Positions 1-64,000 of a stretch of DNA of 64,000 nt are shown here, piece by piece. Positions within the stretch are counted from its first letter, which is position 1. Every line of letters begins with the position of its first letter. The notes beneath the pieces were generated by a model. It ran no database searches. It was not told the origin of the DNA and saw only the letters and a program-made list of their open reading frames with translations. Position numbers and translations under genes: made by a program. The stretch is from Hyphomicrobiales bacterium (GTDB lineage Bacteria > Pseudomonadota > Alphaproteobacteria > Rhizobiales > Rhizobiaceae), in contig UBPA01000003.1 of assembly GCA_900467185.1 (NCBI GenBank), positions 868,001-932,000 of the forward strand. Direction: 5' to 3'.

Positions 1-1
1 C

Positions 2-376
2 GCCTTTGCGACGCAGGATACCTGGCAGACCTTTCTCGTCGGCCTGTCGGCCTCCGTCGGCGCTGGCATTTCCATGGGCTTTACGGAGGCGGCGCATGAC
101 GACGGCAAGATTTCCGGGCGCGGGTCGCCGCTGAAACGCGGCCTTGCCTGCGGCATCATGACCGCCGTCGGCGGCCTCGGCCACGCTTTGCCCTATCTCA
201 TCCCGGATTTCTGGACCGCAACGACGCTCGCCGTCGCCGTCGTCTTCATCGAACTCTGGGCCATCGCCTTCATCCAGAACCGCTTCATGGAAACGCCGCT
301 TCTGCGCGCGGCCTTTCAGGTGGTGCTGGGCGGCGGGCTGGTGCTGGGGGCGGGCATTCTGATCGGAAACAGTTGA
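2..376 (+). CDS. mbfA: MbfA-type iron exporter, C-terminal VIT1-like domain (5' end outside window)
   Basis: The window opens inside this gene; 124 codons and the TGA are readable from base 2. The protein is an integral membrane segment containing GLSASVGAGISMGF followed by RGSPLKRG and GGLGHALPYLIPD, the signature I associate with the VIT1/CCC1-like membrane domain at the C-terminus of erythrin-VIT fusion proteins (MbfA), which export ferrous iron in rhizobia. At least three hydrophobic helices are visible and the chain ends in GILIGNS. The ferritin-like N-terminal half would lie upstream of the window, so the assignment rests on the membrane half only; a stand-alone VIT family transporter is the alternative. 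Confidence 0.68.
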   Translation, partial: AFATQDTWQTFLVGLSASVGAGISMGFTEAAHDDGKISGRGSPLKRGLACGIMTAVGGLGHALPYLIPDFWTATTLAVAVVFIELWAIAFIQNRFMETPLLRAAFQVVLGGGLVLGAGILIGNS

Positions 377-394
377 GGCGCCATCAGGCGCCTC
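375..394. terminator. Bidirectional hairpin between mbfA and the VOC gene
   Basis: A perfect 8-bp stem (GAGGCGCC / GGCGCCTC, 4-nt loop) overlaps the mbfA stop codon and abuts the stop codon of the convergent VOC gene. There is no strong T-tract, so it is a plausible rather than a classical intrinsic terminator. Confidence 0.55.
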
Positions 395-787
395 TCATTC
401 CTTGCAGACGGCTTCGATGCGGTGACCATCGAGGTCGATCACAAATGCCGCGTAGTAGGTTGGCCCATAATCGGCGCGGATGCCAGGAGCACCATTGTCT
501 TTGCCGCCAAGCGCAAGGGCGGCGGTATAAAACCGGTCGACGGCCGCATGGGTCGAGGCATGAAAGGCAACGTGGAAGCCGGAGCCCGGCGCACAGTCCT
601 TTCCCGGTCGCAGCTTCAGACAAAGCTTGTCGCCACCGCCTGGAAGGCCGTAACCGATAGCTTGGTCTTCGCTACCCTGCTCAAGATCCTCCCAGACCCG
701 CGCATAGCCAAGCGGCGTCAGGCACCCGTCATAAAACCGTCCCGCGGTCTCGATGTCAGACACACCGAGCGACAGGTGATGGATCAT
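395..787 (-). CDS. VOC family (glyoxalase/bleomycin resistance-like) protein
   Basis: 130 residues, one complete vicinal-oxygen-chelate domain. It starts MIHHLSLGVSDIETAGRFYD, the usual first beta strand with a potential metal-binding His near residue 4, and ends with the second half-domain YYAAFVIDLDGHRIEAVC, whose Asp-Gly-His-Arg-Ile-Glu carries the typical C-terminal Glu ligand. Function within the superfamily (lyase, dioxygenase, binding protein) cannot be told. Its start overlaps the stop of the upstream transglutaminase-like gene by 4 bases (ATGA), so the two are probably co-transcribed and translationally coupled. Confidence 0.85.
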   Translation of the reverse strand: MIHHLSLGVSDIETAGRFYDGCLTPLGYARVWEDLEQGSEDQAIGYGLPGGGDKLCLKLRPGKDCAPGSGFHVAFHASTHAAVDRFYTAALALGGKDNGAPGIRADYGPTYYAAFVIDLDGHRIEAVCKE

Positions 788-1404
788 CGCCCGACCGAGC
801 CCACGACGATTTCAGCACCGTTTTCGATGGTGACCCAGCGGCCCGTGTTGAACGAGGCCTGACGCTTGAGGAAGCGGTAGGGGGTCTTGGTCCAGAGCTT
901 CACGTCGTCGTCGAGATTGTCGAGGACGAAGTCGCCCTGGGCGGTGCGCACGGTCAGGACCGCGTGGCCTTCGCCGTCCGGCTTGCGCACGACGGTGATC
1001 AGCACGTCGGCCGGCGAGAAGCCCTTTTCCATAAGACGCTTGCGCTTGAGAAGAACGTAGTCCTCGCAGTCGCCGGCGGTTTCCGGATAGGCCCAGACCT
1101 CGTCCCGGCCGTATAGCTCGAGATCGGTCATCGGCGTGATCTCGTGATTGGTTTCGGCGTTGACGGAACGGATGACGGACCAGCCATAGGCGGTGACGCG
1201 AGGTGCGGGCGTCGAGCGGGTGCGGATGTCGCATTCGGCGGCATGCGTCTTGCAGAATTCGTAATGGCCGATGGGCTGGGACGTGATGGCGCCCGTCTGC
1301 ATGGACAGTGCGGTCGCCGAGGGCGCCGGTACGGCGGCACCTGCCGATACGAGAAGGCTCGCGAGCGCGAAGACCATTCCCTTGAGCCCCGTCATCTGTG
1401 CCAT
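784..1404 (-). CDS. Secreted transglutaminase-like cysteine peptidase (BTLCP/DUF920 type)
   Basis: 206 residues from the chosen ATG at 1404, which has an AGGGG Shine-Dalgarno 7 bases upstream; earlier in-frame starts at 1410 and 1446 lack suitable spacing. A Sec signal peptide covers about the first 30 residues. The mature part has a bacterial transglutaminase-like fold with the catalytic order Cys (GDCEDYVLLKR), His (GHAVLTV) and Asp (VLDNLDDD). Family members are periplasmic proteases or binding proteins; LapG of the biofilm adhesin system belongs here, but no LapD partner is seen. A CtrA-type site lies about 120 bp upstream. Confidence 0.85.
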   Translation of the reverse strand: MAQMTGLKGMVFALASLLVSAGAAVPAPSATALSMQTGAITSQPIGHYEFCKTHAAECDIRTRSTPAPRVTAYGWSVIRSVNAETNHEITPMTDLELYGRDEVWAYPETAGDCEDYVLLKRKRLMEKGFSPADVLITVVRKPDGEGHAVLTVRTAQGDFVLDNLDDDVKLWTKTPYRFLKRQASFNTGRWVTIENGAEIVVGSVGR

Positions 1405-1868
1405 GCACATCCCCTGTGGCGCAGGGATGCCTTCGCCGCAAAGCATGCGACGTCCGGTCCCCGCTCGAAAAATGACAACAACGCCGGTTTCGCGTCTTGA
1501 AGGCTGCGCGCACCGCTCTAATCGTTAACAGAAAGTTAACAGCCTCCTTCCCCCTGCGTCAATCTGAAGATTTGGGGATCGATTCATATGGTTAAAATTG
1601 GAGGCAATTCGGCATCACCTCGTCCATGCCGTTGAAATAACACCTCTTTTTGAGGGATTAAGTTCTTATTGGGAAAGGTTAACACCGCCTTCCCGCGGTT
1701 TTTCGGGCATTTGCCGGTTTCGAGTGCGCTGCACTGCGTCATTTTCGACCGTCATGATTCCGTAAACAAACCGACGCCTGACTGTCATGCCCGGCTGCTA
1801 GCAGCGGCGAGGATTTATCCGAGGCCTCGAGCCCGGATAGGCCTTCACGTCCCTGCAAGAGGCACAAA
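1405..1868. other. 464-bp gene-free divergent region between peptidase gene and ugpB
   Basis: This is among the longest gene-free stretches in the window and is visibly richer in A+T than its flanks, as expected of a double promoter region for the minus-strand peptidase/VOC pair and the plus-strand ugp operon. It contains the CtrA-type site at 1525-1540, a third GTTAAC at 1678-1683, and ugpB's leader with an AGAGG ribosome site. No convincing Pho box was found. Short open frames here have no ribosome sites or recognisable products. Confidence 0.7.
1525..1540. promoter_or_regulatory. Candidate CtrA binding site (TTAA-N7-TTAAC)
   Basis: The sequence TTAACAGAAAGTTAAC matches the alphaproteobacterial CtrA full-site consensus of two TTAA half-sites separated by seven bases, with the trailing C. 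It lies 121 bp upstream of the peptidase start and 330 bp upstream of ugpB, so the peptidase operon is the more likely target. Function is inferred from the motif only. Confidence 0.5.
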
Positions 1869-3218
1869 ATGAAAATTTCCGTTCTGACATCCGTCCTGGC
1901 GGGCCTTCTGGCCGCCACCACCCTCACCGCCACGACCACCCCGGCCCATGCGGAAAAGACCAAGTTCGAATTCTGGTACGGCCTGTCGGGCGATCTCGGC
2001 GAGCGCGTGCAGGAAGCCTGCTCGAAGTTCAACCAGTCGCAGGGCGACTTCGAAATCGTCTGCACCTCGCAGAACGGCTACGACACCACGCTGCAGAACA
2101 CGATCGCGGCCTACCGCGCCAAGAAGCAGCCGGCAATCACCCAGATCTACGATGCCGGCACGCTGGACCTGATGCTGTCCAAGGCCTTCATTCCGGCCAA
2201 GACGCTGATGGCCGACAATGGCTACACGATCGACTGGAACAACTATTTCGGCGGCATCGCCAATTATTACGCGACGGCGTCCGGCGAGCTGAACTCCTTC
2301 CCGTTCAACTCCTCCACGGCGATGTTCTACTATAATGCCGACGCCTTCGCCAAAGCCGGCATCGACTTCAAGCCGGACACCTGGGAGCAGGTCGAAGAGG
2401 CCGCACGCAAGCTGAAGGCTGCCGGCTACGAATGCCCGATGGGCATGAGCTTCGACACCTGGGCGACGATGGAGCAGTTCTCCGCCATCCACAACCAGCC
2501 GATCGCGACGCAGGCCAATGGCTACAAGGGTCTCGATGCCGAAGTCGTCTTCAACAAGACCAAGTTCGTCGATCAGGTGAAGTTCCTGAAGAAGATGGCC
2601 GACGAGAAGCTGGTGGTGATCAAGACCAAGCAGCTCGGCATGGACGTCGTTCCGGCCTTCACCTCGCAGACCTGCCAGATGATCCAGACCTCGATCGCCG
2701 ATCACGGCACGATCGGCAAGACCCTGCCGGAAGGCGTCAAGTGGGACGTCGCCATGCTTCCGGTCTGGAAGGGCACCGAGCGGCAGAATTCGCTCGTCGG
2801 CGGCGCTTCGCTCTGGGTCATGGCCGGCCTTCCCGACGCCCAGTACAAGGGCGCGGCCGCCTTCCTCAACTATCTCGGCACGCCGGAGATGGCGCAGTGG
2901 TGGTCGACGGTCACCGGCTACATCCCCGTCACCAAGACCGGCTTCGACGCCATGAAGGCCAACGGCTTCTACGACAAGGCACCCTACAAGGGTCGTGAAC
3001 TGGCGATCGCCAGCCTCACCTACACGCCGACCTCGGAGAACACCCGCGGCATCCGCCTCGGCGGCTTCACGCAGATCCGCAAGGAAGTCGGCACCGCGCT
3101 CGAGGCGATCTTCATGCAGAACGCCGACGTGCAGACCGAACTCGACAAGGCCGCCGAACGCAGCAATGCCGTCCTGCGCCGCTTCGAGAAGACCTATGCC
3201 GGCCAGACGCTGAACTAA
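1869..3218 (+). CDS. ugpB: sn-Glycerol-3-phosphate ABC transporter, periplasmic binding protein
   Basis: 449 residues with a clear Sec signal peptide ending at AHA (about residue 28). The mature protein aligns by eye with UgpB of enterobacteria: FWYGLSGDLG near the start, AITQIYDAGT, the SFPFNSST ligand-loop segment, IGGASLWVM-type VGGASLWVMAG, TGYIPVTK and the C-terminal RSNAVLRRFEK. It captures glycerol-3-phosphate or its diesters in the periplasm and hands them to UgpAE. First gene of the ugpBAEC operon; start supported by AGAGG 7-8 bases upstream. A strong stem-loop follows its stop codon, a usual way to keep the binding-protein message more abundant than the permease message. Confidence 0.93.
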   Translation: MKISVLTSVLAGLLAATTLTATTTPAHAEKTKFEFWYGLSGDLGERVQEACSKFNQSQGDFEIVCTSQNGYDTTLQNTIAAYRAKKQPAITQIYDAGTLDLMLSKAFIPAKTLMADNGYTIDWNNYFGGIANYYATASGELNSFPFNSSTAMFYYNADAFAKAGIDFKPDTWEQVEEAARKLKAAGYECPMGMSFDTWATMEQFSAIHNQPIATQANGYKGLDAEVVFNKTKFVDQVKFLKKMADEKLVVIKTKQLGMDVVPAFTSQTCQMIQTSIADHGTIGKTLPEGVKWDVAMLPVWKGTERQNSLVGGASLWVMAGLPDAQYKGAAAFLNYLGTPEMAQWWSTVTGYIPVTKTGFDAMKANGFYDKAPYKGRELAIASLTYTPTSENTRGIRLGGFTQIRKEVGTALEAIFMQNADVQTELDKAAERSNAVLRRFEKTYAGQTLN

Positions 3219-3240
3219 GCGATCCCGCCGCCATCATCGG

Positions 3241-3263
3241 GCCTGCCGCGTCCTGCGGCAGGC
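3241..3263 (+). promoter_or_regulatory. Intergenic stem-loop between ugpB and ugpA
   Basis: Perfect 9-bp GC-rich stem (GCCTGCCGC / GCGGCAGGC, 5-nt loop) in the 81-bp gap, with no T-tract. Best read as an mRNA-stabilising or attenuating hairpin giving excess ugpB over ugpA, as known for many binding-protein operons; the role is inferred. Confidence 0.6.
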
Positions 3264-3299
3264 TCTCCTGCCGTCTGCTTACTTTCGGGTTCCCACATC

Positions 3300-4190
3300 A
3301 TGGACAAACGCGCCGTCTTTCGAAGCTGGTGGCTTCCGACCGCCTTCGCCCTGCCGCAGCTCGCGCTGATCGCGCTGTTCTTCTATTGGCCCGCCGTCGC
3401 CGTCGTCCGCTGGGCCTTCACGCTGGAGCCGCCCTTCGGCGGCGCTGCCGAATTCGTCGGCCTTGCCAACTTCCGCGACGTGTTCGCCGATCCGCTCTAC
3501 TGGAATTCCGTCGTCGTCAGCCTCACCTTCGCCTTTGCCGGCACGCTGAGCACCATCTTCATCGGCCTCGTGCTGGCGCTCGCCGTGGACCGGCAGCTGC
3601 CGGGCTCCGGCGCGGTGCGCTTTCTCTACATCTTGCCGTACGCGATTGCCGGTCCGGCCGCGGGCATGGCCTTCCGCTTCATCCTGTCGCCCGAACGCGG
3701 GCTGATGGCCTCGGTGAATTCCGCCTTTCCAGATTTCTGGAATCCGGCGAAATACGGCAGCCACGCGCTGATCCTCGTCATCGTCGTGTTCGCCTGGAAA
3801 TGGGCCGGCTACACCTTCATCTTCCTGCTGGCCGGGCTGCAATCCGTGCCGAAATCGCTGACCGAAGCAGCCGCGATGGACGGCTCCGGGCCGATCCGGC
3901 GGGCGATCGACATCCAGATCCCGATGCTGGCGCCCACCCTGTTCTTTCTGCTCGTGACCATGATGACCGAAGGCTTCGTCGGTGCCGACACCTACGGCAT
4001 CGTCGCCCGCACGACGGATGGCGGCCCCAATCACAGCACCGAGGTGATGGTCTACCGCATCGTCGAGGAAGCCTTCCGCGGCCTCAACTATTCCGGCGCC
4101 TCCGCCCAGAGCATCGTCCTCATCGGTCTCATCATGATCTTCACCTTCATCCAGTTCCGCTTCATCGAGCGGCGCGTGCATTACAAGTGA
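3300..4190 (+). CDS. ugpA: sn-Glycerol-3-phosphate ABC transporter permease UgpA
   Basis: 296 residues, MalF-type inner-membrane permease with about six transmembrane helices. The cytoplasmic EAA loop (EAAAMDGSGPIRRAIDIQIPML) that contacts the ATPase is intact near residue 190, and a typical UgpA C-terminus FRFIERRVHYK closes the protein. It pairs with UgpE to form the channel. It sits 81 bp after ugpB, behind a stem-loop, and 7 bp before ugpE. Confidence 0.93.
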   Translation: MDKRAVFRSWWLPTAFALPQLALIALFFYWPAVAVVRWAFTLEPPFGGAAEFVGLANFRDVFADPLYWNSVVVSLTFAFAGTLSTIFIGLVLALAVDRQLPGSGAVRFLYILPYAIAGPAAGMAFRFILSPERGLMASVNSAFPDFWNPAKYGSHALILVIVVFAWKWAGYTFIFLLAGLQSVPKSLTEAAAMDGSGPIRRAIDIQIPMLAPTLFFLLVTMMTEGFVGADTYGIVARTTDGGPNHSTEVMVYRIVEEAFRGLNYSGASAQSIVLIGLIMIFTFIQFRFIERRVHYK

Positions 4191-4197
4191 GACGGCC

Positions 4198-5085
4198 GTG
4201 ATCCAGCGCACCCCTTACGCCGACGCCTTCACCTACGTGCTGATGGCGCTCGGCTTTCTCCTCCTCATCGGCCCCTTCGCGGTGATCGTCGCCGGCGCCA
4301 GCCAGACGGTGCAGCAGGTCAATGCCGTTCCCTTCAACTTCCTGCCGCAGGGCCAGCTGCTGGCCAATATGGCGGAGGCCTGGCAGCGGGCCAATCTCGG
4401 CACGGCCATGCTGAACAGCTTCATCATGGCGAGCCTCGTCACCTTCGGAAAGGTCGCGCTCTCGGCCATGACGGCCTTTTCGATCGTGTTCTTCCGCACG
4501 CGCTTCAAGCATGTCTTCTTCTGGATCGTGTTCATCACGCTGATGCTGCCGCTCGAAGTGCGCGTGGTCCCGACCTATGCTGTGGCCGCCGACCTCTTCG
4601 AGCCGATCCGTCTCCTGATCGCCTGGGTCACCGGCATCACCGTGTCGCTCAACTGGAACCTGCTGAATTCCTATGCCGGGCTATCCCTGCCGCTGGTGGC
4701 CACGGCCACCGGCACCTTCCTCTACCGCCAGTTCTACCTGACGCTGCCGGACGAACTGGCCGAGGCCGCCCGCATGGACGGGTCGGGGCCGATCCGCTTC
4801 TTCTTCGACGTCGTCCTGCCCCTCTCGCGCACGACCATGCTGGCGCTGACGACCATCATGTTCGTCTATGGCTGGAACCAGTATCTCTGGCCGCTTCTGA
4901 TGGTCACCGATCCCACCTACAAGACCACCATGATGTCGCTCGTCGCGCTGCTGCCTTCCGAAAACGGCACGCCGGACTGGAACGTCACGCTGGCCGGCTC
5001 CCTCATCATCATGCTTCCGCCGCTCCTCGTCGTCGCCGTCCTCCAGCGCTGGTTCGTGCGCGGCCTCGTCTCCAGCGAAAAATGA
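4198..5085 (+). CDS. ugpE: sn-Glycerol-3-phosphate ABC transporter permease UgpE
   Basis: 295 residues beginning with GTG, 7 bp after the ugpA stop. MalG-type permease with about six membrane helices and an EAA loop (EAARMDGSGPIRFFFDVVLPLS) in the second half. The segment GWNQYLWPLL is typical of UgpE/MalG proteins. The C-terminus WFVRGLVSSEK is also characteristic. Translation is probably coupled to ugpA because the start is so close. Confidence 0.93.
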   Translation: MIQRTPYADAFTYVLMALGFLLLIGPFAVIVAGASQTVQQVNAVPFNFLPQGQLLANMAEAWQRANLGTAMLNSFIMASLVTFGKVALSAMTAFSIVFFRTRFKHVFFWIVFITLMLPLEVRVVPTYAVAADLFEPIRLLIAWVTGITVSLNWNLLNSYAGLSLPLVATATGTFLYRQFYLTLPDELAEAARMDGSGPIRFFFDVVLPLSRTTMLALTTIMFVYGWNQYLWPLLMVTDPTYKTTMMSLVALLPSENGTPDWNVTLAGSLIIMLPPLLVVAVLQRWFVRGLVSSEK

Positions 5086-5124
5086 CCTCCGGCGCTGAAC
5101 AGCATTCACAGAAAGGCTTTACCC

Positions 5125-6246
5125 ATGGCTGACATCACCATCCGGGCCGTCCGCAAATCCTACGGCAAGACCGCGACCCTGCACGGAATCGACCTTGCCT
5201 TCGCCTCCGGCGAATTCGTCGTCATCCTCGGCCCCTCCGGCTGCGGCAAGTCCACGCTGCTGCGCATGATCGCGGGGCTCGAGGACATCACCGGCGGCGA
5301 GATCGAGATCAACGGCCGCGTCGTCAACACGCTCGAACCGCGCGAGCGCGGCTGCGCCATGGTGTTCCAGAACTATGCGCTCTATCCGCACATGACGGTC
5401 GCCGACAATATCGGCTATGCGCTGAAGGTGGCGGGCGTTCCCAAGGCCGAGCGCCGCACCCGCATCGTCGAGACCGCCAGGATCGTCGGGCTCGGCGACT
5501 ATCTGGAGCGCCGGCCGGCCGCGCTTTCGGGCGGCCAGCGCCAGCGCGTCGCCATGGCCCGCGCCATCATCCGCGAGCCCGGCGTCTTCCTGTTCGACGA
5601 GCCGCTGTCGAACCTCGACGCCACCCTGCGCGTCACCATGCGGGCCGAGATCCGCAAGCTGCACCAGCGCCTGTCGGCCACCTCCGTCTTCGTCACGCAC
5701 GACCAGGTGGAGGCGATGACGCTCGCCGACAAGCTGGTCGTGATGAACAAGGGGCATGTGGAGCAGGTCGGCCAGCCGCTCGATATCTATCACCGTCCGG
5801 CGAGCACCTTCGTCGCTTCGTTCATCGGCGCGCCGCCGATGAACCTGATGGACGCCCGCATCGACGCATCCGCCACGCTCGCCCGCCACGAGCATCTGGC
5901 GATCCCGATCTCCTCCGCCATGGCCGCCGCCCTTGCCGGACGCGACGTGACGCTCGGCATCCGCCCGGAGGAATGCCGCGTGCTGCCGGCGGGCGAGGGC
6001 CTGCCGGCCCGCGTCGATTTCGTCGAGGAGCTCGGCTCGGGGCGGATCGTCCATGCCGCCTTCGGCAGCCGCATCTTTGCCGCCGCCATCCCGCTTGATA
6101 TCCGTGTGGCTCCCGGCGACCTGATCGGACTGGCCCTGCCGCCCGCCCAGCTGCACGTCTTCGACCGGGAAACCGGGCGCCGCCTCGACGTCACGCATTC
6201 GGCGGGGCGGCACGAGCCCGTCCGCCAGGCTGCGGAAGCCGTTTGA
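5125..6246 (+). CDS. ugpC: sn-Glycerol-3-phosphate ABC transporter ATP-binding subunit
   Basis: 373 residues. N-terminal ATPase domain with Walker [10 protein letters not shown] (about residues 36-44), Q-loop in [17 protein letters not shown], signature LSGGQRQR (about 134-141), Walker [12 protein letters not shown] and switch His in [10 protein letters not shown]. The C-terminal third is a TOBE/OB regulatory domain as in UgpC/MalK (ITLGIRPEE-like [11 protein letters not shown]). It energises UgpAE at the cytoplasmic membrane face. The length is usual for UgpC. A TIM-barrel enzyme gene rather than ugpQ follows. Confidence 0.92.
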
Positions 6247-6320
6247 TCGACACACATCATCGCGGCGGGTATCGTCGCGATGGCAGACCGATTTCAACAG
6301 ACGATGAGGACGATTCATCC

Positions 6321-7259
6321 ATGAGCGACATCATTTCCGCCGTTGGCTTCTGCAACCGCACCGGCAAGGGCGACCTGTCCGTGCTCGACGCCTCGCTGCG
6401 CGAGATCGCCGAGACCGGCGCCAATGCCTGCGAGATCGGCATCTATGGCGAGGAGATCATCGCCGGCGGCCGGATCATCGAGGACCGCACGCAGCGGGTC
6501 GTCGATATCGTGCGGCCCTACGGCTTCCAGAAGCTCTCCCTACACGGGCAGATCGTCTCCAACTTCATGGACCGTCAGCATCTGCACCTGCAGAAGAAGG
6601 TGGTGCGGGCCATGCTCGAGCTCTGCGACCGGCTCGGCGCCGGCATTCTCGTGCATCATTCGGGTGCGGCCCTGCTCGGCCCGGAGGAAAACGGCGCGGA
6701 TCTCGACCGGATGGAGCGCGATGCACTGGCCGAGATGGGCGAAATCGCCCGCGGCTACGGCGTGCGCATCGTGCTGGAAAACATCTTCACCACCGAAAGC
6801 GGGCAGTACCGCCAGACGCCGCGGCAGGTGGCCGAGACGGTGCGGGCGATCGGCTCCGACCATGTCGTGGCGCTGATCGACTTCTCGCATGCCTATATCG
6901 AATCGACCTTCAAGGGGCTCGATTTCCGCGACGAACTGCGCGCCATGGCGCCGGTCACCGGGCATCTGCATGTCCATGACAGCTTCGGCCTGCCCTCGAC
7001 GAAGAAGACCTTCTACCACCCGGCGGAGGCCACCGCGCTCGGCATCGGCGACCTGCACCTGCCGATCGGCTGGGGCGACATCGCCTGGGAGGAGATCTTC
7101 TCCGAGCTGACCTTCCTGCCCGATACGACGCTGATCATGGAAATCGACTCGGGCCGCTTCCTCGACCAGCAGCCGGCCTGCCTGCAGAAGGCCCGCACGC
7201 TGGCAACGCTCGTCAACCAGCGCGCAGCGGCCACGGCACGCGAAGCCCTGCGCGCCTGA
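6321..7259 (+). CDS. Sugar phosphate isomerase/epimerase-like TIM-barrel protein in the ugp operon
   Basis: 312 residues from the ATG at 6321 (GAGGA 11 bases upstream); an in-frame earlier start at 6243 would overlap ugpC and encodes an unlikely basic leader. The sequence shows the xylose-isomerase-like AP-endonuclease-2 fold: repeated strand ends with acidic and His residues (VHHSG, VLENIF, ALIDFSHAYI, HLHVHDSFG, LIMEIDSG) that would form the metal site. Substrate is unknown. It is 74 bp after ugpC in the same direction, so a role in processing what the Ugp system imports is likely, though unproven. Confidence 0.75.
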   Translation: MSDIISAVGFCNRTGKGDLSVLDASLREIAETGANACEIGIYGEEIIAGGRIIEDRTQRVVDIVRPYGFQKLSLHGQIVSNFMDRQHLHLQKKVVRAMLELCDRLGAGILVHHSGAALLGPEENGADLDRMERDALAEMGEIARGYGVRIVLENIFTTESGQYRQTPRQVAETVRAIGSDHVVALIDFSHAYIESTFKGLDFRDELRAMAPVTGHLHVHDSFGLPSTKKTFYHPAEATALGIGDLHLPIGWGDIAWEEIFSELTFLPDTTLIMEIDSGRFLDQQPACLQKARTLATLVNQRAAATAREALRA

Positions 7260-7291
7260 GACGGCGCAGCACCTGAACCGTCGCGGCGGGA

Positions 7292-8092
7292 TCAGACCGC
7301 CGTCAGGCCGTCGATCGCCGCGAGGATCCGCTCGATGTCCTCTGGGCGGGACAGGCGGTGATCGCCGTCGCCGATGAGCGTCATGACGACGTCGTCGGCC
7401 GGCAGGTGTTCCATCAGCTTCAGGGCATGGGCAAAGGGCACGTCCGGGTCCGCCATGCCCTGGAGGATGTGGATCGGGCATCCCGTCTCGATCATGCCGG
7501 AGAGGACCACGTTCGCCCGCCCGTCCTCGATGAGGGCCGAGGTGAAGACGTTGGCGTCGGGGCCGTAGGGCGTCGGCTCCTCGAAATAGCCGCGCTCGGC
7601 AAGCGAGGCCCGCTCTGCGTCCGTCAGGTTCGGTTCGATGAGATCGACCGTGAAATCCGGCGCCGGTGCGATCAGCACGAGGCCCTGCAGCCGCTCGCCT
7701 TCGCCGCGGGCCCGCAGGGTCTGCACAGTGCGCAGCGCGATCCAGGCGCCCATGGACGAGCCGATAAGGATCATCGGGCCGCGGACGGCGTGGTCGATCA
7801 CGGCAAGGCTCTCCTCCAGCCAGCGCGAGATCGTGCCGTCGCGGAAGGCGCCGCCGGACGCACCATGGCCGGAATAGTCCAGCCGCAGGCAGGCACAGCC
7901 CGTCTCGCGCGCATGCCGCTCGATCTCCACTGCCTTCGTGCCGCTCATGTCGGAGCGGTAGCCGCCAAGCCAGACGAGGGTCGGCTTCGTCTCGTCCGTG
8001 CCGGGTTGGAGGATGTAGGCGATGCGCCGTGCGGCGGCCTCCGTTCCGACATTCAGAGTCTCCGGCTGGACAAGCTGGGGGGTGAGCGACAT
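7292..8092 (-). CDS. Alpha/beta hydrolase
   Basis: 266 residues from the ATG at 8092, which has GGAAGG 7 bases upstream; an upstream in-frame extension to 8248 runs into the infC promoter region and is not supported. Alpha/beta hydrolase fold: strand-turn GGYRSDMSGTKA (oxyanion side), nucleophile elbow GSSMGAW, acid in QGMADPDVPF, and catalytic His in IGDGDHRLSR. Likely a cytoplasmic esterase or peptidase; substrate unknown. It is divergent from infC and convergent with the ugp operon. Confidence 0.82.
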   Translation of the reverse strand: MSLTPQLVQPETLNVGTEAAARRIAYILQPGTDETKPTLVWLGGYRSDMSGTKAVEIERHARETGCACLRLDYSGHGASGGAFRDGTISRWLEESLAVIDHAVRGPMILIGSSMGAWIALRTVQTLRARGEGERLQGLVLIAPAPDFTVDLIEPNLTDAERASLAERGYFEEPTPYGPDANVFTSALIEDGRANVVLSGMIETGCPIHILQGMADPDVPFAHALKLMEHLPADDVVMTLIGDGDHRLSRPEDIERILAAIDGLTAV

Positions 8093-8326
8093 ATCCGTTC
8101 CTTCCAAGACGACGTCTTCGGGCCAAAGCGGCACATTCGGGCAAAGAGGCGGCCGAAATTGTTCTAAAACAGATTTTGCGGGCGCATGACAGGTGGTGAT
8201 TTTCTTTCCGGCCTGTGGTAAAGACGTCGCCTCAAACGATCCAGGCAATCCCGCGGCCAGCGCCGCCTTCGGATCCTGCCTCGTCGAACATCAAAACGTC
8301 GTCAACAACTCGAGGAGAGTACGACC

Positions 8327-8863
8327 ATTCGCAGACCTTTCAAAAATGATGCCCCGGTCAAGGACGGCCCCCGTTCCAACAAGGAGATCCGCGTTCCCCG
8401 GATCCAGCTGATTGATGCCGAGGGCGGCAACCAGGGCATCGTGCCGACCGACCAGGCACTCCGCATGGCAGAGGAAGCCGGCCTCGATCTCGTCGAGATC
8501 TCGCCGAACGCCGAACCGCCGGTGTGCAAGATCCTCGATCTTGGCAAGATGAAGTACGCGACCCAGAAGAAAGCCGCCGAAGCCCGCAAGAAGCAGAAGA
8601 TCATCGAGATCAAGGAGATCAAGATGCGTCCGAACATCGACACCCACGACTACGAGGTGAAGATGCGCGCGATGAACCGCTTCTTCGAGGAAGGCGACAA
8701 GGTCAAGGTGACGCTGAAGTTCCGCGGCCGTGAAATGGCGCACCAGGAACTCGGCATGAAGCTTCTGCTTCAGGTCAAGGAAGACACGACCACCATCGCC
8801 AAGGTGGAAGCCGAGCCCAAGCTCGAAGGCCGCCAGATGATGATGGTGCTCGCCCCGAGATAA
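8327..8863 (+). CDS. infC: Translation initiation factor IF-3 (ATT start)
   Basis: 178 residues when read from an ATT codon at 8327, preceded by AGGAGAG with a 7-base gap. No ATG or GTG gives a full-length protein, whereas the ATT frame yields the expected N-domain ([19 protein letters not shown], then [10 protein letters not shown]) plus linker and C-domain ([22 protein letters not shown]). IF-3 keeps 30S subunits free and proofreads initiation codons. A rare AUU start is known in infC of other bacteria, where IF-3 represses its own non-AUG start. An intrinsic terminator follows, so infC is a single-gene unit here, cut off from rpmI-rplT by 3.9 kb. Confidence 0.95.
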
Positions 8864-8907
8864 CTCCGGGCGAGACGCGCTGCCGGGAAACGCCCGGCCA
8901 GCCTCCA

Positions 8908-8942
8908 AAAGCCGTCCGCGACATCGTCCCGGACGGCTTTTT
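8908..8942 (+). terminator. Intrinsic terminator after infC
   Basis: Stem AAAGCCGTCCG / CGGACGGCTTT with a loop of about 11 nt, followed by a T-run (TTTTT). It also lies just beyond the end of the convergent glycosyltransferase gene and may serve both. Confidence 0.85.
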
Positions 8943-8964
8943 CATGGCGTTTCCCGGGGAGCCT

Positions 8965-10506
8965 TCACGGCGCCGGCGGATACACCCATGCATAGCGGAT
9001 ATGATAGAGATCCCCCGGCCGGCCGTAGTGATAGGGCAGCGCGATGTCCTGCGCCTCGACCGGCCGGGCGGCGGCGCCCGTGGCGGCGCGGACATAGGCG
9101 TCCTGCCAGTCCCGCAGCAGCGGCACCAGCGGCGCATCCGCTTGCCCATCGTCGCGCCACACCATCAACAGGGGATGCCCGGCATCGAAGGCGACCGGCG
9201 GCTGGAAGGCCTCGTAGCCCGGGATCATCACCGGTATGCCCGGCGCGTTGAGGCGGAGATTGCCGGCCATCTGCAGATCGGCGGTCACGATCAGCGTCGG
9301 GCGGTGACGACCGGTCGCCAGGATCGCCTCGATCGCGGGCTGGTAGGGAACGTTGATCTTCTTGTAGTCGCCGGTCAGCCGGGCCGCGGGCACGCGCGCG
9401 AAAAGCACCAGGGGAACGACGATCATGAGGAGGATGGCGATCCGGCCGAAGTGCTTCGGTGCGGCGCCGAGCGGCTGATCCAGAAGATCGATCTTCAGCG
9501 CGAGATAGACCGGCAGCAGGAAGAAGAACGGCGTCAGCCACCGATCCTTGATGTGGGAGACCCCGCCGACCAGGACGAGCAGCACCAGCGCTGCGACGAG
9601 AATCAGAAGCATACGGCCGATCAGCCGCGACCAGGCGCTTTGGGTGTGCCACGCGGCGCGCAACTGCCGACCGAACACCGCGGCAAACACGCCGATCGTG
9701 ACGACCGAAAAGGCGATCAGAGCCTGCGCGAGCGAGATCAGGCCGTCCGCGATCTGGTCCAGCCGGCCGTCATCGCCGTCCTGCGTCAGTTTGCCGAGCG
9801 TCCGGTCCGTCGCCGTCCGGAAATGCTCCAGGAACCACACGCCGTGCGGCATCACGATCGCGGCGGCGACAATGGCCGTCAGCACCAACCGCACATCGAA
9901 AAGGCGCCGCCGGAAGACGGGATCGAGCAGGACGGCGACGAGAGCCGCGACGGGAAGCAGGACGAAATTGTACTTGGCGATGGTGCCGAGCCCGATCGCA
10001 AGCCCCGTCAGCGCGTAATGGCCGGCGGTCGGCTGCTGCAGGGTCGCCACCAGCGCGTAGACGAAGAGACAGGCGGCAAAGAGCACGGCCACCGTGTGCG
10101 TCAGGTCGCGCTGCGCCTCGAAGACGATCTGCGGCACGGTGAGAAGCCCGAGCACCGCGATGACGGTGAGAACGGGATTGCGGATGATCCGCGCCGCCGT
10201 CATGCCCACCAGCCCGTAACAGGCAAACAGCATCGCATTCTTGAGCAGCGACAGCGCCAGCACGGTATCGCCCAGAAGCTGGACGACGCCATATTGCAGC
10301 CAGTTGTAGAAGGGTGGCTGGCTGTCGTAACCGACGGCCAGCCACTGCGCGAGGAACAGCTGCTGCCCCTCGTCGAGCTCCAGCGAGGCCGGCAGGGCCA
10401 GCCTGAGCGCGATGTTGACGAGGAAATAGAGGGCGAGCAGCCCCGTGAGCCACCCGCGACGCCGCGACAATGCTTCGATCACGTCAGGCGTCCCGGCCGA
10501 GGACAC
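8965..10506 (-). CDS. Polytopic GT39/ArnT-like glycosyltransferase (polyprenyl-phosphate sugar donor)
   Basis: 513 residues, about 11-12 membrane helices. The first periplasmic loop has LELDEGQQ with the Asp-Glu pair near residues 45-46, typical of PMT/ArnT-type (GT39/GT83) transferases, and YDSQPPFYNWLQY follows. Such enzymes move a sugar from a polyprenyl phosphate to an envelope acceptor on the periplasmic face. It overlaps the upstream GT2 gene by 23 bp if the ATG at 10506 is used; a GTG at 10482, directly after the GT2 stop, is an alternative. In rhizobia a comparable pair (Rgt proteins) transfers galacturonic acid to LPS, which is an inference here. Confidence 0.82.
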   Translation of the reverse strand: MSSAGTPDVIEALSRRRGWLTGLLALYFLVNIALRLALPASLELDEGQQLFLAQWLAVGYDSQPPFYNWLQYGVVQLLGDTVLALSLLKNAMLFACYGLVGMTAARIIRNPVLTVIAVLGLLTVPQIVFEAQRDLTHTVAVLFAACLFVYALVATLQQPTAGHYALTGLAIGLGTIAKYNFVLLPVAALVAVLLDPVFRRRLFDVRLVLTAIVAAAIVMPHGVWFLEHFRTATDRTLGKLTQDGDDGRLDQIADGLISLAQALIAFSVVTIGVFAAVFGRQLRAAWHTQSAWSRLIGRMLLILVAALVLLVLVGGVSHIKDRWLTPFFFLLPVYLALKIDLLDQPLGAAPKHFGRIAILLMIVVPLVLFARVPAARLTGDYKKINVPYQPAIEAILATGRHRPTLIVTADLQMAGNLRLNAPGIPVMIPGYEAFQPPVAFDAGHPLLMVWRDDGQADAPLVPLLRDWQDAYVRAATGAAARPVEAQDIALPYHYGRPGDLYHIRYAWVYPPAP

Positions 10507-11485
10507 GGCGCACGATGTAGTTGGTTTCCCCGACCTGCATGCGCGCCAGCATCTCCGCCACGATGCCGGTGGTGATCATCTGCACCGATGCGATGAAGAG
10601 CATGACGGCGATGATGAACATCGGCCGCGTGCCGATGTCCTGCCCCAGCACGAACTTCGTCCAGGCGAGATGGATGAACATCAGGCTGCAGACGGCCCCG
10701 AAAACGAGGCCGATGGAGCCGAAGAACTGGGCCGGGCGCTGGCGAAAGCGCATGAAGAACAGCACCGACAGAAGATCGAGAAAGACGCGGAAGGTGCGCG
10801 AGATCCCGTATTTGGATTCGCCGAACTGGCGGGGATAGTGGTTCACCACCATCTCGCCGATGCGCGATGTCGGCACGACGGTCGCGATCCAGGCGGGGAT
10901 GAAGCGATGCATGCCGCCGAGAATGCGGATCTGCCGGAGAATGTCGGTGCGGTAGAGTTTTAGGCCGCAGCCGTAATCGTGAATGTGCACGCCGGTGATC
11001 TTGCGGATCAGCCGGTTTGCGAACCAGGACGGGATCAGCCGCAGAACGAGACCGTCCTGCCGCGCCTTGCGCCAGCCGCAGAGAAGATCGAGGCCGCGTT
11101 CTTCCAGCACGGCGACCATGCGCGGGATATCGTAGGGGTCGTTCTGAAGGTCGCCGTCGAGCGTGACCAGCAGGCGCCCGCGCGCCGCGTCGATGCCCGC
11201 CTGCAGGCCCGCCGCCTTGCCGAAATTGCGCTGGAACTCGACGATCCGCAGATCGAGCCCGGGCCGGGCGAATTCCTTGCGCAGATTGACCAGCGTCCCG
11301 TCCGTCGAGCCGTCATCGACGATGATCAGCTCCCAGGGCTTGCCGAAATCCCGCATCGCATCGCAGATCTTGTCGAAAAGCGGCGAAATGCTCTCCTCTT
11401 CGTTGCAGACCGGAATGAGGATCGAAAGCGCGACCTCGCCTGCGGTCTCGTCCGCACTCTCTGTTTCTGACGTGGCTTCCCGCAC
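10484..11485 (-). CDS. GT2 polyprenyl-phosphate sugar synthase (DPM1/ArnC/RgtE-like)
   Basis: 333 residues. A GT-A catalytic domain with SILIPVCNEE, DDGS (residues 57-60), RNFGKAAGLQAGID and metal-binding DGDLQNDP (from residue 110), then YGCGLKLYR and RQFGESKYG, followed by two C-terminal membrane helices. This layout makes polyprenyl-phosphate-linked sugars from nucleotide sugars at the inner membrane. It is the first gene of a two-gene operon with the GT39 transferase, which would use its product. The sugar cannot be read from the sequence; galacturonate (as in RgtE) is one candidate. Confidence 0.85.
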   Translation of the reverse strand: MREATSETESADETAGEVALSILIPVCNEEESISPLFDKICDAMRDFGKPWELIIVDDGSTDGTLVNLRKEFARPGLDLRIVEFQRNFGKAAGLQAGIDAARGRLLVTLDGDLQNDPYDIPRMVAVLEERGLDLLCGWRKARQDGLVLRLIPSWFANRLIRKITGVHIHDYGCGLKLYRTDILRQIRILGGMHRFIPAWIATVVPTSRIGEMVVNHYPRQFGESKYGISRTFRVFLDLLSVLFFMRFRQRPAQFFGSIGLVFGAVCSLMFIHLAWTKFVLGQDIGTRPMFIIAVMLFIASVQMITTGIVAEMLARMQVGETNYIVRRVLGRDA

Positions 11486-11602
11486 GTGGCGCTCCGGATC
11501 TATCTGGTTTTTCCCGCACTTCCGTTATAGCAGGCGGCCGCAGGGAGCAATCCGCAGCGCAGGGCGGCATGCCGTCGCAGGGACGTCGGGGGAGACGAAA
11601 GC

Positions 11603-12574
11603 GTGCAAACGTCGAGAAAGCACAACCGTATGCTGCTGCTTACCCTCGGCGTCGTCGGTCTCTATGCCGTCTTCCTCCAATGGTTCCTGGGATGGGGCGA
11701 GATCCTCTCGCGATGGCGGGCCGTGGGGCCCGGGACGGGCACGATGGCGCTGGCGCTGCTGGTGGCGACCTATATCATCCGCACCCATCGCATGCAGGAC
11801 TATTTTCGCCACGAGACGAAGGGCCGCTTTCTCGCGCTCTTCCGGGTGACGCAGATCCACAATCTCCTCAACATCATGATGCCGCTGCGCACCGGCGAGA
11901 CGAGCTTTCCCCTGTTGATGCGCTCGGAATTCGGCGTGCCGCTGGCGCGCGGCGCCTCGGCCCTCTTCGTCCTGCGCCTGCTCGATCTCCATGCCCTTCT
12001 CGCCGCCGGCGGCGTGGGACTGGTCGCGACGGCCCCGCGGCCTGCGGTTGCGGGATGTCTGTGGGCGCTCTTTCTCGTGCTGCCGCTTCTCCTGTTCCCC
12101 TTGCGCAAAGGCCTCGTCCGGCGCGCGAGACGGCATCTTCCGGCAAAACTTGCACGGGTGCCGGCAAAACTTGCACGGGTGATCGACGAGATCGATGCCG
12201 GCATTCCCGCCGACCTCGGTGCTTTCGGCCGCGCCTGGTTCCTCACCGTCGTCAACTGGGGCATCAAGGTGGCGGTGCTCGCCTGGGTTCTCGCGCTGAT
12301 GGGCGTGTGGCCGCTTTCGGCAAGCGTCGGGGGCGCGCTGGGCGGCGAGATCTCGTCCGTCCTGCCCGTCCACGCGCCCGCAGGGGTGGGAACCTACCCG
12401 GCCGGCATTGCGGCCGGTGCCGCAGCGCTCGGCGCATCGCGCGCGCCGGACGCGCTGGAGACGCTCGCCAGCGCCAGCGTCAACACGCATCTGCTGATCG
12501 TCGTCTCCGCCCTCGTCGGCACCGGGCTCTCGCTCATCCTGCCGTTTCTGGCGGGCGGACGCCCTCGCTCATGA
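11603..12574 (+). CDS. Lysylphosphatidylglycerol synthase TM-region/UPF0104 family flippase-like membrane protein
   Basis: 323 residues with six to eight hydrophobic helices, no soluble transferase domain. The family signature is seen in LRTGETSFPLLMRSEFG and in the later motif SVLPVHAPAGVGTYPAG, matching the conserved PxxPGGxG-like region of YbhN/MprF-type membrane domains. These domains move lipids or lipid-linked substrates across the inner membrane. It is divergent from the GT2-GT39 operon, so it may flip that pair's lipid-linked sugar; this is inference. A perfect 21-bp tandem duplication adds seven residues in a cytoplasmic basic loop. Confidence 0.72.
   Translation: MQTSRKHNRMLLLTLGVVGLYAVFLQWFLGWGEILSRWRAVGPGTGTMALALLVATYIIRTHRMQDYFRHETKGRFLALFRVTQIHNLLNIMMPLRTGETSFPLLMRSEFGVPLARGASALFVLRLLDLHALLAAGGVGLVATAPRPAVAGCLWALFLVLPLLLFPLRKGLVRRARRHLPAKLARVPAKLARVIDEIDAGIPADLGAFGRAWFLTVVNWGIKVAVLAWVLALMGVWPLSASVGGALGGEISSVLPVHAPAGVGTYPAGIAAGAAALGASRAPDALETLASASVNTHLLIVVSALVGTGLSLILPFLAGGRPRS
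12140..12181 (+). repeat. Perfect 21-bp tandem duplication inside the flippase-like gene
   Basis: Two identical adjacent 21-bp copies (12140-12160 and 12161-12181) encode PAKLARV twice. The frame is kept, so the protein gains seven residues in a basic loop. A recent slippage event is the simplest explanation. Confidence 0.95.
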
Positions 12575-12593
12575 GAATCCCGCGGCCGGACTG

Positions 12594-12622
12594 TTGCTCT
12601 TTGCCCGTCCTGCGGTTATAAG
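12594..12622 (+). promoter_or_regulatory. Candidate sigma-70-type promoter and structured leader for rpmI-rplT
   Basis: TTGCTC and TATAAG are separated by exactly 17 bp, about 100 bp upstream of rpmI. The leader that follows (12630-12690) is GC-rich with several possible short stems, which could allow ribosomal-protein feedback, but no known leader motif was recognised. A promoter is needed here because infC is not upstream. Confidence 0.4.
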
Positions 12623-12720
12623 CCGCCGTCCGAACGGTCCGGCAGGGCATGCCGTGGCCGTTCTTTTACGCTCGAGGCGACCTCGTCAGTCACCTCACAT
12701 AATCAGAATGGAGTAGCAAA

Positions 12721-12924
12721 ATGCCCAAGATGAAGACGAAGTCCTCTGCCAAGAAGCGGTTCAAGATCACCGCGACCGGCAAGGTCGTAGCAGCTGCCGC
12801 CGGCAAGCGCCACGGCATGATCAAGCGGTCCAACAAGTTCATTCGCGACGCCCGCGGCACGATGGTTCTGGCCGAGCCCGATGGCAAGAAGGTCATCAAG
12901 AACTACCTGCCCAACGGTCTCTGA
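12721..12924 (+). CDS. rpmI: 50S ribosomal protein L35
   Basis: 67 residues, full length for bL35, beginning [17 protein letters not shown], with the conserved HGMIKRS block and ending in YLPNGL. Very basic. GGAG ribosome site lies 8 bases before the ATG. First gene of the rpmI-rplT pair; rplT follows after 37 bp. Confidence 0.97.
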
Positions 12925-12961
12925 GACGTCTGGCACTATTGGATTTTAAGGAGATCATACC

Positions 12962-13366
12962 ATGGCACGTGTAAAGCGCGGCGTAGCCGCTCACGCAAAG
13001 CATAAAAAAGTTCTCAAGGCAGCCAAGGGTTTCTACGGCCGCCGCAAGAACACGATCCGTGCAGCCAAGGCTGCCGTCGATCGTTCCAAGCAGTTCGCCT
13101 ACCGCGACCGCAAGGTCAACAAGCGCAATTTCCGCGCGCTCTGGATCCAGCGTATCAACGCTGCCGTCCGCGAGCATGGCCTGACCTATGGCCGCTTCAT
13201 CGACGGCCTGAACAAGGCCGGCATCGAAGTCGACCGCAAGGTCCTGTCGGACATGGCCATCCATGAAGCCGCCGCCTTCGGCGCGCTCATCGAAGCCTCC
13301 AAGAATGCCCTGTCCTACCTCAAGGACGCCGGCACGAAGAACGAGTTTGAAAGCGCGGTCAAGTAA
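12962..13366 (+). CDS. rplT: 50S ribosomal protein L20
   Basis: 134 residues, beginning [20 protein letters not shown] and containing [30 protein letters not shown] and [23 protein letters not shown], all typical of bL20. AAGGAG ribosome site. bL20 is needed early in 50S assembly and in many bacteria represses its own operon. A strong intrinsic terminator follows before pheS. Confidence 0.97.
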
Positions 13367-13399
13367 GCCAGCGCTTCCCTGACGACAGACGACTTTGGG

Positions 13400-13432
13400 A
13401 AACCCGCGCTGGCAGGCTAGCGCGGGTTTTTC
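13400..13432 (+). terminator. Intrinsic terminator after rplT
   Basis: Stem AAACCCGCGCT / AGCGCGGGTTT with an 8-nt loop and a T-run. It separates rplT from pheS (start 39 bp further), implying either attenuation control or a separate pheS promoter. Confidence 0.85.
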
Positions 13433-13470
13433 CGTTTTTGAACACGCCCCATCGACAAGGCAGACGACGA

Positions 13471-14556
13471 ATGAGCGACCTCGACACTTTGCAAAGCACT
13501 CTTCTCGGCGAGATCGCCTCCGCCGACAGCGAGGCCGCGATCGAGGCGGTGCGCCTTTCCGCGCTCGGCAAGAAGGGTTCGGTTTCCGAGCTGCTGAAAA
13601 CGCTGGGCACGATGACGCCGGAGGAGCGCCAGACGCGCGGCGCGGCCATCAACGCGCTGAAAGGCGTGGTCGGCGAGGCGATCGCAACCCGCAAGGCGGA
13701 TCTCAAGGACGCGGCGATTGCCGAGCGTCTGGCCCGCGAGACCGTCGACGTGACCCTGCCGGTGCGCGCCTCCCCCGCCGAGCGCGGCCGGATCCATCCG
13801 ATCAGCCAGATCACCGACGAGATCACCGCGATCTTCGCCGATATGGGCTTCTCGATCGCCGAAGGTCCGGACATCGAGACGGACTATTATAATTTCACCG
13901 CGCTGAATTTCCCGGAAGGCCACCCCGCCCGCGAAATGCACGATACGTTCTTCTTCCCGCCGGACGAGAGCGGTGCGCGCAAGGTGCTGCGCACGCACAC
14001 CTCGCCCGTGCAGGTGCGCACCATGGAGGCGCAAAAGCCGCCGATCCGCATCATCATTCCCGGCAAGACCTACCGGCAGGATTCCGACGCGACCCATTCG
14101 CCGATGTTCCATCAGGTCGAAGGCCTCGTGGTCGATACCAAGGCGAACGTCGCCAACCTGCGCTGGGTGCTGGAAGAGTTCTGCAAGGCCTTCTTCGAAG
14201 TCGACAGCGTCACGATGCGCTTCCGCCCCTCGTTCTTCCCCTTCACCGAGCCGAGCTTCGAAGTCGATATCCAGTGCGACCGCTCCTCAGGCCCGATCGT
14301 CAAGTTCGGCGAGGGCACCGACTGGATGGAGATCCTCGGCTGCGGCATGGTGCACCCGAACGTGCTGCGCGCCGGCGGTCTCGATCCCGATGTCTACCAG
14401 GGTTTCGCCTGGGGCATGGGCCTCGACCGCATCGCCATGCTGAAATACGGCATGCCGGACCTGCGCAACTTCTTCGACGCCGACGTCCGCTGGATGTCCC
14501 ACTACGGCTTCCGCCCGCTCGACATGCCGACGCTGTTCGGGGGCTTGAGCGGCTGA
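13471..14556 (+). CDS. pheS: Phenylalanine-tRNA ligase alpha subunit
   Basis: 361 residues, the usual length. Start at the ATG giving MSDLDTLQ; a longer in-frame start at 13438 lies inside the terminator's downstream flank and encodes an Arg-rich leader. The N-terminal coiled coil (to about residue 90) is followed by the class II catalytic core: [16 protein letters not shown] (motif-2 region), [30 protein letters not shown] and the motif 3 Gly-rich [13 protein letters not shown]. It forms the alpha2beta2 enzyme with PheT, whose gene is displaced 624 bp downstream by a toxin-antitoxin pair. Confidence 0.97.
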
Positions 14557-14593
14557 TTTTTTCGTGGCCACAAATTGAGATGTGTGGTAGATC

Positions 14594-14884
14594 ATGGACC
14601 TGGAGTGGGACGAGGAAAAGCGACAGAAGAACCTACGGGAGCGGGGAATCGATTTCGCGTCCGCGGCTTCGATGGATCCGTCATCGGTCCTGACTGTCAT
14701 CGACAGCCGCTCCGATTACGGCGAGCCGCGCTTCATCGTCTTCGGGTTCATTCAGGCGCGCCTTCATGTTCTCTGCTGGACGCCGAGAGACGGCAGGATG
14801 CGGGTCATATCTTTAAGGAAAGCCAATGAGCGTGAACAGAAAGCCTATCTCGACGCTTCCGGATCACCTTCCCCCTCTCACTGA
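14594..14884 (+). CDS. brnT: BrnT family ribonuclease toxin
   Basis: 96 residues. Shows the BrnT pattern: an N-terminal WDEEKRQKNLRERGIDFASA helix, then FIVFGFIQARLHVLCWTPRDGRMRVISLRKANEREQKAY, where the late RVISLRKAN-x-RE-x-x-x-Y block is the family hallmark. BrnT has a RelE-like fold and cleaves RNA. It overlaps the following antitoxin gene by 59 bp. The ATG at 14594 is fixed by homology; the ribosome site is poor, typical of toxin-first modules in which the DNA-binding antitoxin controls transcription. The C-terminal SGSPSPSH tail is in the overlap. Confidence 0.88.
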   Translation: MDLEWDEEKRQKNLRERGIDFASAASMDPSSVLTVIDSRSDYGEPRFIVFGFIQARLHVLCWTPRDGRMRVISLRKANEREQKAYLDASGSPSPSH

Positions 14885-15143
14885 CGAGGACGGCGAGGTT
14901 CGCGAGATCACAGCCGAAGACCTGCAGCATTTCCGCCCGATGAAGGGCGCCTTACCTGACATTCTCGAGGCTCTGGAACGATCCCGCGGCCAGCGGGGAC
15001 CGCAGAAGGAGCCGGTAAAGGAGCGCGTCGGCCTGCGGCTCGATCACGCCGTGGTCGAGCATTTTCGCCGGACCGGACCGGGTTGGCAGAGCCGGATCAA
15101 TGCCGTGCTGGCGGCGCATGTGAAGGCAAACAAGAATTCTTGA
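14826..15143 (+). CDS. brnA: BrnA family antitoxin
   Basis: 105 residues in a different frame from brnT, with AAGGAA just upstream. The N-terminal half is acidic and proline-rich (toxin-wrapping part; PPLTDEDGEVREITAEDLQHFRP). The C-terminal half, KERVGLRLDHAVVEHFRRTGPGWQSRINAVLAAHVKA, is the BrnA/BrnT-partner ribbon-helix-helix-like DNA-binding segment. It should neutralise BrnT and repress the pair. The gene ends 36 bp before pheT, so its transcription likely runs into pheT. Confidence 0.88.
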   Translation: MSVNRKPISTLPDHLPPLTDEDGEVREITAEDLQHFRPMKGALPDILEALERSRGQRGPQKEPVKERVGLRLDHAVVEHFRRTGPGWQSRINAVLAAHVKANKNS

Positions 15144-15179
15144 TATCCGGGCCGGAACCGGCCGCGAAGGAAACATGGC

Positions 15180-17612
15180 ATGAAATTCACCCTCTCCTGG
15201 CTCAAGGACCACCTTGATACCGACGCCTCGCTCGACGAGATCTGCACGCGCCTGACGGCGATCGGGCTCGAGGTCGAGGATATCGACGACAAGGCGGCGT
15301 TCAGACCCTTCGTGATCGCCAAGATCCTGTCCGCCGAAAAGCATCCGCAGGCCGACAAGCTGAAGGTGCTGATGGTCGATACCGGTGCCGGGCAGCCGGT
15401 GCAGGTCGTCTGCGGTGCGCCGAATGCGCGCGCGGGCCTCATCGGCGCGTTTGCCGCGCCGGGCGCGTATGTGCCGGGGATCGATGTGACGCTGTCCGTC
15501 GGCACTATCCGCGGCGTGGAAAGCCGCGGCATGATGTGCTCGGAGCGCGAGCTGCAGATGTCCGACAGCCATGACGGCATCATCGACCTGCCGGCGGATG
15601 CGCCGGTCGGCACGAGCTTCGCCGCCTATGCCGGGCTCGACGACCCGATCATCGAGATCAACCTGACGCCGAACCGGCCGGATTGCACCAGCATTCACGG
15701 CATTGCCCGCGATCTCGCAGCCTCCGGCCTCGGCACGCTGAAGGCGCAGCCCGCGCCCGCCTTCTCGACCGAGGGCGAGACGCCGGTCGAGGTCCGCCTC
15801 GACCTCGGCACCGACACGCATCTCTGCCCCGGCTTCGCGTTGCGCCTCGTGCGCGGCGTGACGAACGGCCCGAGCCCCGCCTGGATGCAGAAGCGGCTGC
15901 TCGCGATCGGCCTGCGCCCCATCAACGCGCTGGTCGATATCACCAACTACATGACCTTCGACCGGGGTCGGCCGATGCACGTTTTCGATGCCGCCAAGGT
16001 GACGGGCGATCTCACCGTGCGCCGCGCTGTCGAGGGGGAAACCATCCTCGCGCTCGACCAGCGGACCTACACGCTGACGCCGAACACGGTCGTCATCGCC
16101 GACGAGAACGGTCTGGAATCGATCGGTGGCGTGATGGGCGGCGAGCATTCCGGCTGTGACGAGACCACCACCGACGTGCTGATCGAATCGGCCCTCTGGG
16201 ACCCGATGAACATCGCCCGCACCGGACGCAGCCTCGGGATCATCACCGATGCACGCTACCGTTTCGAGCGCGGCGTCGATCCGGCCTATATGGTGCCGGG
16301 GCTCGACCGCACGACGGAGCTCGTGCTGGAGCTGTGCGGCGGCACGCCGGCCGCGGCGCGGATCGTGGACGGGCCGAAAACGACGCCGAAAACCGTCGAT
16401 TTCCCGGTCTCCGAGGTCAAGCGCCTGACGGGGCTGGAGGTCGGCGCCGCGGAGAGCGTCGCCATCCTGCGCGGCCTCGGCTTTGCTGTCGAGAACGGCG
16501 CGGACGACGGGCGCTTCACCGTGACCGTTCCCTCCTGGCGTCCCGATGTGGATGGCAAGGCCGATCTGGTCGAGGAGGTCATGCGCATCCACGGGGTCGA
16601 TCATATCCGACCGGTCCCGCTTGAGCGCGACGTCTCCGTCAACACCCGCATCCTCACGACGCTGCAGATCCGCACGCGGCTGGCCAAGCGCGCACTTGCC
16701 GCCCGCGGCATGCTGGAGGCCGTCACCTGGTCCTTCATCCCGAAGGCGCAGGCGACCCTTTTCGGCGGCGGTGCTCCGGCGCTCGCCCTGTCGAACCCGA
16801 TTGCGGCCGATATGTCGGACATGCGGCCCTCGCTGCTGCCCGGCCTGCTGACCGCCGCCCAGCGCAATGCCGACAAGGGCTATGGCGACGTCGCGATCTT
16901 CGAGGTGTCCGGCACCTATGAGAACGACCGGCCCGAGGGCCAGCGGCGCGTGGCGGGCGGCATCCGTCGCGGCACGGCGAGCCTTTCCGGCGCCGGCCGC
17001 GCCTGGTCGAATGCCAGCCGCTGCGGCGGCAAGCCGGTGGATGTCTACGACGCCAAGGCCGATGCGCTGGCGGTGCTGGAAGCCTGCGGCGTGCCCATGG
17101 CCAATGTGCAGATCGAGGCGGGCGCCCCCGGCTGGTTCCATCCGGGCCGCTCCGGCACCATCAAATACGGTCCGAAGATCACGCTCGGCCACTTCGGCGA
17201 GTTTCACCCGAAGACGCTCGAGGCACTCGACGTTTCGGGCGCGCTTGCCGGCTTCGAGGTGTTCGTGGATGCCCTGCCCGAGCCGAAGAAGAAGGCGACC
17301 CGCACCAAGCCCGCACTCGAGCTCTCGCCGTTCCAGGCCGTGAAGCGCGACTTCGCCTTCGTGGTGGATCGCGCGGTCGAGGCTGCCGCCATCGTCAAGG
17401 CTGCCTCCGGCGCCGACCGCAAGCTGGTCGCTGGCGTCACCGTCTTCGACGTCTTCGAAGGTGCCGCGCTCGGCGAGGCCAAGAAGTCGGTCGCCGTCGA
17501 AGTCGTCATCCAGCCGGCCGACCGGACGCTGACGGACGAGGATTTCGAGGCCCTGACCGCCAAGATCGTGGCCAACGTCGCCAAGACCACCGGCGGCGTG
17601 CTGCGCGGATAG
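15180..17612 (+). CDS. pheT: Phenylalanine-tRNA ligase beta subunit
   Basis: 810 residues, full length. It begins [21 protein letters not shown], with an early tRNA-binding OB domain ([19 protein letters not shown], about residues 45-150), B3/B4 editing domain ([23 protein letters not shown] onward), the B5 domain and a C-terminal FDX-ACB anticodon-binding domain ([13 protein letters not shown] to the end). No internal damage is visible. AAGGAA ribosome site. pheT depends on its own promoter, on readthrough of brnTA, or on pheS transcription passing through the toxin genes. Confidence 0.97.
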
Positions 17613-17645
17613 GCACAGCGCCGGAGCGCTGGCGCCAGCCTCTCG

Positions 17646-17680
17646 AGCCTTCGGCGAACCAAGTTCGCCGAAGGCTTTTT
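17646..17680. terminator. Bidirectional intrinsic terminator between pheT and the CobW-type gene
   Basis: Perfect 13-bp stem (AGCCTTCGGCGAA / TTCGCCGAAGGCT), 5-nt loop, then a T-run on the plus strand. It lies between two converging genes. Confidence 0.9.
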
Positions 17681-17684
17681 GCTG

Positions 17685-18722
17685 TCACAGGCTTGCCGGA
17701 ATGGCGGTGCGGACCTCGGCTTGCATGCCCATGAAGGCGGCAAAGGAGCGCTGGAGATCGCCCAGATCGCCATCGGTGATGAGCACCAGCAGGCTCGCCG
17801 TCTCGCACGGCCATGCGTCGAGGTGAAAGGGCGGATGGATCAGGTGCTGGACGCCGTGCACCACGACGGGCGATGCGGCCCCTTCCACATCGAGAATCCC
17901 CTTCAGCCGCAGGATGCGCGTACCGTGGCGATGGACCAGCAGCGACAGCCAGAGCGAGAAGCGGGCCCAGGCAATGGGGCGATCCATCGTCAGCGACACA
18001 GCGCGGATCTCGCCGTGCCGGTTGCGGTCTGCGCGCCCGTGGTAATGGTCTCCATGCCGGGCGGAGGCCACCCATCGCCGCGCTTCCGCCGGGCGGGAGG
18101 CGAGGTCGTGGATATCCTGCGTCAGCAAAGTGGCGACAGTGCCGCTGTCGTCACCCGACGTCACGACGGCGGCAGGGTTGATCGCCTCAACGGCGATGCG
18201 CAGCGCATGGCACGCCTCGGCAGTCGCGAGATCGGTCTTGGTGAGGACGATGCGGTCGGCGAGCGCCACCTGACGGGCCGCCTCCTCGAAGGCCTCAAGA
18301 TTGTGCAGGCCGCTCGGCACGTCGATCACCGTGACGACATTGCCGATGGCGAAATGATATTTGAGCATCATGTCGGCGGCGAGCGTCGCGATGATCGGCG
18401 CGGGATCGGCAAGCCCCGTCGTTTCGATGACGAGACGGCGGAAGGGTGGAATGTCGCCGCGGGCGCGGCGCTCGAACAGCGCGAGCACGGCATCCTTCAG
18501 ATCGCCGCGCACGGTGCAGCAGACGCAACCGCTTTTCAAAAGCACAATATCGCCATCGACCTTCTCCACCAGGAGATGGTCGAGGCCGATATCGCCGAAC
18601 TCGTTGATGATCACGGCGGTGTCGGCGAGATCAGGCCCCGACAGCAGCCGGTTGAGAAGCGTCGTCTTGCCGGCGCCGAGAAAGCCGGTCAGCACATTGG
18701 CGGTGATCAGGTCCCGCGTCAT
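17685..18722 (-). CDS. CobW/COG0523 family metallochaperone GTPase
   Basis: 345 residues from the ATG at 18722; longer frames upstream read through the preceding gene. Walker A GFLGAGKTT (residues 13-21), the metal-binding CxCC signature CVCC (Cys66, 68, 69), switch-region ETTGLADPAPI, and TKTD for guanine recognition. A His-rich stretch (RHGDHYHGRADRNRH) precedes the C-terminal CobW domain. These GTPases insert metal into client enzymes. The start overlaps the preceding small gene by 4 bases (ATGA), and the first gene of the operon is a probable metal-dependent deacetylase, its likely client. Confidence 0.88.
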   Translation of the reverse strand: MTRDLITANVLTGFLGAGKTTLLNRLLSGPDLADTAVIINEFGDIGLDHLLVEKVDGDIVLLKSGCVCCTVRGDLKDAVLALFERRARGDIPPFRRLVIETTGLADPAPIIATLAADMMLKYHFAIGNVVTVIDVPSGLHNLEAFEEAARQVALADRIVLTKTDLATAEACHALRIAVEAINPAAVVTSGDDSGTVATLLTQDIHDLASRPAEARRWVASARHGDHYHGRADRNRHGEIRAVSLTMDRPIAWARFSLWLSLLVHRHGTRILRLKGILDVEGAASPVVVHGVQHLIHPPFHLDAWPCETASLLVLITDGDLGDLQRSFAAFMGMQAEVRTAIPASL

Positions 18723-19015
18723 CCGGCCTTTTCCAGCCGTGCCATCAGGCCGAGGTCGAGCGGATCGAAGCGGCCGCCGAGGCTGTCGGCCGCCGGCCAG
18801 AGCGCGCCGAGATGATCTACCACGACGCTTTTGCCCGTCGGTCCGCGCAGCACGAAACGATCGGCCCAGACCGACAGCTTCAAGCCGCGGGCGCCAAGCA
18901 TGCGGTTGGCGGCGGCCGCCTGCCGCATGCGCTCCGCAGCCGGCATGACGAGCGCCACGTCGCCGCCCTGGCTCCAGTGGTCGGCATTCGCGAAGGCACC
19001 GCAGAGGCCGCACAT
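18719..19015 (-). CDS. Small MCGLCGAF protein, unknown function
   Basis: 98 residues from the ATG at 19015. It begins with a CxxC motif (MCGLCGAF), continues with a basic helix (AAERMRQAAAANRMLGARGLKL) and a small beta-rich part (ADRFVLRGPTGKSVVVDHLGALW). I do not know a biochemical role. It starts 1 bp after the stop of the deacetylase-like gene and overlaps the CobW gene by 4 bases, so all three should be translated together. The CxxC and its position beside a metallochaperone suggest metal handling or delivery. A truncated class II amidotransferase start (MCGxxG) is a resemblance only. Confidence 0.8.
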   Translation of the reverse strand: MCGLCGAFANADHWSQGGDVALVMPAAERMRQAAAANRMLGARGLKLSVWADRFVLRGPTGKSVVVDHLGALWPAADSLGGRFDPLDLGLMARLEKAG

Positions 19016-19016
19016 G

Positions 19017-19916
19017 TCAGGGCTTCGGGCGCTCCGCACCGGTGCGCGGGAAGCGGGTGGCAAAATCCTGCGCGATCTCCTCCATCGTCACGAACTTCAC
19101 GCCTTCGTAGCCTTTCAGCGTCTCGAACAGGCGTTCGTGCATCTTCAGCACATGCGGCCGGCCGGAAACGTCGGGGTGGATGGTGATCGGGAAAACAGCA
19201 TAGTCGTAATTCTCGTAGACCCATTCGAACTGGTCGAGCCATTGCTGTTCGAGGTCGCGCGGGCTGACGAAGCCGTGGCTGTTCGGCGCGGCCTTGATGA
19301 ACATCATCGGCGGGAGATCGTCGAGGTTCCAGGATGCGGGGATCTCGATCAGGTCCGTCTCCGGGCCCGCGACATAGGGCTTCATCCAGGTCGAGGGATG
19401 CTGCGAGTAATCGATCTTCGTCCATTCGTCGCCGACGGTGACATAATAGGGGAAGTGGTCGTTGTGCATCAGGGAGTGGTCGTAGAGAATGCCCTTCTCC
19501 TTCAAAAGGGCATTGGTCTTGGACCCGAACTCCCACCACGGCGCGACATAGCCGCGCGGCGGCCGGCCGGAAAGCTGCGTGATCAGATCGACGCATTTGT
19601 CGAAGATCGCCTCTTCCTGCTCCGGCGTCATGGCGATCGGGTTTTCGTGGCTGTAACCGTGCATGCCGATCTCGTGACCGGCGTCCGCGACCGCCTTCAT
19701 CTCGTCCCAGAAGGTCTCGATGGAGTGGCCGGGAATGAACCAGGTGGTCTTGATGCCCCATTTCTCGAACATCTTCAGCAGGCGGACGCTGCCGACCTTG
19801 CCGGCAAAGACGCCGCGCGAGATGTCGCAGGGGCTGTCTTCGCCGCCATAGGAGCCGAGCCAGCCGGCGACCGCATCCACATCGATGCCGTAGGAAACGA
19901 AGATCTCTTTCGCCAT
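19017..19916 (-). CDS. Polysaccharide deacetylase-fold metal-dependent hydrolase (PuuE/HpPgdA/cyclic imidase-like)
   Basis: 299 residues; AAGGAA ribosome site. NodB-homology fold with the metal Asp pair in SYGIDVDAV (Asp12, Asp14) and the His ligands in HGYSH (His86, His90), followed by [12 protein letters not shown] and a C-terminal [14 protein letters not shown] His motif. No signal peptide, so it is cytoplasmic; this argues for a small amide or cyclic imide substrate, as in allantoinase PuuE or cyclic imidases, not peptidoglycan. First gene of an overlapping operon with the CxxC protein and the CobW GTPase. Confidence 0.85.
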
Positions 19917-19979
19917 GGCGTTTTCCTTATCCGAAGCGCGTCGAAAGCGTCAGCTTAGACGGACGCGACCGCGCGTCAA

Positions 19980-20930
19980 CTATTCGCTGGCTTCGTTGAG
20001 ACGCCGGCAATCCTCGTCGGAGAGATCGATATCGGCGGATTTGGTCAGGCTCTGCAGCTGTTCGAGGCTCGTGGCACTGGCGATCGGCGCGGTGACGCCG
20101 CGGCGGGCCATGATCCAGGCCAACGCGATCTCGGCCTGTGTCGCGTGCTTCTCCGCCGCGATGTCGTCGAGCGCGCCGAGAATGCGCATGCCGCGACCAT
20201 CGAGATATTTTTCCACACCCTTGCCACGCGCCTTGCCCTCGAGATCCTTGTGCGAGCGATACTTGCCCGACAGGAAGCCGGAGGCGAGGCTGAAGTAGGT
20301 GATGACGCCGATCTCCTCGGCGATGCAGAGATTGCGCAGCGCGCCGTCGAAACTCGAGCGGTCGTAGAGATTGTATTCCGGCTGGAGCACGTCGTAGCGC
20401 GGCAGGCCGTTTTCCGCGGCGACGTCGAGCGACTGGCGCAGCTGTCCCGCATCGAGATTGGAGGCGCCGATGGCGCGGATCTTGCCCTGCTTCACGAGGG
20501 CGTCATAGGCGCCCAGCGTTTCCTCGTAAGGCGTCTCGGCATCCGGCCAGTGCGAGAGGTAGAGATCGATATGGTCGGTGTTCAGCCGCAGGAGCGAATC
20601 GTCCACGGCCTTGCGGATCCATGTTTCCGAAAGCCCCTTCTTCCCCTCGCCCATGTCGGAGCCGACCTTGGTGATGATGACGATCTCGTCGCGCGGGCGC
20701 TTCGTCTGGCGCAGCCATTTGCCGATGATCGTCTCGGACTCGCCGCCCTGGTTGCCGGGTGCCCAGGCGGAATAGACGTCGGCCGTGTCGATGGCGTTGA
20801 AACCGGCATCGAAGAAGGCGTCGAGCAGGCGGAAGGACGTGGTCTCGTCCGCGGTCCAGCCGAAGACGTTGCCCCCGAACACCAGCGGCGCGATGGAAAG
20901 ACCTGTACGGCCCAGATGTCTCTTTTCCAT
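19980..20930 (-). CDS. Aldo/keto reductase
   Basis: 316 residues from the ATG at 20930 (GGAGAG ribosome site); upstream in-frame extension into the divergent promoter is not supported. NADPH-dependent TIM-barrel reductase with the catalytic tetrad visible: Asp and Tyr in AIDTADVYSAW, Lys in ITKVGSDMG, His in LYLSHWPD. NADPH-binding residues lie in the late IASATSLEQLQS segment. The YASPEYN-like LQPEYNLYDR is typical of the AKR subfamily that acts on aldehydes and ketoses. Divergent from the Gfo/Idh gene, with a 227-bp shared promoter region. Confidence 0.9.
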   Translation of the reverse strand: MEKRHLGRTGLSIAPLVFGGNVFGWTADETTSFRLLDAFFDAGFNAIDTADVYSAWAPGNQGGESETIIGKWLRQTKRPRDEIVIITKVGSDMGEGKKGLSETWIRKAVDDSLLRLNTDHIDLYLSHWPDAETPYEETLGAYDALVKQGKIRAIGASNLDAGQLRQSLDVAAENGLPRYDVLQPEYNLYDRSSFDGALRNLCIAEEIGVITYFSLASGFLSGKYRSHKDLEGKARGKGVEKYLDGRGMRILGALDDIAAEKHATQAEIALAWIMARRGVTAPIASATSLEQLQSLTKSADIDLSDEDCRRLNEASE

Positions 20931-21157
20931 GAAAACTCTCCGGTTTGGTCTCGGATCGGACGGTTGGGGCCGCAGCCCAGCCTTCGACATAGGGGCGCTC
21001 GACACCGCCTGACAGGGTGCGCTTGGCAAAAGGTGGGGCCGGCATCGCAAAAGCCGCACCAGAAACATGGGGGAAGCGCGGCCATCCGCGGGCCACGGCA
21101 CAGACAGTCCGCCGCGCCCATGGCATAGTCCGGCGCACAGTCAGGGAGAAGCATGTC

Positions 21158-22144
21158 ATGTTGAGGTTCGGAATTCTGTCGACCGCCAAGATCGGTCGCG
21201 ATGCGGTCGTTCCCGCCATCCAGGACGCGGAGAACTGCGTCGTCACCGCCATTGCCAGCCGCGACGGCGCCCGCGCCCGCGCCATGGCCGACCGGTTTTC
21301 CGTGCCGCACGCCTTTGCGAGCTACGAGGAGATGCTGGCCTCCGACGTGATCGACGCCGTCTACATCCCCCTGCCGACCGCCCAGCATGTGGAATGGTCG
21401 ATCCGGGCGGCGGAAGCCGGCAAGCATGTGCTCTGCGAAAAGCCGATCGCCCTGAAGGCAGCAGAGATCGACCGGCTGATCGAGGCGCGCGACCGCACCG
21501 GCGTCCTGATATCGGAAGCCTATATGATCACCTACAGCCCCGTCTGGCACAAGGTCCGTGCGCTGCTCGCCGAAGGCGCGATCGGCCGGCTGCGGCATGT
21601 GCAGGGTGCGTTCACCTATTTCAATCGCGATCCGGCCAACATGCGCAACATTCCGGAACTCGGCGGCGGCGGCCTTCCCGATATCGGCGTCTACCCGACC
21701 ATGGCGACCCGGTTTTCGACCGGCATCGAGCCGCAGCGGGTGCAGGCGACGACGGAACGGGATGCGACCTTCGGCACCGACATCTATTCGAGCGTCCGGG
21801 CCGATTTCGGCTCGTTCGAGCTGTCCTTCTACATCTCCACCCAGCTTGCGGCCCGCCAGGTCATGGTGTTCCACGGCGACGAGGGCGTGATCGAGCTGAC
21901 TTCGCCTTTCAATGCCGAGCGCTATGGGCGCCAGGAAGTGGTTCTGACCAACCAGAACCACAGCCAGTCGCAGCTCTTCCGCTTCCAGGACACGCGCCAG
22001 TACAAGCTTCAGGCCGAAGCCTTTTCCCGCGCGGCCACGGGTGGCAAAGATGATGTGGTGACGCTCGAAAACTCGCGCGCCAACCAGGCCTTCATCGACG
22101 CGATCTACCGCGCCAGCGACAAGGACGGCTGGGAGGCCGTCTGA
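21158..22144 (+). CDS. Gfo/Idh/MocA family NAD(P)-dependent oxidoreductase
   Basis: 328 residues from the ATG at 21158, with AGGGAGAA 7 bases upstream. N-terminal Rossmann domain begins [19 protein letters not shown] and has the family's [11 protein letters not shown] motif (Lys of EKP). The C-terminal alpha/beta domain carries [17 protein letters not shown], the usual D-x3-H-like active-site region with Asp and Tyr. Likely a sugar or polyol dehydrogenase; substrate unknown. It faces the aldo/keto reductase gene across a shared promoter region, suggesting a common carbohydrate pathway. Confidence 0.88.
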
Positions 22145-22210
22145 GTCCCGGACCATATCCCGCCGAAGCGGAATCGCTTCCGCGTCGGACGAGGCTCATG
22201 AAACGAAAGG

Positions 22211-22474
22211 CTAGACGAGGCCGACGAGGCTCGACGCCGTGGTGCCGGTCGCAAGGATGCGGTCGGCCCGCAGCGGCAGCAGCGTGCCCTGGGGAATGCC
22301 GGCCAGCGTCACGAGCGCGCCCGACTGCATGCGCAGCGCGAGCGACCCTTCCGATCCTACGAAGATCGCCCGCGTCGTCTCGGGCAGGTCGGCCGCGTCG
22401 GCCGGCGTGATGGCGAAGGCGTGGGTGGCGGGGCTCGAAAGGGAATTTGCCGTGTGGGCGAAACGGTCGGTCAT
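22211..22474 (-). CDS. Small protein resembling the GTA/phage spike base protein family (RCAP_Rcc01079)
   Basis: 87 residues from the ATG at 22474. The layout [31 protein letters not shown], then [17 protein letters not shown], then [22 protein letters not shown] resembles the short beta-rich proteins annotated as head-spike base proteins of gene transfer agents. No other phage or GTA gene is adjacent: neighbours are an oxidoreductase and xseA. A solitary virion-type gene in this place would be a remnant or a domesticated protein. The family link is from memory and needs a profile search. Confidence 0.6.
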
Positions 22475-22618
22475 GGGTCTGTCGTCCTTTTCTCGGTTCA
22501 CATTGGTCTTTCGCCGACAGAATGCCGCAGCACGGCGCAGCGGGGAAAAACGAAGGCGACTTTCTTCGCCGGAACGCCGCATCTGGTCTTCTGCGCGGGG
22601 GCGCGTCACAATGGCGGC

Positions 22619-24187
22619 ATGAGCTTTTCCTTCGATGCCGATTCGCCGTCAAACCTGTGGGAATATTCCGTTTCCGAGCTGTCCGGCTCGATCAAGCGGA
22701 CGATGGAGCAGGCGTTCGACCAGGTGCGCGTGCGCGGCGAAATCTGCGGCTATCGCGGTCCGCATTCCTCGGGCCATGCCTATTTCGGGCTGAAGGACGA
22801 ACGCGCCCGCATCGACGCCGTGGTCTGGAAGGGCACGATGGGCAAGCTGCGCTTCAAGCCCGAGGAGGGCATGGAGGTGATCGCCGTCGGCAAGGTCACG
22901 ACCTTCCCGGGCTCGTCCAAGTACCAGATCATGATCGAGACGCTGGAGCCCGCCGGTGCCGGCGCGCTGATGGCGCTTCTGGAAGAGCGCCGACGCAAGC
23001 TTGCCGCCGAAGGCCTGTTCGAGGAGAGCCGCAAGCAGCTCCTGCCGTTCATGCCGCACGTCATCGGTGTCGTCACCTCGCCCACCGGCGCCGTCATCCG
23101 CGATATTCTTCACCGCATCGCCGATCGCTTCCCCGTGCATGTCGTCGTCTGGCCGGTCAAGGTTCAGGGCGAGGGCTCGGGCGACGAGGTGGCGGCCGCC
23201 ATTCGCGGCTTCAACGCGCTGGAGCCCGGCGGGCCAATCGCCCGGCCGGACGTGCTGATCGTCGCGCGCGGCGGCGGCAGTCTCGAGGACCTCTGGGGCT
23301 TCAACGACGAGGCCGTGGTGCGGGCCGCCGCCGCCTCCGATATCCCGCTGATCTCGGCCGTCGGGCACGAGACGGACTGGACGCTGATCGACCACGCGGC
23401 CGACCGGCGGGCGCCGACGCCGACGGGTGCTGCGGAAATGGCGGTGCCGGTGCGCGCCGACCTCGAGGCGACACTGTCGGCGCTGACGGCGCGCCTGCGC
23501 AGTGCTGCCGGCCGGCACATGGACCATCGCCGGCAATCGCTGCGGGCACTTGCGCGCGCGCTGCCCTCGCTCGATCAGGTGCTCGCCCTGCCCCGCCGCC
23601 GCTTCGACGAGGCGGCCTCCGGGCTCGTGCGCGGGCTGGTGTCGAACACCGCCGACAAGCGCCGCAGCTTCGAGCGCGTCGGCGCGCATCTTCGCCCCGA
23701 CATGCTCACCACCCGGATCAACGACCGGCGCCAGCGGCTTCTCGAACGGATGGTGCGGGCGGAGCGCAATGTCGAACGGCTGATCGCCCGCGCCGGCACG
23801 CGCGTGACCTCGGCGGATGCGGCGCTGCGCGGCCTGCCCGTGCGGCTGCTCTCGCAGATCCATCACTCGGCCGACCGTCTGCAAGGCCTGTCGAGCCGCG
23901 CGGACGCCGCCGTCGTCGCCGAGCTGCGCCGCGCCCGCAGCGCTGTTACGGCGCAGGACCGGGTGCTGCAGTCGCTCTCCTACCAGAACGTGCTTGCCCG
24001 CGGCTACGCGATCGTACGGGATGCGGACGGCGCACCGGTCAAGGCCGCCGCCGCGCTGTCCGCCGGCCAGTCCGTGGCCCTGCAATTTGCCGACGGCACG
24101 GTCGGTGCAATCACCACCGAGGGGACGGCACCGAAAACGCGCAGGCGCGGCAGCGCGGAGCCGGCCAAGCAAGGCAGCCTGTTCTAA
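22619..24187 (+). CDS. xseA: Exodeoxyribonuclease VII large subunit
   Basis: 522 residues from the ATG at 22619. N-terminal OB-fold ([51 protein letters not shown]) binds single-stranded DNA, followed by the catalytic domain with [34 protein letters not shown] and [28 protein letters not shown], a long coiled coil and a C-terminal [13 protein letters not shown]. It degrades single-stranded DNA with XseB, which is not in the window. A longer frame upstream to 22421 lies opposite the spike-like gene and is not used. Confidence 0.95.
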
Positions 24188-24256
24188 GGCGCGGCACACG
24201 CAGACGGGCTCGGTTGCCGCAGGCCGATGCGACGACGAACCGTTCGAGGATATACG

Positions 24257-24880
24257 ATGCATTTCCTTCTCGTGCTCGCCCATCCGCTGCAGGACAGCTT
24301 CGCCGCGGCCGTGGCCGACACCGCGACGCGGGCGCTGGAGGCCAATGGCCATAGCGTCGATCGGCTCGACCTTTACGCGGAGGACTTCGACCCGCGCCTC
24401 GCCCAAGCGGAGCGACGCGGCTATTTCGACGACCCCTACGACACCACCGGCGTCGCGCCGATCGTGGAGAGACTGTCTGCGGCCGAAGGGCTGATCCTCG
24501 TCTTTCCGCAATGGTGGTTCAATTTCCCGGCGATCCTCAAGGGCTTCTTCGACCGCATCTTCGTGCCCGGCATCGCCTTCACCCATGACGCGGCGCGCGG
24601 GCGGATCGTGCGCAAGCTGACGAATATCCGCCTGCTCCATGCCTATACGACCACAGGCTCGCCCTGGTGGGTCGTACGCCTCGTCATGGGCGATCCCGTT
24701 CGCCGCCTGCTGCGGCGGGGCATCGCGCCGTTCTGTGCCAAGGGCGTGGACTTCCGGATGCTGTCGCTGCACGACATGGACCGGGCGACGGACGCCCGAC
24801 GCCGCGCCCATCTCGAGCGCATCGCGCGGCGCCTGCACCAAATCGGGCCCGTGAAAGTCAATGCGAGAACGCTTCCGTAA
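24257..24880 (+). CDS. Flavodoxin-fold NAD(P)H oxidoreductase (quinone reductase type)
   Basis: 207 residues; GAGGATA precedes the ATG at 24257. MHFLLVLAHPLQDSFAAAVADTA gives the FMN-phosphate loop of the KefF/MdaB/NQO family, VFPQWWFNFPAILKGFFDRIFVPGIAF is the hallmark dimer and flavin contact region, and TTTGSPWWVVR follows. Catalyses two-electron reduction of quinones or similar electrophiles. A small MarR-type regulator follows 50 bp downstream in the same direction, which suggests substrate- or oxidant-responsive control. Confidence 0.88.
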   Translation: MHFLLVLAHPLQDSFAAAVADTATRALEANGHSVDRLDLYAEDFDPRLAQAERRGYFDDPYDTTGVAPIVERLSAAEGLILVFPQWWFNFPAILKGFFDRIFVPGIAFTHDAARGRIVRKLTNIRLLHAYTTTGSPWWVVRLVMGDPVRRLLRRGIAPFCAKGVDFRMLSLHDMDRATDARRRAHLERIARRLHQIGPVKVNARTLP

Positions 24881-24930
24881 CGATTTTCCGGGACAAGTTG
24901 GATCTGTTTTCCGCAAAGCCCGGAGGGATC

Positions 24931-25281
24931 ATGCCGGTCGAACTGTCCGCAACGCAGGCGCTGACGCTCTGGCACACGGTCTCGCTCGATCAGGTGCGCA
25001 TCGAAACCGGCGACCTGACGCTGCGGCAGATGGCCATTCTCCTCCATATCTACCTCGTACCACCGCCGCATACGGTGCGCGGCCTTGCCGCGACGCTGGG
25101 GGTCACCAAGCCGGTGATCACGCGGGCACTGGACACGATGGGCGAGCGCGGACTGGTGGAGCGGGTGCGCGACGAACGCGACCGCCGCAACGTCGTCATC
25201 AAACGCACCGTCACCGGCGCGCTCTATCTTGAAAAGCTCGGCGATCTGATCATTGATCGTGGCCGTAGACTGTCGCTCTGA
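24931..25281 (+). CDS. MarR family winged-helix regulator
   Basis: 116 residues, on the short side for MarR. A near-perfect GGAGGG ribosome site lies 4-9 bases before the ATG at 24931. The winged helix-turn-helix is complete: LTLRQMAILLHI, RGLAATLGVTKPVITRALDTMGERGLVERVRDERDRRNVVIKRT. Effector-binding helices are shortened. It follows the quinone reductase gene and precedes the C40 peptidase by 34 bp, so it may regulate the reductase, the peptidase or both. Confidence 0.85.
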   Translation: MPVELSATQALTLWHTVSLDQVRIETGDLTLRQMAILLHIYLVPPPHTVRGLAATLGVTKPVITRALDTMGERGLVERVRDERDRRNVVIKRTVTGALYLEKLGDLIIDRGRRLSL

Positions 25282-25315
25282 CTTTTCTTCCCACACCTCC
25301 TTTTCTGTGAGCGTA

Positions 25316-26182
25316 ATGACCCATTCCTTCGACCGCAGGCTTCATGCCTTTCGCCCGGATCTCGCGGAGGAAAGCCTGCGCGGCCATGTGGACGCGCTGG
25401 CCTATACCGCCGGTTCGTCCGCCGTCTGCTGCGTGCCGGTGATGCCGCTGCGGGCCGAGCCGGATCTCGGCTGCGGCACCGATACGGAACTCCTGATCGG
25501 CGAGACCGTGCGCGTGCTCGACACCTCGCAGGGCTGGGCCTGGGTCAAGGCGGATGCGGACAGCTATGTCGGCTACGTCCCGGATTTCGCGGTGGTCAGC
25601 ATTCAGAAGAGCCCGACGCACGTCATCACAGCACCACGCACCTTCGTCTATTCCGGCGCGGATCTGCGCTTTCCCACCGTGCAGGCGCTGTCGATGGGCA
25701 GCCGCATTACCGCGATCGACGAGCGCGGCACCCGGGGCACGCGCTATTTTCTGCTGGAGAACGGTCAGGCGGTCGTCGCCGGTCATTGCGCGCCGGTCGG
25801 CGAAGCCCTGCCGGGCGACTACGTTTCCATCGCCGCACGCTTCCTCGAAACGCCTTATCTCTGGGGCGGCCGTTCCGGCTTCGGCATCGATTGCTCGGGC
25901 CTCGTGCAACTGTCGCTGATGATGACCGGCGTCAGCGCGCCGCGCGACACCGACATGCAGGCCGCATCCCTCGGCCACGAGATCGCCCGCGCGGACCTGC
26001 GCCGCGGCGACCTCGTCTTCTGGAAGGGGCATGTGGCGATCATGGAAGATGGCGCGACCCTGATCCACGCCAATGGCAACACCATGACGGTGGCGCGCGA
26101 AGGGCTGGACGAGGCCATCGAACGGATCGGCTGGCTCTACGAACAGCCGACCGCCTTCCGCCGGCCTGTGGAAAGCCTCTGA
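25316..26182 (+). CDS. NlpC/P60 (C40) cell-wall peptidase with N-terminal SH3-like domains
   Basis: 288 residues. No signal peptide. Two bacterial SH3-like segments (about residues 40-105 and 110-165; TELLIGETVRVLDTSQGWAWVKADADSYVGYV is clear) precede the papain-like domain: TPYLWGGRSGFGIDCSGLVQ with catalytic Cys193, GHVAIM with the His, and IHANG as third polar residue. It is like the cytosolic gamma-D-glutamyl-diamino acid endopeptidases that process recycled or imported muropeptides. Start at 25316 chosen because MTHSFDRRLHAFRPDLA is the usual rhizobial N-terminus. Confidence 0.87.
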   Translation: MTHSFDRRLHAFRPDLAEESLRGHVDALAYTAGSSAVCCVPVMPLRAEPDLGCGTDTELLIGETVRVLDTSQGWAWVKADADSYVGYVPDFAVVSIQKSPTHVITAPRTFVYSGADLRFPTVQALSMGSRITAIDERGTRGTRYFLLENGQAVVAGHCAPVGEALPGDYVSIAARFLETPYLWGGRSGFGIDCSGLVQLSLMMTGVSAPRDTDMQAASLGHEIARADLRRGDLVFWKGHVAIMEDGATLIHANGNTMTVAREGLDEAIERIGWLYEQPTAFRRPVESL

Positions 26183-26197
26183 CGCAAAGCGTCAGAG
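26177..26197. terminator. Hairpin between C40 peptidase and the dehydrogenase gene
   Basis: Perfect 9-bp stem (CTCTGACGC / GCGTCAGAG) with an AAA loop, overlapping the plus-strand stop codon and lying between convergent genes. It has no T-tract, so it is a weak terminator or a 3'-end stabiliser. Confidence 0.5.
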
Positions 26198-26204
26198 CTT
26201 GGGA

Positions 26205-27167
26205 TCAATAGCCGGCTGTTCGATCGACAAGATGCTCGAAGGGCAGGCCCGCCTCGTGCCGCTCGATCTGCGTTTCCACGTGACGGAAGAGCGCGCGGAC
26301 ATCCGACGCTGCGGCGGCATGCGGCGTCACGATGACGTTCGGCAACGTCCATAGCGGGCTATCGGCATTCAGAGGCTCGGTGGAGAAGACGTCGAGCGAG
26401 GCACCGTGCAGCACGCCCGAGCGGACAGCGGCGACGATATCGGCCTCGACCTGGCTGCCGCCGCGCCCGGCATTGATGAAAACGGGCGCGCCGAACGGCT
26501 CTTTGCGGCTCAGCTTTGCAAACAGCGCCGCATCGAAGAGGCCGCGCGTCTCCGCCGTCAGCGGCAGGAGGCCGACGAGGATATCGGTGCGCCCGAGGAA
26601 GGCGTCGAGGCCGCTTCCGTCATAGGTGTCGATCCCCTCGATCGTCTTTGCCCGGCGTGACCAGCCGATGACGGTGAAGCCCATCGTCTTCAGCTTGCGC
26701 GCCGCATCTTGGCCCAGCACGCCGAGGCCCATGACGCCGACGGTGAGCTCCCGCGCCTCCGGCTGGGAAAGCTCGGCCCAAACGCCGCGCCGCGCCTGTT
26801 CCTCGTAGCGCACATGCTGGCGCAGATGCAGCAGGCACTGCAGCACCACCCACTCGCTCATGCGGGTGGTGAGCGTCGGATCGACGAAGCGCACCAGCGG
26901 CACGTCCGGCAATCCCGGCAGCGTCAGCACATGATCGACGCCGGCACCGCCGGAGAACACGGCTTCAAGGTTCGGCGCGCGGTCGAAGAGATCGGCTTGC
27001 GACTTCCAGACGACGGCATAGCGGGCCTGCGAGAGATCGCGCCCGGCATGGGCGGGATCGGCGCGGTTGATGACGTCGCGTCCGGAAAAGGCATCGGCAA
27101 GCGCGGCCTGCACCTCCCCGGCATTGAACTTCAGGTCGATGACGACAGGTGCGGCAGTGGAGGGCAT
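26205..27167 (-). CDS. ghrA: Glyoxylate/hydroxypyruvate reductase A-type D-2-hydroxyacid dehydrogenase
   Basis: 320 residues. Formate/glycerate dehydrogenase catalytic fold, with NAD(P) Rossmann motif GVMGLGVLGQDAARKL, GWSRRAKTIEG (Arg after the second strand, indicating NADP preference), catalytic Arg in INAGRGGSQVE, Glu in DVFSTEPL, and His in VTPHAAAA. The AVFSGGAGVDHVL and VDPTLTTRMSEWVVLQCLLHLRQ segments match the GhrA branch. Reduces glyoxylate and hydroxypyruvate in the cytoplasm. It is 36 bp downstream of the yejF start region's operon end side, on the same strand but upstream in order. Confidence 0.85.
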   Translation of the reverse strand: MPSTAAPVVIDLKFNAGEVQAALADAFSGRDVINRADPAHAGRDLSQARYAVVWKSQADLFDRAPNLEAVFSGGAGVDHVLTLPGLPDVPLVRFVDPTLTTRMSEWVVLQCLLHLRQHVRYEEQARRGVWAELSQPEARELTVGVMGLGVLGQDAARKLKTMGFTVIGWSRRAKTIEGIDTYDGSGLDAFLGRTDILVGLLPLTAETRGLFDAALFAKLSRKEPFGAPVFINAGRGGSQVEADIVAAVRSGVLHGASLDVFSTEPLNADSPLWTLPNVIVTPHAAAASDVRALFRHVETQIERHEAGLPFEHLVDRTAGY

Positions 27168-27202
27168 GACGATGTCCGGGGATTGGATCTGGCGGCGTCC
27201 GT

Positions 27203-28827
<1,625 letters not shown>

Positions 28828-28831
<4 letters not shown>

Positions 28832-29325
28832 GGGGACAGGGATTCCAGGAGGGTGGTGAGTGTGGGGATGTCGGGGCGGATCATCGAGACGACGGGGACA
28901 TGCCGGCCCTCGCTCCGGATGGAATAGGAAATCGAAAAGCTGTGAAGACCGATATCCGCAGTCAGAAAATGTGAGCACCCTGCCGTATAGGCCGTCGAGA
29001 GATGAAGTGCGTCCGGCAGTTTCAGTTTACCTTGTGCACGAAGCGTTCCAGCGCGCCAGAGAACAGCGCGATCGACCTCCATGACAGAAAGCCAGGTGCT
29101 TGGACGGATAAGCCTGTCATACCTCTCGATGAGATCGACGTCTCCATCTCGATGCGGTTTGACGATCAGTTCCGCGAGGGTCAGTTCACTGGTGACAAGC
29201 ACTGGCTGCACAAACAGCGCAGACCGAGCAAAGAGGTCGTTCATGCGTTCTGACTTTTCGTCGGTCTGCTCCATTGCGAAGATAAAAGCATTGGTGTCGA
29301 GATAGATGCGGGGTGGCATCGTCAT
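28828..29325 (-). CDS. PIN-domain (VapC-like) ribonuclease toxin
   Basis: 165 residues. Starts MTMPPRIYLDTNAFIFAME, with the first catalytic Asp in YLDTN, a Glu in SELTLAELIV, and LKLPDALHL and FLTADIGL giving the later acidic residues, so the PIN active site looks complete. The start overlaps the antitoxin stop by ATGA (29322-29325) and the stop overlaps the yejF start by ATGA. Base composition is visibly less GC-rich than flanking yej genes, indicating acquisition. Together with the upstream small gene it forms a VapBC-like module. Confidence 0.82.
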
Positions 29326-29618
29326 TCATCGTCCCACTCGTCGCGAAGTTCCCGTATCCGCCGAACTGCTTCTTCATCTGTGGTCGATGGCTTGTGCCTA
29401 GCCTTGTAATCGCGGATGCTCTTAAGTGTTTCTTCGAGGGGGATGAATCCTTCGGGCGGTTTGTAACTGAAGGGACCATCGAATGCGATGACGCGCCGCT
29501 CATCGAGGGCCGAGCTTTCCTCGATGACCACGCGCACCATCGCGCCCTCGGAAAGTCCTACTTTCAGATCCTCCGGCAGCCTGGAGGCAGGATAGTGCTC
29601 GCGAACGATCTTGTTCAT
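29322..29618 (-). CDS. Antitoxin partner of the PIN-domain toxin
   Basis: 98 residues from the ATG at 29618, with GGAGAGG 5-6 bases upstream; a longer frame to 29666 begins inside the yejE-antitoxin gap and lacks a ribosome site. The N-terminal VREHYPASRLPEDLKVGLSEGAMVRVVIEE looks like a small DNA-binding beta/helix domain and the acidic C-terminus TTDEEAVRRIRELRDEWDDE looks like a toxin-binding tail. It lies 63 bp after yejE and overlaps the toxin by 4 bases. Family not recognised by name; the role is inferred from order, size and the partner. Confidence 0.72.
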   Translation of the reverse strand: MNKIVREHYPASRLPEDLKVGLSEGAMVRVVIEESSALDERRVIAFDGPFSYKPPEGFIPLEETLKSIRDYKARHKPSTTDEEAVRRIRELRDEWDDE

Positions 29619-29681
29619 GACGGTCCTCTCCGAACGATAGCTCAGCTTCCAACATACTATCTGCACTGTGCTCTGACGAGA

Positions 29682-30824
29682 TCACCCAAACGTCTTTCGC
29701 GGATCGAACGCGTCGCGCGCGGCCTCGCCGATGAAGATCAGGAGCGACAGCATGACCGACATGACCAGGAAGGCGGTGAGGCCGAGCCAGGGGGCCTGGA
29801 GGTTGGACTTGCCCTGCGCGATCAGCTCGCCGAGCGAGGGCGAGCCGGGGGGCATGCCGAAGCCGAGGAAGTCGAGCGAGGTGAGCGTGGTGATGGAGCC
29901 CGAAAGGATGAAGGGCAGGAAGGTCAGCGTGGCGACCATGGCGTTGGGCAGCAGATGCCGCCACATGATCGTGGCATTGCCGACGCCCAGCGCCCGGGCG
30001 GCGCGGACATATTCGAAGTTGCGCGCCCGCAGGAATTCGGCCCGGACCACGCCGACGAAGCCGACCCAGGAAAAGAGCAGCATGATGCCGAGCAGCACAA
30101 AGAAGCCGGGCGGCAGGATCGCCGCGATGATCAGGAGGATGTAGAGCACCGGCATGGACGACCAGATCTCGATGAAGCGCTGCATCAGAAGGTCCGTCCA
30201 TCCGCCGAAATAGCCCTGCACGGCACCGGCGGTGACGCCGACGACGGCGGAGGCGAGGGTCAGCGCCAGACCGAAGAGCACCGAGATGCGAAAACCGTAG
30301 ATCGTGCGGGCGGCGACGTCGCGCGCCTGGTCGTCGGTGCCGAGCCAGTTGAAATTGCCGGGCGTGCAGCCGCGATCGGCTTCCCCTTGCGGGTAGCCGG
30401 AGCAGCGCTCCGCCGCGCTCATCGTCCAGAAGGGGGCCGTGGGGGCGGAATGCGGGATGTTGGAGTTGGCGCTGCGGTAGGAATAGCGGATCGGCGGCCA
30501 GACCATCCAGCCGTTCGCCTCGATCTCCTCGCGGATGAAGTCCGAGGCATAGTCCGTCTCGGCCAGAAAGCCGCCGAACCTGTCTTCCGGATAGTTGACC
30601 AGCACCGGCACCAGCAGTTCGCCCTTATAGGAGACGAGGATCGGCCGGTCGTTGGCGATGAACTCGGCGCAGAGGCTGAAGCCGAAGAGCGCGAGGAAGA
30701 TCCAGAACGACCAGTAGCCGCGCCGGTTGGCCTTGAAATTCTCCCAGCGCCGCTTGGCGACGGGCGACAGCCGGCCGGGTCTGGCAACGGTCACGATATC
30801 AGGGTTCGCGGTGATGTCCGTCAT
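29682..30824 (-). CDS. yejE: Peptide/microcin C-type ABC transporter permease YejE
   Basis: 380 residues from the ATG at 30824, which overlaps the yejB stop as TGATG. N-terminal cytoplasmic region and first helix (RRGYWSFWIFLALFGFSLCAEFIANDRPIL), a long periplasmic segment (FGGFLAETDYASDFIREEIEANGW, CTPGNFNWLGTDDQARDV) and a C-terminal DppC-type permease core with EYVRAARALGVGNATIMWRHLLPNA. The frame remains open far upstream, but that part reads antisense to conserved yejB codons. Partner of YejB. Confidence 0.93.
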   Translation of the reverse strand: MTDITANPDIVTVARPGRLSPVAKRRWENFKANRRGYWSFWIFLALFGFSLCAEFIANDRPILVSYKGELLVPVLVNYPEDRFGGFLAETDYASDFIREEIEANGWMVWPPIRYSYRSANSNIPHSAPTAPFWTMSAAERCSGYPQGEADRGCTPGNFNWLGTDDQARDVAARTIYGFRISVLFGLALTLASAVVGVTAGAVQGYFGGWTDLLMQRFIEIWSSMPVLYILLIIAAILPPGFFVLLGIMLLFSWVGFVGVVRAEFLRARNFEYVRAARALGVGNATIMWRHLLPNAMVATLTFLPFILSGSITTLTSLDFLGFGMPPGSPSLGELIAQGKSNLQAPWLGLTAFLVMSVMLSLLIFIGEAARDAFDPRKTFG

Positions 30825-31915
30825 CAGACGTCCCTCCGCTCGAAGTCGATGCGCGGATCGACCCAGGTGTAGATGAGATCCGACAGCAGGCTGACGACCA
30901 GCCCCATCAGCGAGAAGATGAACAGCGTGCCGAAGACGATCGGATAGTCGCGCTTGACGACGGCGTCGTAGCCGAGACGGCCGAGGCCATCGAGCGAGAA
31001 GATGTATTCGGTCAGAAGCGAACCCGTGAAGAAGGCGGAGATGAAGGCGGCGGGAAAGCCGGCGATGATGATCAGCATGGCGTTGCGGAAGACATGGCGA
31101 TAGAGCACCTGCCGCTCCGCCAGCCCCTTGGCGCGGGCGGTCACGACATATTGCTTGCGGATCTCGTCGATGAAGGAATTCTTGGTCAACAGCGTCGTGG
31201 TGGCGAAGGCCGACAGCAGCAGCGTGATCAGCGGCAGCGTCATGTGCCAGAGATAGTCGAGGATCTTCTGCCACCAGTTGAGCTGGCTGAAATTGTCCGA
31301 GACGAGGCCGCGCAGCGGGAACCAGTCGAGGAAGGAGCCGCCGGCAAAGAGCACGATCAGCAGGATGCCGAACAGGAAGCCCGGCACGGCATAGCCGACG
31401 ATGACGATGCCGGAGGTCCAGACGTCGAAGCGCGAACCGTCCGACACCGCCTTCCTGATGCCGAGCGGAATGGAGATCGCGTAGGAGAGAACGAGGATCC
31501 ACAGGCCGAGCGAGATCGACACCGGCATCTTGTCGAGGATGAGGTCGATGACCGAGGTGTTGCGGAAGAAGCTCTCGCCGAAGTCGAAGCGCGCATAGTT
31601 CCACATCATCGTCAGAAAGCGTTCGAGCGGTGGCTTGTCGAAGCCGAACTGCTTTTCCAGCTTGGCGATGAAATCGGGATCGAGCCCCTGCGCGCCGCGA
31701 TAGCTGCCACCGCTCTGGTCGCCCCCGGATGCGCCCGCAAGGTCGCCACCGCCTCCGGACAGCCGGTCGCCGCCCTGGTTCGGCCCGGTAAGGTCGGCGA
31801 TGACCTGCTCGACCGGACCGCCGGGTGCGAACTGGACGACGGCAAACGAGATGGCCATGATGCCGATGATCGTCGGGATCATCAGGAACAGACGGCGCAG
31901 AATATAGCCGCCCAT
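30824..31915 (-). CDS. yejB: Peptide/microcin C-type ABC transporter permease YejB
   Basis: 363 residues, starting [38 protein letters not shown] Gly/Ser-rich periplasmic insertion (residues about 43-75) is typical of YejB, then six helices with the permease motif [24 protein letters not shown]. It forms the channel with YejE. Separated from yejA by 171 bp containing a stem-loop. Confidence 0.93.
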
Positions 31916-32044
31916 CAGACCCGTACCCCGGCCCGGACTCTGGCCCAGCCTCTGGTCATGATGACGCCGCTACGGCCCCTCTTGTCGTTCAACCCGGTTT
32001 TCCGATGTCCGATCAATGCGCTGACGTTCCCGTTCCTGATTCGC

Positions 32045-32067
32045 GGCCTGCCTATGAAAAGCAGGCC
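32045..32067. promoter_or_regulatory. Stem-loop between yejA and yejB
   Basis: 7-bp perfect stem (GGCCTGC / GCAGGCC, 9-nt loop) just after the yejA stop codon on the minus strand, without T-run. Like the one after ugpB, it probably protects the binding-protein message or partially terminates. Confidence 0.5.
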
Positions 32068-32086
32068 AGTCTGACGTGCAAGGCTT

Positions 32087-33994
32087 TCATGGAGCTTTCG
32101 CGGCCGCAGACCACCAGATCGCGGGAAAGCCGACATTGTATTGCGGCAGGTTTTCAGGATGCGTCAGGTCCTGCGCATAGGCGATCCGCATGTCGCGCGA
32201 CGCATAGCTGGGGATGACGATCTGCTGTGCCAGGAGCACGCGGTCGAGCGCCTTGGTCGCGGCGACCAGATCGGCGCGATCCTTGGCAAAGATCACCTTG
32301 CGGATCAGGGCATCGACACCCGGATCGGCAAGACCGGAGAAATTCTGCGAGCCTTCGCGCGAGGCGGCCGTCGTGCCCCAGTAATCCATCAGTTCGTTGC
32401 CTGGATTGAGGGACTGCGCCCAGCCCAGATAGATGGCGTCGAAGTCCTTGGATCGCCAGCGATTGGTGTACTGGGAGCTATCGACGGTGCGGACCCGTGC
32501 CTCAATCCCGATCTTCCGCAGGTTCTGGCTGAAGGGCAAGGCGACGCGCTCGATCGTCGTGCCGTTGAGCAGGATCTCGAAGCTCAACGGCTTGCCCGTC
32601 TTCGTCTCGATCATCCGGTTGCTCTTCAGCTCATAGCCCGCCTCTTTCAGAAGCCCGATCGCCTTGCGCAGATTGTCCCGAAGCTTGGCCGGGTCTCCGC
32701 CGACGGGGTTCGTGTAAGGCTTGGTGAAGACGGTCGGCGGAACCTTGTCCTTCAGTTCCGTCAGCATCTCCAGCTCCCGCCCCTCGGGAAGTCCCGAAGA
32801 CGCCAGCTCCGTCGGAAAGAAGAAGCTGTCGACGCGATCATACTCGTTGTAGAAGATCGTCCGCTTCAATTCCTCGAAATCGAAGGCGTAGTTGAGCGCC
32901 TCCCGCACCCGGACGTCCTTGAACGCGTCGCGCCGCAGGTTGAGGATGAAGCCCACCATGACACCGCTGTCCCGGCTGTCGTTCTCCAGCCGCTCGAGTT
33001 TGATCCGGCCGTCCTTGATCGCGGGAAAATCATAGGATGTCGCCCAGCGTCGCGCCGAATTCTCCCATCGGTAGTTCGCATTGCCCGACCGAAAGGCTTC
33101 GAACGCGACGTCGAGGTCTGCATAATAGGTGAAACTGATGGCCTTGAAGTTGTTCTGTCCCACATTGACGTTCAGATTCCGGCCCCAGTAGTCGTCCCGC
33201 AATTCGTAGCGGACGGTGGAGCCGGCTTTCATGGACGTCATCTTGTAGGGGCCGGACCCCATGGGCATTTCGAGCGTCGTGCGTGCGATATCCCGTGGCC
33301 GCCCTTCGGCATCCTGTCCTTCCCACCAGTGTTTGGGCACGATGAGAAGGCTGCCGGCCACCTTCGGCAAATCCCGGTTTCCATCCTCGTCGAAGGAGAA
33401 GGTTACCTCGCGTTCGCCTGTCTTTTCAACCTTGGCGATATGCGCGTAATAGGATGCCGCCTTGGGATCGAGTTCCTTGGCCTTGTCGAAACTGAAGATC
33501 ACGTCCTCCGGCGTCACCGGCGTGCCGTCCGCCCAAGTCGCTTCCGGCCGGAGACGAAACTTCGCCCAGGCGAAATCATCGGGATAGGCGACGGCCTCGG
33601 CCAGCAGACCGTAATCCGTGAGAACCTCGTCCATCGAGGGCTTCATCAAGGTTTCGAACACCAGCCCGACGGACATGCCGGAGGCGCTGGCAACGGGACC
33701 GACCACGCCCGCGGCCATCTCGCCTTTTGCCAGCACCGGGTTGAACGTGTCGAACGTGCCCATGGTCGCCAGCCGGACCTCGCCCCCCTTCGGCGCCTGC
33801 GCATTCACATAGTCGAACTGCTTGAACCCTTGCGGATATTTCAGCTCGCCCACGGTCGACATGCCGTGGCGCCATTGCGGGTCCTGCGCCTGTGCGGGAC
33901 GTGAGAAGACGGAAGTGGCGAGGATGGCGGCGGCGATGAGGCCCAGGGCGCCGAAGGTTCGTGCCGGTGTCGTCCTGCTCGTCGTCTGCCGCAT
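32087..33994 (-). CDS. yejA: Peptide/microcin C-type ABC transporter substrate-binding protein YejA
   Basis: 635 residues from the ATG at 33994 (AAGGAGA ribosome site); a much longer frame upstream runs antisense to mepA and is rejected. Sec signal peptide ending AQA near residue 36. SBP family 5 features: WRHGMSTVGELKYPQGFKQFDYVNAQAPKGGEVR, RLRPEATWADGTPVTPEDVIFSFD and MGSGPYKM are typical of YejA/DppA. It delivers peptides to YejBEF. First gene of the operon yejA-yejB-yejE-[antitoxin-toxin]-yejF and divergent from mepA. Confidence 0.92.
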   Translation of the reverse strand: MRQTTSRTTPARTFGALGLIAAAILATSVFSRPAQAQDPQWRHGMSTVGELKYPQGFKQFDYVNAQAPKGGEVRLATMGTFDTFNPVLAKGEMAAGVVGPVASASGMSVGLVFETLMKPSMDEVLTDYGLLAEAVAYPDDFAWAKFRLRPEATWADGTPVTPEDVIFSFDKAKELDPKAASYYAHIAKVEKTGEREVTFSFDEDGNRDLPKVAGSLLIVPKHWWEGQDAEGRPRDIARTTLEMPMGSGPYKMTSMKAGSTVRYELRDDYWGRNLNVNVGQNNFKAISFTYYADLDVAFEAFRSGNANYRWENSARRWATSYDFPAIKDGRIKLERLENDSRDSGVMVGFILNLRRDAFKDVRVREALNYAFDFEELKRTIFYNEYDRVDSFFFPTELASSGLPEGRELEMLTELKDKVPPTVFTKPYTNPVGGDPAKLRDNLRKAIGLLKEAGYELKSNRMIETKTGKPLSFEILLNGTTIERVALPFSQNLRKIGIEARVRTVDSSQYTNRWRSKDFDAIYLGWAQSLNPGNELMDYWGTTAASREGSQNFSGLADPGVDALIRKVIFAKDRADLVAATKALDRVLLAQQIVIPSYASRDMRIAYAQDLTHPENLPQYNVGFPAIWWSAAAKAP

Positions 33995-34177
33995 GCGGTT
34001 CGTCTCCTTGGTCGTGTTCGCCGCACACAATAGGCGAAATGCGGCCGATTGACAGGCGGGGTTCCTGCCGGACGCGAATTCCGCCGTCACTTCGGCTTGA
34101 CCGCAAGTCTGACACAAAGACCGTGTGAGAGAGAAAGGACGACACCGCCCGATCACGACAAGCCCGGACAGACCCGC

Positions 34178-35302
34178 ATGACATCGTCTTTCACACGATT
34201 TTCCGTCGGCACACGATTTCCGGCCCGCGCACGCGTTCCGGCCGGATGGGCGGCCAGAGCCTTTCTCGCGGCCGCCCTCGTCCTGCCGCTCGGGCTCGAG
34301 CCCGCTTTGTCGGCGGAGCCGCAGCCGGCCAAGCAGCTGTTCGGCGGCATGACGCTGCCCAGCAAAACCGCTCCCGCCTCCTTCGGCTCCTATGCCAAGG
34401 GTTGCCTGTCGGGCGCGGTCGCGCTGCCGGCCGACGGGCCGACCTGGCAGGCCATGCGCCTCTCGCGCAACCGGCGCTGGGGCAATCCGCACATGATCAT
34501 GTTCCTTGAGCGATTCTCGCGCGATGCGGCCGAGATCGGCTGGGGATCGGGCATCCTGCTCGGCGATATCTCCCAGCCCCGCGGCGGACCGATGCTGACC
34601 GGCCATGCCTCCCACCAGATCGGCCTCGATGCGGACATCTGGTTTCAGCCCAAGCCCGCGCGGACGATGAGCGTCGCGGAACGCGAGACCAAGCCGTTCG
34701 TGTCCATGCTCGACAAGACCAAGTTCCTCACCGTCAATCCGGAGCGCTGGACGCCCACCCATGCGCGGCTGCTGATGCGGGCCGCGAGCGAGCCGGAGGT
34801 CGATCGGGTGTTCGTCAACCCGGCGATCAAGAAAAAGCTGTGCGAGACCTGGACCGGCGACCGGACGGCGATGGGCAAGATCCGCCCGATCTACGGCCAT
34901 GACGAGCATTTCCATATCCGCATCAAATGCCCGGACGATTCGCCCGGCTGCAAGCCGCAGGCGGCCGTGGCGCCCGGCGACGGCTGCGACAAATCGCTTG
35001 CCTGGTGGTTCACCCAGGAGCCCTGGGCAAAGCCCAAGCCCAACCCGGATGCAAAGCCGGTCAAGCCGCGCTTCGTCATGCTGTCGGATCTGCCGCAGGC
35101 CTGCAGCGGTGTGCTGGCCGCGCCATCCTCGTCGGAAGCTGCCTCGACCTTCGGTGGCGCCGTTCCGGTCTCCGGGCCGGCCTCTGCGCCGGTCTCGGCC
35201 TTCGCCCCCGCCGCGCCCGACGCCATCATGCCACCCGCCACGATTGACGATCCCTCCGTTCCCGTGCCCACGCGCCGTCCGCTTGCCGGCGGGGTCCAGT
35301 GA
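34178..35302 (+). CDS. mepA: Penicillin-insensitive murein endopeptidase MepA
   Basis: 374 residues from the ATG at 34178. A signal peptide ends near AEP (about residue 48). LAS-type zinc metallopeptidase: GCLSGAVALPADGPTWQAMRLSRNRRWGNP, the ligand motif LTGHASHQIGLDADIWF (His and Asp) and the second one IYGHDEHFHIRIKCP (His-x-His). It cuts D-Ala-meso-DAP cross-links in the periplasm. The last 80 residues form a Pro/Ala-rich tail ending VPVPTRRPLAG, longer than in enterobacteria. Confidence 0.92.
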   Translation: MTSSFTRFSVGTRFPARARVPAGWAARAFLAAALVLPLGLEPALSAEPQPAKQLFGGMTLPSKTAPASFGSYAKGCLSGAVALPADGPTWQAMRLSRNRRWGNPHMIMFLERFSRDAAEIGWGSGILLGDISQPRGGPMLTGHASHQIGLDADIWFQPKPARTMSVAERETKPFVSMLDKTKFLTVNPERWTPTHARLLMRAASEPEVDRVFVNPAIKKKLCETWTGDRTAMGKIRPIYGHDEHFHIRIKCPDDSPGCKPQAAVAPGDGCDKSLAWWFTQEPWAKPKPNPDAKPVKPRFVMLSDLPQACSGVLAAPSSSEAASTFGGAVPVSGPASAPVSAFAPAAPDAIMPPATIDDPSVPVPTRRPLAGGVQ

Positions 35303-35376
35303 CGCGTCCGCACTTTCCTCTTGAATCGATTTAGGTTCCGGGAAATATGAGCGGAGAGGATGATGCGGAGGACGCG

Positions 35377-35757
35377 ATGACGGCTCGCAAATGCATGGCG
35401 CTGATCGCGCATGACCTGAAGAAGCAGGACATGGCGGAATTCGCCAAAGCCCATGAGAGCGTGCTGGCGGACTGGCGGATCGTCGCCACCGGCACCACGG
35501 GCGGCCGCGTGCAGGAGGCCTGCCCCGGCCTCGACGTGACGCGGCTGAAAAGCGGGCCGCTCGGCGGCGACCAGCAGATCGGCGCGCTGATCGCCACCGG
35601 CGATGTGGACCTTCTGATCTTCTTCATCGATCCGCTGACCGCGCTGCCGCACGATGTCGACGTGAAGGCCCTGACGCGGCTGGCGACCGTCTACGACATC
35701 CCCATGGCGCTCAACCGCGCAACGGCCGAGCGCCTGGTGGATTTCCGGCCGCTCTGA
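35377..35757 (+). CDS. mgsA: Methylglyoxal synthase
   Basis: 126 residues from the ATG at 35377, which has GGAGG about 6 bases upstream; the earlier in-frame ATG at 35347 lacks one. [51 protein letters not shown] (phosphate-binding loop and catalytic Asp residues) and [13 protein letters not shown] are all family hallmarks. Converts dihydroxyacetone phosphate to methylglyoxal in a glycolytic bypass. Next to glk, so the pair sits at the entry and overflow points of hexose catabolism. Confidence 0.95.
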
Positions 35758-35877
35758 GCCCCGGCTATCGTCAGTCTCGACTTTTGCACTGGAGCGGCCC
35801 GGCAAAACATGCGAAGCGCTTTCCGCCCGCTGATCCCGGTCGCCCGATCCCCTTAGCCCGATCCCTCAGGAGGTTTC

Positions 35878-36903
35878 ATGTCCGCGTCTGCAGAAACGGT
35901 TCCCGGTCTCGCCTTTCCCATCCTGATCGGCGATATCGGCGGCACCAATGCCCGTTTCGCGCTGCTGAACGACGCGACGTCGGAGCCGGTGGTGTTTCCC
36001 GTGGTGCCGACCGGGGGCTATCCGAGCATTCAGGCCGCGCTCGAAACCAGCATTCTTCCGCAAGCCGCCCAGCGTCCGCGCTCGGCCATCATCGCCGTCG
36101 CCGCCCCGGTCAAGGGTGACGCGATCCCGCTGACCAATGCCGGCTGGGTCATCACACCGGCCGACATGATCGCGACGCTCGGCCTGTCGGACGTTATCGT
36201 TCTCAACGATTTCGAGGCGCAGGCGCTGGCGGTGGCCGCCATCGCCAAGACCGACTGCGCGCAGATCGGCACCGGCACGCCCCTGGAAAGCGCTTCCTGC
36301 GCGGTGCTCGGCCCGGGCACGGGCCTCGGCGTGGCCGGTCTTCTGCACACGCACGCCACTTACTTCCCGGTGCCCGGCGAGGGCGGCCATGTGGATATCG
36401 GCCCGCGCACGCCGCGCGATACCGCCATCTGGCCGCATCTGGAGACGATCGAGGGCCGGATCTCGGCCGAGCAGCTGCTCTGCGGCCGCGGCATCGTCAA
36501 TATCTACCAGGCGATCTGCCACACGGACGGGCTGACGCCCGCGCACACCGACCCGGCCGAGGTGACCTCGGCAGCCCTTGCCGGCACCGACGCGGCCTGC
36601 GTCGAGACGCTGTCGCTCTTTGCCGGCTATCTCGGCCGCGTGGCGGGCGACATGGCGCTGATCTTCATGGCGCGCGGCGGCGTCTATCTCGCCGGCGGCA
36701 TTTCGCAGAAGATCCTGCCCGCCCTGCAGCAGCCGGAATTCCGCGCCGCCTTCGAGGACAAGGCGCCGCATTCGGCGCTGATGCGCTCGATCCCGACCTA
36801 TGTCGTCACCCATCCCTTCGCCGCCCTCGCCGGCCTCGCGGCCTTCGCGCAGACCCCGGCGCGCTTCGGCGTGGCCACCACCGGGCGCCACTGGAAGGCC
36901 TGA
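35878..36903 (+). CDS. glk: Glucokinase
   Basis: 341 residues, ribosome site AGGAGG 5 bases before the ATG. Bacterial glucokinase of the ROK-unrelated Glk family: ATP-phosphate loop [14 protein letters not shown], catalytic Asp in [29 protein letters not shown], and [23 protein letters not shown]. Phosphorylates glucose at C6 in the cytoplasm. Lies between mgsA and an ABC exporter, a conserved rhizobial order. Confidence 0.94.
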
Positions 36904-37005
36904 CCGGACCCCAAAAGGGCCGAGACTCGCCAAACGGCTCCAGAGGCTCTATAGAGCGCGGCGCAAGCATCCGATCGAAGGACCGCCCGGTCAGGGAAAG
37001 AGCTT

Positions 37006-38847
37006 TTGAAAGATCAGAAGAAGAAGCACACGCCAGTGGACGCCGAGACGATCACCAGCGTGCTCAAGCGGGTCGCGCGGGAGAACGGGCGGGCACATAT
37101 CAAGGGCTATCTGTTTGCCATCGCCTGCCTCGCGCTGGTCGCGGCGTCCACGGCGTTCACGGCCTGGATCATGGAAGCCGTGGTCAACGAGGCCTTCGCC
37201 AACAAGCGCGCCGACATGGTGCTCATCATCTGCGCCGCCATCTTCGTCGCCTTCGTCGTGCGCGGCTTCGCCACCTACGGGCAGGCGGTCGCCCTGTCGA
37301 AGATTGGCAACAATATCGTCGCCAGCTATCAGCGCCGGCTGTACTCGCACCTGATGGCGCTCAGCGTCGGCTATTTCACCGATGCCCGCTCGGCTCGCAT
37401 TTCCGCCAAGATCAGCCAGAACGTGTCCGGCATCCGCGACGTGCTCAACATGACGGTCACCTCGATCGCGCGCGATCTGCTGACGCTGATCGCGCTGATC
37501 GGCGTCATGCTCGGCAAGGACTGGGTGCTGACGATCATCGTCTTCCTCATCGCGCCGCCGCTGCTGATCGGCCTGCGCTACGTGTCGCGCCGGCTGCGCA
37601 ATGCGACGCGCGAATCGGTCGAGATCAACAGCCACGTGCTCGGTGCCATGCAGGAGACGATCCAGGGGATCACGATCGTCAAGGCCTTCACCATGGAAGA
37701 GCAGCTGAAGGGCAAGGTCGAGGCGATCATCCAGCGGGCGGAGAACCGCGCGAACCGCATCGCCCGCCTTTCCGAGCGCACCGCGCCGATGACGGAGACC
37801 TTCGCGGGCTTCGCCATCGCCAGCGTTCTCGGCTATGCCGCCTTCCGCTCGATCTACGACAACGTGCCGCCCGGCGCCTTCTTCTCCTTCGTCACCGCCC
37901 TGCTGATGGCCTACGATCCGGCCCGGCGGCTCGCGCGCCTGCAGGTGTCGCTGGAGCGCGCCGCGGTCAATGCCCGGATGATCTACGAGGTGCTCGACAC
38001 GGTGCCGCACCAGCGCGACCAGCCGGATGCGAAGGCGCTGGAGGTGTCCTCGGCGACGATCACCTTCAACAACGTCCATTTCGCCTATGGCAATGGCGAG
38101 GAGATCCTCAAGGGGGTCAGCTTCGTGGCCGAAGGCGGCAAGACCACGGCGCTGGTCGGCCCTTCGGGCGCGGGCAAATCGACGGTCATCAGCCTCATTC
38201 CGCGCTTCTACGATCCCTCCGTCGGCGAGATCCTGATCGACGGGCAGGACATCGCCCACATCACCAAGCTGTCGCTGCGCAACGGCCTCGCCTATGTCTC
38301 GCAGCAGCCCTATCTCTTCGAAGGCTCGATCGGCGACAACATCCGCTACGGCCGGCCGGAGGCGACCGACGAAGAGGTGTACGAGGCGGCCCGGCTTGCC
38401 TATGCGCACGACTTCATCCTCGCCCAGCCGCAGGGCTACGACACGCCGGTCGGCGAAAACGGCGTGACCCTCTCCGGCGGCCAGCGCCAGCGCCTCTCGA
38501 TCGCCCGCGCGCTCGTGCGGCGCGCGCCCATCCTGCTGCTCGACGAGGCCACCTCCTCGCTCGACACCGAATCGGAATCCGCCGTGCAGAAGGCACTCGA
38601 CCATGCCATGGACGGCCGGACCGTCGTGGTGATCGCGCACCGGCTCTCCACCATCGTCAATGCCGACAAGATCATCGTCATGCGCGACGGTCTGGTGGTC
38701 GAGGAAGGCTCGCATACGGAGCTTGCGGATCGCAAGGACGGGCTTTACGCTCGCCTTCACAATCTCCAGGGCAGCCAGCCGGCCGCCACCATCGAAGATC
38801 TGGTCGCCGGCGAAGATCTGGTCGACAGCGCGGAAAAGACGATATGA
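37006..38847 (+). CDS. MsbA-like ABC exporter (fused permease-ATPase), TTG start
   Basis: 613 residues beginning with TTG, supported by AGGGAAAG 5 bases upstream. N-terminal six-helix exporter domain (about residues 25-330) and C-terminal ATPase with Walker [11 protein letters not shown]-loop [19 protein letters not shown], signature [10 protein letters not shown], Walker [13 protein letters not shown] and switch His IAHRLST. Looks like the MsbA/lipid or drug exporter branch; it is not the cyclic glucan exporter NdvA by its N-terminus. Its stop overlaps the dapB start (ATGA). Confidence 0.9.
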
Positions 38848-39665
38848 GGAATGCGGATATGAAACTCGTCGTCGTGGGCGCGGCGGGCCGCATGGGCCAG
38901 ACGCTAATCCGCACGATCCACGCCATGCCGGGCGTCACACTGTCGGCCGCCGTCGAGCGCTCCGGCTCGGCCTTTATCGGGCGGGATGCCGGCGAGATCG
39001 CGGGTCTCGGCCCCACAGGCGTCCTCGTGACGGACGATCCGCTGCGCGCCTTCGTCGAGGCCGAAGGCGTTCTCGATTTCACGGCACCGGCTGCCAGCGT
39101 CGAATTTTCCGGGCTCGCCGCCCAGGCCCGCATCGTCCACGTCATCGGCACGACCGGATGCTCGCCCGCCGACGAAGCGCGGTTCGACGCGGCTTCCCGC
39201 CATGCGCGCGTGGTCAAGTCCGGCAATATGAGCCTCGGCGTCAATCTGCTGGGCGTTCTCGTGCAGCAGGCCGCCCGGGCGCTTCCCGCCGCCGGATGGG
39301 ATCTCGAAATCCTCGAAATGCACCACAGGCACAAGGTCGACGCGCCGTCCGGCACGGCGCTGCTTCTGGGCGAAGCGGCCGCGCGTGGCCGCGGCATCGA
39401 CCTTCAAAGCCAGTCCGTGCGCGTGCGCGACGGCCATACCGGCCCGCGGCCAGAGGGCACGATCGGCTTTGCGACACTGCGCGGCGGCTCCGTCATCGGC
39501 GAACACTCGGTCATCCTCGCCGGCGAGGGCGAGAGCGTGACGCTGTCCCATTCCGCGACCGACCGCTCGATCTTCGCACGCGGCGCCGTGACGGCAGCCC
39601 TCTGGGCGCGGTCGCAGAAGCCCGGTTACTATTCCATGCTGGACGTGCTGGGGCTGACAGCCTGA
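38844..39665 (+). CDS. dapB: 4-Hydroxy-tetrahydrodipicolinate reductase
   Basis: 273 residues. NAD(P)-binding loop [28 protein letters not shown], the catalytic His/Lys region [16 protein letters not shown] and [12 protein letters not shown]. Catalyses the second dedicated step of lysine and diaminopimelate synthesis. The ATG at 38844 overlaps the exporter stop codon (ATGA); a second ATG at 38859 with GAGGAA in front is an alternative start five residues in. Confidence 0.96.
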
Positions 39666-39729
39666 GCCTGTCGCCTCCCTTCGTCCGCCCCTTTGCCCGA
39701 CTGAAACACACAATGAGGAATGAACGATC

Positions 39730-40365
39730 ATGAGCGGCACGCTTGTCCTGGTGCGTCACGGCCAGAGCGAATGGAACCTGAAGAACCTCTTCACCGGCTG
39801 GAAGGACCCCGATCTGACCCCGCTCGGGATCGAGGAAGCCGAGACCGGCGGCAAGGCGCTCGCCGCCACCGGCCTGAAATACGACATCGCCTTCACCTCC
39901 GATCTGACGCGCGCGCAGAAGACGCTGAAGATCATTCTCGACGCCGTCGGCCAGCCCGAGCTCGAGACGATCCGCGACCAGGCGCTCAACGAGCGCGACT
40001 ATGGCGACCTCTCCGGCCTCAACAAGGACGACGCCCGCGCCAAGTGGGGCGAGGAGCAGGTGCATATCTGGCGCCGCTCCTACGACGTGCCCCCTCCGGG
40101 CGGCGAAAGCCTGCGCGACACGGGCGCCCGCGTCTGGCCCTACTACCTCACCGAGATCCTGCCGCGCGTGCTCAAGGGCCAGACGGTCCTCGTCGCCGCC
40201 CACGGCAATTCCCTGCGCGCCCTGGTCATGGTGCTCGACCGCCTGACCAAGGAAGAGATCCTGAAGCTCAACCTCGCAACCGGCGTCCCCATGGTCTACA
40301 CGCTCAACGCCGATTCGACCGTCGCGTCGAAAGAGGTTTTGGGCGATATGTCCGGCGCGCACTGA
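39730..40365 (+). CDS. gpmA: 2,3-Bisphosphoglycerate-dependent phosphoglycerate mutase
   Basis: 211 residues, the short rhizobial form. [26 protein letters not shown] contains the phospho-accepting His, followed by [28 protein letters not shown] and [15 protein letters not shown] with the second catalytic His. Interconverts 3- and 2-phosphoglycerate. GAGGAA ribosome site 8-13 bases upstream. Followed by a RIME-like palindromic repeat. Confidence 0.96.
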
Positions 40366-40386
40366 CGCCGGCCTCCCTCCCCTGAC

Positions 40387-40492
40387 CGTCATCCTCGGGC
40401 TTGTCCCGAGGATCTGCCGCCGGCCAGACGAGCAGCAACGTCAACGACTTAGGCATCGCCACCAGATCCTCGGGACAAGCCCGAGGATGACG
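40387..40492. repeat. RIME-like palindromic intergenic element
   Basis: Two perfectly inverted 30-nt arms (40387-40416 and 40463-40492) flank 46 bp, and each arm is itself partly palindromic around CTCGGGCTTGTCCCGAG. It fills the gap between the converging gpmA and Ada-like genes. The arms resemble the palindromes of rhizobial intergenic mosaic elements, and a diverged relative is found at 63112-63223. Confidence 0.85.
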
Positions 40493-40528
40493 AAAGCGGG
40501 CTTGCCTGCCTCCGACATCCCCAGAGAC

Positions 40529-41404
40529 CTATACCTTCCCCGCCTCCCAGCCGAGCATGGCGCGCTTGCGCGTCAGGCCCCAGTGGTAGCCGGTGAGCGC
40601 GCCGCTTTTGCCGAGAGCGCGGTGGCAGGGGACCACGAAGGAGATGGGGTTGCGGCCGATGGCGGCGCCCACGGCGCGCGAGGCCTTGGGCTGGCCGATG
40701 CGGCCGGCGATCGCCGAATAGGTTTCGGCCCGTCCCATGGGAATGTCGAGCAGGGCCTGCCAGACCCGCACCTGAAAATCCGAGCCGATCAGCACGACCC
40801 GCAGCGGCTGCTCGGCCTCCCAGCGTTCGGCCTCGAAAATGCGCGCCGCATAGGGCGTGGTGGCCGCGGTGTCCTCGACATAGGTCGCGTTCGGCCAGCG
40901 CCCGGCCATGTCGGCAAAACTCTCGCGCTCCTGACCCGCATCGTTGAAGGCGAGGCCGGCGAGGCCCCGCTCCGTCACCATGATCAGCGCCGTGCCGAAG
41001 GGCGACGGGTGGAAGCCGTAGCGGATGGTCAGCCCCCCGCCCCGCAGCTTCCATTCGCCGGGCGACATCGCCTCGTGCGTGACGAACAGGTCGTGCAGCC
41101 GCCCCGGGCCGGACAGTCCGAGCTCGAGGCTCGCCTCCAGAAGCGGCAGGCCTTCGCGGCCGAGCAGACGCTTGGCATGGTCGAGCGTCACGGCCTGCAG
41201 GAAGGCTTTCGGCGAGAGGCCGGCCCAGCGGGTGAAGGTGCGCTGCAGATGCGTCGGCGACTGTCCGAGCCGCGCGGCGATGTCGTCGAGACCCGGCTGG
41301 TCGCGGTAATCGTCGGTCAGCAGCTCCACCACGCGGCAGACGGTTTCGTAGTCGGTGCCCTCGGGCGTGATCTCCGTCGTCAGGCGCGGCATGATCGTCA
41401 TCAT
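40529..41404 (-). CDS. Ada-like fusion: AraC-type HTH plus O6-alkylguanine-DNA alkyltransferase
   Basis: 291 residues from the ATG at 41404, after GGAGGAGACG. An AraC-type DNA-binding domain (about residues 20-105: GLDDIAARLGQSPTHLQRTFTRWAGLSPKAFLQA) is fused to a methyltransferase domain with FQVRVWQALLDIPMGRAETY, IGRNPISFVVPCHRALG (acceptor Cys about 260). It transfers alkyl groups from guanine to itself. The N-terminal methyl-phosphotriester Cys4 zinc domain of Ada is absent, so activation cannot follow the Ada scheme. Often labelled bifunctional Ada/Ogt. Confidence 0.9.
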   Translation of the reverse strand: MMTIMPRLTTEITPEGTDYETVCRVVELLTDDYRDQPGLDDIAARLGQSPTHLQRTFTRWAGLSPKAFLQAVTLDHAKRLLGREGLPLLEASLELGLSGPGRLHDLFVTHEAMSPGEWKLRGGGLTIRYGFHPSPFGTALIMVTERGLAGLAFNDAGQERESFADMAGRWPNATYVEDTAATTPYAARIFEAERWEAEQPLRVVLIGSDFQVRVWQALLDIPMGRAETYSAIAGRIGQPKASRAVGAAIGRNPISFVVPCHRALGKSGALTGYHWGLTRKRAMLGWEAGKV

Positions 41405-41498
41405 CGTCTCCTCCTTCGCCCTTTGATCGGCGGCGCGCATGAAAGCGCTGGGCCGAGACCATCACATCCCGGCCGCCGATGCCACCCGATTTCCGATC

Positions 41499-41999
41499 TC
41501 ACACCCGCCGCTTCACCGTCGCCAGAGCGCCGGAAAAGGCGGTGGCGAAGGTCTCGCGATCGTCGCGATTGAGGAAGGAGCCGATATCCGTCGCGCGCAC
41601 CCGGTCGCGGACATGCATGGAGACGATGCCGATCTCGTCATGACGGGCGACGTCGAAGCGGGTCCAGACCGGATGGAACCGGTGCTCGGTCATGCGGCCG
41701 CTGGCGGCGAACTTGCGCACGGCGACATCGTCGCGCGAAATGCTGACCTCTTCGCGCATGCCGGCCGAGCGGTTATTCAGCCAGAAGGCCCCGAACAGGC
41801 CCAAAAAATCCAGCCCGAAAAAGAACACGACGGGCCAGGCACCGATGACGAGGAACACGAAGACATGGACGAGGCTCATCAGCGCGGCGATGAGGAAGAC
41901 GACGCGCAGGCCCTTGCCGCCGAGCGAGCGATAGGGCGTCAGCTCGGCGGCGAAAACCGGCTTGTCAGCAGTGCGCATGTCGGCGTTGCCATCGTTCAT
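41499..41999 (-). CDS. DUF2244 inner membrane protein
   Basis: 166 residues from the ATG at 41999. PVFAAELTPYRSLGGKGLRVVF leads into two adjacent hydrophobic helices (about 30-75), then a cytoplasmic domain with WLNNRSAGMREEVSISRDDVAVRKF and RFDVARHDEIGIVSMHVRDRVRATDIGSFLN. Family function is unknown. It is divergent from nth with only 22 bp between the start codons, so the promoters must lie within the coding regions or overlap. Confidence 0.82.
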   Translation of the reverse strand: MNDGNADMRTADKPVFAAELTPYRSLGGKGLRVVFLIAALMSLVHVFVFLVIGAWPVVFFFGLDFLGLFGAFWLNNRSAGMREEVSISRDDVAVRKFAASGRMTEHRFHPVWTRFDVARHDEIGIVSMHVRDRVRATDIGSFLNRDDRETFATAFSGALATVKRRV

Positions 42000-42021
42000 G
42001 GCACGCCAGTATAGAGAAGAC

Positions 42022-42801
42022 ATGACAGAGCCGAAACCGAAATCCGTGAAGCTTGCGGGCCTCCAGCCAGCGTCAAAGCCGCGCATGTCCAAAGCGACGG
42101 CGAAACCGCGCAAGCCGAAGAGCGCCTATTCCACCGAGGAGGTCGAGGAGATCTTCCGCCGCTTTTCCGTGCAGCGGCCGGAGCCGAAGGGCGAGTTGAA
42201 CTATGTCAACCCGTTCACGCTGGTGGTCGCGGTGGCGCTGTCGGCGCAGGCGACGGATGTGGGGGTGAACAAGGCGACGAAGGCGCTTTTTGCCGTTGCC
42301 GACACGCCGGAAAAGATGCTGGCGCTCGGCGAGGATGCGGTGCGCGAGCATATCCGCACCATCGGGCTCTATCGCAACAAGGCGAAGAACGTCATCGCGC
42401 TCAGCCGCATGCTGGTCGAGGATTTCGGCGGAGAGGTGCCGCGCGACCGGGACGAGCTGGTGAAGTTGCCCGGCGTCGGGCGCAAGACGGCCAATGTCGT
42501 GCTCTCCATGGCCTTCGGTCAGGCGACGATCGCGGTGGATACGCACATCTTCCGCATCGCCAACCGCATCGGGCTTGCCCCGGGCAAGACGCCGGATCAG
42601 GTCGAGGATCACCTCGTCCGGGTCATCCCCAACCATTACCTCTACCATGCCCACCACTGGCTGATCCTGCACGGGCGCTACACCTGCAAGGCGCGGCGTC
42701 CCGAATGCGAGCACTGTATCATCGCGGATCTCTGCAAGGCGGCGGAGAAGACCAACACCATCCCGGCGCCGCTCGTCGCGCTGCCGCCGCAGGTGTTCTG
42801 A
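42022..42801 (+). CDS. nth: Endonuclease III (DNA glycosylase/AP lyase)
   Basis: 259 residues from the ATG at 42022. A basic N-terminal extension of about 45 residues precedes the HhH-GPD fold: ALSAQATDVGVNKATKALF, helix-hairpin-helix LPGVGRKTANVVL with catalytic Lys, VDTHIFRIANRIG with catalytic Asp, and the 4Fe-4S loop C-x6-C-x2-C-x5-C (CKARRPECEHCIIADLC). Removes oxidised pyrimidines in base-excision repair. Confidence 0.96.
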   Translation: MTEPKPKSVKLAGLQPASKPRMSKATAKPRKPKSAYSTEEVEEIFRRFSVQRPEPKGELNYVNPFTLVVAVALSAQATDVGVNKATKALFAVADTPEKMLALGEDAVREHIRTIGLYRNKAKNVIALSRMLVEDFGGEVPRDRDELVKLPGVGRKTANVVLSMAFGQATIAVDTHIFRIANRIGLAPGKTPDQVEDHLVRVIPNHYLYHAHHWLILHGRYTCKARRPECEHCIIADLCKAAEKTNTIPAPLVALPPQVF

Positions 42802-42804
42802 CTC

Positions 42805-44019
42805 TCAACGCCGCTCGGTGAGGCTGTAGAGCAGGGCCGCGGCCGGGAGGGCGAAGCCGAGGAGCGAGGCGCCCCACCAGCCGTAATGTCCGTAGAGCCA
42901 GGCACCGGCGGCCGATCCCAGCGCGCCGCACAGGAAGAAGCTAGCCATGAAGAGGCCGTTCAGCCGGCTGCGATGCGCATCGCCCAGCACGTAGATCGCC
43001 CGCTGCCCGAGAACGAGGGTCGTGGACACGGCAAAATCGAGGCCGATGGCGGCAAGGGTCAGCACGGCGAGTGCGACGGTCGAGCCCTCCGGCGCCAGAT
43101 GCGTGACGAGGAAGGCGCAGGCGCCGCAGACGAGCGCGATGCGGGTGGCGGCAAAGCTCAGGCCCCGGTCGGCCAGACGTCCGGCGATGGGGGCTGCCAG
43201 CGCCCCGGCCGCACCTGCAAGCGCGAACAAGGCGATGCCGACCTGCGAGAGACCGAAGGCCAGGCTCGACAAGAGCAGCGGCGTCACCGTCCAGAACACG
43301 CTGAAGGCGGCGAACATGCAGCCCTGATAGGCCGCGCGCCGGCGCAGCACCGGCTGCGTCGCAAACAGCCGCGGCAGCGAGCCGATCAGCGCGCCGTAGC
43401 CAAGGCGCGACGCCGGCATGCGGCGCGGCAGGACGCGGGCAAGGAAGACCGCAAGGCCGGTCATGGCAAGCGCCGACAGCACGAAGACCATGTGCCACGG
43501 CAGAAAGGCGGCGATGAAGCTCGAGACCGGGCGGGCCAGCATGATGCCGACCATCAGGCCGCTCATGACATTGCCGACAGCGCGGCCGCGCTCCGCCGCC
43601 GGCACCATCTGCGCCGCATAGGGAACGATGATCTGCACGGCCACGCAGCAAAGCCCGATGGCGAAGGCGGCCGCCAGAAAGGCCACCACCTGCGTCAACA
43701 GGCCGGCCGACAGCACAGCCACAATGGACAGGCCGAGCATCACGAGGATCAGCTTGCGGTTCTCGAAGAGATCGCCCAGCGGCACGATCAGCAGCAGGCC
43801 GAGGCCGTAGCCGAGCTGCGTCAGCATGACGATCAGCCCTGCCGCATCCGGCGAGAGGCCGAGCGAGGCACCGATGGGCCCGACGAGCGGCTGGGCGTAA
43901 TAGAGGTTCGCGACGATGAGGCCGCAGGCTGCCGCAAGAACGAGGTTCAGGCGCGCCGAAAGTCCGCTCGCCCCCGGTTCGTCCGTCGCGTCTGGCTCCG
44001 ATGAGATCGTGGCCGTCAT
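42805..44019 (-). CDS. MFS transporter
   Basis: 404 residues from the ATG at 44019. Twelve hydrophobic helices; the loop 2-3 motif is GDLFENRKL, and the early ANLYYAQPLVGPIGASLGLSP is typical of the DHA/YfmO-like drug and metabolite exporter group. Substrate unknown. Converges on nth with a 3-bp gap and diverges from the adenosine-kinase-like gene. Confidence 0.85.
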   Translation of the reverse strand: MTATISSEPDATDEPGASGLSARLNLVLAAACGLIVANLYYAQPLVGPIGASLGLSPDAAGLIVMLTQLGYGLGLLLIVPLGDLFENRKLILVMLGLSIVAVLSAGLLTQVVAFLAAAFAIGLCCVAVQIIVPYAAQMVPAAERGRAVGNVMSGLMVGIMLARPVSSFIAAFLPWHMVFVLSALAMTGLAVFLARVLPRRMPASRLGYGALIGSLPRLFATQPVLRRRAAYQGCMFAAFSVFWTVTPLLLSSLAFGLSQVGIALFALAGAAGALAAPIAGRLADRGLSFAATRIALVCGACAFLVTHLAPEGSTVALAVLTLAAIGLDFAVSTTLVLGQRAIYVLGDAHRSRLNGLFMASFFLCGALGSAAGAWLYGHYGWWGASLLGFALPAAALLYSLTERR

Positions 44020-44285
44020 GAACGCACTCCGTTTTCCCCAGGCTCCCGTCGCAAGCCGCATTTCGAAAGGGCCCGTCTCCCGAAAGCTTGCGCCTGCCGA
44101 AAGGCGGCCTCCTTGCCCTTGCGGGAGACAAGCGAACGATATGCCATGCCGACCCTGTCGCCCGCAACGCGACATTTGCACGCGGAAAGCATCGCACGAG
44201 ACGTCGCAAGCCGATAGGATCTTCCAAAGTGCGGGAATTCGCGTAAGACCGAACCCCGGCCACAGTGTTTTTCCAGGCGGGGTTC

Positions 44286-45278
44286 ATGACCACATTCGAC
44301 GTCCTGACGATCGGCAATGCCATCGTCGATATTATCGCACGCTGCGAAGAGCGGTTTCTCACCGACAACGGCATCATCAAGAGCGCGATGAACCTCATCG
44401 ACGCCGAGCGCGCCGAGCTTCTCTACTCGCGCATGGGCCCGGCGCTCGAAGCCTCCGGCGGCAGCGCCGGCAATACGGCGGCCGGCATTGCCAGCCTCGG
44501 CGGCAGGGCCGCCTATTTCGGCAAGATCGCCAACGACCAGCTCGGCGAGATCTTCACCCACGACATCCAGGCGCAGGGCGTGCACTTTCGCACGCAGCCG
44601 CTCGACACGTTTCCGCCGACGGCGCGCTCCATGATCTTCGTGACCGAGGATGGCGAGCGCTCCATGAACACCTATCTCGGCGCCTGCGTCGAGCTCGGCC
44701 CGGAAGACGTCGAACCGGACGTCGTCGCCAATGCCGCCGTCACCTATTTCGAGGGCTATCTCTGGGATCCGCCGCGCGCCAAGGACGCCATCCGCGATGC
44801 CGCGCGCATCGCGCACGAAAACGGCCGGGAGGTCTCCATGACCCTGTCCGACAGTTTTTGCGTCAACCGTTACCGCGCCGAATTCCTGGAGCTGATGACG
44901 AGCGGCACGGTGGATATCGTGTTCGCCAACCGGGCCGAGGCGCTGGCGCTCTACGAGACGGAGGACTTTTCCGAGGCGCTGACCCGGCTTTCGCGGGACT
45001 GCCGCCTGGCGGCGGTGACGATGAGCGAGGAAGGCTCGATCATCGTGCGGGGCGAGGAGCGGATCAGGATCGAGGCGACCAAAGTCTCGCGCGTCGTGGA
45101 CACCACGGGTGCCGGCGACCTCTATGCCGCAGGCTTCCTGTTCGGCTACACCGCGGGCAAGCCGCTCGACATCTGCGGCAAGCTCGGCAGCCTTGCCGCC
45201 GGCATCGTCATCGAGCAGGTCGGTCCCCGCCCGATGCTGTCGCTGAAGGACGCGGCCGCCAAAGCGGGCCTGCTGTAG
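44286..45278 (+). CDS. PfkB family carbohydrate kinase, probable adenosine kinase
   Basis: 330 residues from the ATG at 44286; an in-frame start at 44265 is possible. Ribokinase fold: FDVLTIGNAIVDIIARCEE, SGGSAGNTAAGIASLGGRAAYFGKIANDQLGEIF and the anion-hole motif DTTGAGDLYAAGFLFG with catalytic Asp. The MNLIDAERAELLYSRMGP segment is what I associate with the rhizobial adenosine kinase type, but other nucleoside or sugar kinases cannot be excluded. Followed by palindromic repeats. Confidence 0.82.
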   Translation: MTTFDVLTIGNAIVDIIARCEERFLTDNGIIKSAMNLIDAERAELLYSRMGPALEASGGSAGNTAAGIASLGGRAAYFGKIANDQLGEIFTHDIQAQGVHFRTQPLDTFPPTARSMIFVTEDGERSMNTYLGACVELGPEDVEPDVVANAAVTYFEGYLWDPPRAKDAIRDAARIAHENGREVSMTLSDSFCVNRYRAEFLELMTSGTVDIVFANRAEALALYETEDFSEALTRLSRDCRLAAVTMSEEGSIIVRGEERIRIEATKVSRVVDTTGAGDLYAAGFLFGYTAGKPLDICGKLGSLAAGIVIEQVGPRPMLSLKDAAAKAGLL

Positions 45279-45302
45279 CGGCCGAGACCGCTCCGGCGGG
45301 TG

Positions 45303-45425
45303 ATACGGCTTCCGGTTGATCAGCCGGAAGCCGTATTCCGTCCAGTGAAAATCTGGCCTTCCGGCCAGAGATTTTCGATGGTTCTTGTTTCCGGTTCGCG
45401 GAACGCGATCAGCCGGAAACCGTAT
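45303..45425. repeat. Mosaic of palindromic intergenic repeats
   Basis: A near-perfect 34-nt palindrome (45303-45336, ends ATACGGCTTCCGG / CCGGAAGCCGTAT), then a bulged hairpin (45347-45376, GAAAATCT / AGATTTTC outer stem) and a further half-copy of the first palindrome (45407-45425) reaching the stop codon of the SH3 gene. The first motif recurs around 63053 and 63270, so this is an interspersed element between convergent genes. Confidence 0.8.
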
Positions 45426-46009
45426 TACTTGAACGCCTCGCCGGGATAGGCGCCCCAGATCTCGGTCTGGACGATCCAGCCTTCCGCCCCTTGCGCTTCG
45501 GCCTTGCACCATTCGCCGGTGCACTGGCCGATGTGCAGCATCACGCCCGGCTCGACGCGGGCGACGATGCTGGCGTTCGATTGCGGCTCGCGGCGCATAT
45601 TGACCAGCACGCCCTGCCCCTTGCCGCGCATCCACGGGGCGGCCAGCGCCGTGCGGGCGCCGGAGAGAAGCGCCTGGTTGACCCAGCCTTCCGTGCCGTC
45701 CGCATCGCGCACGCGCCGCCAGTTGTCGTATTCCTGGATGATCTCGACCGGCACGCCGGGCTTGAGGTAGCGCCAGGAGACCGCATAATCGACGCTCGGG
45801 CCGACGCGCAGGTTGACGCTCTTGGATTTCAGGCTGACGAAGCGCGGCAGCGGCAGGCCGCTCGCACCCTTGGCCGCCTGCGCCCATGCGGGATCTGCGA
45901 TGCCGGAGAGCGCGACGGCTGCAAGCAGGCCGGCCGTGAGACCGCGCCGGGCGGCCCGCCGCGCCTTCACACCGAGCTGCGCGATCACATTGAGATGGAA
46001 CTGGCGCAT
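45425..46009 (-). CDS. Secreted SH3-domain protein
   Basis: 194 residues. Signal peptide with a basic start and cleavage after AWA or AQA near residue 45. Two bacterial SH3 domains follow: LKSKSVNLRVGPSVDYAVSWRYLKPGVPVEIIQEYDNWRRVRDADGTEGWV and GVLVNMRREPQSNASIVARVEPGVMLHIGQCTGEWCKAEAQGAEGWI, the second with a Cys pair that could form a disulfide. Likely a periplasmic cell-wall-binding protein of unknown role. Divergent from the dehydrogenase gene across a strong palindrome. Confidence 0.82.
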   Translation of the reverse strand: MRQFHLNVIAQLGVKARRAARRGLTAGLLAAVALSGIADPAWAQAAKGASGLPLPRFVSLKSKSVNLRVGPSVDYAVSWRYLKPGVPVEIIQEYDNWRRVRDADGTEGWVNQALLSGARTALAAPWMRGKGQGVLVNMRREPQSNASIVARVEPGVMLHIGQCTGEWCKAEAQGAEGWIVQTEIWGAYPGEAFK

Positions 46010-46062
46010 GGCGAAATCCGTTTTCCGAACCGGTCGAACAGGGTGGGCATCGTCAGCGGAGC

Positions 46063-46146
46063 GACCGGAGGCCGGAGCACCGCGTGTCGGTCAGGACACG
46101 CGGTGCTCCGAGACGTCAAGCCTGCAGGGTCTCGAGACCTCCGGTC
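46063..46146. repeat. Cruciform-like nested palindrome in a divergent promoter region
   Basis: A 16-bp perfect stem with a 6-nt loop (46073-46110; CCGGAGCACCGCGTGTC side) is enclosed by a 9-bp outer pairing (GACCGGAGG 46063-46071 with CCTCCGGTC 46138-46146), with a further 12-bp palindrome GGTCTCGAGACC at 46128-46139. It lies between two genes reading outwards, so it is not an end-of-gene terminator. Confidence 0.75.
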
Positions 46147-46289
46147 ACCCCGGTCGCTTCGAAGGCAGGCTGTGTTGGTCTTCCCGTGCGTCTCTGCTAG
46201 ATAACGCTCTGCGGATACGATCCATCATCTTGGTTAAGAAGCCGTCAACGCGATGCACCGCCTGGCGCGGGTCGGGGAGAGATTTGACG

Positions 46290-47294
46290 ATGACGCAGAG
46301 ACAGAAGCCGACGGTCTACATCACCCGCAAGCTGCCCGATATCGTCGAGACCCGCATGCGCGAACTCTTCGATGCCGAACTCAACATCGACGATACGCCG
46401 CGCAGCCAGGAGGCGCTGGCCGCCGCCATGGCCCATGCCGACGTGCTGGTGCCCACCGTCACCGACCGGATCGACGCTGGCCTGATCGAGCAGGCGGGGC
46501 CGCGGCTCAAGCTGATCGCGAGCTTTTCCAATGGCGTCGACAATATCGACGTGGATGCCGCCGCGCGGCGCGGCATCACGGTGACGAACACGCCTGCCGT
46601 GCTCACCGAGGACACGGCCGACATGACGCTGGCGCTCATTCTCGCCGTACCCCGGCGGCTCGTGGAAGGTGCTGCCATTCTCGCCGACCGCCGCCACGAC
46701 TGGGCCGGCTGGTCGCCCAACTGGATGCTCGGACGGCGGATTTCCGGCAAGCGCATCGGCATCGTCGGCATGGGCCGCATCGGCACCGCCGTCGCGCGCC
46801 GCGCCAAGGCCTTCGGTCTCTCCATCCACTATCACAACCGGCACCGCGTCAGCGCGGAGACCGAGGCGTCTCTGGAGGCGACCTATTGGGACAGCCTCGA
46901 CCAGATGCTCGCCCGCGTCGATTTCGTATCGGTCAACTGCCCGTCGACGCCGGCGACCTATCACCTGCTCTCGGCCCGCCGCCTGCAGCTGATGCAGCCG
47001 ACAAGCTATCTCGTCAACACCGCCCGCGGCGGCATCGTGGACGAGGCCGCGCTCATCACGTGCCTGCGCGAGGGCCGCATCGCCGGCGCCGGGCTCGACG
47101 TCTACGAGAACGAGCCGGCCATCAACCCCAAGCTCGTGAAGCTCGCCGCCGAAGGCAAGGTCGTGCTGCTGCCGCATATGGGCTCGGCGACGCTCGAAAG
47201 CCGCGTCGACATGGGCGAAAAGGTCATCATCAACATCCGCACCTTCTTCGACGGTCACCGCCCGCCCGACCGGGTGCTGCCCGGGCGCAATTGA
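46290..47294 (+). CDS. D-2-hydroxyacid dehydrogenase (glyoxylate/D-glycerate type)
   Basis: 334 residues from the ATG at 46290 with GGGGAGA upstream. NAD-binding VGMGRIGTAVARRAKAFGLSIHYHNRHRV, ASFSNGVDNIDVDAAARRGI and TNTPAVLTEDTADMTLALIL define the glycerate/formate dehydrogenase group; catalytic Arg in VNTARGGIVDEA, Glu in DVYENEPAINP and His in LLPHMGSAT are present. Probably reduces glyoxylate or hydroxypyruvate; the second such enzyme in the window besides the one at 26205-27167, from a different subfamily. Confidence 0.88.
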   Translation: MTQRQKPTVYITRKLPDIVETRMRELFDAELNIDDTPRSQEALAAAMAHADVLVPTVTDRIDAGLIEQAGPRLKLIASFSNGVDNIDVDAAARRGITVTNTPAVLTEDTADMTLALILAVPRRLVEGAAILADRRHDWAGWSPNWMLGRRISGKRIGIVGMGRIGTAVARRAKAFGLSIHYHNRHRVSAETEASLEATYWDSLDQMLARVDFVSVNCPSTPATYHLLSARRLQLMQPTSYLVNTARGGIVDEAALITCLREGRIAGAGLDVYENEPAINPKLVKLAAEGKVVLLPHMGSATLESRVDMGEKVIINIRTFFDGHRPPDRVLPGRN

Positions 47295-47380
47295 GCCGTC
47301 ATTTGGGGTTTACGCCACGGCGTCGATCAAGTGGCTGCACGCTCCCGACATGCGTCAAGCACGTTGACGCCGGATCGAAA

Positions 47381-47400
47381 TGTCTTACACTGTCTTACGT
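47381..47400. promoter_or_regulatory. Tandem TGTCTTAC octamers, candidate antitoxin operator
   Basis: Two identical TGTCTTAC octamers with a 10-bp period stand 23-42 bp upstream of the ribbon-helix-helix antitoxin gene. One helical turn spacing of short direct repeats is what RHH repressors bind, so this is a likely autoregulatory operator. Confidence 0.6.
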
Positions 47401-47422
47401 TTTGTGAAGCGGGAGACACCCT

Positions 47423-47683
47423 ATGACCAAGTCGCAAGGATCGGAATCCGTCACTCTCCGCGTGCCCTCGGATATCCTCGCAAGCATTGAGGCCATCGCG
47501 GAAGCAACGGACCGTTCGAGAAGTTACATCATCGTCCGCGCCCTGAAGACGTATCTCCTCAATGAGGGGGCGGATGTCCTGTCTGGAATTCGGGGACGGG
47601 ACCAAATTGCGGCTGGCGAATTCGAGGACATCGACGATCTCATCGCCGATTTGGATAAGATCGTCGCTGGCCAGGCGGCATGA
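47423..47683 (+). CDS. Ribbon-helix-helix antitoxin (ParD/CopG-like)
   Basis: 86 residues. N-terminal RHH motif: SVTLRVPSDILASIEAIAEATDRSRSYIIVRALKTYLLNE, then an acidic flexible tail (GEFEDIDDLIADLDKIV) that would wrap the toxin. It should repress its own operon through the octamers just upstream. The stop overlaps the toxin start by ATGA (47680-47683). Codon and base use are less GC-rich than neighbours. Confidence 0.85.
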   Translation: MTKSQGSESVTLRVPSDILASIEAIAEATDRSRSYIIVRALKTYLLNEGADVLSGIRGRDQIAAGEFEDIDDLIADLDKIVAGQAA

Positions 47684-48015
47684 CGCGAGTCAAGGTTTCG
47701 AGGGAGGCCGCGACCTTCGTCAGGAACGAGGTTGGCTATCTTCGTCGCCGCAACATACAGGCCGCTCAGCGTTTCTCAGAGACCGTCCGGCGTGCGAGAG
47801 ATGTCTTGAGGACGTTCGACGAAGCCGGAAACGTCACGCACGGACTTCAGATCCGTGGCGGGCTGACCCTCGTCGTCGATACCTATCTTTTCGATTACAT
47901 ACGCGAAGACGGCGTTGTTAACATCATAGCCGTTCGACATGGCCGGATGCTTCAGCTCACACCGATCGTCGAGGACGACATCACCGACGGCCTTGCCATG
48001 GACGAGTTCTCTTGA
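47680..48015 (+). CDS. ParE/RelE family toxin
   Basis: 111 residues, RelE/ParE fold: VKVSREAATFVRNEVGYLRRRNIQAAQRFSETVRRARDVLRTF followed by strands GLTLVVDTYLFDYIREDGVVNIIAVRHGRM, where the VVNIIAVRHGR strand is the family signature. It would poison gyrase or cleave mRNA at the ribosome; the sequence does not decide. The C-terminal tail (LTPIVEDDITDGLAMDEFS) is acidic and unusually long. Convergent with the moeB/thiF gene. Confidence 0.85.
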   Translation: MTRVKVSREAATFVRNEVGYLRRRNIQAAQRFSETVRRARDVLRTFDEAGNVTHGLQIRGGLTLVVDTYLFDYIREDGVVNIIAVRHGRMLQLTPIVEDDITDGLAMDEFS

Positions 48016-48115
48016 ATCTCCTCCCATAACGTAAGATGGAAAGACGTTCTGCTTCGGCCATCCTGCACACCTCTGCCATCATGCGCAGTACCATGGACGC
48101 GAAGGCAGAGTGCGC

Positions 48116-48880
48116 TCAAAGATCCGCATGGCGCCGCCTGTAGCGGATGGTTTCGAACCGGGCGGCCAGCGCGTCGTAGAGCAGCAGGCGGCCGACGAGG
48201 GGGTCTCCGGCGCCGGTAACGAGCTTCACCACCTCCATGGCCTGCAGCGTGCCGATGACGCCGGTCAACGCGCCGACGATGCCGGCCTCCGCGCAGGAGG
48301 GCACCGTGCCGGGCGGCGGCGCCGCGGGAAAGAGATCGCGGTAGCGCGGCGCCTGCCGGCCGCCCGCGTCCGATGTCCACGGCATAAGCACCGTCAGCGA
48401 CCCGTCGAAGCGGCCGACCGCGCCGGTGACGAGAGGGATGCGCAGGGTTTCCGCCGCCTCGGCCACGAGATAGCGCGTCTCGAAATTGTCGGAGCCATCG
48501 ACCACGATGTCGTAACCGGCGAGCGTTTCGGAAGCGGTCTCGGATGTGAGCCGGAACGGCAGCGGGCAAACGGTCACATGCGGGTTCAGTCGCGCCACGG
48601 TGTCCCGCGCGCTCTCCACCTTGGGCGTGCCGACCGCTGCGGTCTGGTGGACCACCTGGCGCTGGAGGTTCGACAGCGACACGACATCGTCGTCCACGAT
48701 ACCGAGCGTGCCGATGCCGGCGGCGGCGAGATAGAGGATGACGGGGGCGCCGAGGCCGCCTGCGCCGACCACCAGCACGCGCGCCGCCTTCAGCGCCTGC
48801 TGCCCCTGCCCGCCGATTTCCGGCAGCAGGATATGACGGGAATAGCGGTCGATCTCCTGCGACGTCAGCGGCTCAGCCAT
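48116..48880 (-). CDS. moeB: MoeB/ThiF family adenylyltransferase
   Basis: 254 residues from the ATG at 48880, overlapping the recF stop by 8 bases. Rossmann motif VLVVGAGGLGAPVILYLAAAGIG, SLSNLQRQVVHQ, ARLNPHV, and VDGSDNFETRYLVAEA are E1-like hallmarks; the SCAEAGIVGALTGVIGTLQAMEVVKLV segment carries the conserved Cys. It activates the C-terminus of a ubiquitin-like sulfur carrier (MoaD or ThiS). No rhodanese domain and no obvious CxxC zinc pairs. Which carrier it serves is not shown. Confidence 0.85.
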   Translation of the reverse strand: MAEPLTSQEIDRYSRHILLPEIGGQGQQALKAARVLVVGAGGLGAPVILYLAAAGIGTLGIVDDDVVSLSNLQRQVVHQTAAVGTPKVESARDTVARLNPHVTVCPLPFRLTSETASETLAGYDIVVDGSDNFETRYLVAEAAETLRIPLVTGAVGRFDGSLTVLMPWTSDAGGRQAPRYRDLFPAAPPPGTVPSCAEAGIVGALTGVIGTLQAMEVVKLVTGAGDPLVGRLLLYDALAARFETIRYRRRHADL

Positions 48881-50015
48881 GCCCCGGCCCTCCCTCGAAA
48901 ACCTGCCCGTCGGCAACCGTCAGAAACTGGGCGCGATCGCCCAGCGCCGAAAACATGGCACGATCGGTGCCGGTCATGAAGGCCTGCCCGCCGAGATCGT
49001 CGACGATATCGAACAGCGCCGCCCGGCGGCCGGCATCGAGATGCGCGGCGATCTCATCGAGCAGCAGCACGGGCGCATGGCCCGTGAGGTCTGCCACGAG
49101 CCTTGCGTGCGCGAGCACCAGACCGACGAGCAGCGCCTTCTGCTCGCCTGTCGAGCAGCGCTCGGCCTCGATGTCCTTCGCCCGGTGGCGGATCAGGAGA
49201 TCGCTGCGGTGCGGGCCTTCGAGCGTGCGCCCTGCGGCCCCGTCGCGCCAGCGGCCGGTGCGCAGCCGCTCCAGATAGTCCTCCTCCAGATCGAAGGCCG
49301 GGCGGTGCCATTCGCCGTCGAGGAAGCCGGACAGCGCGAGATCCGCTTTCGGAAACGTCCCGTCGTCCGGGCTGCGATCGATGAGGGCTGCCAGCAGGCC
49401 GAGCATTTCGTTGCGGGCGAGCGCCATGGCGATGCCGAGTTCGGCCAGCTGGCGCTCCAGCCCGGTCAGCCAGACCGGATCGGCACCATGCTCCGACAGA
49501 AGCTTGTTGCGGCTGCGCATGGCGCGCTCGAAATCGGTCGCCCGCCGTCCGTGGTCCGGATCGAGCGAGAGGACGAGCCGGTCGAGAAAGCGGCGCCGGT
49601 CGCCGGAGGCTCCGGTGAACAGCCCGTCCATGGCCGGCGTCAGCCACAGGACGCGCAGATGGTCGAGAAGCTCGTCGATCGCCTTGGCATTGGTGCCGTT
49701 GAGCCGCAGGCGGCGCGCCTGCCCCTCCTCGGTTCCGAAGGTCCCCGTGCCGATCTCGACATCGCCCTGCATGCCCTCGATGGCGGCGAAGATCGAAAAC
49801 CCCGCCTCCGCGCCGACGCGCGGCACGTCGGCATAGGCCGCGCGGCGCAGGCCCCGCCCCGGCGACAGGAAGGAAACGGCCTCCATGAGATTGGTCTTGC
49901 CGGCGCCGTTCTCGCCCGTCAACACCACATGGCGTGCGTCGAGATCGAGCGAAAGCGCCGCGTAATTGCGGAAATCGCCGAGCTTCAGACGGGACAAGGA
50001 GACTTTTTGCGGCAT
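48873..50015 (-). CDS. recF: DNA replication/repair protein RecF
   Basis: 380 residues from the ATG at 50015 giving MPQKVSLSRLKLGDFRNYAALSL; longer frames upstream are not supported. Walker A GENGAGKTN (residues 34-42), ABC-like signature STGEQKALLVGLVLAHA, Walker B VLLLDEIAAHLD and TGTDRAMFSALGD. It loads RecA at gaps. Not next to dnaN or gyrB here, as is usual for rhizobia; moeB/thiF is coupled to it instead. Confidence 0.94.
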   Translation of the reverse strand: MPQKVSLSRLKLGDFRNYAALSLDLDARHVVLTGENGAGKTNLMEAVSFLSPGRGLRRAAYADVPRVGAEAGFSIFAAIEGMQGDVEIGTGTFGTEEGQARRLRLNGTNAKAIDELLDHLRVLWLTPAMDGLFTGASGDRRRFLDRLVLSLDPDHGRRATDFERAMRSRNKLLSEHGADPVWLTGLERQLAELGIAMALARNEMLGLLAALIDRSPDDGTFPKADLALSGFLDGEWHRPAFDLEEDYLERLRTGRWRDGAAGRTLEGPHRSDLLIRHRAKDIEAERCSTGEQKALLVGLVLAHARLVADLTGHAPVLLLDEIAAHLDAGRRAALFDIVDDLGGQAFMTGTDRAMFSALGDRAQFLTVADGQVFEGGPGHG

Positions 50016-50079
50016 GCCGACCGGCTCTAAGCCCTCTTGCGATGTCTGACAAGCACCGTGGCTGGCACCGCTGGTTTGC

Positions 50080-50814
50080 TCATTCGTCGTCACCGGTCTC
50101 GATGCCGTCGAGCTCGGGATAGTGGCGGAAGATGCAGGATTCGTTGAAGGGAATGCGCCGGTCGGAGGCGCGGTAGGCGGCGATGTTCGGCAGGCTTGCC
50201 ACGTAGGCGCGCAGCGCATCGAGATGCGGCCAGCGCGCGCCATAGGCCGTCATGGCGTTCGGGAAGGCATAGTGCAGGCCTTCCAGCAGGTGATGCAGCG
50301 ACAGATCGCCGTAGGAGAGCGCATGGCCGATGACATGCTGCGGCCCTGCCGGATTGGCGGACAGCATGCGCTCGAAGTGGTCGAGGTATTTCGGGATGCG
50401 GGCGGTGCGGAAATCGGCGGCACGGCGTTTCGCTTCCGGCTTCTGGTCCTCATAGTAGAGGCCGGTCGCCACGGGGTGATGCGTGTCGTGCGCCTCCGTC
50501 ACCATATCGGCGATCGTCATCTGCAGCGCGTTCAGGCGGTGGCGCTCGCCTTCGCTCTCCGGCGCAAGGCCGAGGCGGGGTCCGAGATAGAAGAGGATAT
50601 TGGCCGTCTGCGAGAGTATCAGGTCGCCGTCCTTCAGGAACGGCGGCGCAAACGGCGCGTCGGCCCGATCGTCCTCCAGGATCTCCAGCATCCGGTCGGT
50701 GCCGTCTTGCCGGCGGGCGACGTCGATATAGGCGGCGCCCGCCTGCTCCAGCGCCAGCCGCACGAACTCGCCGCGACCGGGAAGCCCGTCCCAGTAATAG
50801 AGCGCATAGGTCAT
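50080..50814 (-). CDS. Glutathione S-transferase family protein
   Basis: 244 residues from the ATG at 50814; an ATG three codons earlier sits directly on the GAGAGG ribosome site and is less likely. Thioredoxin-like N-domain (TYALYYWDGLPGRGEFVRLALEQAGAAYIDV, with PPFLKDGDLILSQTANILFYLG containing the Gln-Thr glutathione contact) and an all-helical C-domain (GHALSYGDLSLHHLLEGL with the capping-box Asp). The Tyr near residue 6 suggests a sigma/alpha-like active site. Sits downstream of dnaJ behind a terminator. Confidence 0.87.
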   Translation of the reverse strand: MTYALYYWDGLPGRGEFVRLALEQAGAAYIDVARRQDGTDRMLEILEDDRADAPFAPPFLKDGDLILSQTANILFYLGPRLGLAPESEGERHRLNALQMTIADMVTEAHDTHHPVATGLYYEDQKPEAKRRAADFRTARIPKYLDHFERMLSANPAGPQHVIGHALSYGDLSLHHLLEGLHYAFPNAMTAYGARWPHLDALRAYVASLPNIAAYRASDRRIPFNESCIFRHYPELDGIETGDDE

Positions 50815-50906
50815 GGCGGGCATCCTCTCGTCTCACGCATCGATCGTCTTCATCGTGTTCAAGAAATGGGGCGGATCGCAACCATGGCAATGACGTCCGT
50901 CCTCAT

Positions 50907-50939
50907 GAAAAAGGCCGGAAACATTCCTGCTTCCGGCCT
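50907..50939 (-). terminator. Intrinsic terminator after dnaJ
   Basis: On the minus strand a 9-bp stem (AGGCCGGAA / TTCCGGCCT, 10-nt loop) followed by a run of T's just downstream of the dnaJ stop. Confidence 0.85.
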
Positions 50940-50961
50940 CGTTGATGCGTGTCCGTCCAAA

Positions 50962-52089
50962 TCAGCCCTCGAAGAACTCCTTCATCCGGGCGAAGAATCC
51001 GGCGGATTCAGGGTTGTTGTCCTTCGACGAGATCTCGGCGAATTCCTCGAGCAGCTCGCGCTGGCGCTTGGTCAGCTTCTGCGGCGTTTCGATGCCGATC
51101 TGGATGTAGAGATCGCCCACCTGCGTCGAGCGCAGCACCGGCATGCCCTTGCCCTTCAGGCGAAACTGCTTGCCGGCCTGCGTGCCCTCGGGAACGGTGA
51201 CGCGCGACTTGGTGCCGTCGAGCGTCTGCACGTCGAACTTGCCGCCGAGCGTCGCCGTCGTCATCGAGATCGGCACGCTGCAATAGAGGTCCGCGCCATC
51301 GCGCTGGTAGAACTCATGCGGCTTGACCGAGAGGAAGATGTAGAGATCGCCGGAGGGACCGCCGCGAAGACCGGCCTCGCCCTCGCCCGACAGGCGGATG
51401 CGGGTGCCGTCCTCGATGCCGGCGGGGATGTTGACCGACAGCGAGCGCTCTTCGGTGACACGGCCCTGGCCGTGGCACTTGGTGCAGGGATCGGGAATGA
51501 TCGTGCCGCGGCCCTGGCAGGTCGGGCAGGTCCGCTCGATTGAGAAGAACCCTTGCGCGGCGCGCACGCGGCCGGAGCCCTGGCAGGTGCCGCAAGTCGT
51601 CGGCTTCGTCCCGGGCTTGGCGCCCGAGCCCGAACAGACGTCGCAGGTGATCGAGGTGGGGACGCGGATCTGCGCGGTCTTGCCGGCATAGGCCTCCTCC
51701 AGCGTGATCTCCATGTTGTAGCGGAGATCGGCGCCGCGTTCGCGGCCACCGGACGAGCGCTGGCGCTGGCGTCCGCCGCCCATCATCTCGCCGAAAATGT
51801 CCTCGAAGATATCCGAGAAGCCCGCCGCACCACCACCCATGCCGGCGCCGCCGCCCATGCCGCCCTGCTCGAAGGCAGCGTGGCCGTAGCGGTCGTAGGC
51901 GGCCCGCTTCTGCGGGTCCTTCAGCGTTTCATAGGCCTGGTTGATTTCCTTGAAGGTCTTCTCGGATTCCGCATCGCCCGGATTCTTGTCCGGATGGTAT
52001 TTCATCGCCAGCTTGCGGAAGGCGCTTTTCAGCTCCTTCTCGTCAGCCGTCTTTGCAACACCGAGTGTTTCGTAAAGATCACGTTTCAT
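50962..52089 (-). CDS. dnaJ: Chaperone protein DnaJ
   Basis: 375 residues. J-domain with the HPD triad ([11 protein letters not shown]), Gly/Phe-rich linker ([16 protein letters not shown]), four zinc-binding CxxCxGxG repeats ([32 protein letters not shown]) and the C-terminal substrate-binding domains. Stimulates DnaK ATP hydrolysis. Lies 269 bp after dnaK on the same strand, with a strong terminator between, so it needs readthrough or its own promoter. Confidence 0.97.
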
Positions 52090-52297
52090 GTGGTCGCGCG
52101 TATCCCGTTGAACCGCGGCGACAGGACCGGCCGTCGGTCGTCGCCAGATTTCCTTGAGCCAGATGTCGTATCGCCGAATGCCCTTGACAAGGATTTAGGA
52201 AATCCCGGCCTCCGATACCATAGCGAATCCGCGCCGGTTCCGGCTTTTTCGACGAAATGAAGGCAAGATCCATGCCTGCGTCGATTTTCGACACTCA

Positions 52298-52336
52298 CGA
52301 AAAAGGCCCGGAACGTTCGCTCCGGGCCCCTTTTCG
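52298..52336 (-). terminator. Intrinsic terminator after dnaK
   Basis: Stem of about 11 bp (AAAAGGCCCGGA / TCCGGGCC-type arms) with flanking A and T runs immediately downstream of dnaK on the minus strand; A/T runs on both sides could make it work in either direction. Confidence 0.85.
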
Positions 52337-52358
52337 TGGCGTGAGGCCCTTGGACCCC

Positions 52359-54278
<1,920 letters not shown>

Positions 54279-54389
54279 GTCGTTCTCTCCTTGCAGCGGA
54301 CTGTCGGAACCCGGTCAGGCATTCGTGCGACAGCCCCTAGGGATGCTCTTGTCGTGTTGTGCCGCGGCCCGGAAGCCTTGGACGTGCGG

Positions 54390-54421
54390 CGTATATAAGG
54401 ACGGGTTTTTTGCTGTGCAAG
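54390..54421 (-). promoter_or_regulatory. RpoH (sigma-32)-type heat-shock promoter of dnaK
   Basis: On the minus strand CTTGCA (54421-54416), 16 bp, then CTTATATACG (54399-54390). The second element fits the rhizobial RpoH -10 consensus CYTATNTNNG at every fixed position and the first differs from CTTGAA by one base. It is 112 bp upstream of the dnaK ATG, leaving a leader of about 100 nt. Confidence 0.72.
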
Positions 54422-54509
54422 GCGTCGCAAGCCCTGAAGACGGTGAAAAGAAATGCGGAGACGAAAGAGTTTAGACCGCTTTCCGGATCCGCATGTCCGA
54501 GGGCCGCCG

Positions 54510-56771
54510 TCAACCCCCGGTCAGGATATCGAAGAGGGTCGTGCGGCGCGTCTGCGGCGTGCCGCCGGTCGTCTGACCGACATCGGCCGGCGGTACCGGA
54601 CCACCTTCCGCAGCATCCACCGGGCCGCCTTGCCCGCGCGGCATGTCGGACGGCGGCATCTCGGCATCCGCCACCGGCGCATCGGGGTAGACATCCCTGG
54701 GCTTCTGCCCGAACGCGCCGGAAATGACGTCGCCGATCGTGCGCTGGATGCCGGGATCGTCGAAAGAGGGCTGGATGCCCTTGGTGCCGAAGATCGGCGA
54801 GGGCGTGAGCCCCTCATGCGCTTCGGTCATGTAGGTATGCCAGGCTTTCGCCGGCAGCCCGCCCCCCGTCACCTTCTTCATCGAGGTGCCGTCGTCGTTG
54901 CCGAACCAGACGCCCGTCGTCAGGTTGTTGGTAAAGCCGACGAACAGCGCATCGCGGAAGGACTGGGTGGTGCCCGACTTGCCGGCGGCCTGCCAGCCCT
55001 TGAGCTTGGCGTTCTTGCCCGTGCCGCGCTCCACCACGCCCACCATCATCTGGTTCATCTCCGAGACGATCTCGGGATCGAGCACGCGCGGCGGGTTGTC
55101 GTAGGTGTTCTCGTAGAGAACCTTGCCGTCGGCCGTCGTCACCCGCTTGACGATGTGCGGCGTCGCCTTGAAGCCGCCGTTCATGAACGGCGCGTAAGCC
55201 GAGGTGAGCTCCAGCAGGCTGACCTCGGAGGTCCCCAGCGCAATGGAGGCATTCGCCTGCAGCTCCGATTCGATGCCGAGGCGATGGGCAAGCTTTGCCA
55301 CCTGCGGCGGGCCGACCTCCATGACGAGCTGGGCTGCGATGGTGTTGAGCGAATTGGCGAGCGCGTCGGCCAGCGACACCTCGCCGCGATACTTCTGATC
55401 GTAGTTTTCCGGCGTCCACTTGCCGATGCGCACCGGCGCATCGTTGCGGATCGACATGGGCGTGCGCCCGATCTCCATGGCCGCGGCATAAACGAAAGGC
55501 TTGAAGGCAGAACCCGGCTGGCGCTTGGCCTTGACCGCGCGGTCGAACTGGCTTTCGGCATAGTCGCGTCCGCCGACCAGCGCCCGGATCGCGCCCGTCG
55601 CATCCACCGACACGAGCGCTGCCTGCGAGGCACGCGATTTCGCGCCGCTCTCCTTCAGCATGTCGGAGAGGGTCTTTTCGGCCTTGGCTTCCAGATCGAG
55701 ATCGAGCGTGGTTTCCACGACCAGATCCTGCTTGACGGCACCGACGAGGCCGGGAAGCTGGTCCATCACCAGATCGGCGGCATAATATTGCGCGCCGGAC
55801 CAGAAGCTCTTCGCCTTGGTCGGCGGCTGCGACATCGCGGTCTTCACCTCGTCGTCGGTGATCAGCCCCTCTTCGCGCATGGCGCCCAGCACCACCTGCG
55901 CCCGCTCCTCGGCCGCCTTCGGATCGCGCGCCGGCGACAGGCGCGAGGGCGCCTTCAGCAAGCCGGCGAGAAGGGCGGCCTCGCCGAGGTTTACGTCGCG
56001 CGCGGATTTGTTGAAATAGCGCTGCGAGGCGGCCTCGACGCCATAGGCATTCGAGCCGAAGAAGACGCGGTTGAGATACATGGCAAGGATCTGGTCCTTG
56101 GAGTATTTCTGCTCCAGCCAGAAGGCGAGCAGCACCTCCTGCACCTTGCGCTCCAGCGTGCGCTCCGGTGACAGAAACAGGTTCTTGGCCAGCTGCTGCG
56201 TCAGCGTGGAGCCGCCCTGCACCATGCGGCCGGTGGTCACGTTGGTGATCATGGCCCGCGCCAGACCCAGCGGATCGACGCCGAAATGGGAATAGAAGCG
56301 CCGGTCCTCGATGGCCATGACGGCCTGGGGAATGAAGGGCGACATATCCTCGAGCGCGATCGCCTCGCCGCCGGTGGCGCCGCGATTGGCGAGCGTGTCG
56401 CCGTTGACGGCCAGGATCTTCACGTTCGGCGGCCGCTCGGGAATGGTCCAGCTGGTCGCGTTCGGCATGCGCGAGCCGTAATAGAGCACGAGACCGCCGA
56501 TCCCCATCGCGCCCCAGATACCGGCGACGATGCACCAGTAGACGAAGGCGCGCAGGAAGCCGAACAGGCCGCCGCCGCCCCGCCGCCCGCCGCGCCCCTT
56601 TAAGGATCGGCGCGCGGTCTTGCCGCTGCTCTTCGACCTGGTGGGTTTGGAGGATTTGGACGCTGTCGGCCGTCCGCTCACGCGGTCACTCGCATCGACG
56701 CGGAATCCCCCGTCGTCACCGCTCGAAAAGGACGGATCGATGCGGGGACGTGAACGCGATGTGCCTGCCAT
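54510..56771 (-). CDS. Class A penicillin-binding protein (PBP1A-type, transglycosylase/transpeptidase)
   Basis: 753 residues from the ATG at 56771. A basic, Ser/Lys/Gly-rich cytoplasmic tail of about 70 residues, one membrane helix, then the GT51 transglycosylase domain (IEDRRFYSHFGVDPLGLARA with catalytic Glu, GGSTLTQQLAKNLFLSPERTLERKVQE) and the transpeptidase domain (active Ser in QPGSAFKPF, SLNTIAAQ as SxN, GKSGTT as KTG). The C-terminal 80 residues are Pro/Gly-rich. Polymerises and cross-links peptidoglycan. Upstream of dnaK on the same strand but with a promoter between. Confidence 0.93.
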   Translation of the reverse strand: MAGTSRSRPRIDPSFSSGDDGGFRVDASDRVSGRPTASKSSKPTRSKSSGKTARRSLKGRGGRRGGGGLFGFLRAFVYWCIVAGIWGAMGIGGLVLYYGSRMPNATSWTIPERPPNVKILAVNGDTLANRGATGGEAIALEDMSPFIPQAVMAIEDRRFYSHFGVDPLGLARAMITNVTTGRMVQGGSTLTQQLAKNLFLSPERTLERKVQEVLLAFWLEQKYSKDQILAMYLNRVFFGSNAYGVEAASQRYFNKSARDVNLGEAALLAGLLKAPSRLSPARDPKAAEERAQVVLGAMREEGLITDDEVKTAMSQPPTKAKSFWSGAQYYAADLVMDQLPGLVGAVKQDLVVETTLDLDLEAKAEKTLSDMLKESGAKSRASQAALVSVDATGAIRALVGGRDYAESQFDRAVKAKRQPGSAFKPFVYAAAMEIGRTPMSIRNDAPVRIGKWTPENYDQKYRGEVSLADALANSLNTIAAQLVMEVGPPQVAKLAHRLGIESELQANASIALGTSEVSLLELTSAYAPFMNGGFKATPHIVKRVTTADGKVLYENTYDNPPRVLDPEIVSEMNQMMVGVVERGTGKNAKLKGWQAAGKSGTTQSFRDALFVGFTNNLTTGVWFGNDDGTSMKKVTGGGLPAKAWHTYMTEAHEGLTPSPIFGTKGIQPSFDDPGIQRTIGDVISGAFGQKPRDVYPDAPVADAEMPPSDMPRGQGGPVDAAEGGPVPPADVGQTTGGTPQTRRTTLFDILTGG

Positions 56772-56925
56772 ACCGGGATGTGACCGCTCCGTGTGTGCGC
56801 TGAAAGACAAGGCGACCGGCAAGCCGCCCAAGCCGTCGCAGGGTGCGGTGAACTGTAAATGCGGCGATTTAAGGGGGCGTTAACGACACGCTTGCGCACC
56901 CGGAGGCGGGTTTGCGGCGATGAAA

Positions 56926-56988
56926 GCGTTCGTCGCGGCAACGAAGGCGTTCGTCGCGGCAACGAAGGCGTTCGTCGCGGCAACGAAG
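56926..56988 (+). repeat. Three perfect tandem 21-bp repeats
   Basis: Three identical 21-bp units (56926-56946, 56947-56967, 56968-56988). Each unit can form a small hairpin (TTCGT / ACGAA). They lie in the 310-bp gap between the PBP gene and a 24-codon peptide gene. The copies also read open in frame with the peptide, encoding AFVAATK three times, which probably reflects the 21-bp unit rather than a real protein. Confidence 0.93.
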
Positions 56989-57081
56989 AGGGATGCGGCG
57001 CGCATCCTGCTGCCGGAGCGTGCAAAATGGAACGAAACCGGGAATCACGCGTTCGTTACATGTCAAACAAGGGAACCCGTC

Positions 57082-57156
57082 ATGAACAATATCATCTATA
57101 TCGTCGGACTGGTCGTCGTCGTTCTCGCCGTCCTCTCGTTCTTCGGACTGCGCTGA
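57082..57156 (+). CDS. 24-residue single-helix membrane peptide
   Basis: Starts MNNIIYIVGLVVVVLAVLSF and ends in LR after one hydrophobic helix. An AAGGGA ribosome site lies 8-12 bases before the ATG and an intrinsic terminator follows 27 bp after the stop, so it looks like a complete one-gene unit. Similar tiny peptides are annotated in rhizobia as conserved hypothetical proteins, to my memory. Role unknown; small membrane peptides often tune transporters or sensor kinases. An in-frame extension to 56920 across the tandem repeats is possible but unlikely. Confidence 0.72.
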   Translation: MNNIIYIVGLVVVVLAVLSFFGLR

Positions 57157-57182
57157 GCCGGTATCGACCCGCCTGAAGCCTC

Positions 57183-57207
57183 AAAGCCCCGCTTGCCGGG
57201 GCTTTTT
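57183..57207 (+). terminator. Intrinsic terminator after the small membrane peptide
   Basis: Stem AAAGCCCCG / CGGGGCTTT with a 5-nt loop and a T-run, directly behind the 24-codon gene; it supports that gene being expressed. Confidence 0.88.
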
Positions 57208-57428
57208 GCCGTTACTGCCACACCGCCGGCGAGCGTGAACGATGTCTGCCAAAACCCGGTTTCCGCGATGGCTTTGACCCGACGGCTTAATTCCTGAAAT
57301 CGATTCCGAAATATGAATTTATGCAGTAGGGTTTCATACCAGAGCCGCCTGACGCGGCGCGGACCGCGGTAGACCAGAGTGACAGCGACGACATTTCCCC
57401 TCATCGGCCCTTCGTGCAGCAGACACCC

Positions 57429-57692
57429 ATGAAAACGCAGGAAGATCTGGCGATCGCCGTTCGCCGCATGCAGCAGCAATATGAGAGGGGCCGCATGGAC
57501 CGCGATATCCTGCGGGGCTGGGTGCTCGGCCTTCCCTCCTATCCGCAGCCCCACGGCGTCGCCGTCGATGCCCTGAAAGCCTGGTTCGCGATCCGGCAGA
57601 GCGACGTCACGCCGGAGATCCGCGCGCGCGATCTCGAGATGCTGGCAGCCGTTGCGGATGCCTCGGTCGCCCGGATACCGAGCGGACTGTGA
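57429..57692 (+). CDS. Small hypothetical protein
   Basis: 87 residues from the ATG at 57429 (a GTG at 57414 would add five residues). Mostly helical and soluble: KTQEDLAIAVRRMQQQYERGRMDRDILRGWVLGLPSYPQPHGVAVDALKAWFAIRQSDV. No family recognised. It follows a 220-bp AT-richer region that can hold its promoter, and precedes another small unknown gene by 92 bp. Confidence 0.6.
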   Translation: MKTQEDLAIAVRRMQQQYERGRMDRDILRGWVLGLPSYPQPHGVAVDALKAWFAIRQSDVTPEIRARDLEMLAAVADASVARIPSGL

Positions 57693-57784
57693 CATGCGCC
57701 TGTCTTGAAGGACGTGCGTTGCAGGATATGCTTTTCCCCGCGTTGCGGTGTAGGATGGGCAGAAATTGAGAATGGCGAGGACCG

Positions 57785-58054
57785 ATGTCGAACGATAATG
57801 AACCGGAAATGGAGTATTCGGAGCTGTCCGGCGAGTTCACCGAAGATGGCGTGACCGTTCTGGTCGATATCTCGCGACCGGCGGGCACGAATCTCGACTG
57901 GCAGATGCTGGTGCTGACGCAGGAAGAAGACGTGACCGAGTGGGAAGACCCCTTCCCGACCGACCGCGAAGCCTTCGACGAGTTTCTCGCAACCGTTGCC
58001 CGCGAAGGCATTCGCTCCTTCTTCGGAGACGAAGAGCCGCCGACGCTGCAGTGA
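57785..58054 (+). CDS. Small acidic conserved-looking hypothetical protein
   Basis: 89 residues, strongly acidic. MEYSELSGEFTEDGVTVLVDISRPAGTNLDWQMLVLTQEEDVTEWEDPFPTDREAFDEFLATVAREGIRSFF looks like one compact alpha/beta domain with a final helix. GCGAGGAC precedes the ATG. No function known to me. It converges on queC with a 58-bp gap. Confidence 0.7.
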   Translation: MSNDNEPEMEYSELSGEFTEDGVTVLVDISRPAGTNLDWQMLVLTQEEDVTEWEDPFPTDREAFDEFLATVAREGIRSFFGDEEPPTLQ

Positions 58055-58112
58055 TCCGACCCGGGACCACGACGACCGAACGGCAAAGGCGGGTTCGCGC
58101 CCTTGCAACGTC

Positions 58113-58829
58113 TCAGCGGATCTCTTGCGCCACGAAGCGCCCGACGCCGCAGGCCTCCCGCCAGAAATCGGCATCCTCGTAGAGCGTCGGGTCTTCGACG
58201 TCCGCGAGATGGAAGGCCTCGCGCCGCTCCACGCAGGTGCCGCACCGTCCGCAATGCACCGTGCCGCCCTTGTAGCAGGACCATGTCCGCGCGAAGGGCG
58301 TGCCGTTGCCGGCCCCCTCCGTGACGATGTCGGCTTTCGAGCGCTCGACATAGGGGGCGTAGAGCGTCACCGCGGCATAGCCGTCCAGCGCGTGGGTCTG
58401 CATGGTCTGGAACGACCGGATGAAATCGGGCCGGCAATCGGGATAGATGAAGTGATCGCCGCCATGAACGGCGACGGCGACCGCATCCAATTTCTGCGCG
58501 GCCGCAAGGCCGAAGGCAATCGTGAGCATGATGGCATTGCGGTTCGGCACCACCGTCGTCTTCATCGTCTCCTGCGCATAATGGCCGTCCGGCACCGCGA
58601 TATCGTCCGTCAGCGCCGAGCCGGTCAGATGCGCGCCGATCGGCCCGATGTCGATCAGATGGTGCGGCACGCCGAGCCTGCGCGCCGCCTCTGCCGCGAA
58701 GTCCAGCTCCCGGCGATGGCGCTGGCCATAGTCGAAGGACAGGAGGCCTGCGAGATGATGGTCGCGCGCCACATGATGGGCGAGCGTGACGGAGTCCAGT
58801 CCGCCGGAGCAGACGACGAGCGTTTTCAT
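58113..58829 (-). CDS. queC: 7-Cyano-7-deazaguanine synthase
   Basis: 238 residues. N-terminal PP-loop VVCSGGLDSVTLAHHV for ATP use, SFDYGQRHRREL, VPNRNAIMLTIAFGLAA, GGDHFIYPDCRP and the zinc Cys cluster CYKGGTVHCGRCGTC. Converts carboxydeazaguanine to preQ0 in queuosine synthesis. No other queuosine gene and no convincing preQ1 riboswitch nearby. Confidence 0.95.
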   Translation of the reverse strand: MKTLVVCSGGLDSVTLAHHVARDHHLAGLLSFDYGQRHRRELDFAAEAARRLGVPHHLIDIGPIGAHLTGSALTDDIAVPDGHYAQETMKTTVVPNRNAIMLTIAFGLAAAQKLDAVAVAVHGGDHFIYPDCRPDFIRSFQTMQTHALDGYAAVTLYAPYVERSKADIVTEGAGNGTPFARTWSCYKGGTVHCGRCGTCVERREAFHLADVEDPTLYEDADFWREACGVGRFVAQEIR

Positions 58830-59043
58830 GGATATCGTTCCCTTGTTTTGACCGGGTGGGCTGCGACCGGCATCGGATAAGGCGCAACGGCGCCGTCCTT
58901 GAGGGGCGACATTGCCGCATTCTCCCGCGCGGATAAAGGGGCCCGCGTTTTTTGGAGCCCGGCCCCCCGTTTCCAGAGCCCCTGATTCAAAGAAAGGCCC
59001 GCGCCGTCCTGAGCCGATGGCATTCCGGCCGCCGGGTCGCGTC

Positions 59044-60576
59044 TCACGCCGCGCTGGTCACGCGGTCCGCCGCGATGCGGTAGGAGATGGCTTCGGCGAT
59101 GTGGATGCGGCCAACCGTCGGGCGGGCGTCGAGGTCGGCCAGCGTCCGGGCGACCTTGAGGACGCGGTGATAGGCGCGGGCCGAAAACGTCATGCGTTCC
59201 GCGACCTCGCGCAGGAGCTGGAGGCCGCCGGCATCGGGCTCGGCCAGCGTCTCGATCATGGCGGTGGTGCAGCGCGCGTTCGTGGTGATCTTCGGCATGC
59301 CGAAGGCGATGAAGCGGTCGGTCTGGATGGCCCGGGCATGGGCGACGCGGGCGGCGACGACCTCGCTGGTTTCGGCCGGCGCCGGGCGGATGAGATCGGC
59401 GGCGGACACGGCGGGCACGGAAATGCGGATGTCGATCCGGTCCATCAGCGGGCCGGAAATGCGCGCCTGATAGTCGCCGGCGCAGCGCGGGCCCCGCGCG
59501 CAGCTGTGCCCCGGCTCGCCCGCCATGCCGCAGCGGCACGGGTTCATGGCGGCGACCAGCTGGATGGCGGCGGGATAGCTGATGCGGTGGTTGGCGCGCG
59601 CGATGATGCATTCGCCGGTTTCGAGCGGCTGACGCAGCGCGTCCAGTGCCTGCGGCGAAAATTCCGGGAACTCGTCGAGGAACAGCACGCCGTTATGGGC
59701 GAGCGACGCCTCGCCCGGCCGGGCGCGAAGGCCACCGCCGATAAGGGCCGCCATGGTGGCGGAGTGATGCGGCGTGCGGAAGGGCCGGCGATCCGAGAGC
59801 TTGCCGCCCGCCAACTGCCCGGCGATCGAGTGGATCATCGACACCTCCAGGAGCTCGCCCGGCGACAGCGGCGGCAGGATGGAGGGCAGGCGTGCTGCGA
59901 GCATCGATTTTCCCGAACCGGGCGGGCCGACCATCAAAAGATTGTGGTTTCCGGCGGCGGCCACCTCCAGCGCGCGCTTGGCGCTCTCCTGCCCCTTGAT
60001 GTCGGCGAGATCCGGCATATTGGCCGCCGTCGCGCGGATGGCCGGCTCCGGCCGGGTGAGCACCTGCGTGCCGCGAAAATGGTTGGCAAGCGCGATCAGG
60101 CTGCGGGGTGCGAGAATGTCGATCTCGGCACCGGCCCAGGCGGCCTCCGGGCCGCTGTCGGCCGGGCAGATGAGGCCCTTGCCGATGGCGTTCGCGCCGA
60201 TGGCGGCGGGCAGCGCGCCGGCAACGGCCGCGATCGTGCCGTCGAGGTTCAGTTCGCCGATGACGACGTAGTCTGCCAGCGCATCCGACGGAATGGCGCC
60301 AAGCGCCGCCATCAGCCCGAGCGCGATCGCAAGGTCGAAATGGCTGCCTTCCTTCGGCAGGTCGGCGGGCGCAAGATTGATCGTCACGCGTTTGGGCGGC
60401 AGGGACAGGCCGGAGGCGTGGAGGGCGGCGTGCACCCGTTCCCGGCTTTCGGCCACCGCCTTGTCCGGCAGACCGACGATCTGCACGCCGACCTTGCCGG
60501 GCGCGACCATGACCTGCACATCGACCGGCACGCCCTCGATGCCCTGGAACGCAACCGTGCTGACCCGTGCCACCAT
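59044..60576 (-). CDS. comM: YifB/ComM family Mg-chelatase-like AAA ATPase
   Basis: 510 residues. N-terminal Lon-like domain (VSTVAFQGIEGVPVDVQVMVAPGKVGVQIVGLPDKAVAESRERVHAAL), then the AAA core with Walker A VGPPGSGKSMLA, Walker B VLFLDEFPEF and a Cys-rich insertion (NPCRCG through GPRC) before the Mg-chelatase C-terminal domain. ComM is a DNA helicase that aids branch migration in natural transformation. Starts MVARVSTVAF with homologues' usual N-terminus. Downstream of gshB, behind a palindromic hairpin. Confidence 0.92.
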   Translation of the reverse strand: MVARVSTVAFQGIEGVPVDVQVMVAPGKVGVQIVGLPDKAVAESRERVHAALHASGLSLPPKRVTINLAPADLPKEGSHFDLAIALGLMAALGAIPSDALADYVVIGELNLDGTIAAVAGALPAAIGANAIGKGLICPADSGPEAAWAGAEIDILAPRSLIALANHFRGTQVLTRPEPAIRATAANMPDLADIKGQESAKRALEVAAAGNHNLLMVGPPGSGKSMLAARLPSILPPLSPGELLEVSMIHSIAGQLAGGKLSDRRPFRTPHHSATMAALIGGGLRARPGEASLAHNGVLFLDEFPEFSPQALDALRQPLETGECIIARANHRISYPAAIQLVAAMNPCRCGMAGEPGHSCARGPRCAGDYQARISGPLMDRIDIRISVPAVSAADLIRPAPAETSEVVAARVAHARAIQTDRFIAFGMPKITTNARCTTAMIETLAEPDAGGLQLLREVAERMTFSARAYHRVLKVARTLADLDARPTVGRIHIAEAISYRIAADRVTSAA

Positions 60577-60678
60577 GTTCCCGCCACTCCAACCGATGCG
60601 CTTATGAGACTTTCCTCACATTACACGGCAGTCGGAATAAAACAAGAACATTGGCGGAACGATTACAATCGACCATGT

Positions 60679-60709
60679 CGGCAGGGTTGCAAACATTACA
60701 ACCCTGCCG
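60679..60709. terminator. Palindromic hairpin between gshB and comM
   Basis: Perfect 11-bp stem (CGGCAGGGTTG / CAACCCTGCCG, 9-nt loop) just downstream of gshB on the minus strand. On that strand no T-run follows; on the plus strand a GTTTT does. A weak terminator or 3'-end stabiliser. Confidence 0.6.
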
Positions 60710-60715
60710 GTTTTG

Positions 60716-61675
60716 TCAGGCGCGCTTGCGCTCGATCGCATCCCAGAGCAGGCTGGCGATATCGGCGCCGCCGAAGTTCTTCACCTCGCGGATGCCGGTC
60801 GGGGAGGTCACGTTGATTTCGGTCATGACATCGCCAATGACGTCGATGCCCACCAGCAGGAAGCCGCGTTCGCGCAGAGCCGGGCCGATGCGGGCGCAGA
60901 TCTCCCTCTCGCGTGCCGTCAGTTCCGTCGGCTCGGGCTTGCCGCCCGCATGCATGTTGGAGCGGGCATCGTGCTCGGCGGGCACGCGGTTAATGGCGCC
61001 GACAGGCTCGCCATCGACGAGGATGATGCGCTTGTCGCCCTTGCGCACGGCCGGCAGGTATTCCTGCGCGATGAAGGGCTCGCGGAACATCTGTCCGAAC
61101 ATTTCGAGCAGCGAGGACATGTTGCGGTCGTCGCGGGTGGAGTGGAACACACCGGCGCCGCCATTGCCGTAAAGCGGCTTCAGGATGATATCGCCCATTT
61201 CCTCGCGGAACTTGGCGATCTCGGCCGGGTCGCGGGTGATCAGCGTCTTCGGCATCAGGTCGGGAAATTCGGTGACGAAGATCTTTTCCGGCGAGTTGCG
61301 CACCCAGGCGGGGTCGTTCACCACCAGCGTCTTCGGGTGGATGCGCTCCAGAAGATGCGTCGAGGTGATATAGGCCATGTCGAAGGGCGGATCCTGACGC
61401 AGGAGCACCACGTCCATGGTGGAGAGATCGAGCCGCTCCGGTTCGCCGAGCGTGAAGTGATCGCCCTTCACGTCGCGCAGCGTCATCTGCTGCGCCGTGG
61501 CATAGACCTGCCCGTCCCGCAGCGACAGCCGGTCCGGCGTGTAGTGAAACAGCCGGTAGTCGCGGTTCTGCGCCTCCAGGCTCATCGCAAAGGTCGAATC
61601 GCCCGCGATATTGATGGTGGAGACGTGGTCCATCTGAACCGCGACGTTCCGGAGTGCCGTTCTGCTGGCTGCCAT
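60716..61675 (-). CDS. gshB: Glutathione synthase
   Basis: 319 residues. Begins near [26 protein letters not shown], the rhizobial GshB N-terminus, and has ATP-grasp features: [99 protein letters not shown] and [20 protein letters not shown]. Joins gamma-glutamylcysteine and glycine. Its start at 61675 is 129 bp below the end of the cupin gene on the same strand. Confidence 0.96.
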
Positions 61676-61804
61676 TGTCTTCCCCTGCCAATCGACCCGC
61701 CGCGTCTCCGGCGGGCCTCATGACGTAGGACGGGACGAGCCCGAACGCAACGGCAGACCGCCCTGCGGCTCCGCGAAAGTCGCGCGGCTGCCCGACGAAC
61801 CCGA

Positions 61805-62356
61805 TCAGGCGGCAAGCGCCGCCTTGGGCGCTTCGCCGCGCAGCAGGTCGCGCAGGCGATAGGCCATGACCACGGGTTCGGGGAATTTCTTGCGGCAGAA
61901 GGCGATCTTGCGGACATAGGTCTCGATGCGCCAGTTGGCCCAGGTGCCGCCGTTGAAGAAGCCGATGTCGCCGGCGCGCAGCGTCGTCTCGGTGCCGTCC
62001 TCGGCCGTGACATGCACCTCGCCTTCGAGGATCACGACCGTTTCGTCCCAGCCGAAATACCAGTTGAATTCGCCGGCGGTGCAATCCCACATGGCGGTAA
62101 CGGCGGCATCGTCGTGGCTGCGCGAATGCTCGGCGAGACGCGCGACCGGCGCACCCGCGACGATCCAGTCCGGATTGATCGGGGAAGGCAGCATGGGCAG
62201 GTCCATGGCCGGCGACGCGATCATTGCCTGGCGGCGGCCTGCGGCCTGTCGGCTCAGCTGCTTGCCCGCCTCTTTCGGGTCGGCAAGCCTCGGCGCAAGC
62301 GGCGTCACCCGCACCGCAACCGCCATCAATTCCGCAAAAAGCATCTTCAGCGCCAT
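61805..62356 (-). CDS. Cupin domain protein (DUF861-like)
   Basis: 183 residues from the ATG at 62356 (GGGGGA ribosome site); an earlier TTG at 62371 is less likely. The second half is a single cupin barrel: TAGEFNWYFGWDETVVILEGEVHVTAEDGTETTLRAGDIGFFNGGTWANWRIE, close to the cupin_3 family found in ureidoglycine aminohydrolase-like proteins. The usual metal His residues are largely replaced, so catalysis is doubtful. The N-terminal 55 residues are basic and Ala-rich. Upstream of gshB on the same strand. Confidence 0.8.
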   Translation of the reverse strand: MALKMLFAELMAVAVRVTPLAPRLADPKEAGKQLSRQAAGRRQAMIASPAMDLPMLPSPINPDWIVAGAPVARLAEHSRSHDDAAVTAMWDCTAGEFNWYFGWDETVVILEGEVHVTAEDGTETTLRAGDIGFFNGGTWANWRIETYVRKIAFCRKKFPEPVVMAYRLRDLLRGEAPKAALAA

Positions 62357-62537
62357 GTCGTCCCCCGGCAAAAATCTGTTCTGGACGGGACGGTAGCGAA
62401 AAGACGGAAAGACAGCGTTGAAGCGATCGCTACCATTTGAGCGATCGTCGCATTGCCGGCCGTTCCCGATGCCTGAGCGTCGTCAATTTGCCGCATGTCG
62501 GTGGCCTAACGATGCGGCATCATCACGAGGACGTTCC

Positions 62538-63044
62538 ATGCCCCATCGCGCCTTTGCCTCCCTCGCCCTTTCCGCCGCCCTGCTCGCCGGAAGCTTCGCC
62601 GTTCCACACGCAGCACTCGCGCAGGACGTGTCCTATGTCGACGATCGGTCGGACGGGGCAAAGCTCGTCCGCTCGCTCTACAATGCGATCGCGCGCAAGG
62701 AATACGCGCGGGCCTATGCCTATTTCGGCGACAAACCGCCGGCCGGCGACTATGCGAGCTTCGTGCTGGGCTACAAAAACACGGTCGATGTCGAGGTGAA
62801 GACCGGCGTCGTGACGCAGGAGGGTGCGGCCGGCAGCCTCTATGCGCCGGTGCCCGTTGCCGTCCGCTCGGTGGACAAGGACGGGAAAGAGCGCGTCTTT
62901 GCCGGATGCTACGTGACGCGCATCGTCAACGCCGCCATCCAGGAACCGCCGTTCACACCGCTGCACATCGAGAGCGCCGAACTCGGCGAGGTGAAGACGC
63001 CGTTTGCCGAGGCCGTCCCGAAGGTCTGCCATTCCCCGTCGTAA
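62538..63044 (+). CDS. Secreted hypothetical protein
   Basis: 168 residues; GAGGACG precedes the ATG. Signal peptide MPHRAFASLALSAALLAGSF with cleavage near ALA-QD (about residue 29). The mature protein is about 140 residues: LVRSLYNAIARKEYARAYAYFGDKPPAGDYASFVLGYKNTVDVEVKTGVVTQEGAAGSLYAPVPVAVRSVDKDGKERVFAGCYVTR, with two Cys that could pair. The fold looks like a small alpha+beta (NTF2-like) domain. Divergent from the cupin gene. No known function. Confidence 0.75.
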   Translation: MPHRAFASLALSAALLAGSFAVPHAALAQDVSYVDDRSDGAKLVRSLYNAIARKEYARAYAYFGDKPPAGDYASFVLGYKNTVDVEVKTGVVTQEGAAGSLYAPVPVAVRSVDKDGKERVFAGCYVTRIVNAAIQEPPFTPLHIESAELGEVKTPFAEAVPKVCHSPS

Positions 63045-63050
63045 GGAGGC

Positions 63051-63286
63051 TCATACGGCTCCCGGTTGATCGATGCCAGGTTCTGGTGTCAAGCAACCGT
63101 TCGCCCTCTCCGCCGTCATGCTCGGGCGTGTCCCGAGCATCTGCTGTCGTCCCCGCAAACACCATGGTCCTTCAGATCGCGGCCAGTGCAGCAGATGCCC
63201 GGCACAAGGCCGAGCATGACGGCAGGGCGGCGGCGTCGCTCAACACCGGAACAATGCCATCAGGAAGCAATCAGCCGGAAGCCGGA
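63051..63286. repeat. Mosaic intergenic repeat: RIME-like palindrome nested in a second element
   Basis: The inner part has 35-nt inverted arms (63112-63146 and 63189-63223) matching at 31 of 35 positions and related to the arms at 40387-40492. It is flanked by half-sites (63053-63071 and about 63268-63286) of the ATACGGCT.CCGGTTGATC palindrome also seen at 45303-45336. It fills the whole gap between convergent genes. Confidence 0.8.
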
Positions 63287-64000
63287 TCAGGGCCCCGCGC
63301 GGCGGCGCTCCAGGAACTGGCGGCGCTCGAACAGCACGACCACGACGAGCGCCATCAGGAACGGGATGACGAGGTAGAACAGCCGGAAGATGACGAGGGC
63401 GGCCAGCACCGAGGCCGCATCGATCTCCGGCAGGGCCGCGATGAAGATCAGCTCGAGCACGCCGATGCCGCCCGGGGCGTGCGACAGGAGAGCGGCCGAG
63501 AACGAGGCGAGGAACACGCCGAGCACCACCATATAGCCCGGATTTCCTGCCTCCGGCAGCGCGAAATAGATGATGGCGGCAGCCCCGATCAGCTCGACCG
63601 GCGCGATCAGCAGCTGGCGCACCGCCAGCGTCGGTCGCGGATATTCCAGATGGAACCACCGCGTGCGGATGGGCCTGAAGCCGATGAGACTTCCCAGGAG
63701 ATAGAGGCCGATCAGCGCGAGAATGACGATCGCCGTGGAGATCGAGGCGCCGAGCGGGATGACGTCCGAGAAGCGATCGACGATCTCCGGCTCGATCAGG
63801 AGCACGATCGCCGACAGCGTCAGCGTGCCCAGCGCGAAGGTCAGCGAGCAGAAGGCGACGAGAATGCCGGTTTCGCTGACGCTCAACCCCTTCGAGCCAT
63901 AGGCCCGGTAGCGCACGACGGCGCCCGAGAAGACCGAGGCCCCGATGGTGTGGGACAGGGCATAGGCGGTGAACGAGCAGACGGTGATGAAGGTCAGCGA
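63287..64000 (-). CDS. LPG synthase TM-region/UPF0104 flippase-like protein, C-terminal part (5' end outside window)
   Basis: The frame stays open to the window edge; 237 codons plus stop are visible. Helix-rich, with YALSHTIGASVFSGAVVRYRAYGSKGL and FLASFSAALLSHAPGGIGVLELIFIAALPEID, both hallmarks of the MprF/YbhN membrane domain. It ends in FERRQFLERRRAG, so the soluble lysyl-transferase domain of MprF/LpiA is absent at the C-terminus. Second flippase-like member in the window besides the one at 11603-12574, with clearly different sequence. Confidence 0.8.
   Translation of the reverse strand, partial: SLTFITVCSFTAYALSHTIGASVFSGAVVRYRAYGSKGLSVSETGILVAFCSLTFALGTLTLSAIVLLIEPEIVDRFSDVIPLGASISTAIVILALIGLYLLGSLIGFRPIRTRWFHLEYPRPTLAVRQLLIAPVELIGAAAIIYFALPEAGNPGYMVVLGVFLASFSAALLSHAPGGIGVLELIFIAALPEIDAASVLAALVIFRLFYLVIPFLMALVVVVLFERRQFLERRRAGP

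Follow-up and report, generated by a model that had tools for sequence, protein, structure and literature searches.

A PF03706 membrane protein linked to an RgtE-like glycosyltransferase unit in rhizobia: a candidate flippase for a lipid-linked sugar

Introduction

Which protein brings a polyprenyl-phosphate-linked sugar to the periplasmic face of the membrane, where a GT-C transferase would use it? The question is raised by a locus in a 64,000-nucleotide stretch of rhizobial DNA (the window; G000:C9:868001-932000), in which a pair of glycosyltransferase genes lies next to a gene for a PF03706 integral membrane protein. On rhizobial LPS, galacturonate (GalA) takes the place of phosphate charge and influences both the stability of the membrane and life on the root; the rgtA-C genes adjoin rgtE. 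RgtE is RL1470 (excerpts of PMC7663294 and PMC7795004), which was important for root colonization in one study (PMC11103875, in part). The accessible portions of PMC7663294 and PMC7795004 name no flippase for the RgtE/RgtA-D system, and none for polyprenyl-phosphate-GalA was named in the open-licence literature searched, which does not imply proof of absence.

We consider it rather likely that the locus encodes a periplasmic glycosylation system of three components, with the PF03706 protein as the putative flippase of a polyprenyl-phosphate sugar, most likely GalA. What the sequences show is which genes and domains are present, that residues of catalytic type occur, and that the genes stay linked from one genomic context to another; we deduce from this the biochemical steps, which way transport runs, and which sugar and acceptor are used. 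The GT2 protein, probably RgtE, would transfer the sugar, most likely GalA from UDP-GalA, to polyprenyl phosphate at the cytoplasmic face. From there the product of the divergent PF03706 gene would carry the lipid-linked sugar to the periplasmic face, and the GT-C protein would pass the sugar on to an acceptor in the envelope, for which the LPS core or lipid A is most likely.

Organization of the locus

The first-pass annotation had described a GT2 gene overlapping that of an "ArnT-like/GT39" enzyme and a divergent gene for a flippase-like protein. An ORF check found all three where it had put them (Table 1), and the layout was confirmed as well. The PMT_2 and GT2 ORFs share 23 bases (10484-10506) on the minus strand, and the PF03706 gene lies on the plus strand, with its start 117 bp from that of the GT2 gene. 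The trio is flanked by infC and rplT.

Table 1. Features of the locus, in window coordinates
Feature	Position	Strand	Basis
GT-C glycosyltransferase (PMT_2, PF13231), predicted periplasmic sugar transferase, 513 aa	8965-10506	-	ORF, Pfam, invariant D45-E46
GT2, putative polyprenyl-phosphate-sugar synthase, long ArnC/RgtE-like form, 333 aa	10484-11485	-	ORF, Pfam, motifs, TM
Divergent intergenic region, GT2 to flippase-like gene, 117 bp	11486-11602	.	compare 111-230 bp elsewhere
PF03706 (LPG_synthase_TM/UPF0104) integral membrane protein, candidate flippase, 323 aa	11603-12574	+	ORF, Pfam, linkage

The GT2 protein matches Glycos_transf_2 (PF00535) above the Pfam cut-off with an E-value of 2e-31. 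D58 and the DXD motif D110-G-D112 are invariant among 35 aligned sequences, and two C-terminal TM helices are predicted (255-273 and 283-301). The combination of the GT-A motif and a C-terminal TM pair is that of a polyprenyl-phosphate-sugar synthase, as which the protein may be classed from its sequence. A scan of viral contigs for GT2 gave three loci.

The second transferase of the pair (PMT below) matches PMT_2 (PF13231) at 58.9 bits (cut-off 26.1; E 9e-16) and is the sole PF13231 match in its genome. Its hydropathy profile has 10 TM segments. Residues D45-E46, which follow the first of these, are invariant across all 43 aligned PMTs, and it is there that the catalytic Asp of GT-C enzymes sits (PMC11127046, in part). 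A PDB profile search with the PMT family gave no match, and an AlphaFold run on the window PMT and four relatives gave a mean pLDDT of 34.1 and an unusable model.

A comparison with ArnC/ArnT shows both likeness and difference. ArnC (9bhc) is the best solved relative of the GT2 protein (E 6e-43), and the PMT is a GT-C protein of the ArnT type. However, both proteins fail the corresponding NCBIfam cut-offs: the GT2 protein scores 165.2 bits against 529 for the ArnC equivalog (PRK10714), and the PMT is far below the ArnT cut-off with 16.9 bits against 567 (PRK13279). We therefore rejected an ArnC/ArnT identity of the pair, and the "ArnT-like/GT39" label stands as a distant likeness and falls as ArnT proper. 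ArnE and ArnF accompany ArnC and ArnT, whereas no ArnE/F-like gene was noted in the immediate locus.

The third protein matches LPG_synthase_TM at 74.4 bits (cut-off 33.4; E 1.5e-20; positions 5-282 of 302) and is 81-95% identical to its closest named relatives, from Ferranicluibacter rubi and Rhizobium sp. strains. Residues R60, R63, H86, R96, E99, R125, D128, W219 and H296 are invariant in all 35 rows of the family alignment, and such a set would be in keeping with a polar route along which a lipid head group passes. A PDB profile search with the flippase family gave no match, and AlphaFold on the window protein and four relatives again gave an unusable model (mean pLDDT 45.8). PF03706 members were present in 11 of 14 control genomes.

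Linkage of the PF03706 and GT2 genes

One set of 199 family genomes from 109 genera was searched with each protein, a long GT2 being defined as a match of at least 350 bits. The PF03706 orthologue was found in 33 genomes and 20 genera, with one orthologue per genome, and long GT2 in 34 genomes, among them all 33 that carry the orthologue. The Fisher p of this overlap is 7e-37, a value that overstates its weight because related genomes are not independent. The flippase-like gene had been expected to travel with the pair, an expectation that its absence would have overturned, and it does so: in 33/33 genomes it lies within 3 kb of the long GT2 gene, and in 32 of these the two are encoded on opposite strands. 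They are direct neighbours in 30 genomes, with gaps of 111-230 bp in the alignments, and a PMT gene stands between them in G061, G194 and G029. A PMT gene is also found within 3 kb of the long GT2 gene in 33 of 34 genomes, the exception being G155; 27 clusters have one PMT, three have two, three have three and one has none. The linked set thus consists of a synthase, a putative translocator and a GT-C protein, the three parts of a three-component system. The flippase gene of G188 is split over two contigs, at whose ends it yields three partial matches. G188 is included in the linkage counts, but the fragments were omitted from alignment A1 and from the identity correlation, which excludes G155 too.

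Two genomes depart from the common layout. In G134, which is 85% complete, the GT2 (333 aa) and PMT (512 aa) genes are intact in the infC-rplT context, with about 360 bp from GT2 to rpmI and no PF03706 gene at the locus. No orthologue was found elsewhere in that genome, where one different PF03706 member and a LAB_N module (see below) are present. It is a real exception to the linkage. In G155 a diverged flippase gene and GT2 lie on one strand with no adjoining PMT.

Mean pairwise identity is 69% for GT2, 58% for the PF03706 protein and 44% for the PMTs. Conserved GT2 and PF03706 proteins, together with PMTs that vary in sequence and number (one to three per cluster), would fit one fixed donor and changing acceptors.

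The arrangement could still be the conserved synteny of one clade, without any functional tie. The 33 genomes are related, and a single clade could keep a frozen gene order. Against this, the family holds the trio intact in three or more distinct settings. It lies in the infC-rplT context in the window genome, G169, G094, G080, G067 and G084 (as does the pair of G134, without the flippase gene); of the 36 locus records that were compared, 22 have as neighbour an AMP nucleosidase gene, a name taken from S. meliloti; a third context is common to G015, G118 and G188, and G009 and G155 differ again. Furthermore, the trio recurs outside the family in a different gene order. The same arrangement is found in other genomes, so the trio is not a product of chance. 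We regard mere synteny as very improbable.

For the distribution outside the family, a class-wide sample of 385 genomes was searched with the GT2 profile at E 1e-60, which selected 27 genomes including our own. A PF03706 gene was found near 5 of the 27 other long-GT2 loci examined (flanks of up to 6 kb). The order PMT-GT2-PF03706 is collinear in G378, G238 and G213, GT2-PF03706 is found in G533, and in G277 the PF03706 gene is more distant from GT2. Among the sequences behind the PF03706 profile used for these flanks were the proteins of G378 and G533, which were assigned to the family independently. The flippase profile itself, at E 1e-12, found three genomes other than our own, in two of which the gene is beside GT2 (it is not in G318). 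The tie between PF03706 and GT2 is tight in the family and looser outside it, because most class-wide long-GT2 loci have no PF03706 gene nearby.

Relation to the Rgt system

The Rgt connection drawn by the first-pass annotation gained indirect support from G194. Stretches of this genome align with R. leguminosarum plasmids at about 88% (99% of 20 kb covered) and with records of R. etli, R. phaseoli and Rhizobium sp. at 91-96%, and these DNA matches place it in the R. leguminosarum/etli complex. Its locus has the order PF03706 on the minus strand, then PMT, GT2, PMT and PMT on the plus strand. The GT2 protein has 338 aa and is the only G194 match to GT2 at E 1e-30. RL1470/RgtE also has 338 aa; RgtE of M. 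loti, with 244 aa, has the length of a short GT2 (both from an excerpt of PMC7795004). In the features compared, namely length, clade and neighbourhood, GT2 and RgtE agree. Because the G194 protein and RL1470 are of equal length, the window-type GT2 is probably RgtE and its sugar probably galacturonate. The GT2 proteins of G194 and S. meliloti share 60% and 61% identity, respectively, with the window GT2. In S. meliloti Ak57 (CP090106.1:1151135-1154689) the three genes bear the annotations GT39, GT2 and "flippase-like domain-containing protein", the last of them being LZK74_21440.

The likeness to Rhizobium RgtE/RgtA-D (RL1470, RL0684; PMC7663294 and PMC7795004, in part) thus extends to the GT2 length class, the PMT-type transferases and, in G194, the layout of the cluster. 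The difference is that the window has one PMT and the Rhizobium system three or four. The window PMT clusters mostly with PMTs of single-PMT loci and is 39, 39 and 45% identical to the three PMTs of G194.

A somewhat unlikely alternative keeps the module as described and changes only the sugar, for example to a hexose or an amino sugar. The sugar specificity of GT2 is unreadable from the sequence here, and the relation to RL1470 is one of length, clade and neighbourhood. Galacturonate is nevertheless favoured by the fact that the sole strong GT2 match of G194 has the 338 aa of the named RgtE (PMC7795004, in part). Apart from the sugar, the two readings are compatible.

Function of the PF03706 protein

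Family membership and linkage are what suggest a flippase function. Proteins of UPF0104/COG0392 were predicted in 2015 to be flippases, and the archaeal PF03706 members have GT2 and PMT/STT3-like genes as neighbours (PMC5898192, in part). The flippase domain of MprF and the C-terminal domains of archaeal UPF0104/AglD proteins belong to the same Pfam family.

Could the protein flip another lipid, a glyco- or aminoacyl-phospholipid, and be merely co-regulated with envelope glycosylation? Two family members, MprF and GpgF (glucosaminyl-PG), are tied to phospholipid head groups (PMC12713373, in part). However, a dedicated MprF is encoded elsewhere in the genome, no lipid-modifying enzyme is constantly linked to the locus among the neighbours compared, and the PF03706 linkage follows GT2 through changes of context, all of which makes this reading improbable. 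The window genome has four PF03706 matches, one of which is an MprF with its synthase domain, a separate gene that carries PF09924 and whose closest solved chains are MprF/LpiA entries. The window protein has PF03706 alone and is not a bifunctional MprF, from which it differs by the absence of the lysyltransferase domain. Its profile-profile similarity to the MprF-type domains of its own genome is very weak (probability 5.5%). A lysyl-PG flippase identity was rejected, as the distinct MprF means that lysyl-PG flipping is already covered.

It is also conceivable, if unlikely, that the protein recycles spent polyprenyl phosphate to the cytoplasmic face or acts, like MPDU1, as an accessory of donor use. 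Either role would produce the linkage observed. A separate requirement for polyprenyl-phosphate translocases is known (PMC9876793, in part), and all dolichyl-phosphate-monosaccharide reactions need MPDU1, the mechanism of which is unknown (PMC3281891, in part). On the other hand, in MprF the PF03706 domain is associated with moving lysyl-PG outward (PMC5898192, in part), and general recycling has no need of a copy tied to one GT2. Outward flipping of a polyprenyl-phosphate sugar hence remains the reading that we prefer.

Three-component glycosylation systems and the prediction of PF03706 flippases in archaea are already known. Both GtrB/GtrA/Gtr and C. youngae ORF15/ORF14/ORF12 cluster a polyprenyl-phosphate-sugar synthase with a dedicated translocator and a GT-C protein (PMC11127046, in part). 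Their translocators are SMR-like (GtrA, Rv3789) or MATE (ORF14), whereas the candidate here is a divergently transcribed PF03706 protein; according to the same excerpt, direct flippase evidence is absent for the GtrA/SMR and MATE translocators too. As far as the open-licence literature searched shows, what is new is that PF03706 is tightly tied to an RgtE-type unit across the rhizobia, that a specific candidate gene can be named, and that the unit alternates with a LAB_N module. As every orthologue-bearing genome has one copy of this gene, linked to an rgtE-type gene, the step of polyprenyl-phosphate-GalA flipping becomes directly testable in laboratory strains. If our reading is true, the PF03706 family gains a defined lipid-sugar substrate.

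A second module with LAB_N

A LAB_N protein (PF07578) scores over the cut-off in 65/199 family genomes (a match in G096 is below it and was left out). In 51 of the 65 its gene lies within 1 kb of a short GT2 gene on the same strand, often with a PMT present. Pfam confirmed LAB_N in seven ORFs submitted from beside short GT2 genes, the genomes of loci L085 and L093 also have LAB_N beside a short GT2, and no PF03706 ORF was found at the 15 short-GT2 loci fetched. The flippase gene and LAB_N occur together in 2 genomes against 10.8 expected (Fisher p 1.7e-4, uncorrected for kinship), and the long-GT2/PF03706 and short-GT2/LAB_N modules are largely exclusive.

LAB_N is grouped with the PQ-loop proteins, the group of MPDU1 (PMC3281891, in part). 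We tentatively extend our proposal to a general one, which is possible and rather doubtful: PF03706 proteins would be translocators for RgtE-type polyprenyl-phosphate monosaccharides, and the unrelated LAB_N protein with a short GT2 would be an alternative module for the same step. LAB_N may instead only anchor the TM-less short GT2, as this protein seems, judging by its length, too short for a TM pair. In two genera (g18 and g74) the modules differ between genomes of the same genus.

Gene content around the trio

A gene for a diacylglycerol kinase family lipid kinase (the name is that of the S. meliloti annotation) is found near the trio in 20 of the 36 locus records, L048, L050, L045 and L066 among them (one neighbour-protein cluster), and in genomes G103 and G175 it sits between the GT2 and PMT genes. 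It is possible that this kinase is a lipid-recycling partner of the trio, or else a bystander. The L066 locus lies on CP090106.1, which is 3.7 Mb long and carries the title S. meliloti 'plasmid pSymB'. This size suits the S. meliloti chromosome better, so the label is probably wrong. In genome G134, the GT2+PMT locus is separated from rpmI by a gap of ~360 bp, which looks as if the PF03706 gene had been lost.

Related genes and modules

Features related to the trio
Feature	Position	Strand	Family
Second PF03706 protein, 314 aa	window 63287-64000, running past the window end (L029 1432-2376)	-	PF03706
Short GT2 + LAB_N, mostly with PMT	L091 7977-10497 (G061)		PF07578 (LAB_N)
GT2+PMT pair, divergent PF03706 gene absent	L064 9237-10837 (G134)		

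The 314-aa protein belongs to the flippase-like family as a paralogue distinct from the trio's member, and the ORFs listed around its gene include neither a GT2 nor a PMT. The short GT2 + LAB_N arrangement is an alternative to the window-type module, and the two largely exclude each other; the alternative recurs, PMT mostly present, at loci L081, L083, L084, L089, L090 and L092. Relatives of the trio's type of GT2, at 54-55% identity, also occur in L167 and L168, on contigs that are classed as viral and may be host DNA.
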